64,000 nt of DNA from Saprospiraceae bacterium (lineage in GTDB: Bacteria > Bacteroidota > Bacteroidia > Chitinophagales > Saprospiraceae): positions 2,503 through 66,502 of the forward strand of contig JAHDHW010000008.1 of assembly GCA_020631105.1 (NCBI GenBank). The letters run 5' to 3'. Under the pieces are notes generated by a model. That model did not search any database. It was not told the DNA's origin and worked only from the letters and a program-made list of their open reading frames with translations. A program made the translations under genes and the position numbers. This document shows positions 1-64,000 of the stretch, piece after piece; position 1 is the first letter of the stretch; every line of letters begins with the position of its first letter.

Positions 1-41
1 CTTTTTGCAACCTTCCAAACGATCATCTGTTATACTTTTTC

Positions 42-965
42 ATGGATATAAAACTTATACGTCACGCCGATATTGACAAAGTCAAATGGAACAGTTGTGT
101 ACATTATGCAACTAATGGAAACATCTTTGGTTACAAATGGTACTTAGATACGATCGCCAAAGAATGGGATGCACTCGTAGAAGGAGATTATGAAACGATT
201 CTTCCACTTTTCGTTACCGAGTACGACCATGTCCTGGAACAACCGACGCTCCTACGTGAAGCAGGTATGTATTCTATCAACTTAGTTTCTCGTAAGCGGG
301 CCGAAAACTTTATAAATGCCATTCCCGAGCAATACACAGCACTTCGTATTCAGCTTAATGAAGGGATCAAAATATCAGAAGACTTAGGTCTGGATATTGA
401 GCAAAAGACTAATCATCAATTATTACTATTAGAACCCTACGAAACCTTGGTTCAGAAATATTCTCCAACGGTGCAATCCTTCCTAAAAAAAGAATACACT
501 CAACAGCTTTTACCAAGCTCTAATGTAAAGCCCGAAAAAATAGCAGCACTCTTCAAAGAAAATACGGCTACTACTTCTGCTAACGAAATAGCATTTCATG
601 CTTATCAACGCATCATGTATAATGCATTACACCGGGGTTGGGGCGCAACCTTCGGTGTAAGCGACAAAGACAAAAATTTACTTAGTGCTGCTTTTTTCAT
701 TTATAGTCAGGGAAGAGCGATGCAGCTCGTCACTGCTACTACTCCTAAAGGAAAAGAAATGGGCGCTTATGAATACCTAATGGATAATTTCTTAAGGAAT
801 CATGCAGGTCGGCCAATGGTACTGGATTTTAATAGTTCAGATAAAACCTATCAAAGATTTGGTGCTCAATCCAATATTTACCAGCGTTTATCAAAAGGAA
901 TTATTCCAGAGCCAAAGCAAGTCATTGCTCCGTCTGCAAAAAAGAAGTCCTGGAAATTCTGGTAG
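42..965 (+). CDS. FemAB/GNAT-fold hypothetical protein
   Basis: A 307-residue protein. The N-terminal stretch around residues 25-60 (GYKWYLDTIAKEWDALVEGDY followed by a LPLF strand) resembles the GNAT/FemAB-like proteins common in Bacteroidota, where a tyrosine/tryptophan-rich acyl-transferase half is followed by a second GNAT-like half (about residues 180-280, with AFFIYSQGRAMQLVTATT). No signal peptide or membrane segment is seen, so it is probably cytoplasmic. The C-terminus is basic and aromatic (KKKSWKFW). The donor and acceptor are unknown. It runs towards truA, which lies on the other strand, so the two genes converge. The ATG at 42 is the first in frame. The family assignment is by pattern only. 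Confidence 0.6.
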   Translation: MDIKLIRHADIDKVKWNSCVHYATNGNIFGYKWYLDTIAKEWDALVEGDYETILPLFVTEYDHVLEQPTLLREAGMYSINLVSRKRAENFINAIPEQYTALRIQLNEGIKISEDLGLDIEQKTNHQLLLLEPYETLVQKYSPTVQSFLKKEYTQQLLPSSNVKPEKIAALFKENTATTSANEIAFHAYQRIMYNALHRGWGATFGVSDKDKNLLSAAFFIYSQGRAMQLVTATTPKGKEMGAYEYLMDNFLRNHAGRPMVLDFNSSDKTYQRFGAQSNIYQRLSKGIIPEPKQVIAPSAKKKSWKFW

Positions 966-1032
966 CTACGTCCCAAGCTCCTTCGCCCAATCATATGGGT
1001 ATCGGTTTACTTGGTCAAAAATATTTACACCG

Positions 1033-1112
1033 ACTGGTACTACCAGTTTAAATATTCTATTTGTATAATTCCGGTACTTCCCTTTGTAAATTATTCTACT
1101 GGTAGTACCAGT
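1033..1112. repeat. Inverted pair of odd palindromes behind truA
   Basis: ACTGGTACTACCAGT at 1033-1047 and ACTGGTAGTACCAGT at 1098-1112 are exact reverse complements. Each is also palindromic around one central base. They are separated by 50 bases of AT-rich sequence in the gap between the femAB-like gene and truA. They could form a long hairpin (a terminator for either convergent gene) or be the ends of a small palindromic repeat element. Confidence 0.7.
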
Positions 1113-1137
1113 AACCAGAAATTTTGGTAAGCATCTA

Positions 1138-1899
1138 TCAAAGTACTCCTTCACTCCAATCATAAGGATATCGAATATCTACAAGAAATAATCCTTGTGG
1201 AGGGACACTTAATGCTCGGGGAAGGCGGCTCTGTTCATCAAGTGCTTTTTTGACCTCATTTAACTCAATTTTCCCACTGGCTACATTCATACACATTCCT
1301 ACAATAAGTCGTACCATCCCTCTTAAAAAACGATTTGCGGCAATATGAAAAACCATTCGACCTTCGGCTTTATTAATTTCCCATTCTGATCGGTAAAGAT
1401 TACATCGCATAGTATGTGCCTGGGAATTCGTTTTGCAAAAAGGAAAAAATTCATCGTACTCCAACAATAAAGCGGCAGCTGATTGTAAGCGCTCAAAGTC
1501 TAGTGTTTTGACAAATGGATATTGCCAGGCGGTATCAATTTCGAACGGAGATTTCCGAAATGTGATATGATATTCATAAGCTCGATGCGTAGCATCGAAT
1601 CGCGTATGCGCATCAGCGGCTACGTTAGCCACCCGTGATACACTAATATCATTAGGCAATGTTTTGTTCATACGGAGGATAAACCTTGGGGGAAGCTCGT
1701 CAGCGTAATCAAAATGCGCAAGATAACCTTTTGCATGTACTCCAGTATCCGTACGTCCACATCCGGTCAAACTTATCTCCGATCGTAGTACTTTAGATAA
1801 ACATTCTTCGAGTGTTTGCTGCACACTACGTTGCTTAGGTTGTATTTGCCAACCAAAGTAATGAGTACCACGATAAGAAAGTTCAAGGAAAAAACGCAT
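1138..1899 (-). CDS. truA: tRNA pseudouridine(38-40) synthase TruA
   Basis: Converts uridines 38, 39 and 40 of the tRNA anticodon arm to pseudouridine. The family signature GCGRTDTGVHA carries the catalytic aspartate, and the N-terminal MRFFLELSYRGTHYFGWQ is typical. The ORF track extends to 1932, but the ATG at 1897-1899 gives the standard N-terminus and about 253 residues, so I use that start. The protein ends in RYPYDWSEGVL. About 130 bases downstream the minus strand again encodes RYPYDW followed by a stop, as if the 3' end had been duplicated (see findings). Confidence 0.95.
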   Translation of the reverse strand: MRFFLELSYRGTHYFGWQIQPKQRSVQQTLEECLSKVLRSEISLTGCGRTDTGVHAKGYLAHFDYADELPPRFILRMNKTLPNDISVSRVANVAADAHTRFDATHRAYEYHITFRKSPFEIDTAWQYPFVKTLDFERLQSAAALLLEYDEFFPFCKTNSQAHTMRCNLYRSEWEINKAEGRMVFHIAANRFLRGMVRLIVGMCMNVASGKIELNEVKKALDEQSRLPRALSVPPQGLFLVDIRYPYDWSEGVL

Positions 1900-1985
1900 G
1901 CCCGAAGATACAAGCAGTATAGCAAAGGCCAAAGTAAACGTCCGTGTACTTTGGCCTATTTAATTTTCATATTTCGTCTAACTAT

Positions 1986-2339
1986 CTACCCGATTACGCT
2001 ATCGTCTTTAGCTTGCGATGCATATAATAAAGCTCCGCCTGCAAGCGCAATGTTTTTCAAAATATTGAACAACTCTGCTTCATTCTCTGCCATATTCTGC
2101 GCATGAGGGATAATAAATAATAAAAGCATCACTGCTAAAAGCACAGATGCTAATTTATCCAGCTTCCCGATGAATATACTAATAGCCGCCGCAAGATGAG
2201 CAGCACCAGTAATGTATACCATAATTTTGCCTCCTGGAGCCATTGCAGCCATACCATCGGCAGCAATAAAATGCATTATTCCAAAGATGGCAAAGGGAAC
2301 TGCAAATAAATATTTACCTAATCCGATAATTGCATTCAT
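1986..2339 (-). CDS. DoxX-like integral membrane protein
   Basis: A 117-residue, strongly hydrophobic protein with about four membrane segments (LFAVPFAIFGIMHFIAA, IMVYITGAAHLAAAISIFIG, LASVLLAVMLLLFII and a C-terminal ALAGGALLYAS). The size and the FGIMHF motif fit the DoxX/DoxD-like family of small inner-membrane proteins, some of which are linked to redox or quinone functions. The specific role here is unknown. It has its own apparent promoter upstream (2403-2410) and is followed on the same strand by truA after a gap of about 90 bases. Confidence 0.7.
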   Translation of the reverse strand: MNAIIGLGKYLFAVPFAIFGIMHFIAADGMAAMAPGGKIMVYITGAAHLAAAISIFIGKLDKLASVLLAVMLLLFIIPHAQNMAENEAELFNILKNIALAGGALLYASQAKDDSVIG

Positions 2340-2790
2340 AAGTCATTGATGTTTAAGTTGGTTAAAAAATGTAATTACAATAGATGTATGAACATACATA
2401 TTCAAATATAGACATATAATTGGCAATTACTAAATTAAGCAAAATATATTTTTACTAAAAACAATTAATACAATACCTAATTCCGAATTAAAAACATAGT
2501 CCAAAATTATAGCAAACCACGCACTTAAAAATCGCAAAAATATGGGTCTAAATCTTGGTTTCGTGTAGCCGACAGTTCATCCGAAAAATCCAACAGTTCA
2601 TCTATTATTTAAAGCAATTAGAGGAATTGCTCTAATAAATCTTAGAATAAAGCGTATTTTTGTAGTGACGGATTTAATAGAGTATTTAAGAAATATAGGA
2701 TATGCCATTTTTGGGATTATCCTAATCAGCAGTTTTTTTGAGAAGAGCAGGGCTAGAAAATAATTTTTCTTACTATAAAATCCAGTTATC
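2340..2790. other. Intergenic region between doxX-like gene and sigma factor
   Basis: A 451-base divergent gap that I read as non-coding. The 64-codon minus-strand ORF here (2598-2792) has no recognisable similarity and overlaps the sigma start codon, so I treat it as chance. The region holds a minus-strand -7 box for the DoxX-like gene, a weak plus-strand -7 match (TATTTTTG, 2655-2662) for the sigma gene, and a short direct repeat CAGTTCATC near 2573 and 2593. Confidence 0.5.
2403..2410 (-). promoter_or_regulatory. -7 promoter box of the DoxX-like gene
   Basis: TATATTTG on the minus strand matches the Bacteroidota -7 consensus TAnnTTTG, about 65 bases upstream of the ATG. No convincing -33 TTG lies at the usual distance, so confidence is moderate. 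Confidence 0.45.
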
Positions 2791-3309
2791 ATGAATCCAA
2801 CTACTCATATAGCTTTCGACTTTTCGGAGCACCTCCAATCAAGCACTAAACCTTTACTTTCATTCGCACTAAGTCTGACGAAAAACAATAGTGATGCAGA
2901 AGATTTGTATCAGGATACTGTTTTTCTTGCACTTAAGAATAAAGATAAATTTAGTAGCGGTACTAATTTCCTTGCCTGGTTAAAAACGATCATGCGTAAT
3001 ACATTCATCAATAATTATCGCAAGCAAAAAAGATTTCAGGCAATCGTATCAAAAGGTGTAGGCGGATACTTCTTTGGCCGTAAGCCAGCAGAAAACACCA
3101 CCGAAACAGACATGAATATTCAAGAGATTGAAAAATTAATCAACGGAATAGACGAGCGTTTCAAAACACCCTTTTTAATGTATTTCACAGGGTACTCCTA
3201 TGAAGAGATTGCAAATCAGCTTGATCTTCCGATGGGTACTGTAAAGAGTAGAATTTTCTTCGCTCGAAAACATTTAAAAGTTTCTTACAACAATCTTTTC
3301 AGTAATTAA
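2791..3309 (+). CDS. RNA polymerase sigma factor, ECF subfamily
   Basis: A 172-residue sigma-70 family factor containing only regions 2 and 4. Region 2 is about residues 20-85 (DAEDLYQDTVFLALKNKDKF, then WLKTIMRNTFINNYRKQKR). Region 4 is about residues 115-168, with a helix-turn-helix GYSYEEIANQLDLPMGTVKSRIFFAR. It should direct RNA polymerase to a dedicated promoter set. No anti-sigma factor or FecR-like gene sits beside it. That is common in Bacteroidota for stand-alone ECF factors, so its signal and regulon cannot be read here. A strong terminator follows directly. Confidence 0.92.
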   Translation: MNPTTHIAFDFSEHLQSSTKPLLSFALSLTKNNSDAEDLYQDTVFLALKNKDKFSSGTNFLAWLKTIMRNTFINNYRKQKRFQAIVSKGVGGYFFGRKPAENTTETDMNIQEIEKLINGIDERFKTPFLMYFTGYSYEEIANQLDLPMGTVKSRIFFARKHLKVSYNNLFSN

Positions 3310-3339
3310 TATCCTCTCTTTTATTAAGAAAAAATGTTG

Positions 3340-3372
3340 AGCCAGGTAATCAGTTGATTACCTGGCTTTTTT
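3340..3372 (+). terminator. Terminator of the ECF sigma gene
   Basis: A perfect 12-bp stem AGCCAGGTAATC / GATTACCTGGCT with loop AGTT is followed by a run of T, 30 bases after the sigma stop codon. Confidence 0.9.
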
Positions 3373-3637
3373 AATAATTTCAACATCCCTTGCGGGCCTA
3401 ACCAACAATTCATATAACATTAAATACACCTTTTTTGGCATAATAATTTCTTTTGATATATCGACGTACTGATAGATTGTACCTACTCTGTATAATGTTC
3501 AATACGATCAAATGAGAACACGACCATTAATGGTCAATTATAATCCTTTGACAACCGGCTAGAATTAGTAAGAACAAGCTGGTCGTTCAGCCTCAATAGG
3601 TTCGAACAAAATTGAAGCATACTGTATTAATAATAAG

Positions 3638-3679
3638 GTGGTTTGGGAACTTTAGATTCCCAAACCACTTATTTTTTTA
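3638..3679 (+). terminator. Orphan plus-strand intrinsic terminator
   Basis: A 12-bp stem GTGGTTTGGGAA / TTCCCAAACCAC is followed by TTATTTTTTT. The T-run is only on the plus-strand side, so it is not the clpX terminator. No ORF precedes it after the sigma terminator at 3340-3372. Confidence 0.75.
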
Positions 3680-3694
3680 GGCGGCTTGATCTAG

Positions 3695-3736
3695 TAAAAA
3701 ACAAATAGCCGAATAGGAACAAATCCTATTCGGCTA
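3695..3736 (-). terminator. Terminator of clpX
   Basis: A 13-bp stem TAGCCGAATAGGA / TCCTATTCGGCTA with a five-base loop. On the minus strand it is followed by GTTTTTTAC, directly downstream of the clpX stop. Confidence 0.88.
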
Positions 3737-3762
3737 CTTTATAGTGTCAGCAACTTAAAACC

Positions 3763-5004
3763 TTAAGCTACTTTAAGTTTATTAAGTTTAGATCGACTTA
3801 ATTTCTCTTTAGCATACTGTCCCGTCACCTCAAACTCTCTTACATCTTTCTGTGAAGGTAATTCAAACATTGCATCCGTCATTATAGCTTCACAAATAGA
3901 ACGTAAGCCACGAGCGCCTAATTTGAACTCTAATGCTTTTTCAGCAATATAGTCTTTAGCATTATCCGTAAAGGTCAGCTTAATTCCTTCTAATTCAAAT
4001 AAACGCTGATATTGTCTGACCAAGCTATTCCTCGGCTCCGTAAGGATACGTTTCAAAGCTTCTTTATCCAATGGTTCAAGATAGGTAAGCACTGGTAATC
4101 GACCAATTAGCTCAGGTATCAAACCATAAGATTTAATATCCTGCTGAGAAATATATTGTAATAAATGATCGCGATCAATACGGTCTTTCTCTGCACCATT
4201 AAATCCAATTACTTGCGTATTCACTCTTCGAGCGATAATCTTTTCGATGCCATCAAAAGCACCTCCGCAAATGAATAGAATGTTTTGTGTATTGATTTTT
4301 ACCATTTTCTGCTCAGGATGCTTACGCCCTCCCTGCGGTGGTACATTCACATCTGTCCCTTCCAACATTTTTAACATTGCCTGTTGAACACCCTCTCCTG
4401 ATACATCACGTGTAATGGATGGGTTATCACTCTTGCGCGCAATCTTATCAATTTCATCAATATATACTATTCCTTTTTGGGCCGCTTCTACATTATAATC
4501 ACATACCTGTAGCAAACGACTTAATATACTTTCAACATCTTCTCCAACATATCCAGCTTCTGTAAATACCGTTGCATCTACAATTGAAAACGGCACGTTC
4601 AAAAATTTAGCAATCGTTTTTGCAAGTAAAGTCTTACCGGTACCGGTACGACCTACAAATAAGATATTTGATTTTTCAATTTCAATTTCGTCATTTGACG
4701 GTTGCTTCAATCTTTTATAATGATTATAAACGGCTACTGAAAGGAATTTTTTAGCTTCATCCTGACCAATCACATATTCATCAAGGTGAGTTTTGATCTC
4801 CATAGGAGTAACTGCATCGGGGAGAAAATACTCGTTTGTTGTCTTTTCTTTTCGACCAGAGTACAATTCTTCTTCGATAATCTCCTGAGCCTGTTCTACA
4901 CAGACTTCACATATATGACCGTCGATGCCAGCGATAAGAATAAGCGCTTCCGTCTTATCTCTACCACAAAACGAACATCTATAACTACTTTTACTTCGTT
5001 TCAT
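3763..5004 (-). CDS. clpX: ATP-dependent Clp protease ATP-binding subunit ClpX
   Basis: AAA+ unfoldase that feeds substrates to the ClpP protease. An N-terminal zinc-binding domain has four cysteines (C10, C13, C32, C35). The Walker A GRTGTGKT and Walker B IVYIDEID motifs are present, along with the pore loop GRKHPEQ and the ClpP-docking IGF loop (in QVIGFNG). At 413 residues it has the usual length. Upstream are tig and clpP on the same strand, but a terminator and a separate -7 box lie between clpP and clpX, so clpX appears independently transcribed. Confidence 0.97.
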
Positions 5005-5050
5005 TGCTCCTTTAGTTGTTAGGACTCTTTAATATTTAACCGTAGGTGTA

Positions 5051-5058
5051 CAAAGGTA
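5051..5058 (-). promoter_or_regulatory. -7 promoter box of clpX
   Basis: TACCTTTG on the minus strand, 46 bases upstream of the clpX ATG, matches TAnnTTTG. It lies downstream of the clpP terminator, supporting separate clpX transcription. Confidence 0.6.
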
Positions 5059-5221
5059 CCATTTTTTTAGCTGTAATGATGCCCTCAATGCATCCTATGG
5101 TATTCGTACAGACCAAATGGAATTATTTTCCTTTGGTTCTTCACCTATTACAAATATAGATTAACATCAACCTAATTTGCTTTAACTTAACGTAATAACA
5201 ATTCAATTTGGTTTTTGTGCG

Positions 5222-5259
5222 AAAAAAAATTCCATCAGCCTAAGTATACTGATGGAATT
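5222..5259 (-). terminator. Terminator of clpP
   Basis: An 11-bp stem AATTCCATCAG / CTGATGGAATT. On the minus strand it ends in an A/T run (TTTTTTTT), about 40 bases after the clpP stop. Confidence 0.85.
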
Positions 5260-5298
5260 CTTATATTTTTAAGTACTTAGTTGTTTGCGTACTAACAA

Positions 5299-6015
5299 TT
5301 AAGCATCTTCTTTTTTCTTCGGATTATTACGATCCAAAACTTCGTCAATTAATCCATACTTTTTGGCCTCAGGTGCCTTCATCCAGTTATCACGATCACA
5401 ATCTTTTTCAATTGTTTCGTAAGACTGGCCTGTATGATGACTAAGGATATCGTATAACTCCTTCTGCATATCTTTAATCAGGCGATAAGAAATTTCCATA
5501 TCAGATACCTGCCCTTGCATTCCACCCAATGGTTGGTGAATCATTACTCGGCTATGGTACAAACATGTACGTTTACCTTTCGTACCTGCTGCTAATAAAA
5601 CTGCTCCCATAGACGCCGCCATTCCTGTACAGATTGTCCCTACATCAGGAGAAACATATTGCATAGTATCATAAATCCCAAGACCTGCGATTACTGAGCC
5701 TCCAGGACTATTGATAAACATTTGAATATCTCGTTTCGGGTCAACAGACTCTAGGAATAATAACTGAGCCTGGATTACATTTGCAACATAATCATTTACA
5801 GGTACTCCCATAAAGATAATTCTATCCATCATCAAACGAGAAAAAACATCCATTCCAACAATATTCATCTGCCGCTCCTCAATAACTGTTGGTGTAAATC
5901 CTTGAATATTTGGTACCGTCGTAGGTGCTGCTTTTTCTGCGTATTTTTCAAGATGCATTCTACTCATGCCATGATGCATGGTAGCATACTTCATAAACTC
6001 ATTTTTATCGAACAT
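5299..6015 (-). CDS. clpP: ATP-dependent Clp protease proteolytic subunit ClpP
   Basis: Serine protease that forms the tetradecameric chamber served by ClpX. The catalytic serine is in GMAASMGAVLLAAG, the histidine in MIHQPLGG, and the aspartate in the DRDNWM segment. The ORF track starts at 6063 on a GTG codon. I prefer the ATG at 6013-6015, because MFDKNEFMKYA lines up with the N-terminus I recall for Bacteroidota ClpP, giving 238 residues. An AGGAGGTC stretch lies about 30 bases before this ATG, too far for a normal ribosome site. It is followed by a terminator and preceded by tig. Confidence 0.95.
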   Translation of the reverse strand: MFDKNEFMKYATMHHGMSRMHLEKYAEKAAPTTVPNIQGFTPTVIEERQMNIVGMDVFSRLMMDRIIFMGVPVNDYVANVIQAQLLFLESVDPKRDIQMFINSPGGSVIAGLGIYDTMQYVSPDVGTICTGMAASMGAVLLAAGTKGKRTCLYHSRVMIHQPLGGMQGQVSDMEISYRLIKDMQKELYDILSHHTGQSYETIEKDCDRDNWMKAPEAKKYGLIDEVLDRNNPKKKEDA

Positions 6016-6172
6016 AAATATCGGTTTGAATTTTAGAAAATTTGACCTCCTTAGAGAAGTCACAAATTAGGAACAGCTAAGCTTATATATTGTTTTCTGC
6101 TCCTTTGTAATACTCTATACGGGAAAAATATAAAATGATTGCAAGCCAATGCAATTATTTTATATGGTCCCT

Positions 6173-7618
6173 TTATTGTTCAACATCTTCAGCCACTTCT
6201 TGCTCCTCTTCCGAAGCTGCTTCGACTGCAGGTGCTTGTGCCGCAGCCACTTCCGCCCGCGCCTTTTGCACCTCCGCATCGAAATCCTCAATACTGATGC
6301 CTTTATCTTTAATCGTGATTTTCTCTTTCATAGTTTCAAAAAGACGGTCACTCATCAGTTCCTCGTACATTTGATTAACCTGCTTCTGATCCTCCATTAG
6401 TCGGTTAGCGGTATTAACTACAATAAGTTCATTACCATAGCTCTGAAAATACCCGCGCACCCTGTCTTTGAAGGCTTCGAATATCTCTTCTTCAGTCACT
6501 TCTAAATCATATTGCTTAACCAACTTACCCTTAATTAATGACCATTGAAGATTCTTCTTAAACTTATCATACTCCTTATCAACAAGGTCAGAAGTATTTC
6601 TCTGGTCACTAGAGGTTAACCAACGCTTAAGGAACTCGTCCGGAAGGTCTAAATTATTTTCCTCTAATAATCGATCTTGTAAATCACGGAATAAAAGGCT
6701 GTCAGCCTGATTATCGTAATATTTAGAAATACCCTCTTCAATCTTAGCTCTAGCATCCTCTTCTGAAGATACCGCACCTTCTCCAAACGCTTTATCAAAA
6801 AAGTCTTGATTTAATTCAGCAGGTACAACACGCTTAATTTCTTTAACCGTACCTTCAAAATGGTTTCCAATCTCTACTTCCGCATCACTCTCTTCAACGT
6901 TCAATAGATATTTACGAACACTCTCTTCTGTACTCTTCTCTTCTAGCTCAAGAATATTAAAGCGTACTTTATCTCCTATCGTCTTCGTCAGAAGCTCTTT
7001 CTTCAGCTCTTCGTTAGGGATCGTCTTTACGAGTACATCAAAAGTAGAAGCCCATCCATCTTTTTTCAGATCATCTCCTTCAAGCTCTTCTGCATCAAAT
7101 GTAATGATATCATTATCTTGAATAGTATCCTCTACTGAATCTCGCTCTCCTAATCTCTTTCTAAGATTCTCTAAATCTTCGTCTATAGATTGCTTAGGCA
7201 CTTCAATCGCATACTTATCATATGAATCGGAAGACGACAATCCTTTAACTTCAAACTCAGGTGCAAACCCGATATCAAACTTAAATTCATAATCCCCCAT
7301 CTTGTCAATATCAAAATCCACCGTCTCCTGGTCTTCAGAAGGAATGGGTTGACCTAACAATTCGATTTTTTCATCATTGATATATTGGAAAAGCTCGCGT
7401 TGAACAACATCATTAACAACATCCATAAATGCACGTGGACCGTACATACGCTTAATCACTCCCATTGGAGTCTTACCTCTTCGAAAGCCTTTTAAGTGAG
7501 CATCTTTTCGTAGCTTTCTAAGCTCCGAATCAACCTTTGGCTTATAGTCTTCTTGAGTAATTGTTAATGACAGTTCTGCACTCAGATTTCCTTTGTCGAC
7601 TCTGACTACCTTTGACAT
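6173..7618 (-). CDS. tig: Trigger factor (ribosome-associated chaperone)
   Basis: Binds the ribosome exit tunnel and shields nascent chains. The N-terminal ribosome-binding signature is clear (LKGFRRGKTPMGVIKRMYG, about residues 43-61). The middle and C-terminal chaperone arms are present but diverged, as in other Bacteroidota. The last 25 residues are an acidic, alanine-rich tail. At 481 residues it is slightly long for the family. The order tig, clpP, clpX on one strand is the widespread bacterial arrangement and supports the call. Confidence 0.93.
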   Translation of the reverse strand: MSKVVRVDKGNLSAELSLTITQEDYKPKVDSELRKLRKDAHLKGFRRGKTPMGVIKRMYGPRAFMDVVNDVVQRELFQYINDEKIELLGQPIPSEDQETVDFDIDKMGDYEFKFDIGFAPEFEVKGLSSSDSYDKYAIEVPKQSIDEDLENLRKRLGERDSVEDTIQDNDIITFDAEELEGDDLKKDGWASTFDVLVKTIPNEELKKELLTKTIGDKVRFNILELEEKSTEESVRKYLLNVEESDAEVEIGNHFEGTVKEIKRVVPAELNQDFFDKAFGEGAVSSEEDARAKIEEGISKYYDNQADSLLFRDLQDRLLEENNLDLPDEFLKRWLTSSDQRNTSDLVDKEYDKFKKNLQWSLIKGKLVKQYDLEVTEEEIFEAFKDRVRGYFQSYGNELIVVNTANRLMEDQKQVNQMYEELMSDRLFETMKEKITIKDKGISIEDFDAEVQKARAEVAAAQAPAVEAASEEEQEVAEDVEQ

Positions 7619-7726
7619 ACGTAATATGTATTTAAATTAATTGAAAATGTAGTATTCCTCGCTTGCTTGAAGCTGGTAGGTAGGATGTAAGATAATAAGT
7701 ATAAATAACTCTTTATCAGAAAATAG

Positions 7727-7808
7727 TGCGGGTGGAGGGACTCGAACCCCCAAGCCTTGCGGCACTAGATCCTAAGTCTAGCGTGTCTACCAATTTCACC
7801 ACACCCGC
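7727..7808 (-). tRNA. tRNA-Leu (anticodon TAG)
   Basis: On the minus strand the acceptor arms GCGGGTG / CACCCGC pair perfectly. The anticodon stem CTAGA / TCTAG encloses the loop CTTAGGA with anticodon TAG. The T arm contains GGTTCGAGTCC, and a long variable arm (TGCCGCAAGGC) marks a class II tRNA. The discriminator base is A, and CCA is not encoded. A -7 box lies about 115 bases upstream, and tig begins 108 bases downstream on the same strand, so co-transcription is possible. Confidence 0.95.
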
Positions 7809-7922
7809 AGGTGAGATTTACATTTCTCTAATTTCCAGCATTGAGTTGTAAATCGTCTATAAAACAAAGCAGCTTTCGGATAGTTCCATCGAACAACAAG
7901 CTACTTTTCTTCAAAAGCGATG

Positions 7923-7930
7923 CAAATATA
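7923..7930 (-). promoter_or_regulatory. -7 promoter box upstream of tRNA-Leu
   Basis: TATATTTG on the minus strand fits TAnnTTTG and is oriented toward the tRNA-Leu and tig genes. No clear -33 TTG was found at the ideal spacing. Confidence 0.45.
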
Positions 7931-8094
7931 CAATCTTTTCTATGAAAAACACCAGTCCTACAGCATTTTTATTTCGAATAATTATTCGCTGAGTTCCACC
8001 CCTGAAAACCGGGGCCTTATTTTTCGTTAATTACGCAATCTAAACAACAAACATTAATACTTGTTTCGCCACCAATCATTTTAATTTGATTACA

Positions 8095-8160
8095 GCAAGA
8101 GCATTTCCTAATTTCATTTTTTTAATGTATTTTTATAATAGGTACAGGCAAGAGCATTTC
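8095..8160. repeat. Short direct repeat GCAAGAGCATTTC
   Basis: The 13-base word occurs at 8095-8107 and 8148-8160, each preceded by TACA or TACAG. On the minus strand both copies sit inside short cysteine-containing frames. Confidence 0.6.
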
Positions 8161-8198
8161 TTTTGCTTCACCACCTGAACAGTAAAACAACTATTAGC

Positions 8199-8273
8199 AA
8201 ACCTCCGGGATTTTAGCTTTGTCAAGTCAATCGAAAGTACATCTTTTCCATTGATTTAAAGTCCCGGAGGTTT
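8199..8273. repeat. Long-loop inverted repeat around the relA/spoT promoter
   Basis: AAACCTCCGGGA (8199-8210) and TCCCGGAGGTTT (8262-8273) are exact 12-bp inverted repeats 51 bases apart. The left arm sits just upstream of the -7 box at 8214-8221. The right arm lies in the predicted 5' untranslated region. The layout fits an operator pair better than a transcribed hairpin. Confidence 0.6.
8214..8221 (+). promoter_or_regulatory. -7 promoter box of relA/spoT
   Basis: TAGCTTTG fits TAnnTTTG, 84 bases before the ATG, in the middle of a 12-bp inverted repeat. Confidence 0.5.
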
Positions 8274-8304
8274 TCATATACATCAGCAAGATTATTTAGA
8301 CTAT

Positions 8305-10524
8305 ATGGCGGAAGTCGCGGTTAACAAAGAAGAAGAAAAGAAGCTCATCATGCATGCATATCGCATGCTGCTCAAATCGATCAAGTCCAAAATGGACAAC
8401 ATCGATCGAGCTAACATCCGTATGGCTTATGAGATAGCAGTAGAAGCCCACTCGAAACAACGCAGAAAATCCGGAGAACCCTACATTCTGCACCCCATCG
8501 AAGTAGCTCGTATCTGCGCAGAAGAGATCGGACTTGGCCCTACAGCTATTGTCGCAGCTCTCCTCCACGATGTTGTAGAAGACACCGAAGTTACACTTGA
8601 TCAAATCCGTGCAAAGTTCGGACAAAAAATTGCCACGATCGTTGACGGACTCACCAAGTTGGACGGAATGTATAGCGTGGCCAGTCCTCAAGCCGAAAAC
8701 TTCAAAAAAGTACTCCGTACACTTCTTGTCGACGTACGTGTCGTCCTGATAAAAATGGCGGATCGCCTCCATAACATGAGGACCTTAGGCTCTATGCCTA
8801 AACACAAACAGCTGAAAATCGCTGCCGAAACCACTTTTATCTACGCCCCTCTGGCGCATCGACTTGGTCTCTATAGCTTCAAAACCGAGTTTCAGGATCT
8901 GGCAATGAAAATCACCGAACCGGAACTCTACAGCGAAATCGCCAGAAAATTAAAAGAAACCAAGGCACAACGTACCCGCTTCATCAATGAATTCCTAAAA
9001 CCTTTAAATGAAGCACTCAAAGAGATCGGTTTTCCTTATCGAACTACCGGAAGACCAAAATCTATCTACTCAATAGCCAATAAGATCAAATCCAAAAATG
9101 TTCCTTTTGAGGAAATTTATGACCTTTTCGCCGTACGTATCATCGTTGATGTACCTACCAAAAAAGAAAAACAGATCTGTTGGCAGATTTACTCCATCGT
9201 CACCGATGTACACACCCCCATTCCAGAGCGTCTTAAAGATTGGATTACGACACCTAAATCAAATGGATATGAGTCTTTACATACCACAGTAATCGGGCCT
9301 AAAGGTCGTTACGTAGAAGTTCAAATCCGTAGTGAACGAATGGATGAGATTGCTGAAAAAGGATTTGCTGCTCACTGGAAATATAAAGGAGGAAGCTCCT
9401 CTCGTGATGTATTCGATTCCTGGTTTGAAAACATCAGAGAAATATTAGAAAACCCTGACTCTGACAGTTTGGAGTTTATCAATGACTTCAAAACAAACTT
9501 ATTCAACGAGGAAGTCTATGTCTACACCCCTAAAGGGGATTTAAAGATTCTCCCTAAAGGTGCAACTGCACTCGACTTTGCTTTTAGCATACACTCTGAC
9601 ATCGGATATCATTGTACCGCGATCAAAGTCAACAAAAAACTTGTCCCTTTTGGCTATAAACTTCAAAATGGAGATCAGGTAAGCATTACTACCAACAACT
9701 CCCAGAAGCCAACAGAAAACTGGCTTAAAATGGTCGTTACCGGTAAAGCACGTGCCAAGATTCGTTCTTCCATGAAAGAGGAACGACGAAAAAAAGGAGA
9801 GATCGGAAAAGAGAGCTTACAACGCAAACTCAAAAACATGAAGGTTGATTTCGAACCTAATGTTGATATATTGGTCAAATATTATGGATTTACCAGTCGA
9901 GTTGACCTCTATTTTGAGATTGCAATGGGAAGAGTCCCCCTCAATGAGCTAAAAACCTATTTTAATGTTGAAAGTAATAAACTTATAGAAATAGAAGAAC
10001 CCGTAATCGAGGCTTCCGAGGTCAATAATAAACCTGCCCCCGCTAACAGTAAAAAAGACCTGGTCAAACCTAGATTGCTCATTAGTGGAGAATCTGCTGA
10101 CAAATTCGAATATTCTTTAGCCAATTGCTGTAAACCCGTAATGGGAGATGATGTCTTTGGTTTTCTAACAGTTGGCTCCGGTGTCAAGATCCATCGTACC
10201 AACTGCCCGAACGCCACAAACCTAATGGCGAATTACGGATACCGAATCGTCAAGGCAGAATGGGTTTCTTCTGGTGATACTTCCTTTGTGGTAGAATTAA
10301 AAATAACAGGTATCGACAAAGGCCCTGGAGTAATCGAACGATTAACGCATAGTATTTCCACCGACTTAGGACTAAACATTCGATCCTTCTATATCGATGG
10401 TGAAGAAGGATATTTTGAAGGAAAAATTTCACTACTCGTACTCAATAAAGATCAGTTGACCGTTGCGATCAAAGGCCTTAAAAACCTTCCGGAAGTTTCA
10501 ACTGTTGTAAGGATAGAGCATTAA
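8305..10524 (+). CDS. Bifunctional (p)ppGpp synthetase/hydrolase (RelA/SpoT)
   Basis: Makes and degrades the stringent-response alarmone. The hydrolase HD domain is intact (H63 in ILHPIEVAR, HD at 88-89 in LLHDVVEDT). The synthetase domain follows at about residues 240-350, with GYESLHTTVIGP. It has RLKD, the RxKD form typical of bifunctional enzymes rather than the ExDD form of dedicated RelA. A TGS domain (about 395-455, VYVYTPKGDLKILPKGAT) and a C-terminal ACT domain complete the usual 739-residue layout. It is transcribed divergently from tRNA-Leu and followed by a Fur-family gene. Confidence 0.96.
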   Translation: MAEVAVNKEEEKKLIMHAYRMLLKSIKSKMDNIDRANIRMAYEIAVEAHSKQRRKSGEPYILHPIEVARICAEEIGLGPTAIVAALLHDVVEDTEVTLDQIRAKFGQKIATIVDGLTKLDGMYSVASPQAENFKKVLRTLLVDVRVVLIKMADRLHNMRTLGSMPKHKQLKIAAETTFIYAPLAHRLGLYSFKTEFQDLAMKITEPELYSEIARKLKETKAQRTRFINEFLKPLNEALKEIGFPYRTTGRPKSIYSIANKIKSKNVPFEEIYDLFAVRIIVDVPTKKEKQICWQIYSIVTDVHTPIPERLKDWITTPKSNGYESLHTTVIGPKGRYVEVQIRSERMDEIAEKGFAAHWKYKGGSSSRDVFDSWFENIREILENPDSDSLEFINDFKTNLFNEEVYVYTPKGDLKILPKGATALDFAFSIHSDIGYHCTAIKVNKKLVPFGYKLQNGDQVSITTNNSQKPTENWLKMVVTGKARAKIRSSMKEERRKKGEIGKESLQRKLKNMKVDFEPNVDILVKYYGFTSRVDLYFEIAMGRVPLNELKTYFNVESNKLIEIEEPVIEASEVNNKPAPANSKKDLVKPRLLISGESADKFEYSLANCCKPVMGDDVFGFLTVGSGVKIHRTNCPNATNLMANYGYRIVKAEWVSSGDTSFVVELKITGIDKGPGVIERLTHSISTDLGLNIRSFYIDGEEGYFEGKISLLVLNKDQLTVAIKGLKNLPEVSTVVRIEH

Positions 10525-10552
10525 TGTATTTTTTAAAATCTTTTGCTTTGGC

Positions 10553-10560
10553 TACCTTTG
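10553..10560 (+). promoter_or_regulatory. -7 promoter box of the Fur-family gene
   Basis: TACCTTTG matches TAnnTTTG, 61 bases upstream of the ATG, just after the relA/spoT stop. Confidence 0.6.
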
Positions 10561-10613
10561 TCCCAATTTGCAGGCCCCACAAAATGGGCTCAATACTTTT
10601 AATCTAGTTTATC

Positions 10614-11099
10614 ATGGATAAGGCAACTCAGAATAAGGAAGAACAATTGATCCAGGAGGTGATGAATATCTTTTCAGCTCACTTAGAAAAGAATCGTCTT
10701 AGAAAAACTCCGGAACGCTACGCTATCCTTGAAGAGATTTACAGAAGGGATGACCACTTCGATGCAGAAGCTTTGTATATCCATATGAAAACTCAGAACT
10801 ACCGGGTTAGCCGTGCAACAGTTTATAACACCTTGGACTTATTGGTTTCCTGCGACCTGGTCACGAAGCACCAATTCGGCAAAAACCTCGCACAATACGA
10901 AAAATCTTATGGCTACAAACAACATGATCACATCATCTGTGTGGACTGTGGAAAAGTCGTAGAATTTTGTGATCCCCGAATCCAGCAAATAAAAAACATG
11001 ATGGGCGAATTACTACAATTCAAAGTTACTCATCATTCCTTAAACATGTACGGGCACTGCCAAAACGGAAATTGCGCATCCAAAAAACACCTGGACTAG
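10614..11099 (+). CDS. Fur-family metal-dependent transcriptional regulator
   Basis: A 161-residue repressor of the Fur family. The winged-helix recognition region is SRATVYNTLDLL (about 66-77). The dimerisation domain has the HDHIICVDCGKVVEF block with C109/C112, and the C-terminal pair C149/C154 (HCQNGNC) completes a structural zinc site. The regulatory metal and targets cannot be read from sequence; iron (Fur) is the usual default, peroxide (PerR) or zinc (Zur) remain possible. It has its own promoter-like box after relA/spoT. Confidence 0.92.
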   Translation: MDKATQNKEEQLIQEVMNIFSAHLEKNRLRKTPERYAILEEIYRRDDHFDAEALYIHMKTQNYRVSRATVYNTLDLLVSCDLVTKHQFGKNLAQYEKSYGYKQHDHIICVDCGKVVEFCDPRIQQIKNMMGELLQFKVTHHSLNMYGHCQNGNCASKKHLD

Positions 11100-11207
11100 C
11101 ACTCACAGCCCCTTATTTCCCGCATCTAGCCCTACAAAATCTGCTTTCTTTATTCCTGTATTCAAATGAATTAAATAAAAACATATTAATACATTAAAAA
11201 TATTTAT

Positions 11208-11215
11208 TATATTTG
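11208..11215 (+). promoter_or_regulatory. -7 promoter box of the STAS gene
   Basis: TATATTTG fits TAnnTTTG, 87 bases before the ATG. The leader contains GAGGAACCCCCTC flanked by TTTTTTGA and TCAAAAAA, which could fold into a hairpin. Confidence 0.45.
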
Positions 11216-11301
11216 GTAAGTTTTTTGATGGTCATCGATAGAGGAACCCCCTCAAAAAACGAAACCGACACTATTTAAGCACTTTTTAAATTTAGCAGCT
11301 G

Positions 11302-11655
11302 ATGACCTATGCTATTCACAACCATGAAGATACACAGGTAATTCAAGTCCATAATCTTCTTAATGAACTCGAGAATCTTTCTATCCTAAAAGAAATTAAA
11401 AAGCGATTTCAGGATAATCGTTCCGCATTTATAATCGACCTTTCCGAATTAGAATTCATGAACAGCGTTGGCTTAAATTTTCTAATCGCATTATTAACTG
11501 ATGCCAAGAAAAATAATAATTACATGGCAATCGCTAATGCTAATGACCAGGTCGTAAAACTTTTGAAAACCACAAAACTACTCCCCATATTTAATCTTAC
11601 TACCAGTGTAGAAGAAGCGCTTCAAGAAATTGAAAATAAATCCAATTCCCAATAG
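11302..11655 (+). CDS. STAS-domain protein (anti-sigma factor antagonist-like)
   Basis: A 117-residue single STAS domain. The signature DLSELEFMNSVGLNFLIALL places a conserved serine (S55) at the position phosphorylated by RsbW-type kinases in SpoIIAA/RsbV proteins. This suggests a partner-switching role, but no RsbW-like kinase, phosphatase or matching sigma factor is adjacent. It could therefore regulate another target. It lies between the Fur-family gene and purA, each apparently with its own promoter. Confidence 0.8.
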   Translation: MTYAIHNHEDTQVIQVHNLLNELENLSILKEIKKRFQDNRSAFIIDLSELEFMNSVGLNFLIALLTDAKKNNNYMAIANANDQVVKLLKTTKLLPIFNLTTSVEEALQEIENKSNSQ

Positions 11656-11700
11656 GCATTTTTCTACACTTCTTCCTCTAGTTTTTCTTGCTTGAGCGCA

Positions 11701-11729
11701 TTGCACTCCGTTTATTTTTGGTAACTTTG
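11701..11729 (+). promoter_or_regulatory. purA promoter (TTG-N18-TAACTTTG)
   Basis: A -33 TTG at 11701-11703 and a -7 TAACTTTG at 11722-11729 with 18-base spacing match the Bacteroidota promoter pattern. The predicted leader is about 100 bases. Confidence 0.65.
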
Positions 11730-11834
11730 CATTTTGGTAAAAGGCAATACGCCTTATACATTAAATCATGCTCTTTATAGTGGCTATTGCTTTAAAATTG
11801 CACAAGTCACTAGGCAATAAAAATAGTTACTTCA

Positions 11835-13124
11835 ATGGCTGTAGATGTTATCTTAGGTTTACAATGGGGAGACGAAGGAAAAGGAAAAATCGTTGACTAC
11901 CTCGCTGAAAAATATGATATCGTCGCCCGATTCCAGGGTGGTCCTAATGCTGGACATACTTTAAAATTCGATGGCAAAAAATTTGTTTTGCACACTGTTC
12001 CATCCGGTATTTTCCGCGAACGATTAATCAATGTTATTGGCAATGGTGTAGTCATTGACCCAATTACACTCGAAAAGGAAATCAAAAACCTGGACGATGC
12101 GGAAGTTAACTATGACGGAAGACTGCTCGTCTCTCGCAAAGCACACCTTATCCTACCTACCCATCGTTTTATTGATGCGGCTTCTGAAGCAGCCAAAGGA
12201 AAAGAAAAAATTGGCTCAACGCTGAAAGGTATAGGGCCAACCTATATGGACAAAACAGGTAGAAATGGCCTTAGAGTAGGGGATGTTGTCGCACATGATT
12301 TTAAAGCAAAATACGAAAAACTAAAAGCCAAGCATCTTGGCCTCGCACGCCTTTATCCTGACTTTGAATTTGATTTAGAAGCAGAAGAACAGAAATGGTT
12401 CTCTAGCCTGGAAGTCCTCAAAAAACTTCCAATGATCGACGGAGAGTACTACCTGAATGATGCAATCAAATCTGGCAAGAAAATCCTGGCAGAAGGTGCA
12501 CAAGGAAGCATGTTAGACATTGACTTCGGAACCTATCCTTTTGTTACTTCCTCTAACACAGTTACCGCTGGCGTTTGTAATGGCCTGGGTATAGCTCCTT
12601 CAAAAATCGGAGAAGTAATCGGCATCACTAAAGCCTATTGTACACGAGTAGGAAGTGGACCATTCCCGACTGAGCTCAATGACGAAACCGGAGAGTTTCT
12701 TCGCCAGCAAGGTGGTGAGTTCGGAGCAACCACAGGACGACCAAGACGATGCGGATGGATTGATATCCCTCAATTGAAATACACGATCATGCTTAATGGG
12801 GTAACCCAGCTAGTCGTGACAAAGATCGACATCCTTAATGAGTTTGAAAGCATCAGTGTCGGCGAAAACTATATATATAATGGTGAGGAAAGTGATCAAT
12901 TACCTTATGACATTTGCACTATTGAAGTCACTCCTGTTTATAAAGCTTACAAAGGTTGGATGAGCTCTTTAGATGGGGTTACTGATTTTGATGCACTTCC
13001 AAACGAAGCGAAAGACTACGTTCACTTATTGGAGCAAAAGCTACAAGTGCCAATTACCATGGTCTCTACAGGGCCTGAGCGTAGCAAACTGATCTTAAAA
13101 GAAAAAACAGCTTTAGCTTACTAA
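11835..13124 (+). CDS. purA: Adenylosuccinate synthetase
   Basis: First committed step from IMP to AMP: GTP-dependent condensation of IMP with aspartate. The N-terminal P-loop motif LQWGDEGKGKIVD (residues 8-20), the NAGHT motif (GGPNAGHTL) and the IMP-site block GRPRRCGWID are present. At 429 residues it has the usual length. It is monocistronic by appearance, with its own promoter and a long-arm hairpin 20 bases after the stop. Confidence 0.97.
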   Translation: MAVDVILGLQWGDEGKGKIVDYLAEKYDIVARFQGGPNAGHTLKFDGKKFVLHTVPSGIFRERLINVIGNGVVIDPITLEKEIKNLDDAEVNYDGRLLVSRKAHLILPTHRFIDAASEAAKGKEKIGSTLKGIGPTYMDKTGRNGLRVGDVVAHDFKAKYEKLKAKHLGLARLYPDFEFDLEAEEQKWFSSLEVLKKLPMIDGEYYLNDAIKSGKKILAEGAQGSMLDIDFGTYPFVTSSNTVTAGVCNGLGIAPSKIGEVIGITKAYCTRVGSGPFPTELNDETGEFLRQQGGEFGATTGRPRRCGWIDIPQLKYTIMLNGVTQLVVTKIDILNEFESISVGENYIYNGEESDQLPYDICTIEVTPVYKAYKGWMSSLDGVTDFDALPNEAKDYVHLLEQKLQVPITMVSTGPERSKLILKEKTALAY

Positions 13125-13425
13125 GCGCTTAATACTTCTATTTATTCGCAGAGGTTCCTCCCGGAAACTTCGACCGTGTCATTAAAGGGACCTCTGCGAA
13201 TTTCACACTTCTACATTCTAAGCTTTTCTCCCCTCCTCGTTCTCCGAGGATTATACATCGTATCCAAAACATTGATTCTTCTTACTCGTATTTAGACATT
13301 CAAGGTCGAACAATTACATTAGAATAGCTTTAGAGTCAAAAACTCTTTTCCTAAAAGGCATTGTTATTCGCATTTTATTAACTTGTTCTCCTGATGTCTA
13401 AGTAGTAACTTATAAACTATCATTC
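13125..13425. other. purA-fdhF intergenic region
   Basis: Apart from the purA hairpin I see no gene. Two copies of TTATTCGC occur here (13142-13149 and 13364-13371), a word that recurs in other gaps of this window. No clear TAnnTTTG box for the downstream gene was found. Confidence 0.45.
13144..13201 (+). terminator. Long-loop hairpin downstream of purA
   Basis: ATTCGCAGAGGT (13144-13155) and ACCTCTGCGAAT (13190-13201) are exact 12-bp arms, extendable by three more pairs with a G-T wobble. The 34-base interval includes a TCCTCCCGGA mini-hairpin. Only a short TTT follows, so it may be a weak terminator or an mRNA 3' stabiliser. Confidence 0.55.
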
Positions 13426-15723
13426 ATGTCCGACCATTCAAAACTTTGTGCCACTACCCCTCTCGAAACCGAGCGCCCGACAATCACCAAACCCTATCCT
13501 ATCGCAGCAGGCCCCAAAGCCGTAAAAATTGTACTGGAAGAAGGTATGAAGCAAATGAGCCTTCGAAAGTGTACAAAAACACTTTTAATGGTTAATCAGG
13601 TCAAAGGTTTTGACTGCCCTAGCTGCGCCTGGCCAGATCCTAAAGATCGATCAGCAATTGCAGAATATTGTGAAAACGGTGCAAAAGCAATCATCGAAGA
13701 AGCTACCGAAGCAAGAGCAACTCCTGCATTTTTTGCCCAACATAGTGTACAGGAGATGTCCAACTGGTCTGACTACAAAATTGGAAAAAGTGGACGTATT
13801 ACTCACCCAATGATCTTACGCCCGGGAACCGCTCATTACGAAGCCATTAGCTGGGAAGAAGCATTCACAAGTATAGCAAGTCACCTCAATACACTTAAGG
13901 ATCCTAATGAAGCGATCTTTTATACCTCAGGAAGAACAAGCAATGAAGCCGCTTTTCTTTATCAGCTATTTGTAAGGCAATTTGGGACAAACAATCTACC
14001 AGATTGCTCTAATATGTGTCATGAGTCTAGTGGTGTAGCCCTTAAAGAAACCCTTGGCATTGGTAAAGGGTCTGTCAAGCTGGAAGATTTCTACGTAGCA
14101 GACCTAATAATAGTTGTCGGGCAAAATCCTGGCACCAACCACCCCAGAATGCTTAGTGCACTTCAGGTAGCAAAAAAGAATAAAGCAGAGATCATCGCAG
14201 TCAACCCTCTACCAGAAACAGGATTAAAAAAATTCAAGAATCCACAGAATCTAAAAGGATGGATCGGTCCTTCTACGGATATCAGCGACTTATTTCTACA
14301 GCTTAAAATCGGCGGTGACTTAGCCCTTTTCAAAGCAATCATGTGCCTCCTGCTGGAGGCCGAAGATAAAAACCCGGGAAGTGTTTTTGATCAATCATTT
14401 ATTGATGATAAAACACATGGCTACCAAGCATTCATTAAGGATTTACGTACCCATTCCGCGGAAGCATTAGCTCGCGAAAGCGGCGTTAGTATCGATTTGA
14501 TACGTAGGGCCACAGAGAAAATAATAAATTCCGAGCGCATAATCATCTGCTGGGCTATGGGCATCACCCAACATAAAAACTCTGTACAAATCATTCGTGA
14601 AATCGTCAACCTCTTATTATTAAAAGGAAGTATTGGAAAACCTGGTGCAGGAACCTGCCCCGTAAGAGGACACAGTAATGTACAGGGCGATCGTACAGTT
14701 GGTATATGGCATCATTTACCCAAGGCCATGGGCGTCAAAATGAAGAATCTATTTGACTTTGAACCACCTCAGGAAGGTGGCTATGATGTAGTTAATGCGA
14801 TCAAAGCAATGGGAGAAGGAAAAGGAAAAGTATTCTTTGCTTTAGGAGGAAATTTTCTTTCCGCTTCTCCGGATACAGAATATACTGCAAAGGGCTTACA
14901 ACAATGTGAACTGACTGTTCATGTTTCCACCAAACCTAACCGGAGCCATTTGATTCACGGTAAAACTGCAATTATACTTCCTTGCCTGGGACGTACTGAA
15001 ATTGATCGGCAAAAGAACGGAGCACAATTTGTAAGTGTTGAAAACTCTATGGGTATCGTCCATAGTTCTATTGGCCAAATTGAGCCCGCATCAGAGCACT
15101 TAATGAGTGAGCCTGCAATCGTAGCGCATTTAGCCAAAGCCACTTTAAAAAATAAAAAACCGGACTGGGAATGGTTGATTGAAGATTATGATCGGATTCG
15201 GGACATTATCGAACAATGTGTGAGTGGTTTTGACAACTATAATGAAAGAGTTCGTCACGAAGGAGGATTCTATCTCCCAAATTGTGCCCGTGAGCAAAAC
15301 TTTGAAACGGCCACAGGTAAAGCAAACTTCACTATAAATCCGGTACTAAACAGCAATTTAAAAGACCATGAGTTTATGATGATGACCACCCGAAGTCATG
15401 ATCAATTTAATACGACGATCTACGGACTGGATGACCGCTATCGCGGTATCAAAAACGGTCGCCGTGTAGCCTTTATGAACAAAAAAGATATACAGAAACG
15501 TGGTTTAAAGCAGGGAGACTACGTCGACCTAAAATCTCATTACGAAAATGTTGAGCGCCTTGCACCTCGTTTTATGGTCGTTGAATATGATATCCCGGAG
15601 CAATGCGTTGGCACTTATTTCCCGGAAGCGAATGTTCTCGTCCCGGTGAACAGCTATGCGGAGCGCAGTATTACTCCTACTTCTAAATCTATTGTGATTA
15701 CTGTTGAAAAAAGTGCAGAATGA
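13426..15723 (+). CDS. FdhF/YdeP family molybdopterin oxidoreductase
   Basis: A 765-residue protein of the YdeP/FdhF2 branch of the DMSO-reductase superfamily. The N-terminal segment contains the cysteine group GFDCPSCAWPDP...EYCENG typical of this branch. The molybdopterin domain follows (YTSGRTSNEAAFLYQLFVRQFGTNN, then VGQNPGTNHPRML), and the C-terminal molydopterin-dinucleotide-binding domain contains MTTRSHDQFNTTIYG. There is no Tat or other signal peptide, so it should be cytoplasmic. The substrate is not established for most family members; formate is not certain. No fdhD, electron-transfer subunit or cofactor gene is adjacent, so it is an orphan catalytic subunit here. Confidence 0.88.
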   Translation: MSDHSKLCATTPLETERPTITKPYPIAAGPKAVKIVLEEGMKQMSLRKCTKTLLMVNQVKGFDCPSCAWPDPKDRSAIAEYCENGAKAIIEEATEARATPAFFAQHSVQEMSNWSDYKIGKSGRITHPMILRPGTAHYEAISWEEAFTSIASHLNTLKDPNEAIFYTSGRTSNEAAFLYQLFVRQFGTNNLPDCSNMCHESSGVALKETLGIGKGSVKLEDFYVADLIIVVGQNPGTNHPRMLSALQVAKKNKAEIIAVNPLPETGLKKFKNPQNLKGWIGPSTDISDLFLQLKIGGDLALFKAIMCLLLEAEDKNPGSVFDQSFIDDKTHGYQAFIKDLRTHSAEALARESGVSIDLIRRATEKIINSERIIICWAMGITQHKNSVQIIREIVNLLLLKGSIGKPGAGTCPVRGHSNVQGDRTVGIWHHLPKAMGVKMKNLFDFEPPQEGGYDVVNAIKAMGEGKGKVFFALGGNFLSASPDTEYTAKGLQQCELTVHVSTKPNRSHLIHGKTAIILPCLGRTEIDRQKNGAQFVSVENSMGIVHSSIGQIEPASEHLMSEPAIVAHLAKATLKNKKPDWEWLIEDYDRIRDIIEQCVSGFDNYNERVRHEGGFYLPNCAREQNFETATGKANFTINPVLNSNLKDHEFMMMTTRSHDQFNTTIYGLDDRYRGIKNGRRVAFMNKKDIQKRGLKQGDYVDLKSHYENVERLAPRFMVVEYDIPEQCVGTYFPEANVLVPVNSYAERSITPTSKSIVITVEKSAE

Positions 15724-15817
15724 AAGTCTTTAGTACCAGTTGTATGATAAAGTCTACTTCGAAAAATATAATGACGGGAAATAGGAAATTGCATTTCTAA
15801 ATAACGAAACTCCCCTG

Positions 15818-15857
15818 AATAATTTTGTACCGCATTCGAATCCGGTACAAAATTATT
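15818..15857 (+). terminator. Terminator-like hairpin after the molybdoenzyme gene
   Basis: Perfect 15-bp arms AATAATTTTGTACCG / CGGTACAAAATTATT with a 10-base loop, about 95 bases after the stop codon. A clean T-tract is lacking, so efficiency is uncertain. Confidence 0.6.
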
Positions 15858-16226
15858 GAATGAAGTACAAGCTTCCTAGGCCCTCTTTATTGATAAATCC
15901 CTTCTCTTATCTTACCTCCAAATAGAAATATTATTCTAATACTAAAATATCACATTCACAACTAGATATAAACCAATCTATTATAGATAAAAAATATTAA
16001 ATACGTTTTCGAAATCCTGTCACAATTTGAGCAGTAAATATTCAATAAAAGTTCAAAATTTATCAATATAGCTACTTTTAAGCATTCAACCCTCAAATTT
16101 CACCAAAAAAACAAGTCACAGATCACTCTAAAAATGAGGCAAATACCTTTATCCTAACTCTATCTTGGAGGTGTAATAAGCGTAAACAATAGGGCTATCC
16201 CTAAACCGAAATGTCTAAATCCGTAT

Positions 16227-16252
16227 CCAATCAGCGCTAAAGCGCTGATTGG
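16227..16252. repeat. Perfect 12-bp-arm palindrome in intergenic DNA
   Basis: CCAATCAGCGCT-AA-AGCGCTGATTGG. It is not followed by a T-run on either side and is not near a start codon. It may be a protein-binding site or a structural element of a non-coding RNA. Confidence 0.65.
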
Positions 16253-16422
16253 ACAGGGTTCACTCAAACAAATAATCTCTGAGTATTTTATAGATAATAA
16301 TTGCATTTACACTCCCATCTGAACAATCAATAGCAATTTATTTTCCCCTTGGACAAGATCGAGCTGAATAGTTAAAAGGATTTTAGAATAAAGACTATAC
16401 GTCTTTTATAGAGAGGTTTGAA

Positions 16423-16453
16423 AAAGCCGGCTACTGTCTTCAGTGCCGGCTTT
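16423..16453 (-). terminator. Terminator of the copper monooxygenase gene
   Basis: Stem AAAGCCGGC-t-ACTG / CAGT-GCCGGCTTT. On the minus strand it is followed by TTTTTC, 35 bases after the stop. Confidence 0.85.
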
Positions 16454-16487
16454 ATTGTATCGTTAAATTAGATTAGTTGTTCAGGCC

Positions 16488-18173
16488 TTAGTTATTGAGC
16501 ATAACTTTGCCGGTTCGTACATTTCCATTGGCATCTTCAATCTTATACATATACATTCCGCTGGCCCAATCTCCTCTCTGGATGCTTAGACTTGAGCTAT
16601 TCCAGTCCTTCACCTGATGGATTGGGCGACCTAGCATATCTATTAGTGTAACCTCAACTGATCCAATATCCGCTGGAAGTTGAATATTTAACTCCGTAGT
16701 TACCGGATTCGGAAACACTTGAACCTCATCTAATGGATCAACAATCTCATCAAGCGATGTAGTTTGATCAAAAACCACCCCGACAGTATCGGTAACATAC
16801 ATCATTACAAGCACCATCATTTCATCATCCGAAGTCAAGCCAAAGCCAACTGGCTCCGGGCCATTATTAACATACTTGGCTTCATGCATAATCCCATTAT
16901 TAAAATTGAAAGTCACCGGCAAGAATGGGTTAATGTAGCGTATCGGAATATGTTGATAATCAAAAAATGGACTTGCACAACCAGGAATTCCTCCAGCACA
17001 GCCCGCATCGTATATTAACTCCCCTTGTTGGCCATTTTCTCTGGTATAGACCTTATAGCCAGTTCCCCATTGATGTGTATGTCCCATCAAGCCCCAGACA
17101 AACAATTCCCCTCCGTTGAAATTCACGATTTGTGTCTCCGTATCCTCATTACCATTATTATCAATAAAAATATTATCCTTTACAATCAACTCTGTTCTCA
17201 TCTCCTGAGCAGCCGTACCTGTTGGTTGAGTATAAATATTTGCGTATGCTTCCGCTTTCAAAACCTGTGTAGAAGAATAATTGATATAATGTGAATTGAG
17301 CTCTAGCCATAGGTTTTCTTCCCAACTAAAGGCTGTGCCTTCCGGTAATTTCAAGTCTGTGCTCTCTTGCACTGCAGCTACTAAGCCTATCCCATTATGA
17401 TAAGGAGAAGTCCGTAAGCCTGGAGCAACATTATTCGCAAAAGAAGGACTATCAAAATCATAAATAATAAAATGATGAGAACTAGGCCCTATCTTGATAT
17501 CAACCCGATTCACCTCCTTATCCTCTGGCAATAAAGCGCCTAACCCATACTTTTGAAAATACTCCAGCTCATCTCCATTTTGCCCGGCAGGGCGAAGGAA
17601 GTAAGGTCCCATTTTTATTTGAAACCCTTCTTCTGCTGTTGGAGCCGGTGGAGGTCCATCCGGGAAGCTTTCAAGGTCATTACCTGCGTAGTAATCTTCA
17701 ATCAACTGTGGGTCTACCACGGTACCGTTAGCTGGAGCACCATAAAGAATCCACTGTCGGATCATTTCTTTTTCTACCTCAGTAAGTTGATCCTGTGTCA
17801 TAGGCGGCATACTTCCACCTTCGTTATCTTCTCCTTCAGCAAAATGAATCGTAGGCTCAAAGTCCTGATTAATTTTGCGGAATAAATAACTTAAATCAGG
17901 TCGTCCGGGGCTTATATACTTGTACCCCTGATCATTCGCAAAGGTATTAGAAGGGGAGACATTAACTATGTTACTATAGACATCCTGAATCCGTGCACTG
18001 ACTGTTGTACCAGCCCCCTCTAAATCTAAACCTGCCTGAGGGCTACCATTACTATGACAGGATGCACATTTTAATTGTAGGATATCATAAGCTTCTGCTA
18101 TTGTAGATTGCGCAGATAGTGAAGTGCTCAACATTGTAAAAAGAGCTGCAAAAAGGAGTATTAGTTGTTTCAT
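16488..18173 (-). CDS. Secreted c-type heme / PHM-like copper monooxygenase with T9SS sorting domain
   Basis: A 561-residue exported protein. Residues 1-22 are a signal peptide ending in LSAQ. A c-type heme motif CASCH (36-40) with a later MPPM (about 122-125, a possible axial methionine) forms a cytochrome-like domain. Residues about 185-460 look like a copper type II monooxygenase. The candidate ligands are HH at 233-234, H295, HxH at 365/367 and a methionine at 452 or 453. The order and spacing parallel peptidylglycine alpha-hydroxylating monooxygenase. The C-terminus (about 480-561, VQVFPNPVTTELNIQLP...GMYMYKI) is a type A T9SS sorting domain, so it is probably surface-anchored or released. 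The substrate is unknown. Confidence 0.8.
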   Translation of the reverse strand: MKQLILLFAALFTMLSTSLSAQSTIAEAYDILQLKCASCHSNGSPQAGLDLEGAGTTVSARIQDVYSNIVNVSPSNTFANDQGYKYISPGRPDLSYLFRKINQDFEPTIHFAEGEDNEGGSMPPMTQDQLTEVEKEMIRQWILYGAPANGTVVDPQLIEDYYAGNDLESFPDGPPPAPTAEEGFQIKMGPYFLRPAGQNGDELEYFQKYGLGALLPEDKEVNRVDIKIGPSSHHFIIYDFDSPSFANNVAPGLRTSPYHNGIGLVAAVQESTDLKLPEGTAFSWEENLWLELNSHYINYSSTQVLKAEAYANIYTQPTGTAAQEMRTELIVKDNIFIDNNGNEDTETQIVNFNGGELFVWGLMGHTHQWGTGYKVYTRENGQQGELIYDAGCAGGIPGCASPFFDYQHIPIRYINPFLPVTFNFNNGIMHEAKYVNNGPEPVGFGLTSDDEMMVLVMMYVTDTVGVVFDQTTSLDEIVDPLDEVQVFPNPVTTELNIQLPADIGSVEVTLIDMLGRPIHQVKDWNSSSLSIQRGDWASGMYMYKIEDANGNVRTGKVMLNN

Positions 18174-18568
18174 TGCTTTATTATTTTTTAGTATGTAATC
18201 AAATAATTATTTAACTTGCAGGCTACCTACCACCTGAAAATAGCTTGACAATTTCAAGACGAAAGGTTTTATGACAATTTCAAATACTACAAGATAGCTT
18301 TTCGTCAAATCTTACTTACACAGTTAACACTTGTTTAACTAGAACGATTTTTTGACATTGCTTAGGAAAGCAATGCTTTGAAGGTATTGACAACCTTAAT
18401 TTACTAATCTTTACACGAACAAATCGTATTATTTGTTCCAAATCTTCATTTGATAGATGTTAATTAAGCTTACTGCCCCTATCGTGGAAAGTAACTTTAT
18501 TCTACTTATGAAGTATAATTGTAACCATATTTTGAAACTTGTTTTATTAACTTAAATGCTATTGAATT
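18174..18568. other. Divergent intergenic region between two T9SS cargo genes
   Basis: 395 bases upstream of both secreted-protein genes. A perfect hairpin CATTGCTT-AGGA-AAGCAATG sits at 18356-18375 with no T-tract, which suggests an operator or an RNA element. A near -7 box TAACTTTA at 18491-18498 lies 70 bases before the plus-strand gene. No ORF of note. Confidence 0.45.
18356..18375. repeat. Perfect 8-bp inverted repeat between divergent cargo genes
   Basis: CATTGCTT / AAGCAATG with a four-base spacer, roughly midway between the two divergent starts. No terminator T-run. A candidate binding site for a shared regulator. Confidence 0.5.
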
Positions 18569-19264
18569 ATGAAAAAATTTTACTTTTTATGTCTTTTTTT
18601 AAGCAGTACGCTTTTTGTACAAGCTCAAGTCCAGGTAACTTTTTCAGTGGACATGAATGCAGAAATCACTGCCGGTACATTTGACCCAGCAGCTGATCTA
18701 ATGCGAATTGGGGGAGATTTCCAAGGTTGGACTCCAACAGACAATCAAATGGAAGATGCAGATGAAGATGGTGTATATACACTTACTGTTGATCTTGCTG
18801 CGGATCAAGCTATTCTTTATAAGTTTGTTATCAATGACTGGGGGACTAATGAATTCGGAGAAGGTGCTGTTGCAGGCGATTGTAATATGGATGATGGGGC
18901 TGGTAATGTAAACAGAACACACACTGTTGTTGATAATAATGGTACTGATGTACTACCAACTTATATCTATAATACTTGTGACCTATCATCAGTAGTAAAT
19001 GTTAACAACCTTACTACAATCACTGACCTTACCATTGCGCCTAATCCAGCTAGCGACTTTATTAACATTAACTATTCAAATGCTAACAACACTACACACG
19101 ACATCTTGATCACGTCTATCACTGGTCAGGTAGTGAAGCAATTTTACAGCGTTGCTGGTAACAATCAGCAGGTTGATGTAAAAGACCTTTCTGCAGGAAT
19201 GTACTTTGTTACTTTCCGTAATGATAAAGGTGAGCAAGGTTCAGAGAAGTTTATTGTTAAATAA
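18569..19264 (+). CDS. Secreted E-set/CBM-like protein with T9SS sorting domain
   Basis: A 231-residue exported protein. Signal peptide 1-20 (ends VQAQ). Residues about 22-125 start with VQVTFSVDMNAEI and include MRIGGDFQGWTP and ILYKFVINDWG. This pattern resembles starch-binding/glycogen-binding E-set (CBM20/48-like) modules seen in Bacteroidota secreted proteins. Residues about 155-231 form a type A T9SS sorting domain (LTIAPNPASDFININYS ... GMYFVTFRNDKGEQGSEKFIVK). No catalytic domain is present, so it may bind glycan or simply display the fold. Divergent from the copper monooxygenase gene and followed by a strong terminator. Confidence 0.8.
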   Translation: MKKFYFLCLFLSSTLFVQAQVQVTFSVDMNAEITAGTFDPAADLMRIGGDFQGWTPTDNQMEDADEDGVYTLTVDLAADQAILYKFVINDWGTNEFGEGAVAGDCNMDDGAGNVNRTHTVVDNNGTDVLPTYIYNTCDLSSVVNVNNLTTITDLTIAPNPASDFININYSNANNTTHDILITSITGQVVKQFYSVAGNNQQVDVKDLSAGMYFVTFRNDKGEQGSEKFIVK

Positions 19265-19301
19265 CAACAATCTTTTAAGCAAAAAGTAGTTTAATCTACT
19301 G

Positions 19302-19336
19302 AAAAGCCTGGTTCTTTAGAGAGCCGGGCTTTTTTG
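19302..19336 (+). terminator. Terminator after the E-set/T9SS gene
   Basis: Stem AAAAGCCTGGTTCT / AGAGCCGGGCTTTT with a TTAG loop followed by T residues, 37 bases after the stop. Confidence 0.88.
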
Positions 19337-19460
19337 ATACAACCATTCCTGTTAAGTTTCACTCTTTGATTTAGGAAGGTCTGATTTTATATATCACGGA
19401 CTAAAACGATGCTCCTAAAAAGAGATACGAACACCACTTCACTTATTCATAAAAAAACCG

Positions 19461-19468
19461 TAATTTTG
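19461..19468 (+). promoter_or_regulatory. -7 promoter box of the bamD operon
   Basis: TAATTTTG matches TAnnTTTG and ends only seven bases before the bamD ATG, so the transcript would be leaderless or nearly so. Confidence 0.55.
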
Positions 19469-19475
19469 CGCTCTT

Positions 19476-20279
19476 ATGAAAAATAAGCTTTTTTTTGTTA
19501 TTCTAATCGGAACACTCTTAGGCTCAATGGCTTGTAAAAGCGAATTTGAAAAAATTCGTGCTTCGGCTGATCCTGATACTTTGTATAAGAAGGCCTTCGA
19601 ATACTACGAACAAGAGGACTATTACAAAGCACAGACATTATTTGAGTTGGTAATCAACAACTTACGTGGTAAGGTAGAGGCAGAAAAAGTCTATTTCTAC
19701 TACGCTAACACACATTACCAATTGAGAAAGTATATTTTAGCAAGCTACTATTTCAAAAACTTTTCTTCGACCTTTCCAAATAGTGAATACCGCGAAGAAG
19801 CCGACTTCATGTCAGCTTATGCTAATTATAAAATGTCACCGACATATCGTCTTGACCAGACATATACACAAAAAGCTATCGAAGGATTTCAGCTATTTGC
19901 AAATACTTACCCTGAAAGCAAACGCGTAAGTGAAGTAAATACTCTAATCGATGAAATGCGTAACAAACTAGAGAAAAAAGCGTATGCTCAAGCAGAGCTC
20001 TACTATGACCTCCAAGAGTATCAATCCGCAACTCACAGCTTCGAAACAATGTTAAGAGATTTTCCGGATACTAAAGAAGCCGAGAAAATACGTTATATGA
20101 TCGTAAAATCTTCCTATGAACTCGCCGTTAAAAGTGTTTACGAAAAACAAGTCGAGCGTCACGAAGAAGTGATCAAAAATGCTGAGCTTTTTATAGATAA
20201 ATATCGCAAAAGCGATTATGCTAAGGAAGTTCGGGACTTTAAAAAGAATTCATCTCGTATCATTAAAGAATTTAGCTAA
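19476..20279 (+). CDS. bamD: Outer membrane assembly lipoprotein BamD
   Basis: Lipoprotein partner of BamA in outer-membrane beta-barrel insertion. The lipobox LLGSMAC puts the lipidated cysteine at residue 20. The rest is a chain of tetratricopeptide-like helices (YKKAFEYYEQEDYYKAQTLFE, YFYYANTHYQLRKYILASYYF, AELYYDLQEYQSATHSFETML), typical of the 260-270-residue family. It is the first gene of a bamD-rpoZ-coaBC-porD set conserved in Bacteroidota. Its TAA stop overlaps the ATG of the next gene by one base. Confidence 0.93.
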   Translation: MKNKLFFVILIGTLLGSMACKSEFEKIRASADPDTLYKKAFEYYEQEDYYKAQTLFELVINNLRGKVEAEKVYFYYANTHYQLRKYILASYYFKNFSSTFPNSEYREEADFMSAYANYKMSPTYRLDQTYTQKAIEGFQLFANTYPESKRVSEVNTLIDEMRNKLEKKAYAQAELYYDLQEYQSATHSFETMLRDFPDTKEAEKIRYMIVKSSYELAVKSVYEKQVERHEEVIKNAELFIDKYRKSDYAKEVRDFKKNSSRIIKEFS

Positions 20280-20617
20280 TGACCGACATCAAATCCAAAG
20301 TTCAAGGCCTGGAACCTAACGTGCAAGCACGTAACATTAAACAGATCATCAAAGATTCTGGTAACATCTACGAATCATTGAATATTATTTCAAAGCGTGC
20401 TACACAAATCGCTGTTGATCTTAAGCATGAACTACATAACAAACTCGAAGAGTTTGCGGTAAGCTCTGACACTATCGAAGAGATTCATGAGAACAAAGAG
20501 CAAATTGAAATCTCTAAGTTCTATGAGCGTTTACCAAATCCTGTAATCATTGCTACTGAAGAGTATCTCGATGGAGATATTCATGCAGAGTATAAGAATA
20601 AACGCGACTTCGAATAA
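20279..20617 (+). CDS. rpoZ: RNA polymerase omega subunit (Rpb6/RpoZ family)
   Basis: A 112-residue small protein that matches the Bacteroidota omega-like subunit: KSGNIYESLNIISKRATQIAVDLKHELHNKLEEF fits the omega core, in which the ISKRA stretch contacts the beta-prime C-terminus. The call rests on this core and on its fixed place between bamD and coaBC. The start codon overlaps the bamD stop (TAATG), implying translational coupling. The C-terminal half is acidic and family-specific. Confidence 0.85.
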   Translation: MTDIKSKVQGLEPNVQARNIKQIIKDSGNIYESLNIISKRATQIAVDLKHELHNKLEEFAVSSDTIEEIHENKEQIEISKFYERLPNPVIIATEEYLDGDIHAEYKNKRDFE

Positions 20618-20707
20618 TCAAAGTTGCACTCTTCCAAGAAAAAGGACTCTATTCCTTTTTCTTGGTTTTTCTATACCATCCACTCTTTTCTATCCACGAT
20701 CTTGCCT

Positions 20708-21901
20708 ATGTCCTTAAACGGAAAAAACATCATTCTTGGCGTCTGTGGAAGTATTGCCGCATACAAAACTGCTTTCCTTACTCGTCTACTCATCAAATCA
20801 GGAGCTAATGTACAAGTCTTAATGACGCCTGCAGCTACTGACTTTATAGGACCTTTAACCTTGTCTACGCTTTCGAAGCGTCCTGTCTATACTGATGTTA
20901 GTGCCGAATCAAGTTGGAATAACCATGTTGAATTAGGACTTTGGGCAGATGCTATGATCATAGCTCCGGCCACTGCAACAACATTATCAAAAATGGCAAC
21001 AGGATTGTGTGATAACATGATTGTAGCCACATACCTTTCTGCCAAATGCCCCGTATTCTTTGCCCCGGCAATGGATTTAGATATGTGGAAACACCCCGCT
21101 TCTGTCAATAATGTAAAAACACTTCAATCCTATGGCAACCATTTGATTCCCGTTGGTCATGGTGAACTCGCAAGTGGCTTAGTCGGAGATGGAAGAATGG
21201 CAGAACCCGAGGATATTGTTAAGTATCTAGTAGATTTCTTTAAAAAAGATCAGGATCTCCTTGACAAAAAAGCAATTGTTACCGCCGGGCCTACCTTTGA
21301 ACCCATTGACCCTGTCCGATTCATTGGTAATCGTTCTACTGGCAAAATGGGCATTGCAATCGCTGAAGCGCTCAGTCAACGCGGAGCAAACGTTATTTTA
21401 ATTCTAGGGCCTACCGCCCAGGATCCACCTAGCTCATCATCTATCGAATGTATTCGTGTCAAAACAGCACAAGAGATGTACGAAGCAAGCGTAAAAGCAT
21501 ACCAAACCGCTGATATTGGTGTTCTTGCCGCCGCAGTTGCAGATTATCGCCCCAAAACGGTCGCAGACCAGAAAATAAAGAAAAAAGAAGGTGATATGGC
21601 TATCGAATTAGAACGAACGATCGATATCGCTGCAAGCCTAGGTAAAAACAAAGGTAAAGATCAATTACTTATTGGTTTTGCTTTAGAAACAGAGCGAGAG
21701 CTCGAAAATGCTAAAGGCAAGCTAAAAAGAAAGAACTTTGATTTTATCGTTTTAAATTCACTCAATGATAAAGGCGCGGGATTTGCACATGATACTAATA
21801 AAATTCGCCTGGTTTTTGACAATAAGACAGAAGAATTTGAGTTAAAATCTAAGCGAGAAGTTGCAGAAGATATTGTCAACGCCATCGTCGAAATTATATA
21901 G
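20708..21901 (+). CDS. coaBC: Bifunctional phosphopantothenoylcysteine decarboxylase / phosphopantothenate-cysteine ligase
   Basis: Two consecutive steps of coenzyme A synthesis. The N-terminal CoaC flavoprotein half (about 1-185) has [16 protein letters not shown], the catalytic histidine in WNNHVELG, and the [17 protein letters not shown] segment. The CoaB ligase half has [25 protein letters not shown] and [12 protein letters not shown]. The track ORF begins at 20624, but the extra 28 residues are not family-like. The ATG at 20708 gives the standard N-terminus and 397 residues. Third gene of the bamD operon. Confidence 0.95.
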
Positions 21902-21965
21902 TGTTCTTCAAACACCTTATTTTAGGTATACAAGTAATTGAAGCACAAACAAAATTAACTCGTTT

Positions 21966-22871
21966 ATGAAAAAATACTTATTACTTTTTGCACTGCTCAT
22001 CGTAGGTAAGTTTGCACAAGCTCAAGAGTTAGAGTTTGAGGTAACGATCAATACCCCTAAGCTTCAAACGACCGATCCGAAGGTTTTTGAAAGCTTACGA
22101 GAAAGTATGCTCAACTTTTTGAACAATCAAAAATGGACAAAAGATGTATTTGATCCTAAAGAACGGATCAAATGTAATATCCAAATGACTATCAAAGAAG
22201 AGCTTTCACAGAACACTTTCTCTGCTGACTTCGCAATTCAGTCAGTGCGCCCTGTTTATGGCAGCACTTATGAAACACCTTTACTTTCGCACGTTGACAA
22301 AGATTTTACGTTTCAATATGAGCAATTTCAACCACTGGAATTCACTAAAAACGCTTATTCCGATAACCTAACTGCATTTTTATCTTTCTATATCTACATC
22401 ATCCTTGGATTGGATTATGATTCTTTTTCCTTGTATGGTGGGGAAACTTATTTTCAAACCGCTAATGATATATTAACGACGATTCCACCATCAGCAGCTT
22501 CTGCATTTCCTGGTTGGAGATCTTTGGATGGAAATAGAAACAGATATTGGATTATTGAAAATATGCTGAGTCCTAAGTTTAGAAACTATCGCCAGGCAAT
22601 GTATGATTATCATCGCCAAAGCCTGGACATCATGAATACAGATACAAATACAGGTCGGGCAATCATGCTACAGGCCCTCGAAAGTGTGCAACAGGTTAAT
22701 CGCTCCTATCCCAACTCAATGGTCATCCAGATGTTCGCAAATGCAAAGTCTCAGGAGGTCATTGAAATATTCAAAAAAGGCACTTCTCAGGAAAAAAGTA
22801 AGGTGAAAAGCATTATGGCTCGCCTCGATGCTTCAAATGCTTCTAAATACAGAGAGCAAATCGGAAGATAA
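21966..22871 (+). CDS. DUF4835 exported protein (PorD-like T9SS component)
   Basis: A 301-residue periplasmic or outer-membrane-associated protein with a signal peptide ending AQAQ (about residue 20). The sequence ELEFEVTINTPKLQTTDPKVFESLRESMLNFLNNQKWT, with later SFYIYIILGLDYDSFSLYGGETYFQ, is characteristic of DUF4835. As I recall, this family is annotated as PorD, a type IX secretion accessory protein. Its place directly after coaBC is the usual one. The context fits a window with at least three T9SS cargo proteins. A terminator follows immediately. Confidence 0.82.
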   Translation: MKKYLLLFALLIVGKFAQAQELEFEVTINTPKLQTTDPKVFESLRESMLNFLNNQKWTKDVFDPKERIKCNIQMTIKEELSQNTFSADFAIQSVRPVYGSTYETPLLSHVDKDFTFQYEQFQPLEFTKNAYSDNLTAFLSFYIYIILGLDYDSFSLYGGETYFQTANDILTTIPPSAASAFPGWRSLDGNRNRYWIIENMLSPKFRNYRQAMYDYHRQSLDIMNTDTNTGRAIMLQALESVQQVNRSYPNSMVIQMFANAKSQEVIEIFKKGTSQEKSKVKSIMARLDASNASKYREQIGR

Positions 22872-22891
22872 TACTACGTTAACATTTTCCT

Positions 22892-22930
22892 AAAAAAGTG
22901 TAAGCAGTGACCTCTGCTTACACTTTTTTT
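22892..22930 (+). terminator. Terminator of the bamD-porD operon
   Basis: A 16-bp stem AAAAAAGTGTAAGCAG / CTGCTTACACTTTTTT followed by another T, 20 bases after the DUF4835 stop. Confidence 0.92.
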
Positions 22931-23044
22931 GTTTATATAAGCATTAAGATAGTAGAATCTTTAAGTATCGGAGCCGAAAATTTCCGTTTACAGACTAAAT
23001 ACTGCTTTTACTAAATCGACATTTTTATACTACAACTTAATTAT

Positions 23045-24688
23045 ATGAGAATCCTAATCCTTTTAGCCGTTTTATTACAAACCTCCTTCAGTAGTTTTGC
23101 ACAGCAGGATGCCGTTCCTGCAAGTATTAATTGGGGCCCTGAACTGGCAGAGCCTAACAAAACAATGATTACCAAAGTACTCACTTCAGGAGGAGATTTA
23201 TACGCTGTCAGACAAAAGATTTCTGCCCAGGCACTTACTGGTAACAAGAAGATTTATATCGAAAAATACAATAGTCAGATGGAACAGACGAAGTCTGAAG
23301 ACATCACACTAAAATACAAAGGGAAACATTTGGACTTTGAGGAGCTCATCTCTTTAAATAATAACCTTTTCTTGTTGTCCTCCTTTCACAACAAAGCCAA
23401 AAAGAAAAACTATCTGTTCACCCAGATGATTAACATGAGGACCCTGGAGTCGGGTAAGACATTAAAGAAGATTGGTGAAATCGATACCCGTGGAATAAAT
23501 AAAGAAGGACACTTTGGCCTGCATATCTCAAGGGACAGTTCGAAAGTCATGATCTTTAGTAATATCCCAAATAAAAAAGGCGACCCCGAATCCTTTGCTG
23601 TTAACGTATACAATGATCAGTTTGAAGAAGTCTGGTCCAGAAACATCCGTCTCCCTTATAACGATGACAAATTCACTGTTGAAGAATACCGGGTTGATGA
23701 TAGGGGCAATGTTTATTTTCTTGGTGTCATCTATCAGGATAAAGCTAAAAGCCGGCGAAGAGGTCAGCCAAATTATCAATATACGATTCTCGCATATACC
23801 AATAATGGGGAAGATTACGAAGAATACAAAATTAAAATCAATGATCGATTCATCACTGATTTAACCTTCCGGGTTGCAGACCAGGGAGAGTTGATTTGTT
23901 CAGGTTTCTATTCTGATAAAGGAACTTATAGTGTTAAGGGAACTTACTTTTTTCGCTTAAATCCGGACACACAAGAGATGTATAACAGTAATTTCAAAGA
24001 GTTTGATTTTGATTTCCTTACCGCCTTAATGTCAGATCGCCGTAAAGCGAAAGCTGAAAAAGCAGAGCGTAGCGGAAATACCAAGAAACAGGCGGAGTTA
24101 TATAGTTATTCGCTGGACAAACTTATCCTCCGATCGGACGGTGGCGCCTTGCTCGTAGCCGAGCAATACTTCGTAGAAAGACAAAATGATAATAATCGAT
24201 ATGGCTATAATTATGGTTACTGGGGCGCTAACCCATGGAACAGAGGGTTCAATGACATAGAATACTACTATAATTACAATGACATCATTGTAGTTAATAT
24301 TCAACCTGATGGAGAAATTGAGTGGACTGCCCGAATTCCTAAACGTCAGGAAACCAGAAATGATGGTGGCTACTTCTCTTCTTATGCGATGTCTATTGTC
24401 AGAGATAAGATTTACTTCATTTATAATGATAACATCAGAAACTTTCAGCAAAATAATAAGCGCCAAAACAGAATCCATTATTTTAATGGCAGAAGCTCCA
24501 TTATTGCCTTAGCAGAGATTAGCAGAGACGGAAGTGTTATTACTTATCCTTTGGCAAGTAACCGTGAAGCAGGAACGCTGACACGCCCAAAGATATGTAA
24601 GCAAATCGGTCGAAATACAATGGCTGTTTATGGAGAAAGAGGAAGAAAGTTTAGATTTGCAAACCTTGAATTCAAACCAAATTTATAA
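23045..24688 (+). CDS. Exported protein of unknown function, propeller-like
   Basis: A 547-residue protein with a signal peptide (about 1-20, SFSSFAQ). I recognise no named domain. Repeating short blade-like strands (GGDLYAVRQKI, NNLFLLSSFHNK, GNVYFLGVIYQD, GELICSGFYSDKG, GALLVAEQYFVERQ) suggest a beta-propeller or sensor-like fold. There is a basic/charged coiled stretch near residues 335-355 (RRKAKAEKAERSGNTKKQ) and an unusual tyrosine/asparagine-rich tract (NDNNRYGYNYGYWG, later YYYNYND). No T9SS sorting domain is seen. It is followed by a perfect 40-bp palindrome that should act as its terminator. Confidence 0.6.
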   Translation: MRILILLAVLLQTSFSSFAQQDAVPASINWGPELAEPNKTMITKVLTSGGDLYAVRQKISAQALTGNKKIYIEKYNSQMEQTKSEDITLKYKGKHLDFEELISLNNNLFLLSSFHNKAKKKNYLFTQMINMRTLESGKTLKKIGEIDTRGINKEGHFGLHISRDSSKVMIFSNIPNKKGDPESFAVNVYNDQFEEVWSRNIRLPYNDDKFTVEEYRVDDRGNVYFLGVIYQDKAKSRRRGQPNYQYTILAYTNNGEDYEEYKIKINDRFITDLTFRVADQGELICSGFYSDKGTYSVKGTYFFRLNPDTQEMYNSNFKEFDFDFLTALMSDRRKAKAEKAERSGNTKKQAELYSYSLDKLILRSDGGALLVAEQYFVERQNDNNRYGYNYGYWGANPWNRGFNDIEYYYNYNDIIVVNIQPDGEIEWTARIPKRQETRNDGGYFSSYAMSIVRDKIYFIYNDNIRNFQQNNKRQNRIHYFNGRSSIIALAEISRDGSVITYPLASNREAGTLTRPKICKQIGRNTMAVYGERGRKFRFANLEFKPNL

Positions 24689-24700
24689 GCCGCTCAATAC

Positions 24701-24740
24701 AGCGAATAAAGAAGAAAACTATAGTTTTCTTCTTTATTCG
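24701..24740 (+). terminator. Perfect 40-bp palindrome / terminator
   Basis: The left half GCGAATAAAGAAGAAAACTA is mirrored exactly by its reverse complement with no spacer, then TTTT follows. It sits 12 bases after the stop of the propeller-like gene. Arms this long without a loop are unusual for a terminator. Confidence 0.85.
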
Positions 24741-24777
24741 CTTTTCAAACCACTACGATTAACACAACATTAACGCC

Positions 24778-25347
24778 TTGAAACGAATCGCCATTTTTGC
24801 CTCAGGTACAGGAACTAACGCCAAAAAAATCATCGAACACTTCAAAGGACACGAACTTATTGAAGTGGCACTGATTGTATCTAATAAAAAGGAAGCCAAG
24901 GTCTTAGACATTGCCAGGGAAAATAATATCCCCCATTTAGTGATAAATAAGACCGAATTAAACGATAGTAATTACATTTTAGAAAAATTTTCCATGTTTG
25001 GCATTGATTTCATCGTATTGGCGGGTTTTTTGTTATTAATTCCTAAGTATCTAGTGAGTAACTTCCCAAACCGTATAATAAACATTCACCCGGCTCTCCT
25101 ACCCAAGTTCGGAGGTAAAGGAATGTTCGGCATGCATGTACATCAAGCGGTAAAAGAAAGCGGAGAAAAAGAGACTGGTATCACTATTCATTTTGTAAAT
25201 GAAAAATATGATGAAGGTGGTATTATTTTTCAAGCATCCGTTCCTGTATTACCAGAATACTCACCAGATGATATTGCAAAGCAAGTACAAAAATTAGAGC
25301 ACCTGCACTTTGCAAAAACCATTGAGAGTTTAATTGAAAAATCATAG
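24778..25347 (+). CDS. purN: Phosphoribosylglycinamide formyltransferase PurN
   Basis: Folate-dependent GAR transformylase, third step of purine synthesis. MKRIAIFASGTGTNAKKIIEHF is the substrate-binding start. NIHPALLPKFGGKGMFGMHVH carries the catalytic asparagine and histidine, and YDEGGIIFQ the aspartate. At 189 residues it has the usual length. The start codon is TTG (24778-24780); no in-frame ATG is available near the conserved N-terminus, so initiation on TTG is likely. It is separated from other purine genes and lies after the palindromic terminator. Confidence 0.93.
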   Translation: MKRIAIFASGTGTNAKKIIEHFKGHELIEVALIVSNKKEAKVLDIARENNIPHLVINKTELNDSNYILEKFSMFGIDFIVLAGFLLLIPKYLVSNFPNRIINIHPALLPKFGGKGMFGMHVHQAVKESGEKETGITIHFVNEKYDEGGIIFQASVPVLPEYSPDDIAKQVQKLEHLHFAKTIESLIEKS

Positions 25348-25412
25348 TTAGCTGATTAAAGGCATAACGGTTATCCATTGCTCTCATATTTGTGAACCTA
25401 ACACGTTAAACT

Positions 25413-27449
25413 ATGACTTTCAAGGTAACCTTACTCAGCCTATGTCTATGCCTCGTTCACTCCCCTATTTTTGCACAAAGTAGTAATTGGAAAAAAAACC
25501 TTAAAACTGCTAATCAACTTTATTCCAAAGGAAAATTTGCTGAAGCCGCAGACTTTTATGTAGAAGTCTATAAACAAAATGGCAAAAGCGACAATTATCT
25601 GGCAAAAGCAGCGCAATGCTACGAAAAAGCCAGAAATTACAATCAGTCTGCTAAATTCTATGAGCAGCTTGTCTCCAATAGTCAGTATCCACTTGCCGGT
25701 CTTAAATATGCACAAGCTTTAAAACAAAGTGGAAACTATCTTGATGCAATTCCTGCATTCAAGCATTTCCTGGTTAATTACCAAGGCACAGACTCTAAAA
25801 ACTTCGTCAAACTAGTCAAGAATGAAGTCGAAGGCTGTGAAATGGCATTATCAAATAAAAAGGTAAGCCCTTCGGCATTAGAGGTTCAACATTTAAGTTC
25901 GAACATCAACACCATGAATAATGAATATGCGCCACTACCTTTTAATGATGCGGTGCTTTATTTTTCTTCTGAGGTAGATAAGTATTCGAAAATATACCGC
26001 TCTCAGTATCATAGTGGTGAATGGACAAAGGCAGTTTTGCCGACCTTTCCCGAGTTTGAAACGATGCATGTCGGACATGGTACGTTCACTCCTGACAATA
26101 AGCGTTTCTATTTTACAGTCTGTCATGGTGAGACCTTCGATGTTGTTGAGGCTCCATGTGATATCCATGTAACAGTCCTTAATGAAGGAGCATGGTCAAA
26201 GCCAAAAAAATTAAGAGATTATGTAAAACTTGAAGGTAGTACTGCGACGCAACCATTTGTTATTCACGATGGTGAAACAGAGGTATTGTATTTTTCTAGT
26301 GATCGAAAAGGTGGTCAAGGCGGAATGGATATTTGGTATATGACCAGACACATCGATAGCCCTGAATATGATTTTACACTTCCTAGAAACGCTGGTAAAA
26401 AAATCAACACCCCTGGTGATGAAATAAGCCCTTTCTACGAAACAGAAAGTTCTACTTTATACTTCAGTTCAAACGGACACGCTAGCCTTGGAGGTTTCGA
26501 TATTTTTCAAGCTGGAGGAAGTATGGATAAGTTTTCAAAACCAGTTAACCTTAATCAACCTCTTAATTCATCGGCAGATGATTATTACTACATAAAAAAT
26601 ACTTCTTTAAACGGTGGTTTCTTTGTGTCCAATCGAAAGTCCGGCAATGAAAAAGTCACCACCGATCATGATGATATTTTCTCTTTCTCCACACCAGAAG
26701 AAAGATTGATGGTGGAAGGCAATGTATATGACAAGAGTAATAATTCGATTGTTACAGATGTTCAAATTTTACTTTACGAACTAGTTGGTAATGGGCAGAA
26801 GAAAAGGTTACTACAATCCATTATTGCTAATAATGGTACTTATCAATTTGTCTTAATGCCAGAGCGTCAATTTCAAATCGAGGCAATCAAAGAAGGGTTT
26901 GAAACTGCAGGTTTCAACTTTGATACTTTTGAAGCCGACGTTGACAAGGATTATGGCCGTTCAATTTATTTACAATCTGACGCTAGTGATTTTGCTATGA
27001 GCAAGCCCGATGCATTTAGTGAGCGTACTTCAACTGCAAGCATCGATAAGGTTATCAATAGTAAGCCGGAAGTAAAAGAAGATAATCTATTCGAAACCCC
27101 TCGTCGTAAATCAGAAACACCTAAAGCTACTGCCAGTACAGGAACTTATATTAATAGTTACTATAATGGTATGGAGGTATTGACTACTGCTCCAAAGCTT
27201 GATGGTGTATATTATAAAGTTCAAATTTCTACAGCTACTACATTTGATGAGTACAATAGAATGTTTGATAATATACGCGACTTAGGAAATTTACAAACGG
27301 AATCCATCAGTGCAAAAAACTGGACCAGGATATTATTAGCAGAGTACTATTCTTTGAGTGATGCACGGCAAGTGATGGATGACTCAAGAGCCAATGGATT
27401 TCCACAAGCTTTCGTAGTTAAATATCGTAATGGAAAGCGATTAAACTAA
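25413..27449 (+). CDS. PorE-like envelope protein: TPR, PD40 propeller, SPOR domain
   Basis: A 678-residue exported protein (signal peptide about 1-22, HSPIFAQ). TPR-like helices fill about 30-140. WD40-like PD40 blades follow at about 170-420 (AVLYFSSEVDK, VLYFSSDRKGGQGGMDIW, TLYFSSNGHASLGGFDIFQ). A carboxypeptidase-regulatory-like beta domain lies at about 435-520. The last 80 residues (GVYYKVQISTATTFDEYN ... QAFVVKYRNGKRLN) look like a SPOR domain, which binds denuded peptidoglycan glycan strands. The order matches the T9SS protein PorE except that PorE ends in an OmpA-like peptidoglycan-binding domain. There is no lipobox. The role in secretion is inferred. Confidence 0.7.
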   Translation: MTFKVTLLSLCLCLVHSPIFAQSSNWKKNLKTANQLYSKGKFAEAADFYVEVYKQNGKSDNYLAKAAQCYEKARNYNQSAKFYEQLVSNSQYPLAGLKYAQALKQSGNYLDAIPAFKHFLVNYQGTDSKNFVKLVKNEVEGCEMALSNKKVSPSALEVQHLSSNINTMNNEYAPLPFNDAVLYFSSEVDKYSKIYRSQYHSGEWTKAVLPTFPEFETMHVGHGTFTPDNKRFYFTVCHGETFDVVEAPCDIHVTVLNEGAWSKPKKLRDYVKLEGSTATQPFVIHDGETEVLYFSSDRKGGQGGMDIWYMTRHIDSPEYDFTLPRNAGKKINTPGDEISPFYETESSTLYFSSNGHASLGGFDIFQAGGSMDKFSKPVNLNQPLNSSADDYYYIKNTSLNGGFFVSNRKSGNEKVTTDHDDIFSFSTPEERLMVEGNVYDKSNNSIVTDVQILLYELVGNGQKKRLLQSIIANNGTYQFVLMPERQFQIEAIKEGFETAGFNFDTFEADVDKDYGRSIYLQSDASDFAMSKPDAFSERTSTASIDKVINSKPEVKEDNLFETPRRKSETPKATASTGTYINSYYNGMEVLTTAPKLDGVYYKVQISTATTFDEYNRMFDNIRDLGNLQTESISAKNWTRILLAEYYSLSDARQVMDDSRANGFPQAFVVKYRNGKRLN

Positions 27450-27477
27450 TTCCTCCCCATTGATCAGCGTACGTTTT

Positions 27478-27520
27478 ATACAAAAAGCGGTATCGAATAG
27501 TTCGGTACCGCTTTTTGTAT
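27478..27520 (+). terminator. Terminator of the PorE-like gene
   Basis: 15-bp arms ATACAAAAAGCGGTA / TACCGCTTTTTGTAT, with T-rich right arm, 28 bases after the stop. Confidence 0.88.
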
Positions 27521-27608
27521 AAGAAGGATTAGCGAATAAAAATGCAGAACTTCAGCGATAAGTTTGCCTGAATATTTAACTTAGTGCTTATTATAGAGTT
27601 CATACATA

Positions 27609-28187
27609 ATGGCCATAGAAAACAGATTTCTTGATTCGATTGCTCGCTCCTTTAGTTTGGAGTTGCCCGTATTAGATACGATGGATGAATATCTGGACTT
27701 GATCATTCCTCTGATCAGGCCATGGAGTGAGGACTTGTATGAAGAAGAATACTTCCTGGAAACCAGATGGCTTGAAGTCAGGGACGATGACAATTTTCAT
27801 GAGTTAGTCTTGCATATTTTTAGAGAAGAAAGTGAATACCTCAATTCAATTGACGGAAATATCCATAAAGGGAAATGGCGTACACTTGAGAAATCCAATA
27901 CTCTGATTATTGAGCAAACTGCAGGAAACACTATTGTTAAAAGTGAATTATACGACCTTGCTTTTCTGAATGGCAATTTCTTTATTTTGCGAAAACATGG
28001 AGATCAACAGCGCAAAGGCTTCAAAAAATATTTTGTAATGGGTAGAGAAGGGTATATCCGTGACCTCGAATGGCGCGACGTAATGGAAGCAATGTTCAAC
28101 CAATACCGTAACAATCGCCGCTGGATTTTCTTTGTAGTTGCTTTTGTTGCTCTGGTTGCTATTTTTATTTTCTTTTCTGTATTCTAG
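27609..28187 (+). CDS. Tail-anchored protein of unknown function
   Basis: A 192-residue protein I cannot assign to a named family. The N-terminal two-thirds are soluble and acidic (SEDLYEEEYFLETRWLEVRDDDNFHE), with a middle strand-rich part (GKWRTLEKSNTLIIEQT, LYDLAFLNGNFFILRKHG) that could be a small beta-barrel or lipocalin-like fold. Residues about 172-192 (WIFFVVAFVALVAIFIFFSVF) form one C-terminal membrane helix preceded by arginines (NNRR). That predicts a cytoplasmic domain anchored in the inner membrane. It converges on a histidine kinase gene, leaving only 14 bases between stops. Confidence 0.55.
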   Translation: MAIENRFLDSIARSFSLELPVLDTMDEYLDLIIPLIRPWSEDLYEEEYFLETRWLEVRDDDNFHELVLHIFREESEYLNSIDGNIHKGKWRTLEKSNTLIIEQTAGNTIVKSELYDLAFLNGNFFILRKHGDQQRKGFKKYFVMGREGYIRDLEWRDVMEAMFNQYRNNRRWIFFVVAFVALVAIFIFFSVF

Positions 28188-28201
28188 CTAGACTTGCACC
28201 T

Positions 28202-29836
28202 CTAATTGAATTGCTCTTTAGGGATCGTAAAGTAAAAAGTTGCACCTTTATTTTTTACGCCTTCGGCCCAAATTCGGCCTCCCTGCTTTTCAATTATTCT
28301 TTTACAAATCGCTAGACCAATACCCGTTCCTTTATAATGACTATTTCTACCATGCAGTCGCTGGAAGATACCAAAGATGCGTTCCTTTTCTTCCTCGCAA
28401 AAACCTTGGCCATTATCACTAATACTAAATAAAAAATCTGATTTTCGATCTTCTGCTTTAATAATAATGTTTGGTTTCCGGTTCTCGCAAGTGTACTTTA
28501 GTCCGTTCCCAATTAGATTTTGTAAAACTTGTCCAAAGAGTAATCTGTTGGTTCGAACTTCTGGCATTTCATAACATTCTATAGCGCCGTCTTTTTCTGA
28601 GATAGAGATCGTTAGGTTTTTTATTACATTGACAAGCACCTCTCTGGTGTCTACAATTTCTTTTTCATACTGTTTTGCAGTCCATTTTGTGTATTCGAGC
28701 ATATCTCTGATAAGATTACTCATCCTGTCTGCTCCATCAATGACAAAATCCATATCGATAGAAGCATTTTTGTCATCTATCTGCTTGATATAACGCCTTT
28801 TGATCAAGCCAGTATAACTCCTGATCATACGTAGTGGTTCCTGTAAATCGTGAGAGATCACGTAAGAAAATTCCTCAAGTGCTTTGTTATGCATTTCAAG
28901 TTTTTCTGCATACTCTTCCAATTTCTTTTTAGCTTTCATCTGAAAAGTAATATCCTCGATCATCGAAACAATATAGTATTCATTGCGAAGTTCCATCTTG
29001 AGGAGTGCCATTGTCATACGGACCCATAAGGTTTCTCCTTTCTTGGTGGACCATCGTTGTTCGAGCACATACTTCTTATGCTCACTTTCCATTACCTTGG
29101 CTAGTAGCGTATTCGTCTCAATATAGTCATCTTCGTGTACATACTCTTTAGGATTATGCTTTACAAAATATCGATTTTTATAGCCGGTCATTGCTTCCAG
29201 CACATGATTAACACGGATTGGATTTAACTGAAGATCACTAAGCATGATCCCTACGGGTGCTTTTTCGAATATCCCCCTGAAACGTTTTTCACTGTTTTCT
29301 AGTTGTTTCTTACTCTTTTCAATTCGATGATCAGCTTCCAGTTTACCATTAAATACCATAAATCCCATCGCAAGGATAAAGATGAGTACTAAGAAAAAAT
29401 ACTCTCGGCTAACGATTACTTCATCAGCAGTCATATAAAACCCCAGGTAGGTTACTAGCAGGAAAACTAAATACAGATTCAGCACCCATTTATTCTTAAT
29501 AAATGCACACAAGGCAAAACCTATTAAAATAGTAGAGGAAGTATCTATAGGCTGAAAGTGATTAAACGCGACCAGCGCAATACCATAAAAGTTATAGACG
29601 AAGAAATGTATATAGAGTAATTTCAATCCATTTTGCTGAACCCAATGGTTGGACCTGCTAAGTATAGCCAGGGCAAAGATAGATATAGCGATTAGAATTC
29701 TTGGGAGAGGGTAATCAACGGTACCTGTTTCAACGAAATAGTTCATAAGGGTAATCCCTATGAGCAATATCGAGCCTATAAATCCTACTCTCTGTAAATA
29801 GAGTTTTTCTACGTTTTCGGTTTTTCTCAAAGACAT
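28202..29836 (-). CDS. Membrane PAS sensor histidine kinase
   Basis: A 544-residue sensor. About five or six membrane helices occupy residues 15-170. A PAS domain follows (about 185-300: RFRGIFEKAPVGIMLSDLQLNPIRVNHVLEAMTGY), then a coiled linker. The dimerisation/phospho-acceptor helix is VISHDLQEPLRMIRSY. The ATPase domain has intact N (NLIGNGLKYT), G1 (SDNGQGF) and G2 (GTGIGLAI) boxes, so it should be active. No response regulator is adjacent. The stimulus may be membrane-associated; nothing in the sequence specifies it. Confidence 0.9.
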   Translation of the reverse strand: MSLRKTENVEKLYLQRVGFIGSILLIGITLMNYFVETGTVDYPLPRILIAISIFALAILSRSNHWVQQNGLKLLYIHFFVYNFYGIALVAFNHFQPIDTSSTILIGFALCAFIKNKWVLNLYLVFLLVTYLGFYMTADEVIVSREYFFLVLIFILAMGFMVFNGKLEADHRIEKSKKQLENSEKRFRGIFEKAPVGIMLSDLQLNPIRVNHVLEAMTGYKNRYFVKHNPKEYVHEDDYIETNTLLAKVMESEHKKYVLEQRWSTKKGETLWVRMTMALLKMELRNEYYIVSMIEDITFQMKAKKKLEEYAEKLEMHNKALEEFSYVISHDLQEPLRMIRSYTGLIKRRYIKQIDDKNASIDMDFVIDGADRMSNLIRDMLEYTKWTAKQYEKEIVDTREVLVNVIKNLTISISEKDGAIECYEMPEVRTNRLLFGQVLQNLIGNGLKYTCENRKPNIIIKAEDRKSDFLFSISDNGQGFCEEEKERIFGIFQRLHGRNSHYKGTGIGLAICKRIIEKQGGRIWAEGVKNKGATFYFTIPKEQFN

Positions 29837-29960
29837 CTTAAAAAGAGCTAAGTATATTAAATACTGGTGAATAAAATATTCGCTAGCATTAAAGGAGTAG
29901 TTATATTAGCTCGGGGAAGAGATTCTTTAAGTAAGGAAAAGGCATAATCTATGCCATAAA

Positions 29961-29992
29961 AAAACCAGCTACTGATAACAGTAGCTGGTTTT
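29961..29992 (-). terminator. Terminator of the carA-sucD operon
   Basis: Stem AAAACCAGCTACTG / CAGTAGCTGGTTTT with loop ATAA. A/T runs flank both sides. It lies 26 bases after the sucD stop on the minus strand. Confidence 0.88.
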
Positions 29993-30017
29993 TATAGAGA
30001 AGTTGATTATTAATTTA

Positions 30018-30893
30018 TTAAGCTTTCAGCGCTTCAATCATTGTTGAACCAATCTGAGCCGGAGAATTCACAACATGAATCCCACAGGCCGCCATAATCT
30101 TCATTTTTGCCTCTGCAGTATCATCTTTACCTCCGATGATTGCACCAGCATGTCCCATTGTTCGTCCTTTTGGTGCAGTTTGTCCGGCAATAAAGCCGAC
30201 AACAGGTTTTTTGTTACCAGTTGATTTAATGTATTCTGCAGCTTGAGCTTCGTAATTTCCGCCAATCTCTCCAATCATCACGATTCCTTCTGTCTCAGGA
30301 TCTTCCATCAGCATCTTAACTGCGTCTTTAGTCGGTGTTCCAACAATTGGATCTCCACCAATTCCTATAGCAGTAGAAATACCTAATCCTGCTTTCACGA
30401 TTTGATCCGAAGCTTCATAGGTAAGTGTTCCAGATTTTGAAACAATTCCAATTTTTCCTTTTTTGAATACAAAGCCAGGCATAATCCCAACTTTCGCTTC
30501 TTCTGGTGTGATAACACCAGGGCAGTTAGGTCCGACCAGAGTACAATCATAATCCTCTATATAGGCTTTCACTTTTACCATATCCTGAACGGGGATTCCT
30601 TCAGTAATACAAATAATCACTTTAATCCCTGCAGAAGCTGCTTCCATAATTGCATCAGCGGCAAATGGTGGTGGCACAAAAATGATTGAGGTATCTGCAT
30701 TTACTTTTTCTACCGCTTCGGCAACAGTATTAAACACTGGTTTCTCCAAATGTGTCATTCCTCCTTTACCTGGAGTTACACCTCCGACAACGTTAGTGCC
30801 GTAGTCAATCATCTGGCCAGCGTGGAAAGTTCCTTCTTTACCGGTAAAACCTTGAACTATTATGTTTGAATCTTTATTAACTAATACAGACAT
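30018..30893 (-). CDS. sucD: Succinyl-CoA synthetase alpha subunit
   Basis: TCA-cycle enzyme subunit that interconverts succinyl-CoA and succinate with NTP synthesis. The CoA-binding Rossmann start (VQGFTGKEGTFHAGQMIDYG), the GPNCPGVITP segment and the phosphohistidine loop (GRTMGHAGAIIGG) are all present, at the usual 291 residues. The beta subunit gene sucC is not in this window, so the two subunits are encoded apart. It is the last gene of carA-eno-divIC-sucD. Confidence 0.96.
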   Translation of the reverse strand: MSVLVNKDSNIIVQGFTGKEGTFHAGQMIDYGTNVVGGVTPGKGGMTHLEKPVFNTVAEAVEKVNADTSIIFVPPPFAADAIMEAASAGIKVIICITEGIPVQDMVKVKAYIEDYDCTLVGPNCPGVITPEEAKVGIMPGFVFKKGKIGIVSKSGTLTYEASDQIVKAGLGISTAIGIGGDPIVGTPTKDAVKMLMEDPETEGIVMIGEIGGNYEAQAAEYIKSTGNKKPVVGFIAGQTAPKGRTMGHAGAIIGGKDDTAEAKMKIMAACGIHVVNSPAQIGSTMIEALKA

Positions 30894-30914
30894 TCGTTTT
30901 TTTGATTTTATTGA

Positions 30915-31244
30915 TTATTGATCTTTATTTTCTTTTGGGTCTATCATGATAAATACGTCTTCATCGCTTTTTTGCAGATAGTATTTTTCACGAGCAAATT
31001 TTTCTTTATTTCCTTCAATATCCACTCTATCTTCGTGTGCTTCTTTAATTTTTGATTTGTAGTAAAGTTTATCTGCTTCAAGTTCGTTTTGAGTTTGCTC
31101 CAGATGAAACATCGTTAGCACATCATGCTTATCGAAAAAAACCATCCACGCAACAAAGAGTGTAGCTACCAAAAAATATTTATTCTTTAGTGGTGCTGGA
31201 ATTGCATTAGAAAGCGGCTTAAATGGATTATTTCGAACAGCCAT
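30915..31244 (-). CDS. FtsB/DivIC-family septum protein
   Basis: A 109-residue bitopic membrane protein. A short cytoplasmic N-terminus is followed by one membrane helix (about 25-41, YFLVATLFVAWMVFF) and a periplasmic coiled coil (LEQTQNELEADKLYYKSKIKE). EKFAREKYYLQKSDEDVFIM matches the end of DivIC/FtsB proteins, which link the early and late divisome with FtsL/FtsQ. Its position after eno is the usual one in Bacteroidota. Confidence 0.85.
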   Translation of the reverse strand: MAVRNNPFKPLSNAIPAPLKNKYFLVATLFVAWMVFFDKHDVLTMFHLEQTQNELEADKLYYKSKIKEAHEDRVDIEGNKEKFAREKYYLQKSDEDVFIMIDPKENKDQ

Positions 31245-31308
31245 ATTGAAAGATATTAACTTGAAGCTTTATGAACTATTTCATAAAACTTCAAGTTGAC
31301 CAAGTTAT

Positions 31309-33748
<2,440 letters not shown>

Positions 33749-33794
33749 TAATGAAGCTATTTTTCGTGATTAATAAAATCGTTTGAAGACCGCA

Positions 33795-33802
33795 CAAATA
33801 TA
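33795..33802 (-). promoter_or_regulatory. -7 promoter box of carA
   Basis: TATATTTG on the minus strand, 46 bases upstream of the carA ATG and downstream of the rplQ terminator. Confidence 0.55.
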
Positions 33803-33941
33803 GCACATAATTAATAATTAAAAGGCTGCACTCATAGCTAATTAAACAGGGCACTTAATTTTAGCAGTCCAATTTAGTTTTATTGGTAAGTCTTTAAATA
33901 CAACCCGCAGGTGTTTTTATTGTTTATGAAATACTTAAGTA

Positions 33942-33975
33942 TAAAAAAAGCGATACTAGAGAACCAGTATCGCTT
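33942..33975 (-). terminator. Terminator of the ribosomal protein operon (after rplQ)
   Basis: 10-bp stem AAGCGATACT / AGTATCGCTT. On the minus strand it ends in a run of T, 25 bases after the rplQ stop. Confidence 0.88.
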
Positions 33976-34000
33976 AATGAATATCTTAAAAATGCATTTG

Positions 34001-34492
34001 CTATTCTTCTTCTTCGTTAGTAGTATCCGCTACAACTGGTGGTGTAGCAGCAGCAGTCTCAACATTAGCCTTTCCACCACGACGCGTTCTTCTACGTTTG
34101 CTCTTAGAGCTATCTGTACTAGACAAAAGCACTTCGTTAAAATCAACAAGTTCGATCATTGCCATTTCAGCAGCATCGCTTTTACGGAATCCCGTTTTGA
34201 TAATACGAACATAACCTCCCGGACGATCTCCTACTTTAACAGAGATAGGTCCAAAAAGCTCCTTAATGGCATCTTTATTTTGAAGATATGAGAACACAAC
34301 TCGTCGAGAGTGAGTAGTATCTTTTTTTGATTTAGTAATCAAAGGTTCGATAAAAACTCGTAGCGCTTTAGCCTTTGCTAATGTCGTATTGATTCTTTTG
34401 TGTGTAACCAAAGCAATAGCAAGGTTCTTGAGCAATGCTTTACGATGTGGCGCCTTACGCCCGAGGTGGTTAAACTTTTTACCGTGTCTCAT
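34001..34492 (-). CDS. rplQ: 50S ribosomal protein L17
   Basis: [45 protein letters not shown] is the conserved L17 start. The 163-residue length includes a C-terminal extension rich in basic then acidic residues ([10 protein letters not shown] ... TNEEEE), which is longer than in E. coli and typical for the phylum. Last gene of the alpha cluster, followed by a terminator. Confidence 0.97.
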
Positions 34493-34589
34493 TTCTTTTG
34501 TTTTTAATGATTAATGAACTTCGCAGCACTTTTCGGCAATGACTTATTCAGTAACTGCATTGATCAGAGGTATCCCCCTGGTATAATAA

Positions 34590-35588
34590 TTATTCTTCGT
34601 CAAGTTTATACTTAGATAAATCCATTCCGAAGGTTAATCCTTTTTCCTGAAGTAATTCTTCGATCTCAACAAGAGACTTTTTACCAAAGTTTCTGAACTT
34701 TAATAACTCGTGAGTATCGTACTTCACCATTTCAGCAAGTGTATTAATTTTTGCTGCTTTCAAACAGTTATAAGCCCGAACAGAAAGATCGAGATCTTCT
34801 AAAGACGTTTTCAACAACTTACGCATGTGTAAGATGTGCTCATCAACAATATTATCTTCTCGTCCTGCAGCATCTTCGAAAGTAATATTCTCATCAGTGA
34901 TCAACATCAAGTGTTGGATCAAAATTCGAGAAGCTTCTTTCACTGCCTCTTCCGGGTGTATAGTTCCGTCTGTCTTAATTTCGATAGTCAATTTCTCATA
35001 ATCGGTACGTTGGCCTACACGAGTGTTTGATACCTTATAAGAGACGTTTTTAATTGGTGTATAAATCGCATCGATAGGAATTACTCCAATTGGTGCATCT
35101 TTAGGCAGATTTTCATCTGCAGGAACATAACCACGGCCTTTGGTAATTGTCAACTCCATTTCAAGGTTAACAAAAGGCTCCATATTACAGATCAAAAGAT
35201 CTGGGTTCATCACTTTGAACACATTGGTGTGCTCTTCTATATCTCCTGCTCTGAACTCTTCTTTACCACTGATAGTTAAGTAAATTTTTTCGGTTGATAC
35301 ATCTTCATCAGAGATCAATTGCTTCAGTCTTACCTGTTTAAGGTTAAGAATGATATCTACCACATCTTCAACAACCCCTTTGATCGTAGAAAACTCATGC
35401 TCAACTCCTGCGATACGAACCGCAGAGATCGCAAAACCTTCTAAGGAAGAAAGTAATACCCGTCGTAGAGAATTACCTACAGTTTGTCCGAATCCCGGCT
35501 CCAAAGGTTTGAATTCGAAGGTTCCTTCGAAATCCGTTGCTTTTTGAAGAATAATTTTATCGGGTTTCTGAAAATTTAAAATGTTCAT
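34590..35588 (-). CDS. rpoA: RNA polymerase alpha subunit
   Basis: Scaffold for RNA polymerase assembly. The N-terminal domain contains [23 protein letters not shown]. The C-terminal helix-hairpin-helix domain (about 255-325) has [46 protein letters not shown], which contacts UP elements and activators. At 332 residues it is standard. Lies between rpsD and rplQ. Confidence 0.98.
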
Positions 35589-35691
35589 ATATAAGAGTTA
35601 TTCTTTAGAGGGAAAAAATAGCAGAATAGATATGCTTAAAATCACTTAAAATCTGAATGATACCATCCAGATTTTAAGTAATATTATTTCG

Positions 35692-36303
35692 TTATTTAGA
35701 GTACAATTCAACGATCAATTGCTCATTGATTGGCTCAGGAATTGCTTCGCGTTCTGGGTAGTCTAAAAAGACACCTTCCATTTTGTCAGGATTCCACTCA
35801 AGCCATCCAAATTTGCGTACATCAGATTTACCTTTTACGGATTCTGAAATTATAGCCATGCCTCTAGATTTCCCTCTAACGCTCACCACATCTCCAGCAC
35901 GTAATTGAGCAGAAGGAATATTGGTAACTATACCATTAACCATGATGTGTTTGTGAGAAACTAACTGGCGAGCAGCAGGACGAGAAGGAGCTAAACCTAA
36001 TCGGTATACTGTATTGTCTAATCTTGCTTCAAGAAACTGAAGAAGAACAGTACCAGTAACCCCCTTCTTAGCACTTGCAGATTCGAATAAGTTTCTAAAC
36101 TGACGCTCTAATACACCATAAGTATATTTAGCTTTTTGTTTTTCCTTAAGCTGGTTAGCATAGTCAGATTTTTGCTTTCTTCTACGACTATTACCATGTT
36201 GCCCCGGAGGGTATTTTTTCTTTTCGAAAGCTTTATCAAAACCAAAAATTGGTTCTCCAAATGCTCTAGCTTTTTTAGTCTTAGGACCAGTATATCTAGC
36301 CAT
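35692..36303 (-). CDS. rpsD: 30S ribosomal protein S4
   Basis: Primary 16S rRNA binder. [21 protein letters not shown] and an S4 RNA-binding domain ([31 protein letters not shown]) are visible. At 203 residues it has the usual length. No cysteine zinc knuckle is present at the N-terminus, so this is the zinc-free form. Confidence 0.97.
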
Positions 36304-36333
36304 TGTATCTTAACTCTTGAATTAGGTTAAAAA

Positions 36334-36714
36334 TTAAACTCTTCTTTTCTTAGGTGGACGGCAACCATTATGAGGTACTGGCGTAACGTCTTTAATTCTA
36401 GACACTTTAATACCAGCTCCGTCAATTGCGCGGATAGCAGCTTCTCTTCCTGAACCAGGACCTTTAACATATACCTCTGCTGTTCGCATTCCAGCTTCGT
36501 AAGCTACTCTCGCAGCATCACTTGCAGCAACTTGCGCAGCATATGGTGTATTTTTCTTAGATCCACGGAATCCAGCTTTACCAGCAGATGCCCAAGAAAT
36601 CACATCTCCTTTTTTATTACAGATAGAGATAATGATATTATTGAAGCTGGCTTTTACGTAAGCTAAACCTTCTGGTTCTACTCTTACTTTTCTTTTTTTT
36701 CTGGTCTTTGCCAT
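36334..36714 (-). CDS. rpsK: 30S ribosomal protein S11
   Basis: The 126-residue protein has the signature block [46 protein letters not shown] and a basic N-terminus ([10 protein letters not shown]). It lies between rpsM and rpsD in the alpha cluster. Confidence 0.97.
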
Positions 36715-36747
36715 CTTATGATTGCTTATATCGTAATGATAATATTA

Positions 36748-37125
36748 TTATTTAGTTACTTTCTTTTTGTTAGCGACCGTCTTACGCTTACCTTTTCTGG
36801 TACGAGCATTGGTTTGTGTGCGTTGTCCACGAAGCGGTAATCCTTTACGGTGACGAATACCTCGGTAACAACCGATATCCATCAAACGCTTGATGTTAGT
36901 CTGAACTTCAGACCGAAGTTGACCTTCAACTTTAAGCTCATCCTGAATCATCTGAGATACCACACGGACATTCTCATCATTCCATTCTGAAACTTTGGTT
37001 TCATGACTGATACCAGCCCGGTCAAGAATCACACCTGCTAGTGATCTTCCTATCCCGAAGATATAGGTCAAACTAATAATTCCTCTTTTATTTCTAGGTA
37101 AGTCTACCCCTGCAATACGAGCCAT
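36748..37125 (-). CDS. rpsM: 30S ribosomal protein S13
   Basis: [26 protein letters not shown] and the basic C-terminal tail [34 protein letters not shown] identify S13 (125 residues), which contacts tRNA and forms the head bridge to the 50S subunit. Immediately downstream of rpmJ. Confidence 0.97.
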
Positions 37126-37158
37126 ATGAAATATTTTTAAGCGGCTTTAATAATTAAA

Positions 37159-37275
37159 TTACCCTTGACGCTGTTTGAAGCGAGGATTTTTTTTATTAAT
37201 TACGTACAATTTTCCTTTTCGTCGAACGATTTTGCAATCTGCAGATCGTTTTTTGATTGATGCTCTAACTTTCAT
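37159..37275 (-). CDS. rpmJ: 50S ribosomal protein L36 (zinc-free form)
   Basis: Found by translating the infA-rpsM gap; too short for the ORF track. The 38-residue product starts [19 protein letters not shown] and ends NPRFKQRQG, the full L36 pattern. Only one of the four zinc ligands (the cysteine in ADCK) remains, so it is the non-zinc (C-minus) version. Confidence 0.96.
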
Positions 37276-37293
37276 CTCAGAGTATTTACTGTG

Positions 37294-37512
37294 TTATTTA
37301 TAACGATACGTTATGCGTCCTCTACTTAAATCATATGGCGACATCTCTACTGCTACTTTATCTCCAGGTAAAATTCGAATATAGTTCATTCTCATTTTTC
37401 CAGAAATAGTAGCTACAATCTCGTGGTCATTTTCAAGGCGCACTCTGAACATTGCGTTCGATAATGCCTCTTCAATAACCCCGTCTTGCTTAATTAAGTC
37501 CTGTTTTGCCAT
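37294..37512 (-). CDS. infA: Translation initiation factor IF-1
   Basis: 72-residue OB-fold protein: [30 protein letters not shown], then [35 protein letters not shown]. Blocks the ribosomal A site during initiation. It has its own well-formed promoter in the map-infA gap. Confidence 0.97.
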
Positions 37513-37530
37513 AGTTCAAATTTCGGTGTG

Positions 37531-37562
37531 CAAAGATACAAAAAAATAAGCGACTTTTTCAA
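37531..37562 (-). promoter_or_regulatory. infA promoter (TTG-N21-TATCTTTG)
   Basis: Minus-strand -7 TATCTTTG (37531-37538) and -33 TTG (37560-37562) with about 21-base spacing. The predicted start site is only about 12 bases before the infA ATG. It would drive infA-rpmJ-rpsM-rpsK-rpsD-rpoA-rplQ independently of the upstream operon. Confidence 0.65.
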
Positions 37563-37575
37563 TAATATTGAAATT

Positions 37576-38406
37576 TTATATCGCCTTGATAGATTCCGCT
37601 TGCATCAACGGAACTTCATTAACATTTGGGTTATTAGCAATAGCCTTTTCGACCTCTGTATGATCAGACATCAAGTCTGCTTTTTGCTTTCTAACAGCCA
37701 CAGTATGCTCAAAATGAGCTGAAGGCGTTTTATCTCTACTAATAATTGTCCATCCATCTTTGGCTTGCGAAACTTCCTTTCGGCCCAAGTTTACCATCGG
37801 TTCAATCGCTATCACTAAACCATCACGCATTTTAGGCCCTTTTCCTTTCTTTCCGTAATTAGGTACTTCGGGTGCTTCATGCAAATTTCTACCCAATCCA
37901 TGCCCTACTAACTCACGAACAACTCCATATTTATGCTTCCGTTCACAGTATTCCTGAATGGCAAAACCAATATCACCGATTCTTTTACCGTCTACTGCTT
38001 TTTCTATTCCTTTATATAAAGATGTTTTAGTAACACTTAGGAGCTTCATTACCTCTGGTTCGATTTCACCTAAAGCAAATGTATATGCTGCATCTCCATA
38101 AAACTCATTCATAAATGTTCCACAGTCTACAGAGACTATATCTCCATCTTGAAATTCTTTATCCGATGGGATTCCATGAACAACTTGTTCATTCACGGAT
38201 ATACATAATGTGCTAGGAAAACCTCGATAACCCTTAAAACCAGGTACTGCACCGTGATCTCTTATCAACGCTTCTGCTTCTTTATCAATCTGAGCTCCAG
38301 TGACTCCTGGCTTTATAACAGTCCCTACATGAGTAAGTACTTTACAAACGAGCAGGCAACTTTGTCTAATTAGCTCAATCTCTTCATCTGTTTTATAATA
38401 GATCAT
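37576..38406 (-). CDS. map: Type I methionine aminopeptidase
   Basis: Removes the initiator methionine. The metal ligands of the pita-bread fold can be placed in VSVDCGTFMNEFYGDAAYTF, the histidine in LVGHGLGRNLHEAPEVPNYG, and the glutamates in IEPMV and HFEHTV. The 276-residue product has a slightly long C-terminal tail. Usual position after secY. Confidence 0.96.
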   Translation of the reverse strand: MIYYKTDEEIELIRQSCLLVCKVLTHVGTVIKPGVTGAQIDKEAEALIRDHGAVPGFKGYRGFPSTLCISVNEQVVHGIPSDKEFQDGDIVSVDCGTFMNEFYGDAAYTFALGEIEPEVMKLLSVTKTSLYKGIEKAVDGKRIGDIGFAIQEYCERKHKYGVVRELVGHGLGRNLHEAPEVPNYGKKGKGPKMRDGLVIAIEPMVNLGRKEVSQAKDGWTIISRDKTPSAHFEHTVAVRKQKADLMSDHTEVEKAIANNPNVNEVPLMQAESIKAI

Positions 38407-38428
38407 ATTATTATTCGCTGATCTAACT

Positions 38429-39793
38429 TTACATAGATGCGCCGATACCTTGTACTCCGCTTCGACCTTTAAGTCGTCCTGATTTAACTAAACCATCATA
38501 TTTACGCATCAATAAATGGCTCTCCACTTGTTGTAATGTATCTAGTACAACAGCAACAAGAATCAAAAGAGAAGTCCCTCCAAAGAACATTGCAAAATTG
38601 GTATTGATTCCGAACATCGAAGCGAAAGCTGGAAGGATAGAAATTAACCCAAGGAAAATAGATCCAGGCAATGTAATTCTTGTTGTAATGGTATCAATAA
38701 AATCTGCAGTCTTTTTACCAGGTTTTATTCCAGGAATAAAAGCATTCTGTCGCTTTAGATACTCCGCATACTGCTGAGGATTTACTAATAATGCCGTATA
38801 GATGTAGGTAAATACAACAACCAAAATGAAATAGATAATGTTATATGGCGCTGAAGTAAAGTCGTTAAGACTTACTAAAAAGTCACTGTTCGCCAAGTCA
38901 CTTTGACGGTTAGCCAAAAGCTGTTGAATTGTAGCCGGAATAAACATCAATGCCTGTGCAAAGATAATCGGCATAACTCCTGAGGCATTTACCTTGATCG
39001 GAATATAATCACGTGCTCCTGAAACAGGCATAGTTGCGGATCCACGTCCAACCATACGTTTCGCAAATTGAATCGGAATCTTACGTACAGCTTGAACAAT
39101 CAATACAGTGGCCATCACTACAAAGAATAATGCTACCAACTCAATCACTAAGGTAATTCCAAAATTATTCGTGAATTCAAAAGCTAAAGCACTCGGCAAG
39201 GTTGCGATAATACCAATCATAATTAATAATGAAATACCATTACCAATACCTCGATCGGTGATTTTCTCACCAAGCCACATTGCGAAAATGGTTCCTGTAG
39301 AAAGGATAATCACATTACTAACCCAAAATATTGTAGGACTTAAAACATCTGCACTAACCACGGCTCCTTGTTGCTGAAGGTAAGCAAGGTATCCTCCCCC
39401 CTGAACTAAGGTAATTGCTACAGTAAGCAATCGGGTAATTTGAGTAAGTTTTTTTCGACCGGACTCCCCTTCTCTTTGTTGTAGGCGCTGAAAATATGGT
39501 ACAGCAAAACCAGCCAACTGGATGATGATCGAAGCGGTAATATAAGGCATGATACCTAATGCAAAAACAGCTGCATTATTAAATGCACCTCCGGTAAAAG
39601 CATTGATCAAACCAAAAAGATCATTCGCATTTCCGCTAGCAGCAGCATTTTGTAGCTGATCCGGATTCACACCTGGTAATACCACGAATGAACCGAAACG
39701 ATAGACCATCAATATTATCAAAGTAAAGGTGATTCTCTCTCTTAATTCTTTGATTTTCCAGATGTTACGTAAGGTTGTAATTAATTTTTTCAT
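38429..39793 (-). CDS. secY: Protein translocase subunit SecY
   Basis: Channel-forming subunit of the SecYEG translocon, with ten predicted membrane helices across 454 residues. Signature segments include LRERITFTLIILMVYRFGSFVVLPGV, GIMPYITASIIIQLAG and the C-terminal LRKYDGLVKSGRLKGR-like tail (here LLMRKYDGLVKSGRLKGR). Lies between rplO and map as usual in the spc cluster. Confidence 0.97.
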   Translation of the reverse strand: MKKLITTLRNIWKIKELRERITFTLIILMVYRFGSFVVLPGVNPDQLQNAAASGNANDLFGLINAFTGGAFNNAAVFALGIMPYITASIIIQLAGFAVPYFQRLQQREGESGRKKLTQITRLLTVAITLVQGGGYLAYLQQQGAVVSADVLSPTIFWVSNVIILSTGTIFAMWLGEKITDRGIGNGISLLIMIGIIATLPSALAFEFTNNFGITLVIELVALFFVVMATVLIVQAVRKIPIQFAKRMVGRGSATMPVSGARDYIPIKVNASGVMPIIFAQALMFIPATIQQLLANRQSDLANSDFLVSLNDFTSAPYNIIYFILVVVFTYIYTALLVNPQQYAEYLKRQNAFIPGIKPGKKTADFIDTITTRITLPGSIFLGLISILPAFASMFGINTNFAMFFGGTSLLILVAVVLDTLQQVESHLLMRKYDGLVKSGRLKGRSGVQGIGASM

Positions 39794-39909
39794 CTTCAGG
39801 ACTTACAATGGTTTATAAAGTGCTGATGCCCACCATTATTGGCAGGCATTACTCACTCCCATGATCAGGGATAATATTTTTAATACTCGTCAAAAGTTTG
39901 CTGGTTGAT

Positions 39910-40356
39910 TTATACAAGCTCAACAGTACCTCCAGCAGATTCGATTGCTTTTTTAGCAGACTCAGAACAAGCATGAGCTTTAATTTCTAGTTTGCGCTTA
40001 AGCTCACCTCCACCTAAGATTTTGACTTTATCAGTTTTTCTTATGATTCCGTTCGCTAGGAGTGTTTCCATATTAACAGCAGTAAGATTATGCTTTTCGG
40101 AAATCTCTTCTAATCTACCTAAGTTAATAGGAACAAATTCTACACGATTAGGGTTTTTAAATCCACGCTTTGGTATTCGCATCTGAAGTGGCATTTGACC
40201 GCCTTCAAAGTTTCTTTTACGACTATAACCAGAACGAGATTTTGCTCCCTTATGCCCACGAGTACTGGTACCACCGTATCCAGATCCCGTACCTCTAGCG
40301 ATACGCTTTTTATTTTTATTCGAACCGGTTGCCGGTTTTAAACTATGCAATTCCAT
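39910..40356 (-). CDS. rplO: 50S ribosomal protein L15
   Basis: MELHSLKPATGSNKNKKRIARGTGSGYGGTSTRGHKGAKSRSG is the glycine-rich L15 N-terminus, and GGELKRKLEIKAHACSESAKKAIESAGG the C-terminal part. 148 residues. The 116-base gap to secY has no clear hairpin. Confidence 0.97.
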   Translation of the reverse strand: MELHSLKPATGSNKNKKRIARGTGSGYGGTSTRGHKGAKSRSGYSRKRNFEGGQMPLQMRIPKRGFKNPNRVEFVPINLGRLEEISEKHNLTAVNMETLLANGIIRKTDKVKILGGGELKRKLEIKAHACSESAKKAIESAGGTVELV

Positions 40357-40388
40357 TATAATAATATTATAAATTATACGAAATCAAA

Positions 40389-40568
40389 TTATAATTGTTC
40401 CACGTTCACCAAATGGTTTACTCGGTTGATCATCCCTTGGATTTGTGGAGTTACTTCGTGTTCTACACTTTGATTAATCTTTTTCAAACCAAGAGCAATC
40501 ATGGTGTCCTTTTGGCGTTTTGGACGATCGATCACACTTTTCACTTGAGTTATTTTTACCTTAGCCAT
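40389..40568 (-). CDS. rpmD: 50S ribosomal protein L30
   Basis: Found by translating the rpsE-rplO gap; just under the ORF track cutoff. The 59-residue product begins MAKVKITQVKSVIDRPKRQK and continues DTMIALGLKKINQSVEHE, the L30 core, ending NHLVNVEQL. The plus-strand ORF at 40395-40625 is its shadow. Confidence 0.96.
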   Translation of the reverse strand: MAKVKITQVKSVIDRPKRQKDTMIALGLKKINQSVEHEVTPQIQGMINRVNHLVNVEQL

Positions 40569-40598
40569 TCTTTGAATGTTTTATGGTTAACGAATCAA

Positions 40599-41117
40599 TT
40601 ATCCGTTAAAAAGCTTTTCCATTGATATATTACGTTGCTTAGCAATTGCCATAGGGCTTCTGAGTTTAGCAAGTGCATCTATAGTTGCTTTAACCACGTT
40701 ATGCGGATTTGAAGAACCTTGAGACTTTGCTAATACATTATGTACCCCTGCGATTTCTAAAACTGCACGCATTGCACCACCTGCAATTACACCGGTACCA
40801 TCAGCTGCTGGCTTAATAAGTACTTTACCCGCACCGTATTTACCCTTCTGCTCATGTGGGATCGTTCCTTTGTAGATAGGTACTTTGATTAAGTTCTTTT
40901 TGGCATCATCTACAGCTTTTGCGATAGACTCAGATACATCTCTTGCTTTACCTAGGCCATGTCCGACAGTCCCTTTTCCATCACCGACCACCGCAATTGC
41001 AGCAAAACTAAAAGTTCTACCCCCTTTGGTAACCTTTGCTACACGATTAAGGCTAACTAATTTTTCTTTAAGTTCTGTATCTGTAGGTTTGACTCTATTC
41101 GGAGTTTTCTTCGCCAT
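40599..41117 (-). CDS. rpsE: 30S ribosomal protein S5
   Basis: 172 residues with the S5 RNA-binding signature [41 protein letters not shown] and the C-terminal ribosomal fold [32 protein letters not shown]. Contributes to decoding fidelity at the mRNA entry. Confidence 0.97.
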
Positions 41118-41130
41118 GATAATTTAGATT

Positions 41131-41478
41131 TTATAGTTGCAAACCGCCCTCACGAGCGCCATCTGCCAATGCTTTTACTCGTCCGTGATAAAGGTATCCG
41201 CCTCTATCAAAAACAACTGATGAAATTTTTTCAGCGGATGCTTTTTCAGCGATTTTTTTACCTACCGCCTTAGCTTGTTCCACTTTAGTACCACTTGCAG
41301 CGATTTCTATTGAAGAAGCCGAAGCAAGAGTTACTCCATCCAAATCGTTAATCAATTGAACATAGATTGCTTTGTTGCTTCTATATACTGATAAACGAGG
41401 TCTATCCGCAGTACCCTGAATTTTCTTACGGATACGTTGATGGATTCTTTTTCTTTTTTGAGCTTTTGTAAGTTTCAT
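41131..41478 (-). CDS. rplR: 50S ribosomal protein L18
   Basis: 115-residue 5S rRNA binder: basic N-terminus [36 protein letters not shown] and C-terminal [28 protein letters not shown] are diagnostic. Confidence 0.97.
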
Positions 41479-41497
41479 TACTATGATAACTTTTAGA

Positions 41498-42049
41498 TTA
41501 TTTAGCTGCAGTTTTACCTGCTTTACGTCTGATTACTTCACCAACAAACTTGATACCTTTTCCTTTGTAAGGTTCTGGCTTACGGAATGCTCGAATCTTT
41601 GCAGCAACCTGGCCAATCAGTTGTTTATCGTGGCTTTCTAAACGTATCGTTGGTGGTTTACCTTTTTCAGATACAGTAGAAAGTTTAACTTCATCTGGTA
41701 CATAAAACATAATCGGGTGAGAATACCCAACACTAATCTCAAGTAGCTGTCCGGTGTTACTCGCACGATATCCGACTCCGACTAGCTCCAATTCTTTGAC
41801 GTAGCCTTCAGAGACACCTACAACCATATTGCTTATCAAAGTACGGTAAAGACCGTGCATAGATCTATGGCGTTTTGAATCTGTTGGGCGGCTTACAGTT
41901 AAAGTACCGTCTTCGATATCGACCTTTAAATCAGGATCGATACGCTCCATCAATTCTCCTTTGGAACCTTTGACTTTTACCACATTTTTTTCTACGTTGA
42001 TCTCAACGCCACTTGGTATTTCAATCGGTGCTTTTCCTATCCTAGACAT
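41498..42049 (-). CDS. rplF: 50S ribosomal protein L6
   Basis: 183 residues. [33 protein letters not shown] opens the first of two L6 repeats, and the signature [23 protein letters not shown] closes the second. Confidence 0.97.
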
Positions 42050-42075
42050 TTTCTATGAAATTAGAAGTTTTAAAA

Positions 42076-42477
42076 TTAGTATACGTAGCAAACAAGCTCA
42101 CCACCTACATTTTCAGCACGTGCTTGTTTATCTGTCATTACCCCTTTAGAGGTAGAAACAATAGCGATACCCAATCCATTGATTATACGAGGGATATCAT
42201 TAGCACCAGAAAACTTTCGCAATCCTGGTTTACTTATTCTACCTAACTTACGAATAACCGGCTTCTTCGCCGTATCATATTTCAAAGCAATTTTAATGAT
42301 CCCCTGTTTCCCTTCGTTATCATCGAATTTGTACTTGAGGATATACCCTTGATCATAAAGAATCTCCGTAATACTTTTTTTCATTCTAGAAGCGGGAATC
42401 TCAACGATTCTGTGCCCTGCTTGCTGTGCATTGCGGATACGGGTTAAATAATCTGCGATTGGATCTGTTAATGCCAT
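42076..42477 (-). CDS. rpsH: 30S ribosomal protein S8
   Basis: 133 residues. [34 protein letters not shown] and the C-terminal [33 protein letters not shown] match S8. In enterobacteria S8 also represses the spc operon; no obvious S8-like target site is seen near rplE here. Confidence 0.97.
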
Positions 42478-42524
42478 CGTATTATTAGATATTTAAGTAT
42501 AGCTAAATAAAAGGATAAAGTAAT

Positions 42525-42794
42525 CTACCAACTTGCTTTAGTAACACCAGGAATCTTTCCAGACAGTGCCATTTTTCTGAAAGCTACACGAGAAATACCG
42601 AACATTCTCATATATCCTTTCGGGCGTCCTGTAAGCAAACAACGATTATGCAAACGAACTTTAGAAGAATTACGCGGTAACTTATCCAACTCCTCCCATC
42701 TTCCTTCTTCTTTAAGTTGCTTTCGTAAATCTGCGTATTTAGCAACTAATCGTTCTCTTTTCTTTTCGCGAGCTATAATAGATTTCTTAGCCAT
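42525..42794 (-). CDS. rpsN: 30S ribosomal protein S14 (long, zinc-free form)
   Basis: 89 residues, the long form without the CxxC-CxxC zinc motif: only one cysteine remains ([30 protein letters not shown]). Basic N-terminus [21 protein letters not shown]. Usual place between rplE and rpsH. Confidence 0.97.
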
Positions 42795-42812
42795 TGTTTA
42801 TGATAATTTAAA

Positions 42813-43367
42813 TTAGTTCTGATTTTTAAACGGCATCCCTAAATGCTTCAACAATGCCAATGCCTCAGCGTCTGTTTGTGCAGTAGTAACGAAGGTAATA
42901 TCCATTCCGGTAATACGATTAACTTTATCTAAGTCTATCTCTGGGAAAATGATATGTTCAGTGATTCCCATTGTGTAATTACCTCTACCATCAAAGCTTT
43001 TATCGTTTACACCTCTAAAGTCCCGTACACGAGGCAAAGCAACAGTGATTAAGCGATCTAAGAATTCCCACATTTGGTCATGTCTTAATGTTACTCTTGC
43101 ACCGACATACATTCCTTCTCTCAACTTAAAGTTAGAGATAGATTTTGATGCTTTAGTAGCAACTGCCTGCTGGCCTGCAATTAAAGTCATCTCACTTATA
43201 GCTGAGTCGATTAGCTTTTTATCCGCGGTAGCACCTCCTACTCCTTGGTTAAGACAAACCTTTACCAATTTAGGAACCTGCATAGGAGTCTTGTAATTAA
43301 ATTGCTCTTGCAACTTAGGAACTACATCGTCCTTATATTTTATTTTAAATCTTGGTTGATAACTCAT
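42813..43367 (-). CDS. rplE: 50S ribosomal protein L5
   Basis: 184 residues, 5S rRNA binder and intersubunit bridge. [23 protein letters not shown] and the L5 signature [32 protein letters not shown] (with R for L in the first residue's neighbourhood) are present. Its ATG overlaps the rplX stop by one base. Confidence 0.97.
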
Positions 43368-43717
43368 TACTTGATTATTTCGCCGGATTTTTTAGAATAT
43401 CTTACTATTTTTCCATCGACCGTCTTTCTGCCTACTCTTGTAGCTTCACCAGTTTTAGGATCAACTAACATTACATTAGAGATGTGAATTGGAGCAGCTT
43501 TCTCAATAATTCCACCTGGGCTATCTTGAGTAGGTTTCTGGTGTTTTTTCACAGAATTTACCTGGTCAACAATAACACGATTTTTCTTCGGCAATACTTC
43601 AAGTACTTCTCCTTTCGTACCTTTATCAGCACCTGCAATTACGATTACCGTATCTCCTTTCTTGATATTCAATTTAGGAGCAAATCGCTTTTGTGTATTT
43701 TTATTTTTATTGATCAT
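43367..43717 (-). CDS. rplX: 50S ribosomal protein L24
   Basis: 116 residues. The KOW motif [40 protein letters not shown] and the segment [31 protein letters not shown] identify L24. Translationally coupled to rplE by a one-base stop/start overlap. Confidence 0.97.
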
Positions 43718-43747
43718 AATACTTTGGATTGACAGGGAAGTCCCTAT

Positions 43748-44113
43748 TTATAGCACTTCTGGCGCCAATGAAACAATTTTCATATAATCTTTTTCCCGTA
43801 ATTCTCTGGCAACAGGGCCAAATATACGTGTACCTCGTGGCTCATCAGCTGCGGTTAATAACACGACTGCATTATCATCGAAACGAATATAAGAGCCATC
43901 CTTTCTTCGGATTTCTTTTTTAGTTCGAACGATTACAGCTTTAGAAACTGTTCCTTTTTTAACACCTCCAGGAGAAGCTTCTTTAACCGTAACAACGATT
44001 TGATCACCGATTGAAGCATATCGTCTTTTAGAACCTCCAAGTACTCGGATACAGAGCACTTCCTTTGCTCCACTGTTATCGGCAACTTTTAGTCTAGATT
44101 CTTGCTGTATCAT
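43748..44113 (-). CDS. rplN: 50S ribosomal protein L14
   Basis: 121 residues. [37 protein letters not shown] and the end [23 protein letters not shown] are unmistakable L14. Confidence 0.98.
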
Positions 44114-44156
44114 TTTCTAATAATCTTTTAAAATAGTGAAACCCCCAAAAGGTGAA

Positions 44157-44420
44157 TTACTTAGCTCTTTCAACAATTTCTACCAAACGCCATCTTTTAC
44201 GTTTGCTTAACGGACGGCTTTCCATGATACGTACTGTATCTCCCACATTGCAATCATTATTTTCGTCATGCGCCATTAATTTCTTGGATTTCTTAACGAA
44301 TTTACCATAGATTGGGTGACGCAGTTTTCGTTCGATTGTAACGGTGATGGACTTATCCATTGAAACACTGGATACTACTCCGACTCGTTGTTTTTTTAAT
44401 GTTGTTTTATTTTCACTCAT
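44157..44420 (-). CDS. rpsQ: 30S ribosomal protein S17
   Basis: OB-fold protein with [73 protein letters not shown]. The track ORF begins at 44462, but the ATG at 44418-44420 ([11 protein letters not shown]) gives the usual 87-residue protein. Confidence 0.96.
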
Positions 44421-44468
44421 AATTATATGACCTCTATGGAGGAGTTTATTATTGGAATACAAGTGTTA

Positions 44469-44732
44469 TTATTTGTTTAGCCTTCTTCGGGCTCTAATTT
44501 TAGATCGGCCAGCAAGTTGTTCTTCAGTCATATTGCTAACTTGTCTACGACGCATTTCGCTTTTGAGGCGTGCGATATCACGTCGCACTTCTCTCAATTG
44601 CATAGGATTATCTAGTCCTTTGATCGTATGATCGAATTTAAGTTTTTGAAACTGATCTTGGGTCTCCTTCAACTCATTGTTTAAATCAGCATCAGAAAGC
44701 TCTTGTAGTTCTAAGTATTTTTTAGTTGCCAT
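44469..44732 (-). CDS. rpmC: 50S ribosomal protein L29
   Basis: 87 residues; the core NELKETQDQFQKLKFDHTIKGLDNPMQLREVRRDIARLKSEMRRR is the two-helix L29 fold. A C-terminal extension (EEQLAGRSKIRARRRLNK) makes it longer than the E. coli protein. Confidence 0.96.
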   Translation of the reverse strand: MATKKYLELQELSDADLNNELKETQDQFQKLKFDHTIKGLDNPMQLREVRRDIARLKSEMRRRQVSNMTEEQLAGRSKIRARRRLNK

Positions 44733-44753
44733 TATCTATAATGAATTAAAAGG

Positions 44754-45173
44754 TTAACCTACGTAATCAGGCCTAACAACAAATTTAGTTGCTACCGGTA
44801 ATTTTTGGGCAGCTAATCGCAAAGCTTCTTTAGCTGTTTCCATTGGAACACCATCCATTTCAAACATGATTCTTCCTGGCTTTACAACCGCTACATAGTG
44901 ATCCAATGCTCCTTTACCCTTACCCATACGTACTTCCAAAGGTTTAGCAGTAATAGGTTTGTCCGGAAAAATTCTAATCCAAACGTTTCCTTCACGTTTC
45001 ATATATCTTGTCATCGCGATACGAGCAGCCTCGATCTGTCTGTTTGTGATATATGCAGAATCCAGTGATTTCAGTGCAAAGCTACCGAAAGAGATCTTGC
45101 TGCCTCGATGAGCTATACCTTTAACTCTTCCTTTCTGCTGCTTGCGATATTTAGTACGTTTAGGCTGTAACAT
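44754..45173 (-). CDS. rplP: 50S ribosomal protein L16
   Basis: 139 residues. [51 protein letters not shown] and [29 protein letters not shown] identify L16, near the A-site tRNA elbow. A 96-base gap before it holds a -7 box and a hairpin (see findings). Confidence 0.97.
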
Positions 45174-45241
45174 TTTAACCTTGTTTTTAACGAATTAGCG
45201 TAAAAATTACCGTAAAAAAGGTGCTTTCTGAAAAAGCAGGG

Positions 45242-45249
45242 CAAAGGTA
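45242..45249 (-). promoter_or_regulatory. Internal -7 box upstream of rplP
   Basis: TACCTTTG on the minus strand in the rpsC-rplP gap, about 70 bases before the rplP ATG. The leader contains GCTTTTTCAGAAAGC, a small hairpin. No clear -33 TTG at ideal spacing. Confidence 0.5.
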
Positions 45250-45269
45250 CGGCTTTTTGTTCTATTTTT

Positions 45270-45995
45270 CTAGTTGCGACGCTGATTTCTTCGATCTCCT
45301 CCGCGGCGATTATCTCTTCTGCCTCCTTTATCTTTACTATCCAATCCAACGTTAGGAGATAAGTCTCTTTTACCTAGAACTTCCCCTTTACAAATCCATA
45401 CTTTAATCCCAATCTTACCATAAACGGTTAAAGCTTCGGATAATGCATAGTCGATATCTGCTCTAAAGGTATGCAATGGAGTTCGTCCATCTTTATATTC
45501 TTCAGATCGAGCCATCTCAGCTCCGTTCAGTCGACCAGAGATACGAATTTTGATTCCTTCTGCTCCTACTCGCATAGTAGATTGAATTGCCATTTTGATA
45601 GCACGTCTATAATTAATCCGAGCTTCAATTTGTTTGGCAATCATTTCCCCAACAATAGCTGCGTCAAGCTCTGGCTTGCGGATTTCGATGATGTTAATCT
45701 GAACATCCATGCTAGAGATTTTTTTCAACTCTTCTCTTAGCTTATCTACTTCCTTACCGCCTTTACCGATGACAATACCAGGTCTTGAGGTATGAATGGT
45801 AACAGTAATACGCTTTAGAGTACGTTCGATGATGATTCGAGCAATTCCGCCTTTTGGTATCCGCGCTCTAAGGTAGGTACGGATTTTTTCATCTTCGACT
45901 ACTTTAAGACCAAAGTCTTTACCACCAAACCAGTTGGATTCCCAACCTCTGATGATTCCTAGACGATTACCTATTGGATTTGTTTTCTGACCCAT
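45270..45995 (-). CDS. rpsC: 30S ribosomal protein S3
   Basis: 241 residues. [28 protein letters not shown], the KH domain ([22 protein letters not shown]) and the S3 C-terminal signature ([31 protein letters not shown]) are present. An arginine/asparagine-rich tail ([18 protein letters not shown]) extends the end. Confidence 0.97.
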
Positions 45996-46019
45996 GAATG
46001 ATGGTATTATTAATTAGTA

Positions 46020-46430
46020 TTAATCGTTATTATCTTCAGCAGCAACTTCCTCTACCTCTTCCACTTGGTTTTCACTCTCTAGTGGTATGCGGTTAGCTAC
46101 TTTTAAAGTTACGTGATTTGTGTGCTTACGAATTCGGTGTGCACGTCCATGAGGTGCAGGGCGAAAACGTTTAAGCATAGTGCCTTGGTCAGCAAACGCT
46201 TCACTTACAAAAAGGTCATAGTCATCTGCATTTTCTGTCATACCATTTTTGTATTCCCAGTTAGCGATTGCAGAAAGCAATACTTTCTCTAACCAAACAG
46301 CCGCTTCTTTATTAGTGTAGCGTAGGATATTTAATGCATCCTCCACATTTTTTCCGCGGATGTTATCGACAACCAGTCTCATCTTTCGGACTGACATCGG
46401 ACAATTTTTGAGCTTAGCAACAGCTTCCAT
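46020..46430 (-). CDS. rplV: 50S ribosomal protein L22
   Basis: MEAVAKLKNCPMSVRKMRLVVDNIRGKNVEDALNILRYTNKEAA and FADQGTMLKRFRPAPHGRAHRIRKHTNHVTLKV are L22, which lines the exit tunnel. The track start at 46454 is a TTG; the ATG at 46428-46430 gives a 136-residue protein and is preferred. An acidic C-terminal tail (EVEEVAAEDNND) is present. Confidence 0.95.
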   Translation of the reverse strand: MEAVAKLKNCPMSVRKMRLVVDNIRGKNVEDALNILRYTNKEAAVWLEKVLLSAIANWEYKNGMTENADDYDLFVSEAFADQGTMLKRFRPAPHGRAHRIRKHTNHVTLKVANRIPLESENQVEEVEEVAAEDNND

Positions 46431-46482
46431 ATTACGTAGTTTGAATATTCCCAATAGTACTTAGGAATGTTTCCAAAAATTT

Positions 46483-46752
46483 TTATTTCTTTCTATTACC
46501 TGAGTGGCCTTTAAAGTTTCGTGTAGGAGAAAACTCTCCTAGTTTGTGCCCAACCATGTTTTCAGTAACGAACACAGGTACGAATGTTTTGCCATTGTGA
46601 ACCGCAATTGTTTCCCCAACCATATCAGGAATAATCATTGAAGCTCTTGACCAAGTTTTGATCACGCTCTTCTTATTTGATTCTTTCGCTTTCTCTAATT
46701 TCTTGAGCAACTTATGGAAAACGTATGGTCCTTTTTTAATTGATCTAGCCAT
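46483..46752 (-). CDS. rpsS: 30S ribosomal protein S19
   Basis: 89 residues. [22 protein letters not shown] and the signature [23 protein letters not shown] identify S19, partner of S13 in the 30S head. Confidence 0.97.
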
Positions 46753-46776
46753 GATATATTTCTAGAGTTTATCTAA

Positions 46777-47613
46777 TTATTTTTTAGACTTAGTCTTACG
46801 CTTAGATATAATAAGTTTAGAAGACTGCTTCTTAGTGTTACGAGTTTTTTGACCTTTAGCCATGACTCCAGTTCTTGACTGTGGATGACCTCCAGAAGCT
46901 CTACCTTCACCACCACCCATTGGGTGATCTACTGGGTTCATTGCTACACCTCTTACTCTTGGACGTCTTCCTAACCATCTTTTTCTACCTGCTTTACCTA
47001 GTACTTGTAATCCGTGATCAGGATTAGAGGTAGTTCCGATAGTTGCTTTACACGTTGATAAGATTCTACGCACCTCTCCAGAAGGAAGCTTAACAATTGC
47101 GTATTTACCTTCACGTCCCATCAATTGGCCATAAGTACCGGCACTTCTAGCTAAAGCTGCACCTTTACCTGGATCCATTTCGATTGCGTGTATAACAGCA
47201 CCTAAAGGAATATCACTCAAAAACATAGCATTTCCAGTATCAGGTGTTGCTGTTTTTCCAGATAATACTTTATCACCTACCTTAAGTCCGTCAGGAGCGA
47301 TAATATATCGTTTCTCTCCATCAGCGTATACGATTAAAGCGATAAAAGCAGTACGATTTGGATCATATTCGATGGTCTTAACTGTACCAGGAATACCATC
47401 TTTATTACGTTTGAAGTCGATAACCCGGTAGCGTTTCTTGTGTCCTCCACCTCTATTACGCATAGTCATTTTACCATCATGGTTACGACCACCTGAACGT
47501 TTGATAGATGTCACCAAACTTTTCTCGGGTTTGTCAGTTGTTACCGCCGCGAAAGTATTTCCTACTCTAAATCGCGTACCCGGAGTCATCGGATTGAATT
47601 TTTTAACTGGCAT
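46777..47613 (-). CDS. rplB: 50S ribosomal protein L2
   Basis: 278 residues. [35 protein letters not shown] and the peptidyl-transferase-proximal signature [23 protein letters not shown] are diagnostic. Basic tail [15 protein letters not shown]. Confidence 0.98.
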
Positions 47614-47655
47614 CTTAATAAATTTCTTTATTAGCTATTTGTGCTATTTCCACAA

Positions 47656-47952
47656 TTAAATGTCACCGAAGAAATCGATGTCGTATCCATCAGCAAGCGT
47701 AACCATTGCTTTCTTATATGAGGATACATGTCCGCGAATATAACCAGCACGAGTATTTCTGCTCTTGGCTTTCGCAGGCATGACAGCAGTATTGACCGCA
47801 GCGACTTTTACATCGTACATTTTCTCAACTGCCTTTTTGATTTCTATCTTATTAGATTTACGATCAACTACGAAGCTGTACTGATTTAAAGTCTCAGACA
47901 AAGTCTCCGCTTTTTCGGTGATGATCGGTTTAATTAAAATCATTTTTGCCAT
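47656..47952 (-). CDS. rplW: 50S ribosomal protein L23
   Basis: LIKPIITEKAETLSETLNQYSFVVDRKSNKIEIKKAVEKMYDVKVAAVNTAVMPAK is the L23 core; L23 is the docking site for trigger factor and SRP at the exit tunnel. The track start (47994) overlaps rplD; the ATG at 47950-47952 (MAKMILIKP) is better, giving 98 residues. Confidence 0.96.
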   Translation of the reverse strand: MAKMILIKPIITEKAETLSETLNQYSFVVDRKSNKIEIKKAVEKMYDVKVAAVNTAVMPAKAKSRNTRAGYIRGHVSSYKKAMVTLADGYDIDFFGDI

Positions 47953-47986
47953 TTTGAATATCTTTTTTGAAGCTTTAAGCCCCTTC

Positions 47987-48616
47987 TTAAGCAAAAGTTT
48001 CTTTTATTTTTTCAATAGATCCCGCTGAAAGGATCAATGTACTGGCCTTAAGTACCTGGTATGTGTTCAAGTCTTGAGCAGAAGTAACATTAGTCTTCTG
48101 TAGATTGCGACTAGACAAGTATACTACCGGATTATGATCCGCAGTCACCAAAAGGGTACTTTTTTCACCTAATGAAAGGTTATTAAGCATGTTTCGGTAT
48201 TCGCTTGTCTTTGGAGCCTCCATATTCAAGTCTTCGATCACAACGATTTGGCCACTAGCAGCTTTACTACTTAAAGCGGATTTACGTGCAAGTCGCTTAA
48301 CTTTTTTATTAAGCTTAAGACTGTAATCGCGATCAGGTCTAGGTCCAAAAACACGTCCACCACCTCTAAATAATGGACTTTTTAAACTACCTGCACGAGC
48401 AGTACCAGTACCTTTCTGACGCTTAATCTTTTTAGTAGAAGCTGTCACCTGCCCTTTTTCTTTAGCAGCATGAGTACCTTGTCTTTGGCTGGCGTTATAT
48501 TGCTTAACCGCTAGATATACAGCGTGTTCATTAGGCTCGATACCAAAGATATCTTCCGGTAAATCTATTTGTTTACCCGTGGCTTTACCCTCGCTATTTA
48601 AAATATCTAATTTCAT
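47987..48616 (-). CDS. rplD: 50S ribosomal protein L4
   Basis: 209 residues. The L4 loop GQVTASTKKIKRQKGTGTARAGSLKSPLFRGGGRVFGPRPDRDYSLKLNKKVKRLARKSALSSKA is clear. In E. coli L4 represses its own operon through a leader upstream of rpsJ; here, hairpins lie upstream of both rpsJ and rplC. Confidence 0.97.
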   Translation of the reverse strand: MKLDILNSEGKATGKQIDLPEDIFGIEPNEHAVYLAVKQYNASQRQGTHAAKEKGQVTASTKKIKRQKGTGTARAGSLKSPLFRGGGRVFGPRPDRDYSLKLNKKVKRLARKSALSSKAASGQIVVIEDLNMEAPKTSEYRNMLNNLSLGEKSTLLVTADHNPVVYLSSRNLQKTNVTSAQDLNTYQVLKASTLILSAGSIEKIKETFA

Positions 48617-48621
48617 ATCTT

Positions 48622-49257
48622 TTACTTTTCTAAGATGATGAATCCACCTTTATGACCAGGGATTGCACCCTTAATAAGGATAAGATTTTTGTCAGGAATA
48701 ACTCTTAATACCCGGAGATTTTTCGTTTTTACACGAGTTCCACCAGTACGGCCAGCCATACGCATACCTTTGAAAACCTTCGCAGGATAGGAAGCTGCAC
48801 CAATAGATCCAGGAGCACGCTGACGGTTATGTTGTCCGTGAGTAGCATCATTAACCCCTCTAAAACCGTGGCGTTTAACTACTCCTTGGAATCCTTTACC
48901 TTTAGAAGTTCCAATTACACTGATGACATCTCCTTCCTCGAACATATCTGCAGAGAAAATATCACCAAGTTTGAAATCTTCATTTAAACCAAGTTCTTCT
49001 GCGAAATCGCGGAACTCAGTTACGTACTTCTTAGGTGTTGTACCTGCTTTCTTGAAGTGGCCTTGTAAAGCTTTAGATGTATTCTTCGCTTTGGCTTCAC
49101 CATAAGCGAGTTGTACAGAAGAATAACCATCAGTGTCTTCTGTCTTAATCTGTGTTACTACACAAGGACCTGCTTCAACAACTGTACAGGCTATGTTATT
49201 ACCAGCTTCATCAAAAATGCTGGTCATACCAATTTTTTTTCCGATTAAACCGTTCAC
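48622..49257 (-). CDS. rplC: 50S ribosomal protein L3 (GTG start)
   Basis: 211 residues. [39 protein letters not shown] and the L3 signature [49 protein letters not shown] are present. The initiation codon is GTG (49255-49257); an in-frame stop lies two codons further upstream, so no ATG is available. It is preceded by the longest gap inside the S10 cluster (163 bases) with a hairpin. Confidence 0.96.
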
Positions 49258-49420
49258 AATTATTAAATTTTAATTATGAATATCTTATTGATTCTAAAAA
49301 TCTACGCACAGTAATCTACTGAAAACCAGCCGATTACATAATGCACGTTCAAAGAATTTTAGTGAATTTTGGTGAGCTTAAAGCATTCCAAAATTCGATA
49401 CCCAAAGGTTTAAAGAATCT
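49258..49420 (-). promoter_or_regulatory. Leader/gap between rpsJ and rplC with a hairpin
   Basis: 163 bases without a gene between two genes usually closely spaced. GAATTTTGG (49364-49372) and CCAAAATTC (49388-49396) form a perfect 9-bp stem with a 15-base loop. A candidate autoregulatory element for the rplC-rplD-rplW segment. Confidence 0.4.
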
Positions 49421-49729
49421 TTACGTCAATTTTACTTGAATATCTACCCCGCTTGGCAATTCTAATTTTGACAAAGCGTCCACAGTCTTTTGTGTAGGCG
49501 TATAGATTTCAATAAGTCGCTTATGGGTCCGAAGCTGAAACTGCTCGCGAGATTTCTTATTTACGTGTGGAGAACGTAAAACAGTGAAGATTTTTTTCTC
49601 ACTGGGCAGCGGAATCGGACCTGTAACAACAGCGCCGCTGTTGCGTACCGTTTTCACGATCTTTTCCGTTGACTTGTCAACAAGATTGTGATCGTAAGAA
49701 CGTAGTTTGATTCTGATTTTTTGATTCAT
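49421..49729 (-). CDS. rpsJ: 30S ribosomal protein S10
   Basis: 102 residues. [75 protein letters not shown] is S10, also a NusB partner in antitermination. First gene of the S10 cluster, 74 bases after fusA. Confidence 0.98.
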
Positions 49730-49760
49730 TACCCTAATAAATCGTTTAAGTGTTATAAAA

Positions 49761-49797
49761 GAGTTAGGGCGCGATGCGTATGATCAACGCCCTACTC
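49761..49797 (-). promoter_or_regulatory. Hairpin between fusA and rpsJ
   Basis: TAGGGCG / CGCCCTA (49765-49771 and 49788-49794), extendable outward with GAG / CTC. On the minus strand it is followed by ACTCTTTTATAAC, so it may act as an attenuator separating the str and S10 segments. Confidence 0.5.
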
Positions 49798-49803
49798 CAA
49801 TTT

Positions 49804-51939
49804 TTATGCTTTTACTGTACCTTTGGCCTTCTCAATTACATCCTCTGCAATACTTTTAGGTGCTGCAGCATAATGAGAGAATTCCATAGTCGAAGATGCT
49901 CGGCCAGAAGTATTAGTACGTAAGGCCGTTACATATCCGAACATTTCAGATAATGGCACGTCAGCTTGAATTGCAACTGCACCGCCTGAACGTGTGTCTT
50001 GACCTTTTGGTAATCCTCGACGACGGTTAAGGTCACCGATTACACCACCAACATACTCTTCCGGAGTCACTACTTCAAGTTTCATAATTGGCTCTAATAA
50101 AACTGGTTTAGCTTTAGCAGCTGCCGCTTTGAAACCTTCTTTTGCACAAAGTTCGAATGCGATCGGTTTAGAATCCACTGCGTGCATTCCTCCATCGTAA
50201 ACACGAACTTTCATACTATCGATATTGTATCCAGCAAGGATACCATTATCCATCATTGCAAGGAAACCATCTTTGATTGGCTTTTGGTAGTTTTTATCAA
50301 TCGCACCACCAACAATAGCCCAAACAAATTGAAGTCTTTCTTTTCCGTTTTTGAAATCTTCGCTTTCTAAGAATTCTTCATCAGCAGGGCCGAGTTCGAA
50401 TTGCATATCAGCAAAGAGACCAGAACCACCTGATTGCTTTTTCAAACGCTCACGGTGATCAACAGAAAGCGTCAGTGCTTCTTTATAGTTAACCTGTGGT
50501 TGACCTTGATTACATTCAACTTTAAACTCACGTCTTAGTCGATCAATAATAATTTCCAGGTGCAACTCTCCCATACCGCTAATTACGGTTTGGTTTGTAT
50601 CTTCGTCATATCTAACTCGGAATGTAGGATCTTCTTCAGCAAGTTTTGCTAAAGCCATACCTAATTTATCCAGGTCTTTCTGTGTTTTAGGCTCTACTGC
50701 GATTCCGATTACAGGATCAGGGAAAGTCATGCTTTCTAATACAATCGGCTTATCAACAGCACATAATGTATCACCTGTACGGATATCCTTAAAACCAACA
50801 CCTGCAGCAATATCACCTGCCTCTACACGAGTAATTGGATTTTGTTTGTTTGCGTGCATCTGATAGATTCTAGAGATACGCTCTTTGTTCCCTGAACGAG
50901 TGTTCATAACATAAGAACCTGCATCTAGTCCACCCGAGTATACACGGAAGAAACATAAACGTCCGACATAAGGGTCAGTAGCAATTTTGAATGCTAAAGC
51001 TGCAAACGGCTCATCTGTACTTGGCTTTCTAGTTTCTACCTCGTCCGTCTTAGGATTAGTTCCTTCAATCGCATCAACATCAACAGGAGAAGGAAGGAAA
51101 GCACAAACAGCATCTAATAATGCTTGTACACCTTTATTTTTGAATGCAGAACCACACATCATTGGTACGATAGACATATCTAATACCGCTGCACGGATAG
51201 CTGCTCGCATTTCTTCAATCGTAATTGAATCAGGGTCTTCAAAGAATTTCTCCAATAAAGCCTCGTCATATTCAGCGACCGCTTCAACCAATTTTTCTCG
51301 GTATTCTGCAACTAAGTCTACTAAATCTTCTGGAACCGGTACTTCCTCATAAGTCATACCTTGAGTAGCATCATCCCAGATCATTGCTTTACCCGTTAAT
51401 AGGTCAACAACTCCTTCGAATGTTTCTTCAGCACCGATTGGAATTTGAAGAGGAATCGCGTTAGCGCCTAATTTCTCTTGTACGTCTTTAACAACATTCA
51501 AGAAATCAGCACCTGAACGGTCCATCTTGTTTACGAATCCAATACGTGGAACTTTGTAACGATCTGCCTGACGCCAAACAGTCTCAGACTGAGGCTCAAC
51601 ACCAGATACAGCACAAAATAGTGCTACAGTACCATCTAATACACGTAAGGAACGCTCCACTTCAACCGTAAAGTCAACGTGACCAGGAGTGTCAATAATA
51701 TTAACCGAAAACTCTTGATCTAACCACTTCCAACTAGTTTTAGTAGCAGCAGAGGTAATAGTAATACCACGCTCTTGCTCCTGCTCCATCCAGTCCATAG
51801 TAGCGGCACCATCGTGAACTTCACCGATTTTGTGGCTCAATCCAGTATAGTATAGTATACGCTCAGTCGTTGTCGTTTTACCGGCGTCAATATGGGCAGC
51901 AATACCTATATTTCTTGTGAACTTGAGATCTTTTGCCAT
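49804..51939 (-). CDS. fusA: Elongation factor G
   Basis: 711-residue translocation GTPase. G motifs: [19 protein letters not shown] (G1), [10 protein letters not shown] (G2), DTPGHVDFT (G3) and [11 protein letters not shown] (G4). Domains II-V follow, ending in [26 protein letters not shown]. It is in the classical rpsL-rpsG-fusA cluster, so it is the housekeeping EF-G. Confidence 0.98.
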
Positions 51940-51984
51940 GATAAATTCCTTCTTAAAAAGCTATTATAATTTGTTGTTAAATGA

Positions 51985-52452
51985 TTACACTCTAAAGTGT
52001 GCGAAAGCTCGGTTAGATTCCGCCATTTTGTGCGTATCTTCTTTTCTCTTAACCGCTGCACCCTCTCCTTTAGAAGCTGCGATTAACTCAGCAGCCATTT
52101 TTTCTGCGATACCTTTACCACTACGTGCTCTAGCAAATCGAATCAACCATTTCATCCCAATCGAAATTTTACGCTTAGCACGAATTTCTGTTGGAATCTG
52201 AAAAGTAGCTCCACCAACACGCTTACTTCTTACTTCTACCTGAGGCATAGCATTATTCAATGCTTTTTTCCAGATTGCGTGCTCATCTTCATTCGTACGC
52301 TCTTTAACTATATCCATAGCATCATAGAACGCTTTGAATGCAGTTGATTTCTTGCCCTCTAACATCAGCATGTTTACAAACTGAGTAATCATTGGATCCT
52401 TGTATCGTGGATCCGGAGCAATTATTCTTAATTTTGGTTTTCTTTTACGCAT
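51985..52452 (-). CDS. rpsG: 30S ribosomal protein S7
   Basis: 155 residues. [38 protein letters not shown] and [37 protein letters not shown] are S7, which organises the 30S head and contacts E-site tRNA. Confidence 0.98.
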
Positions 52453-52512
52453 TTCTTAGAAAATTTATACGCCTTAATATATTACATGACTAACGTCAAA
52501 TAATGAATCTTT

Positions 52513-52884
52513 TTATTTAGGTCGCTTCGTTCCGTATTTTGAACGACTTTGAAGTCGATCAGTTACACCTGCTGTATCTAAAGCTCCTCGAACAATCGTG
52601 TAACGCACACCAGGCAAATCTTTTACACGTCCTCCTCGAATCAATACAATTGAGTGCTCTTGCAAATTATGTCCTTCACCAGGAATATACGCAATCACCT
52701 CAACTCCGTTTGTCAATCGAACTTTCGCTACTTTACGAAGTGCCGAGTTAGGCTTCTTAGGCGTCGTTGTGTAAACACGCGTACAAACTCCACGTTTCTG
52801 AGGGCAAGCATCCAAAGCACGAGATTTGCTCGCTTCGACAATCTTTTTCCTGCCTTTTCTTACAAGCTGATTGATTGTAGGCAT
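52513..52884 (-). CDS. rpsL: 30S ribosomal protein S12
   Basis: 123 residues. [14 protein letters not shown], the decoding-centre loop [21 protein letters not shown] with the conserved lysine, and [17 protein letters not shown] are present. The loop is wild-type in form; I see no known streptomycin-resistance substitution at the first lysine of KKPNSA. First gene of the block, with a near-perfect promoter. Confidence 0.98.
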
Positions 52885-52989
52885 ATGTTAAAACTTTACT
52901 TAAATTTAAATTCTTCGATAATCTAGCTTAAGACCTTGATTTTATTGACTTTATAGAGTCAAAAAAGAACCTCGCCTCTTAAGCGGTTG

Positions 52990-53020
52990 CAAAGATACGA
53001 CTATTTTCCTCTTATACAAA
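52990..53020 (-). promoter_or_regulatory. rpsL promoter (TTTG-N19-TATCTTTG)
   Basis: Minus-strand -33 TTTG (53017-53020) and -7 TATCTTTG (52990-52997) with exactly 19 bases between them, the consensus Bacteroidota arrangement. Predicted leader about 100 bases before rpsL. Confidence 0.8.
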
Positions 53021-53123
53021 GCCCTCGGCGAAATATTTATCCATTTTTTCGAAGATTTTTCAAGCTTCAGCAAACATAATTTCATATAAAGTTTAAAAAC
53101 TTGTTTTTTTACATCAAAAACAC

Positions 53124-53573
53124 ATGAAAATCACTATTAGAGCTGCAAATATCGATGACATGCCGCAGGTGCACGAGTTAGTAAAAGAACTTGCCATTTA
53201 TGAAAAGGCAGGGCATGAAGTCACTACAACAGCTGCAGATTACGTAAACGACTTCACAGAAGGCCTTTTTGAGGTTTTGCTGGCCACCACAGAAGGAGAA
53301 ATTGTTGGAATAATGCTTTACTATACTACCTATTCTACTTGGAAAGGAAAAATGATCTATTTGGAGGACTTTGTGGTCAAAAAATCATACCGAGAACTTG
53401 GAGTAGGACAACAATTATACGATCACTTTATAGATATTGTCAAAGGAAAAGGAGCAAAACTGGCTAAATGGCAAGTATTGGACTGGAATAAACCTGCAAT
53501 CAACTTTTATAAGAAAAACAATGCGCATATTGAGCAAAACTGGTGGAATGTCAAAGTATTTATTCAACAATAA
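53124..53573 (+). CDS. GNAT family N-acetyltransferase
   Basis: 149-residue single GNAT domain. The start MKITIRAANIDDMPQVHELVKELAIYEK, the strand IYLEDFVVKKSYRELGVGQQLYDHFIDIVK (acetyl-CoA pyrophosphate loop, here RELGVGQQL) and WQVLDWNKPAINFYKKNNAH resemble diamine acetyltransferases (SpeG/SSAT-like). The substrate is not proven. It is transcribed away from rpsL. Confidence 0.88.
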   Translation: MKITIRAANIDDMPQVHELVKELAIYEKAGHEVTTTAADYVNDFTEGLFEVLLATTEGEIVGIMLYYTTYSTWKGKMIYLEDFVVKKSYRELGVGQQLYDHFIDIVKGKGAKLAKWQVLDWNKPAINFYKKNNAHIEQNWWNVKVFIQQ

Positions 53574-53666
53574 ATTGATTTTCAATCATTTAAGCCCCAA
53601 AAGAACCTTTTTATACATTTTTCGTTTCATATTAAGCAAACTATAATATTTCTTGAATAGTTTGCT

Positions 53667-53796
53667 TAAATTTGTATAAGGATACAGAAGTTATTAATTT
53701 TGATAAAATAATTTAGAATATAATACTAGTAATAGTATCAAAAATATAGTGTTTCATAGTGTGAGGGGTAACCGCTGCGGTGGTTGCTCCTTTTTT
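53667..53796 (+). ncRNA. Possible small RNA between -7 box and terminator
   Basis: A plus-strand -7 box TAAATTTG (53667-53674) is followed about 115 bases later by a terminator (53765-53796). There is no ORF between them. A small stem ATACTA-GTAA-TAGTAT lies in the middle. The transcript would be about 110-115 nt. No clear -33 TTG at consensus spacing, so this is a hypothesis; the terminator could instead serve the GNAT gene 190 bases upstream. Confidence 0.35.
53765..53796 (+). terminator. Plus-strand intrinsic terminator
   Basis: 9-bp stem GGGGTAACC / GGTTGCTCC (two G-T pairs) followed by TTTTTT. Confidence 0.8.
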
Positions 53797-53834
53797 ATTT
53801 ACTTGACTATAAGACACAGACCTAATAACCAGTA

Positions 53835-54812
53835 TTATACTTCACGTCCTAATAACTGGTTAGCTATCACTACCAAAGGTGTTTTCTTGGATTCAGGTGT
53901 ATCAATTGCGGCGAGCGCCTGAAAAGCTTCTTCCTGAAAACGATTTTTCACTTTTTCAGCTTCTTTCCGAATATCAAGGTTTTCAAAAATTGATTTTACA
54001 GCAGCTACCTTAGCTATTTCATTAGTCGTCGGAGTATTCATTAATATGGTCAATTGAGCCTTTATTGAAGGATCCGCTAGTTCGAGTGCTTTCAATACGA
54101 GGTATGTCTTTTTGTTTTGTATGATATCCCCTCCTACCTTTTTACCAAACTTCTCTGGATCTCCAAACGTATCTAGTATATCATCTTGTAATTGAAAAGC
54201 AACACCAGTCTTCCAGGCAAACTGATAAATCAAATCCGCATCCTTTTTGCAAGCCCCCCCTATGATTGCTCCAATTTTCATCCCTCCAGCTAACAAAGCT
54301 GCAGTTTTATAGCTAATCATTTTAATATATTCATCAATGGTCACATCCTGCCTTCTTTCAAAATTGACATCCAATTGCTGTCCTTCGCATACCTTTATAG
54401 CTGTATCATTAAATAATTCTAAAATCTCCGCCAGCTTTTTTGCATCATTAATCTGCGAAAGATACTTATAGGCATAAATCAACATTACATCTCCAGAAAG
54501 TATCCCTGTATTCGTATCATATTTAGTATGGACCGTAGATTTACCTCTCCTCAATGGAGCTTCATCCATGATATCATCATGCACCAGGCTAAAATTGTGA
54601 AAGATCTCAATTGCATATGCAGCAGGCAGGGCTTCTGCCAACTTATCTCCAAATAGCTCATAAGCCATTAATAACATTACCGGCCTCATTCGCTTACCAC
54701 CAAGCTCCATAATATAATTAACCGGTTCGTAGAGCTCTAAGGGTTGGCTCTTGAACCTTTGATCTTTTAAATAATTCAAAAAGAGCTTAGTCAGCACCTC
54801 AACATTATTCAT
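53835..54812 (-). CDS. Polyprenyl (isoprenyl) diphosphate synthase
   Basis: 325-residue trans-prenyltransferase that chain-elongates isoprenyl diphosphates. The first aspartate-rich motif is HDDIMD (D79-D83, no insertion) with GKSTVH downstream. The second is FQLQDDILDTFGDPEKFGKKVGGDI. GGKRMRP provides the IPP-binding residues. An aromatic residue (F74) five positions before the first motif hints at a medium chain such as GGPP, but product length cannot be fixed from this. Likely feeds quinone, carotenoid or undecaprenyl routes. Confidence 0.9.
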   Translation of the reverse strand: MNNVEVLTKLFLNYLKDQRFKSQPLELYEPVNYIMELGGKRMRPVMLLMAYELFGDKLAEALPAAYAIEIFHNFSLVHDDIMDEAPLRRGKSTVHTKYDTNTGILSGDVMLIYAYKYLSQINDAKKLAEILELFNDTAIKVCEGQQLDVNFERRQDVTIDEYIKMISYKTAALLAGGMKIGAIIGGACKKDADLIYQFAWKTGVAFQLQDDILDTFGDPEKFGKKVGGDIIQNKKTYLVLKALELADPSIKAQLTILMNTPTTNEIAKVAAVKSIFENLDIRKEAEKVKNRFQEEAFQALAAIDTPESKKTPLVVIANQLLGREV

Positions 54813-55213
54813 TTAATTTAAGTATGTTGTTAATCAATATGAGCGACAAGATAGACTTAAGTAGATAAAGATTATATCGTGTATCGCTATTAATTCCTTG
54901 ATAGTTTAAATAATCCGCTCATAACAAGGACCTATATCAAGGTGAAAAATTGTAACAAAAAAGCCTTAAAATAGTTAATCTAGGGAAATACATAGTATTT
55001 TCACATATTGAATCATGTCACATTTTTTAAAATAAACAACAATTCAGAGCAGGGAGAAGACTTAAATAGAACTTGATTTACACTCTCTCATTAAAACGGA
55101 GAAATAAAGACAATCAACCTGATATTTTAATTTACCAAAGCATTTTTAACGAAACCAATATAGTGCAACCTTTAGCTAAACATACTCGTTAAAAAGAAAA
55201 TTAGGAACCAATA
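54813..55213. other. Divergent intergenic region, prenyl synthase to response regulator
   Basis: 401 AT-rich bases. I see no ORF, no strong hairpin and no clean TAnnTTTG box for the response regulator gene. Confidence 0.4.
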
Positions 55214-55660
55214 ATGATGCAAAAAAATAGACCTGTGAATATATTATTAATCGAGGATAATCCTGGAGATGTCCGACTCACACAAGAGGCCTTCAAAGAA
55301 GGAAATATGTCCATCAACTTAGATGTAACTATGGATGGTGTAGAAGCTATCAAATACTTAAAAAAAGAGAGCCCTTTTGAGCAAGTTACAACTCCAGACT
55401 TAATCTTACTCGATCTAAATTTGCCTAAGCGTGATGGACGTGAAGTGCTACAGGAAATTAAAACTGACGATCTGTTAAAGAGAATACCTGTAGTCGTTCT
55501 AACAACTTCAAATGCGGAACAAGACATTTTGAAGAGTTATAATCTTCATGTAAATTGCTACATAAACAAACCTGTAGACTTCGATAAATTCTTTGATATA
55601 ATTCAAAAAATTGAAGACTTCTGGTTGAGCACAGCTATTTTACCTACAATGGTAAAATAA
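55214..55660 (+). CDS. Single-domain (Rcp1-like) response regulator
   Basis: 148-residue CheY-like receiver with no output domain. NILLIEDNPGDVRLTQEAFKEG has the acidic pair, LILLDLNLPKRDGREVL the phospho-accepting aspartate, VVVLTTSNAEQDI the switch threonine and CYINKPVDFDKF the conserved lysine. The EDNPGDVRL variant is typical of Rcp1-type regulators that pair with phytochrome-like or PAS kinases. It lies 116 bases upstream of a hybrid sensor protein on the same strand, suggesting they work together. Confidence 0.92.
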   Translation: MMQKNRPVNILLIEDNPGDVRLTQEAFKEGNMSINLDVTMDGVEAIKYLKKESPFEQVTTPDLILLDLNLPKRDGREVLQEIKTDDLLKRIPVVVLTTSNAEQDILKSYNLHVNCYINKPVDFDKFFDIIQKIEDFWLSTAILPTMVK

Positions 55661-55776
55661 TAGTTATTGCAGATTTTCTTCCTATTATTCCGATATCTGC
55701 ATCCCCAAAAAGCTATTTTCCGAGTATTCAGACATGCATATTCGGACAAACACCGGTGAATGAGCGCGCTTAAATT

Positions 55777-57720
55777 ATGAATACCAATTCAAAAACAAAC
55801 ATCCTTGTCATAGAGGACAATCCAGGAGACTTTAACCTAGTAAAGATTCTATTAAAAGATGCCTCTATCAAACATGAACTCTTTCATGCCGACACCTACT
55901 TTGATGGTAATGAGGTTATCAAAAACAATGAGATTGACCTTGTTTTATTAGACTTATCTCTTCCTGATAGCTCTGGATTTAAGACGCTTTCCAATTTTAG
56001 AGAAAAATTTCCATTAGTTCCTGTAATTGTACTTACAGGTGTTAATAATGAGATTGTTGGCAACCAAGCGATTAAAGCAGGTGCTTCAGACTACCTTGTA
56101 AAAGGCCAATTCGACGGTAAAATTCTCGGACGATCTATCCGTTACTCACTTCATAGATTTAAAACACAGCTACAACTGGAAGCTACTGCTCAGCATCTTG
56201 CACTAAGTGAGAAAAGATACGTAGAAGCACAGGAAATGGCTCATTTCGGAAACTGGGAAATGGACATTGTTTCAAATGCAATGAAATGGACCGACGAAGT
56301 CTATCGAATCTTTGGTTATCGTCCAGGTAGCATTAATCCTACTTTCTCAGACTACCTCAATTACGTTCACACCGAAGATCGAAAAATGGCGGAAGCCTTC
56401 TTCGAAGACTCTACCAAAGATGGTAAGCTGAATACTCTAGAACATAGAATTTTAATCGATGGTAGGACAATAAAGCATGTAGCTATTCAAGCAAAGGTGC
56501 ATTTCGAACCCATTACTAACAAGATCATTCTAGTTGGTGTAATTCAGGATATCACACAACGTAAGCTTTCAGAACAGCTTATCCTAGAGAAAAATATCAA
56601 CAAGGGGACTTCCAAGCTAAAAGAGGAAGCCCTTGCCGATATGAGTTTTCATATCAGAACACCTTTATCTTCTATTGTAAACCTCTTATACATTCTCGAA
56701 AACAGTACAATCAATAATCAACAAAGAGAATATATTGAAGGGCTAAAAACATCTGTTGATGATTTATCAATCATGACTAATAACCTACTCAACTTTAGTT
56801 TATTAGTTTCTGAAAAATTAAATATCAACGAAGAAGAAATCAATCTTAAAGAGTTTTTAACTAGTGTAGCAAAGGTTACTCAAATAAAAACAGATAATAT
56901 TGGATCTTCTTTTAGCCTAGAAGGACTTGATAACCTTCCTGAAAAAGTACGGTCTGATTCTAATAAAATTACTCAAATCTTATATAACCTTATAGATAAT
57001 ATTCTACGAGCAACTCCACTTAATAGCCTAAGTATGAATTGCGAGTTGATCCCCGGAAATGACGAAGACGCAAAGTTAAAGTTCAGTATAAATGCGTTGG
57101 GGCAAAGCTTATCCGAAGAAGAACAGAAGAGCCTGCTAGAAGCTGATAAACTACTTGAAGTCTACAATGGTGAGTCCACTTCTGAATCAAGTCCTCTTTT
57201 AGGAATGGGAATTGCTTCCAAACTCATCAAAATGCTTGGAGGGACATATCATATCTCTTCGACTTCTGACCATACTATTCATGAAGTAAACCTTCCGGTC
57301 AAAACACTTAAGCAATTAAGATTTAACGAGCAGCAAAAACCAGAAGTTCCTCTCAAAATCTTATTGGTGGAAGATCATTTCTTAAACCAAATTGCGACCA
57401 AAAAAGTATTAACGACTTGGTCTAATCTCGTCAGTGTTGATATCGCAGAAAACGGTCTAATCGGTGTTGAAAAATTCCGGGAACATGGCTATGATCTAGT
57501 ACTCATGGACATACAGATGCCTGTGATGGGCGGAATTGAAGCAACTCAAAAGATCAGGGAACAAAGCAACACCCCAATCATAGCATTAACCGCTAATAGC
57601 TCGAAACAAGAATCAGAACGTTGCTTCGAGGCAGGTATGAATGATTACATCGCAAAACCTTTCAAACCACAAGATCTTTATATGAAGATAATGTCTCAAC
57701 TCGTTCCAATTAACTCTTAA
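55777..57720 (+). CDS. Receiver-PAS-(degenerate kinase)-receiver hybrid protein
   Basis: 647-residue cytoplasmic protein with no membrane helix. Receiver 1 (about 8-125) has D59 in LVLLDLSLPD, the threonine in VIVLTG and the lysine in DYLVKG. A PAS domain follows (about 155-265). The kinase dimerisation helix reads LADMSFHIRTPLSSI: the phospho-acceptor histidine of the usual SHEIRTP is F291, with H292 one place later. The ATPase domain keeps the N-box asparagine (NLIDN), but the G1 aspartate is replaced (SINALGQS, A440). Receiver 2 (about 525-645) is intact with D578 (LVLMDIQMPVMGG). It looks like a pseudo-kinase relay or scaffold. Confidence 0.85.
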   Translation: MNTNSKTNILVIEDNPGDFNLVKILLKDASIKHELFHADTYFDGNEVIKNNEIDLVLLDLSLPDSSGFKTLSNFREKFPLVPVIVLTGVNNEIVGNQAIKAGASDYLVKGQFDGKILGRSIRYSLHRFKTQLQLEATAQHLALSEKRYVEAQEMAHFGNWEMDIVSNAMKWTDEVYRIFGYRPGSINPTFSDYLNYVHTEDRKMAEAFFEDSTKDGKLNTLEHRILIDGRTIKHVAIQAKVHFEPITNKIILVGVIQDITQRKLSEQLILEKNINKGTSKLKEEALADMSFHIRTPLSSIVNLLYILENSTINNQQREYIEGLKTSVDDLSIMTNNLLNFSLLVSEKLNINEEEINLKEFLTSVAKVTQIKTDNIGSSFSLEGLDNLPEKVRSDSNKITQILYNLIDNILRATPLNSLSMNCELIPGNDEDAKLKFSINALGQSLSEEEQKSLLEADKLLEVYNGESTSESSPLLGMGIASKLIKMLGGTYHISSTSDHTIHEVNLPVKTLKQLRFNEQQKPEVPLKILLVEDHFLNQIATKKVLTTWSNLVSVDIAENGLIGVEKFREHGYDLVLMDIQMPVMGGIEATQKIREQSNTPIIALTANSSKQESERCFEAGMNDYIAKPFKPQDLYMKIMSQLVPINS

Positions 57721-58068
57721 TTGGAGTACGCATTTACATTAAAATTAATTATAATTTATACGAATTTATTGTCACATAATAACAGGCAATAAACACATTT
57801 TGTTTTATGTCAATGTATAGAATATTCTATATCTATACTTTACAATTCACAAGTATTCAGATGTGAAAAAACACATCTAAACAATGAGTTTACGTATAAA
57901 ATAATTTATCTTTGGGCTTCCCCTGTAAATCTGGATTTAACAAACAAATTCTCATTGTTTCACAAGAGAGAGTAGACTAATTTGCAGATTACCATTCGGT
58001 GTCTCAGCCCCAGCATTAAGAATTGTACTCCGTTAGTCTAATACCCTCTCAAAGCGATATTAGATCCT
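57721..58068. other. Intergenic region upstream of the oxoamine synthase
   Basis: 348 bases with no ORF. A plus-strand -7 box lies at 57907-57914, giving a leader of about 150 bases. ATGTGAAAAAACACAT near 57861 is an imperfect palindrome. Nothing else recognised. Confidence 0.4.
57907..57914 (+). promoter_or_regulatory. -7 promoter box of the oxoamine synthase gene
   Basis: TATCTTTG fits TAnnTTTG. A TTTA near 57887 is the best, imperfect, -33 candidate. Confidence 0.5.
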
Positions 58069-59316
58069 ATGCGATTATTACAGAAACTAGAACAGAAAAA
58101 TACTGTCCTACAAAAGTATATTGATTACAGGGGCAGTTTACACCATCTAGAACTTAAAGGTAAAGTCTCTAATCGAATGATTTTCGAAGGGAAAGAATAC
58201 ATAGTATGGTGCTTGAATGATTATCTGGGATTAATGCACCACAGCGAAAGTATCACCGCAGCCGCTCAGGCTACCTCGGAATTTGGTCCCTCCTATCCTC
58301 ATTCTGTCCGGCTTACAATAGGACATACAGAAGCTCATAATTATTTAGAAACCCAATTGAGTAATTTCATGGGTACCGAAGACAGTATGCTTGTAAACTT
58401 AGGTTACCAAGGCTTCATGTCCATAATTGATGCACTTACAGATCGACATGACACTATAGTTTATGATCAGAAATGTCATGCCTGTCTGATGGACGGGGTC
58501 CGGCTTCATAATGGTCGAAAATTCGCCTTTAAGCACAATGACATCAACCATTTAGAAACGCAACTGCAAAGGGCTCAAAAAAATCACCGCCCAGAGTCCG
58601 GTATGATAATCGTCATAGTTGATGGCCTTTATAGCATGCACGGCGAATTAGCAAAACTGGATGAAATCGTTCGGCTAAAAAAGCAATATAATTTTTCGCT
58701 TTTTGTAGATGACAGCCATGCTTTTGGTGTATTCGGGCAGAACGGAAAAGGCTCACCCGAGCATTTCGATGTAGAAGAAGAAATCGACGTTTATGTTTCC
58801 ACCTTTACCAAATCGTTTGGGAATCTCGGGGGTTTTGTAACTGCTAAAAAACCAATAATTGATTACCTAAGGTTTGCAACGCGCTCTCAAATTTTCAGTC
58901 GTTCTATGCCTTTACCGATGGTGTTAAGTGTAAGCAAGAATCTGGAAATATTCTTAAGAGAGCCTCAGCGCAGGCAAAAGCTTTGGGAGAACACTATTCG
59001 ATTCCAAGAAGGACTTCGCAGCCTTGACATAAACATTGGACTTACACAAAGCCCAATAGTCCCTATCCAAATAAATGGTTCTCATCAAGATGGCCTGAAG
59101 GTGTTTTTTGATTTACGTGCAATGGGGATATTCAGTTACATTGTAGCGTATCCCGTTGTTGAAAAGAACACCTGTCTGATCCGAATGGTCTGTACACATA
59201 ACCACACTCAGCAAGACATAGATGAGACGCTGTCCGTTTTTAAGACCTTAAAAGAACGATACCCCAGGTCCTTATCTGCATCTCAAATAGACCAAAGTGT
59301 ACATAAAGGTTTTTAA
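58069..59316 (+). CDS. Alpha-oxoamine synthase family PLP enzyme
   Basis: 415-residue fold-type I PLP enzyme of the family that condenses an amino acid with an acyl-CoA or acyl-ACP (serine palmitoyltransferase, BioF, KBL, ALAS). VWCLNDYLGLMHH is the substrate-site start, VDDSHAFGVFGQNGKG the PLP aspartate/histidine block, and STFTKSFGNLGGFV holds the PLP lysine. IFSRSMPLPMV is also typical. The segment GPSYPHSVRLTIGHT departs from the usual GxGxxGSRxxxG, suggesting a distinct subfamily. Possible roles are the first step of sphingolipid or sulfonolipid synthesis; the sequence does not decide between them. Confidence 0.8.
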   Translation: MRLLQKLEQKNTVLQKYIDYRGSLHHLELKGKVSNRMIFEGKEYIVWCLNDYLGLMHHSESITAAAQATSEFGPSYPHSVRLTIGHTEAHNYLETQLSNFMGTEDSMLVNLGYQGFMSIIDALTDRHDTIVYDQKCHACLMDGVRLHNGRKFAFKHNDINHLETQLQRAQKNHRPESGMIIVIVDGLYSMHGELAKLDEIVRLKKQYNFSLFVDDSHAFGVFGQNGKGSPEHFDVEEEIDVYVSTFTKSFGNLGGFVTAKKPIIDYLRFATRSQIFSRSMPLPMVLSVSKNLEIFLREPQRRQKLWENTIRFQEGLRSLDINIGLTQSPIVPIQINGSHQDGLKVFFDLRAMGIFSYIVAYPVVEKNTCLIRMVCTHNHTQQDIDETLSVFKTLKERYPRSLSASQIDQSVHKGF

Positions 59317-59587
59317 CTGTGTTATGTCCCTTGTCGTTTTTTATTATTCGCGGAGCTAACGTCTATGGTTTAACTTAAGCAACATCATTCAAGGTCTTGA
59401 CATTGAAACGTTGATGCTAATAGTAGAAGTTATTACGCCCTACCAACCTTCAAACTAATTGCTCAAACTTTATGCATTAATCTATCAGACGGCTATAAGA
59501 CAAGTCAAAATTAAAAACATACATCTTACCTATTTTCTAAAGAAGTATCATAGACTTTCATTATTTTGGAGGAAACATTCAATCCAT

Positions 59588-61294
59588 ATGAAAATCCAAT
59601 CATACCTAGCCTTTTTATTTTCCTTAATCATCTTCTTTAGTAGTTGCGAACAAAATGAAATTGCGGACTCAATATTAACTAACGGAAATTTCTATACCGT
59701 TGATTCGTCGCAGCCTAATGCAGAAGCGATAGCGATCAAGGGACAACGTATCCTGTCCGTAGGCACCAGCGAAGCCATAAAAAAATACAAGGGTCCAAAT
59801 ACCAAAGTCATAGATCTAGAAGGTCAATTTGCCATGCCTGGTTTTATTGAAGGTCACGGTCATTTTTCTGGTTTAGGTAAAAGCTTAATTAACCTGAATT
59901 TTCTAAATGCAAAAGACTGGGATGAGATCGTTCGCATGGTTGAAGAAAAAGCAAAAACATTAGAGCCTGGCGAATGGATTGAAGGGCGGGGATGGCATCA
60001 GGAAAAATGGCAAACCCCTTTAGACCGGCAAGTAAACGGTTACCCATTCCATGATGCATTGAGTGCAGTCACACCTGATAATCCAGTCATTTTACGGCAT
60101 GCCAGCGGCCATAGTTTATTTGCTAACAAAAAAGCTATGGAACTTTCAGGCGTAAGCAAAGAAACTCCAAATCCTTCTGGTGGAGAGATCGTGCGAAGCA
60201 ATAGTGGTGAAGCAATTGGTGTCTTTGAAGAGAGAGCAATGGGGATCGTTCGAAGTGCATACCAAGAATATCTTAATACAATCAATGATGAACAGAGGTA
60301 TGATATCTGGTTGAGGGGGATAGAGCTTGCCGAGCAAAACTGTTTGGAAAACGGCGTTACCTCTTTTCAGGATGCCGGTACATCTTATCTGGAACTGGAT
60401 CGTTATACAGAACTAGCAAAAACAGGAGAGCTAGATGTTCGTTTGTGGGTCATGCTTAGGCATTCTTATGACGAGATGAAAGATAATCTGGGAATGCTTC
60501 CTATCGTCAATGAGGGCGACCATTTCTTTACTTGTAAAGCCATAAAATCAGAAGTGGATGGAGCATTAGGAGCATTTGGTGCCTGGCTGCTACGTGCCTA
60601 TAATGATAAGCCTAATTTCACCGGACAAAACACGACAACTATCGAAGAAGTTCGGAACATAGCTACCCTAGCTAAAGCAAATGATTTACAGCTTTGTGTA
60701 CATGCTATTGGTGATCGGGCAAATCAAGAGGTTTTGAATATTTACGAAAGCATTTTTAAAGACCATGAAGACCAAGACCATCGTTGGAGAATTGAACATG
60801 CTCAGCATATTGATCCGGCAGATATTCCACGATTTCGAGAGTTAGGCGTTATCGCATCTATGCAAGGGATACATTGTACTTCGGATGCGCCGTTTGTTGA
60901 AAAGCGGTTGGGTTATGAAAGATCTCAGGTTGGCGCTTATCCCTGGCGATCTCTTCTTGACAATGATGTAATTATTGCAAATGGTACAGATGCACCTGTG
61001 GAAGACATCAGCCCGATTGAATGCTACTATGCATCCGTTACTCGAAAAAGAAGCGACACAGGCTTTGAATTTTTCCCTGAGCAAAGAATGACCAGGGCTG
61101 AGGCAATCTATTCATATACCTTAGGTAATGCTTTTGCAGCTTTTGAAGAATCCGACAAAGGTTCTTTAAGCGTAGGTAAGCTTGCAGATATAGTTGTGCT
61201 CAGTAAAGATTTGACGAAGTGTACTGACGAAGAAATTCTGGAAACAGAGATACTGTATACGATAATCGGAGGAGAAGTAAAATATAAAAAGTAA
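59588..61294 (+). CDS. YtcJ-like amidohydrolase lipoprotein
   Basis: Metal-dependent hydrolase of the amidohydrolase 3 group. The ATG at 59588 gives a lipoprotein signal (LFSLIIFFSSCEQ); the track start at 59459 is a TTG with a non-family extension. Metal-site motifs: GFIEGHGHFSG (HxH), HAIGDRANQEV, RIEHAQHID and the late NGTDAPVEDISP aspartate. 568 residues. Members act on diverse amides or are uncharacterised, so the substrate is open. The lipid anchor places it in the envelope. Preceded by a 270-base gap containing a TTATTCGC word. Confidence 0.85.
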   Translation: MKIQSYLAFLFSLIIFFSSCEQNEIADSILTNGNFYTVDSSQPNAEAIAIKGQRILSVGTSEAIKKYKGPNTKVIDLEGQFAMPGFIEGHGHFSGLGKSLINLNFLNAKDWDEIVRMVEEKAKTLEPGEWIEGRGWHQEKWQTPLDRQVNGYPFHDALSAVTPDNPVILRHASGHSLFANKKAMELSGVSKETPNPSGGEIVRSNSGEAIGVFEERAMGIVRSAYQEYLNTINDEQRYDIWLRGIELAEQNCLENGVTSFQDAGTSYLELDRYTELAKTGELDVRLWVMLRHSYDEMKDNLGMLPIVNEGDHFFTCKAIKSEVDGALGAFGAWLLRAYNDKPNFTGQNTTTIEEVRNIATLAKANDLQLCVHAIGDRANQEVLNIYESIFKDHEDQDHRWRIEHAQHIDPADIPRFRELGVIASMQGIHCTSDAPFVEKRLGYERSQVGAYPWRSLLDNDVIIANGTDAPVEDISPIECYYASVTRKRSDTGFEFFPEQRMTRAEAIYSYTLGNAFAAFEESDKGSLSVGKLADIVVLSKDLTKCTDEEILETEILYTIIGGEVKYKK

Positions 61295-61302
61295 ACTTAG
61301 TT

Positions 61303-61344
61303 TTCCAGGCTCAATATTTTCCTAATTCAATATTCAGCCTGGAA
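61303..61344. terminator. Bidirectional hairpin between convergent genes
   Basis: TTCCAGGCT / AGCCTGGAA arms with a 24-base AT-rich loop, between the amidohydrolase stop and the Crp/Fnr stop; GTTTTATT follows on the plus strand. Confidence 0.65.
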
Positions 61345-61347
61345 GTT

Positions 61348-62016
61348 TTATTCGCAAACTAATTTGAATTGCTCCCGAATCAGAATCTTATTTCTATTAA
61401 AGTAGATTAGGTTTGATTTTTTAAGCTCATTAAATACTTCTGTAACTGTTTGCCGGCTAGTACCAGTATAATTTGCTATTTCCTGTTGAGTCAGGCTTCT
61501 TTTGAGGAGATGGTCGAATCCTACTCTTTGCCCCCGCTTAATTGCGGACTCTCTAATAAAATCAATAATTCGATCTTTTGCATTTAAGAATATTTGAGCT
61601 TCAAGTCGTTGTTCGATTGTTCGAAGTTTCTCCCCCATATATTGGATAACCTTTTGGCAAAGCTGATGATTTCTTTTCATCATCGCCTTAAGGGTATCAA
61701 GGTTAACTTCAAGAATCTTTGCTCCATCCAGCATAGCAATGACAAACTCTTTTCGAGTCTTTTGGCCAGACAATCCCTGATCTCCAAACATTTCATTGTT
61801 ATGTAAAATAGCTTTGATTGCTTCCCTTCCACTTTCAGCTCTGGTAGATACTTTAACCATTCCTTCGAGGAGAAAATAAATCTTATTGGTAGTATCTTCT
61901 TCAAGATAGACGAAGTCGTATTTGGGAATATCCAGAATGTTTGCGTCAGAAAGCAAAAAGGATCGTTCTGAATCATCAAGGACATTTAATAAAGGTATAT
62001 GCTGTATAACTTCCAA
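61348..62016 (-). CDS. Crp/Fnr family transcriptional regulator (TTG start)
   Basis: 222 residues. The N-terminal cyclic-nucleotide-binding-like beta barrel (about 10-125: IYFLLEGMVKVSTRAESGREAIKAILHNNEMFGDQGL) lacks the strict cAMP-binding RxS pattern. No FNR-type cysteine cluster is present. The C-terminal winged helix contains SLTQQEIANYTGTSRQTVTEVFNELKK. The only plausible start is TTG (62014-62016), since the upstream frame contains no ATG before a stop. The effector is unknown. An inverted repeat overlaps its promoter. Confidence 0.9.
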   Translation of the reverse strand: MEVIQHIPLLNVLDDSERSFLLSDANILDIPKYDFVYLEEDTTNKIYFLLEGMVKVSTRAESGREAIKAILHNNEMFGDQGLSGQKTRKEFVIAMLDGAKILEVNLDTLKAMMKRNHQLCQKVIQYMGEKLRTIEQRLEAQIFLNAKDRIIDFIRESAIKRGQRVGFDHLLKRSLTQQEIANYTGTSRQTVTEVFNELKKSNLIYFNRNKILIREQFKLVCE

Positions 62017-62155
62017 TTTGTATAGTTTTATTTAATCAGGAAAATCGATATCAGATTGATTATCAAAAATAAGGATAAAGCAAGTAAAAAGGGACGCACT
62101 TTTATTCATTTTAAGGAATTCATAAAACTTCAAAACACTTTTAAACAGCAAAAAA

Positions 62156-62185
62156 CAAAGATAAATCCTTATTTTTTAAGGATTT
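62156..62185 (-). promoter_or_regulatory. Crp/Fnr gene promoter with overlapping inverted repeat
   Basis: Minus-strand -7 box TATCTTTG (62156-62163) abuts the 8-bp inverted repeat AAATCCTT / AAGGATTT (62163-62170, 62178-62185), which falls between the -7 and -33 positions. A candidate operator, perhaps autoregulatory. The leader would be about 135 bases. Confidence 0.5.
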
Positions 62186-62205
62186 CAGTTTAAGTCATTT
62201 TCGCA

Positions 62206-62240
62206 ATAAAAAGCGGCTATTTCGTGTGAAATAGCCGCTT
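62206..62240 (-). terminator. Terminator of the T9SS thioredoxin-fold gene
   Basis: 13-bp stem AAGCGGCTATTTC / GAAATAGCCGCTT with a GTGT loop. On the minus strand it ends in TTTTTATT, about 85 bases after the stop. Confidence 0.9.
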
Positions 62241-62326
62241 AAATAAACGTGTTGTCGAGTTGATTAGATTGGTAATAAAGGGGTTATATTAAATATATTA
62301 ACCTTAGTTACCGACCTTATGAATTC

Positions 62327-63838
62327 TTATTGTTTAATGATGCGTTTTGAAGTCAAACCATACTCTGTATGAAGATTTACAAAGTAGATTCCTGCCTGTA
62401 AACGACTCATGTCTAAATTAATTCGGTGCTCTCCAGATGCTAAATTGCCTGGAGCGTCACGGTATACTACCTGACCTAAAGTATTCAAAATTTCGAAGTT
62501 AACTTTAGTAGATTCGATTAAACCAAACTCTACTGTAAGCTGACTACTTACTGGATTTGGATAAACCTCAAAGTTATCTGCAACTAATACTTCCTCGTTA
62601 GATACAACGAAAGATTTTTGGAAAGCATTATCAACGCGGTCTCCGAAAGAACCACCCTCTAATAATACATTACCTTGGCTATCTGATAATTTGTAATAAC
62701 CATTTCCGTAACTACAACAAACTCCATCACCCCAGTAATCGGTAACAACTAAATTGAAACACCCTTCAGGAACTACAACTTCTGTTGTAATCGTTTGATT
62801 ATTACCATATGCTCCAGCATCAGAAGGAGGAGAACCTGCTCCAACTCCGATATTACTTAAACCAACACCAGCATTTCCACCTTCAGCAACTATTTCACCT
62901 ACTTCATTAAGCAACGCCCAGTAAGTTTCATTACCATAGTTATCTGTTCGAATCTCAACTACTAATGTATCTGCAATATCAAAAGTTTCGATATTAAGTG
63001 CTGCTTCTAATAAAGCTTCAGCATCATTATTAGTATCCAATTCATCCGTAACATTGATTAGATTAAAGGTAATCTCTGCTGATTCTTCCAAGAAGAATGT
63101 CCCAACTTCTACTGTTTCTTCATCGTAAAGACCTAGGCTACCTGTCCAATCGTGCGTTGTAATAACTTCACCGTCAGCAAGTACTTCAATAGAAGCAGAA
63201 GTCAACATATTGCTTCCACCGTTGAATAAGTCAACTGAAAGAGGTACTTCAATACCTGAACAAACCGTTCCTCCAGAATGGCTACATGTTAATGCAGGAT
63301 CATCATTTCTAACAGGAGGTGTACATGACTCTGTTAATACAGAGTTTTTAAGCCCTGTAGCATTTAGCTGGTTTAGCTCATATACCTTCTTTTCGCTAGG
63401 GCAGATTCTGAACAATGTAGGATAGTAGCTAATCTGATAAGCATTAGCGATGCTAGCGTCATCAATAATCGGATATGGTGTACCTGTAATCCAGTCTCCA
63501 AGAGTAGAACTACCAGTACCCTCAAGATCAGCCTGAGTCGTTCCAGCATCTCCTTCGATCATAAATACTACGATATTTTCAGAACCAGGGTCTCCGTAAC
63601 ATTCATATACTTCTTCTAGTGCTCCACCGGTGTGGTAAGACCAACAAGGCCCACACCAAGTTGCAGAAATATCAAGGATTACCGTTTTACCTTCATCCAA
63701 TAATTCGTAGAGATTATGCTCTACACCATTAATATCCGTAGCTGTGAAATCTGGCGCTATACTACCATTTGCAATTTGCGCCTGTGTGACAGACGACAGT
63801 CCTATTACTGTCGCCAGCAAGAGTAAAAATTTTTTCAT
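62327..63838 (-). CDS. Secreted thioredoxin-fold (TlpA-like) protein with T9SS sorting domain
   Basis: 503-residue exported protein. The start is the ATG at 63836-63838 (MKKFLLLLATVIGLSSVTQAQ signal peptide); the track start is a TTG three codons earlier. A redoxin domain follows (about 25-160): APDFTATDINGVEHNLYELLDEGKTVILDISATWCGPC, with active-site C62/C65 intact. Residues about 175-400 are beta-rich repeats of unknown role (a CARDB-like region, then GCFNLVVTDYWGDGVCCSYGNGYYKL). The C-terminus (NFEVYPNPVSSQLTVEFG ... GIYFVNLHTEYGLTSKRIIKQ) is a type A T9SS sorting domain. Probably acts on disulfides at or beyond the cell surface. Confidence 0.85.
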   Translation of the reverse strand: MKKFLLLLATVIGLSSVTQAQIANGSIAPDFTATDINGVEHNLYELLDEGKTVILDISATWCGPCWSYHTGGALEEVYECYGDPGSENIVVFMIEGDAGTTQADLEGTGSSTLGDWITGTPYPIIDDASIANAYQISYYPTLFRICPSEKKVYELNQLNATGLKNSVLTESCTPPVRNDDPALTCSHSGGTVCSGIEVPLSVDLFNGGSNMLTSASIEVLADGEVITTHDWTGSLGLYDEETVEVGTFFLEESAEITFNLINVTDELDTNNDAEALLEAALNIETFDIADTLVVEIRTDNYGNETYWALLNEVGEIVAEGGNAGVGLSNIGVGAGSPPSDAGAYGNNQTITTEVVVPEGCFNLVVTDYWGDGVCCSYGNGYYKLSDSQGNVLLEGGSFGDRVDNAFQKSFVVSNEEVLVADNFEVYPNPVSSQLTVEFGLIESTKVNFEILNTLGQVVYRDAPGNLASGEHRINLDMSRLQAGIYFVNLHTEYGLTSKRIIKQ

Positions 63839-63885
63839 ACAAAGCAAGTTTTGATTAAATTCTAAATTGTTTTTCTATTCGCTGT

Positions 63886-63912
63886 CTGTTAGTGTAACAG
63901 AACGGACACTAA
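63886..63912. repeat. Overlapping palindromes upstream of the T9SS thioredoxin gene
   Basis: CTGTTA-GTG-TAACAG (63886-63900) overlaps TTAGTGT-N10-ACACTAA (63889-63895, 63906-63912), about 50-75 bases before the ATG. Two alternative pairings of the same sequence fit an operator or a 5' leader switch. No clean TAnnTTTG box was found nearby. Confidence 0.5.
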
Positions 63913-64000
63913 TATAAGTCTATAGGTCGCTTATTTTTGAACAAAAAATAATAATTTAAGGAATTTAGATTTCTAATAATCTATCTTTAGGCAGCCTATT

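Follow-up and report, generated by a model that had tools for sequence, protein, structure and literature searches.

Only a small number of pseudo-histidine kinases from nature have been examined, which leaves room to ask how often, and why, dead sensor kinases persist. In enterobacteria, the histidine kinase-like RcsD has no working acceptor His and serves a paralogous phosphorelay; it offers a parallel to the family described here, from which it differs by a C-terminal HPt domain that the Saprospiraceae pseudo-kinases lack. The comparisons used in this work are RetS and DivL. RetS of Pseudomonas aeruginosa, the regulator of GacS, is a HisKA hybrid whose HATPase is degenerate; it is unable to autophosphorylate, keeps the Thr four residues after the acceptor position (H+4) and a phosphorylatable C-terminal receiver (REC) domain, and acts on another sensor kinase (PMC5992135). 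On GacS, it takes phosphoryl groups onto its REC2, works as a Thr-dependent transmitter phosphatase and blocks autophosphorylation (PMC5992135). DivL of Caulobacter and other Alphaproteobacteria has an aromatic residue (Tyr) for the acceptor His across its orthologues, its kinase activity and CA domain are dispensable, and it senses the single-domain regulator DivK~P, with which its DHp-CA part co-evolves (PMC4211667). A pseudokinase variant of ChrS from Corynebacterium glutamicum also modulates output while kinase-dead and forms heterodimers with the paralogous HrrS, although this is a laboratory-evolved CA-domain frameshift and not an ancient fixed family (PMC9491836). Finally, in CrdS kinase activity needs the acceptor His and Glu, while phosphatase activity needs the H+4 Thr/Asn: the half-life of the phosphorylated response regulator is 53.5 min alone, 0.7 min with wild-type CrdS, 2.6 min with H371A, 0.4 min with E372A and 47.6 min with N375A, the H+4 substitution that abolishes phosphatase activity (PMC3510030).

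A hybrid kinase homologue without acceptor His and G1 Asp

We analyzed a gene at positions 55777-57720 (+ strand) of the window, meaning the whole stretch of 64,000 nucleotides of Saprospiraceae DNA under study. From ATG to stop it encodes a 647-aa protein with the architecture REC-PAS-HisKA-HATPase-REC. Pfam identified two Response_reg stretches, PAS_3, HisKA and HATPase_c, the last two both passing the cut-off. In order along the + strand, these are REC1 (residues 7-125, 55795-56151), PAS_3 (residues 169-255, 56281-56541), the HisKA or DHp domain (residues 282-345, 56620-56811; Pfam HisKA 282-341, 38.6 bits), a degenerate HATPase_c or CA domain (residues 394-508, 56956-57300), whose match of 28.5 bits barely exceeds the 26.4 cut-off, and REC2 (residues 528-637, 57358-57687). 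A predicted structure, with a pTM of 0.39 and so usable for single domains only, gave a DHp domain with two helices (260-308 and 314-344) and an alpha/beta CA domain.

The H-box reads MSFHIRTPL. Its ungapped alignment with intact paralogues (SHEMRTPM) places Phe291 (codon TTT, 56647-56649) in the column of the phospho-acceptor His and His292 in the Glu column. The G1 box reads INALGQS, with Ala440 (codon GCG, 57094-57096) where 23/23 intact relatives show Asp; it has lost this Asp and also its second glycine. On the other hand, N-box Asn404 and Asn408, G2 Gly476 and Thr295 at H+4 (56659-56661), the phosphatase residue of HisKA domains, all remain. The active-site sets of both receivers are complete as well, E13/D14/D59/T87/K109 in REC1 (phospho-acceptor Asp59 codon 55951-55953) and E532/D533/D578/T605/K627 in REC2 (phospho-acceptor Asp578 codon 57508-57510). 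Therefore, the original prediction of a lost acceptor with a shifted His, a lost G1 Asp and two receivers with all key residues was exact to the residue.

The acceptor His was lost once and ATP binding decayed later

Orthologues were drawn from genomes of the Saprospiraceae, the family of the window, giving 116 distinct sequences that we compared with 23 intact relatives. Residue 291 was Phe in 110 orthologues, Tyr in 3 and another residue in two, the remaining sequence having a gap there; none had His, while all 23 intact relatives have it in this column. A loss common to 116/116 orthologues is not due to chance. In the maximum-likelihood tree all 116 pseudo-kinases fall on one side of a branch with a support of 100, so the acceptor His was lost once, in the ancestor of the family, and the loss is fixed. 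Outside Saprospiraceae, a sample of 399 genomes of the order gave three genomes with a match at E<=1e-100, and all three proteins carry an intact SHEIRTP. An HPt domain, which intact relatives from other families have, is also missing from the Saprospiraceae pseudo-kinases.

The G1 box had another history. Position 440 is Asp in 44/116 family members, and DxGxG is whole in 28, of which 27 also have the N and G2 boxes. As these 28 keep an intact G1 while none keeps the His, the acceptor was lost first and, judging from the motifs, the capacity to bind ATP decayed afterwards in several lineages, including that of the window. The idea that both motifs were lost together is thus rejected. An alignment of orthologues had been proposed as a check of whether the two changes are fixed; the loss of His passed this check, while A440 turned out to be lineage-specific. 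In members from one genus (g31; loci L239, L240 and L057), the RTP of the H-box has decayed too, to Lys or other residues, and the intact paralogue was not found in their genomes; these H-boxes are possibly a second step of degeneration.

An active kinase should have an acceptor His followed by Glu or Asp, together with N, G1 and G2 boxes. Here F291 and H292 stand at the first two positions, and G1 is NALGQS beside N404, N408 and G476, which makes autokinase activity very unlikely, in line with the earlier proposal that the protein does not work as a kinase. We considered whether it might be an unorthodox kinase that autophosphorylates on His292. The window protein and 49/116 orthologues do have His here, and 27 members keep all three boxes. 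Against this, position 292 is elsewhere Gln (28), Asn (25), Gly (5) or Tyr (3), it falls in the column of the Glu and misses the acceptor by one residue, and the window protein has neither the Asp nor the second glycine of G1. H292 is therefore not a conserved replacement acceptor, and we give this explanation hardly any credence.

Selection is strongest on the DHp domain

Four close pairs of orthologues gave a summed dN/dS of 0.039. By domain the values were 0.016 for DHp, 0.025 for REC2, 0.027 for PAS, 0.036 for REC1 and 0.061 for CA. When the window gene was compared with its nearest relative, dN came to 0.067 for DHp and 0.59 for CA (dS being saturated). Over the 116 orthologues, mean pairwise identity ranged from 0.25 in CA, the most variable domain, to 0.61 in REC2, the best conserved. 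The gene is thus under purifying selection, and constraint is greatest in the very domain, DHp, that no longer has its catalytic residue.

These results bear on the possibility of a pseudogene or of a sequencing or assembly error, which the disappearance of two catalytic motifs from the same protein might suggest and which the original prediction had named as its own refutation, should orthologues prove intact. On the contrary, the frame is open, 116 distinct orthologues share the loss of His and none regains it, dN/dS is about 0.04 and the neighbouring gene is conserved. We consider this explanation ruled out for all practical purposes.

Thr295 is kept in 110/116 orthologues. In REC2, D578 is found in 115/116 and D533 and K627 in 116/116, while REC1 D59 is kept in 95/116. 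In addition, four polar positions, S299, N302, N336 and N339, are conserved and peculiar to the pseudo-kinase family. The strong conservation of REC2, with its Asp almost invariant, would fit a pure phosphate sink or scaffold, as was first proposed, in which REC2 (and REC1) drain phosphoryl groups from kinases or HPt proteins while DHp and CA serve as spacers only; the first of the RetS mechanisms is a precedent (PMC5992135). Yet a spacer should have neither the lowest dN/dS of the protein nor family-specific conserved polar residues, and a bare sink or scaffold leaves both the constraint on DHp and the kept Thr295 unexplained. We therefore regard it as improbable. Considering that DHp is the most constrained domain and keeps Thr295, the data point instead to an active DHp surface that, as with RetS and DivL, may be tied to a paralogous phosphorelay.

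An Rcp1-type regulator is evolutionarily coupled to the pseudo-kinase

Immediately upstream, at 55214-55660 on the + strand, lies a gene for a 148-aa single-domain response regulator. By phmmer its product matched RcpA (1k68, 2e-45, residues 9-145) and Rcp1 (1i3c, 2e-41), and it has a single REC, a full-length Rcp1-type sequence and an intact active site. It is therefore of the same type by sequence as the phytochrome response regulators Rcp1 and RcpA; unlike in those systems, there is no phytochrome at the locus and the neighbouring histidine kinase homologue is dead.

The Rcp1 gene precedes the pseudo-kinase on the same strand in 77/112 scorable loci, often at a distance of tens of bases or overlapping. 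In all 77, E14, D15, D67 and K119 are intact, and T97 is kept in 76 (one Thr-to-Ser change). The 35 pseudo-kinase genomes without an adjacent Rcp1 had no close Rcp1 orthologue anywhere, five of them containing only a homologue of 43-48% identity. Conversely, almost every Saprospiraceae genome with an Rcp1 orthologue also has the pseudo-kinase. The synteny, the missing close orthologues elsewhere and the co-occurrence rule out a chance neighbour and support Rcp1 as a real partner, evolutionarily coupled to the pseudo-kinase, as the original prediction had suggested. One exception is genome G101 (L260:5719-7254), in which the Rcp1 orthologue is directly followed by a YpdA-like gene, the pseudo-kinase being gone from between them; this natural deletion is useful as a control.

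We then asked which part of the pseudo-kinase tracks Rcp1. Where Rcp1 is present, 74/77 loci keep the REC1 Asp, and where it is absent 18/35 do, giving p=5e-8 if rows are counted as independent; a sign test on independent pairs had 5 usable pairs, too few for significance. In a likelihood test of correlated evolution, REC1 Asp was lost at a rate of 0.67 in the absence of Rcp1 and of 0.08 in its presence (p=0.0026), a correlation that is partly phylogenetic, as are those with the paralogue described below. Neither Thr295 (p=0.36) nor the G1 Asp tracked Rcp1 in the same test.

Relatives in other families (L265, L266 and L268) combine an intact, similarly built kinase with an Rcp1-like gene directly in front of it, so the pairing of Rcp1 with the kinase probably predates the loss of kinase activity. 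The intact kinases of L265 and L266 end in a C-terminal HPt. Within the window (51985-55660), the Rcp1/pseudo-kinase pair adjoins genes for a polyprenyl synthetase and a GNAT acetyltransferase, beside the rpsL-rpsG-fusA cluster, and this synteny is common to several genera (L038, L039, L040, L044, L049).

A partner of this kind recalls the reversed signalling of DivL. The His-less DHp-CA might sense Rcp1~P made by another kinase and relay the state of the bound regulator through REC2, PAS or a bound kinase, with no phosphatase activity. Besides the precedent of DivL itself, this explanation is consistent with a conserved partner that is also a single-domain regulator and that is phosphorylatable by sequence in 77/77 loci, even though the pseudo-kinase next to it should be unable to phosphorylate it. 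However, it is the REC1 Asp and not the DHp residues that tracks Rcp1, whereas in DivL the co-evolving part is DHp-CA (PMC4211667), and the third of the family without Rcp1 still keeps the DHp motif. Signalling of the DivL type is therefore unlikely, although less so than a mere sink.

The DHp domain may be linked to an intact paralogous relay

The genome of the window also codes for a 793-aa REC-PAS-HisKA-HATPase-REC kinase with an intact H-box (L264:2065-5800). At that locus the kinase gene follows a 126-aa gene from a small family that recurs, and is itself followed by genes for an HPt protein, likewise of 126 aa, and for a single REC; largely the same set occurs in other Saprospiraceae (L058, L059, L062, L063). 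Among 398 genomes of the family, 124 have both the pseudo-kinase and the intact paralogue, 18 the pseudo-kinase alone, 8 the paralogue alone and 248 neither.

Where the paralogue was not found, identity to the consensus dropped from 0.64 to 0.45 in DHp and from 0.74 to 0.58 in REC2, while REC1 barely changed; as these genomes tend to have divergent pseudo-kinases, general divergence confounds this comparison. Thr295 was lost in 4/13 members without the paralogue vs 2/102 with it (Fisher 0.001), and its faster loss without the paralogue gave p=0.018 in the test of correlated evolution. A closer look did not find the intact paralogue in G033, G124, G137, G159, G228 and G274; its absence from G002 is probably a false one due to a split contig, and several such genomes are incomplete. 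As several tests of association with the paralogue were run and the groups differ in divergence, the link between DHp decay and loss of the paralogue is suggestive and not proof.

Discussion

Taking these results together, we lean, at somewhat better than even confidence, towards a kinase-dead accessory hub comparable to RetS and DivL, in which the paralogous relay is the target of DHp and REC2, and Rcp1 is coupled to REC1. With the acceptor His and adjacent Glu lost, and G1 lost in many members, the protein could almost certainly not autophosphorylate. REC2 would still accept phosphoryl groups, fed in trans by another kinase or an HPt protein, the likeliest donor being the co-occurring intact paralogue and its HPt. 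DHp would still dimerise and dock partner proteins, possibly including a kinase, and a Thr295 that outlasts His and Glu is what one would expect of a transmitter phosphatase or a kinase-binding module of the RetS type. Rcp1, which co-evolves with the N-terminal REC1, may be a dedicated partner in physical contact with it, and the PAS domain presumably gates the interactions of the hub.

The phosphatase part of this proposal is its more delicate point. Thr295 belongs to the motif RTPL, all of which is conserved and may have a structural role, and PleC H610A loses phosphatase as well as kinase activity (PMC3510030), so that a DHp without the His is not necessarily a phosphatase.

With RetS the window protein shares the degenerate HATPase, the H+4 Thr and the Asp of a C-terminal REC, and the RetS kinase region is among its nearest solved structures by sequence and by fold. 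Unlike RetS, which keeps the acceptor His and Glu in an HExxT motif (PMC5992135), the family has no His; and where RetS has two C-terminal RECs, the pseudo-kinase has one REC at its N-terminus and an Rcp1-type neighbour gene. As for a partner kinase, the observations are co-occurrence and correlated decay, from which we infer binding. The resemblance to DivL consists of the aromatic acceptor residue, a kinase activity that appears dispensable and the single-domain regulator. DivL, however, belongs to another phylum, lost its His independently, is a multi-PAS protein with no REC described and keeps its N, G1, F and G2 boxes (PMC4211667). The Saprospiraceae proteins have one PAS, Phe in 110/116 members and two RECs, of which REC2 is the most conserved domain; the part that co-evolves with the regulator is REC1 and not DHp. 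In the open-access literature we found no published account of such a family in Bacteroidota or Saprospiraceae. The Saprospiraceae pseudo-kinases are a new and independently arisen family, probably like RetS and DivL in action but belonging with neither.

More tentatively, and at less than even confidence, the hub may be an ancient, lineage-wide dead kinase that cross-connects two response-regulator pathways, one through REC1 and Rcp1, the other through a DHp with H+4 Thr and no His and the paralogous kinase-HPt relay. With the same reserve, a regulatory layer might here have been kept after the catalytic step was lost, leaving a dedicated kinase-free transmitter module.

In conclusion, the role of the pseudo-kinase is probably to regulate other signalling proteins and not to phosphorylate them. 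The family provides more than 100 natural variants with a single loss of the acceptor and several later losses of ATP binding, together with two distinct partner genes that differ in the domains of the protein with which their presence is correlated. With it one can test which parts of a sensor kinase remain important after catalysis has been lost, and it is a natural test of whether a His-less HisKA domain can be a dedicated phosphatase.
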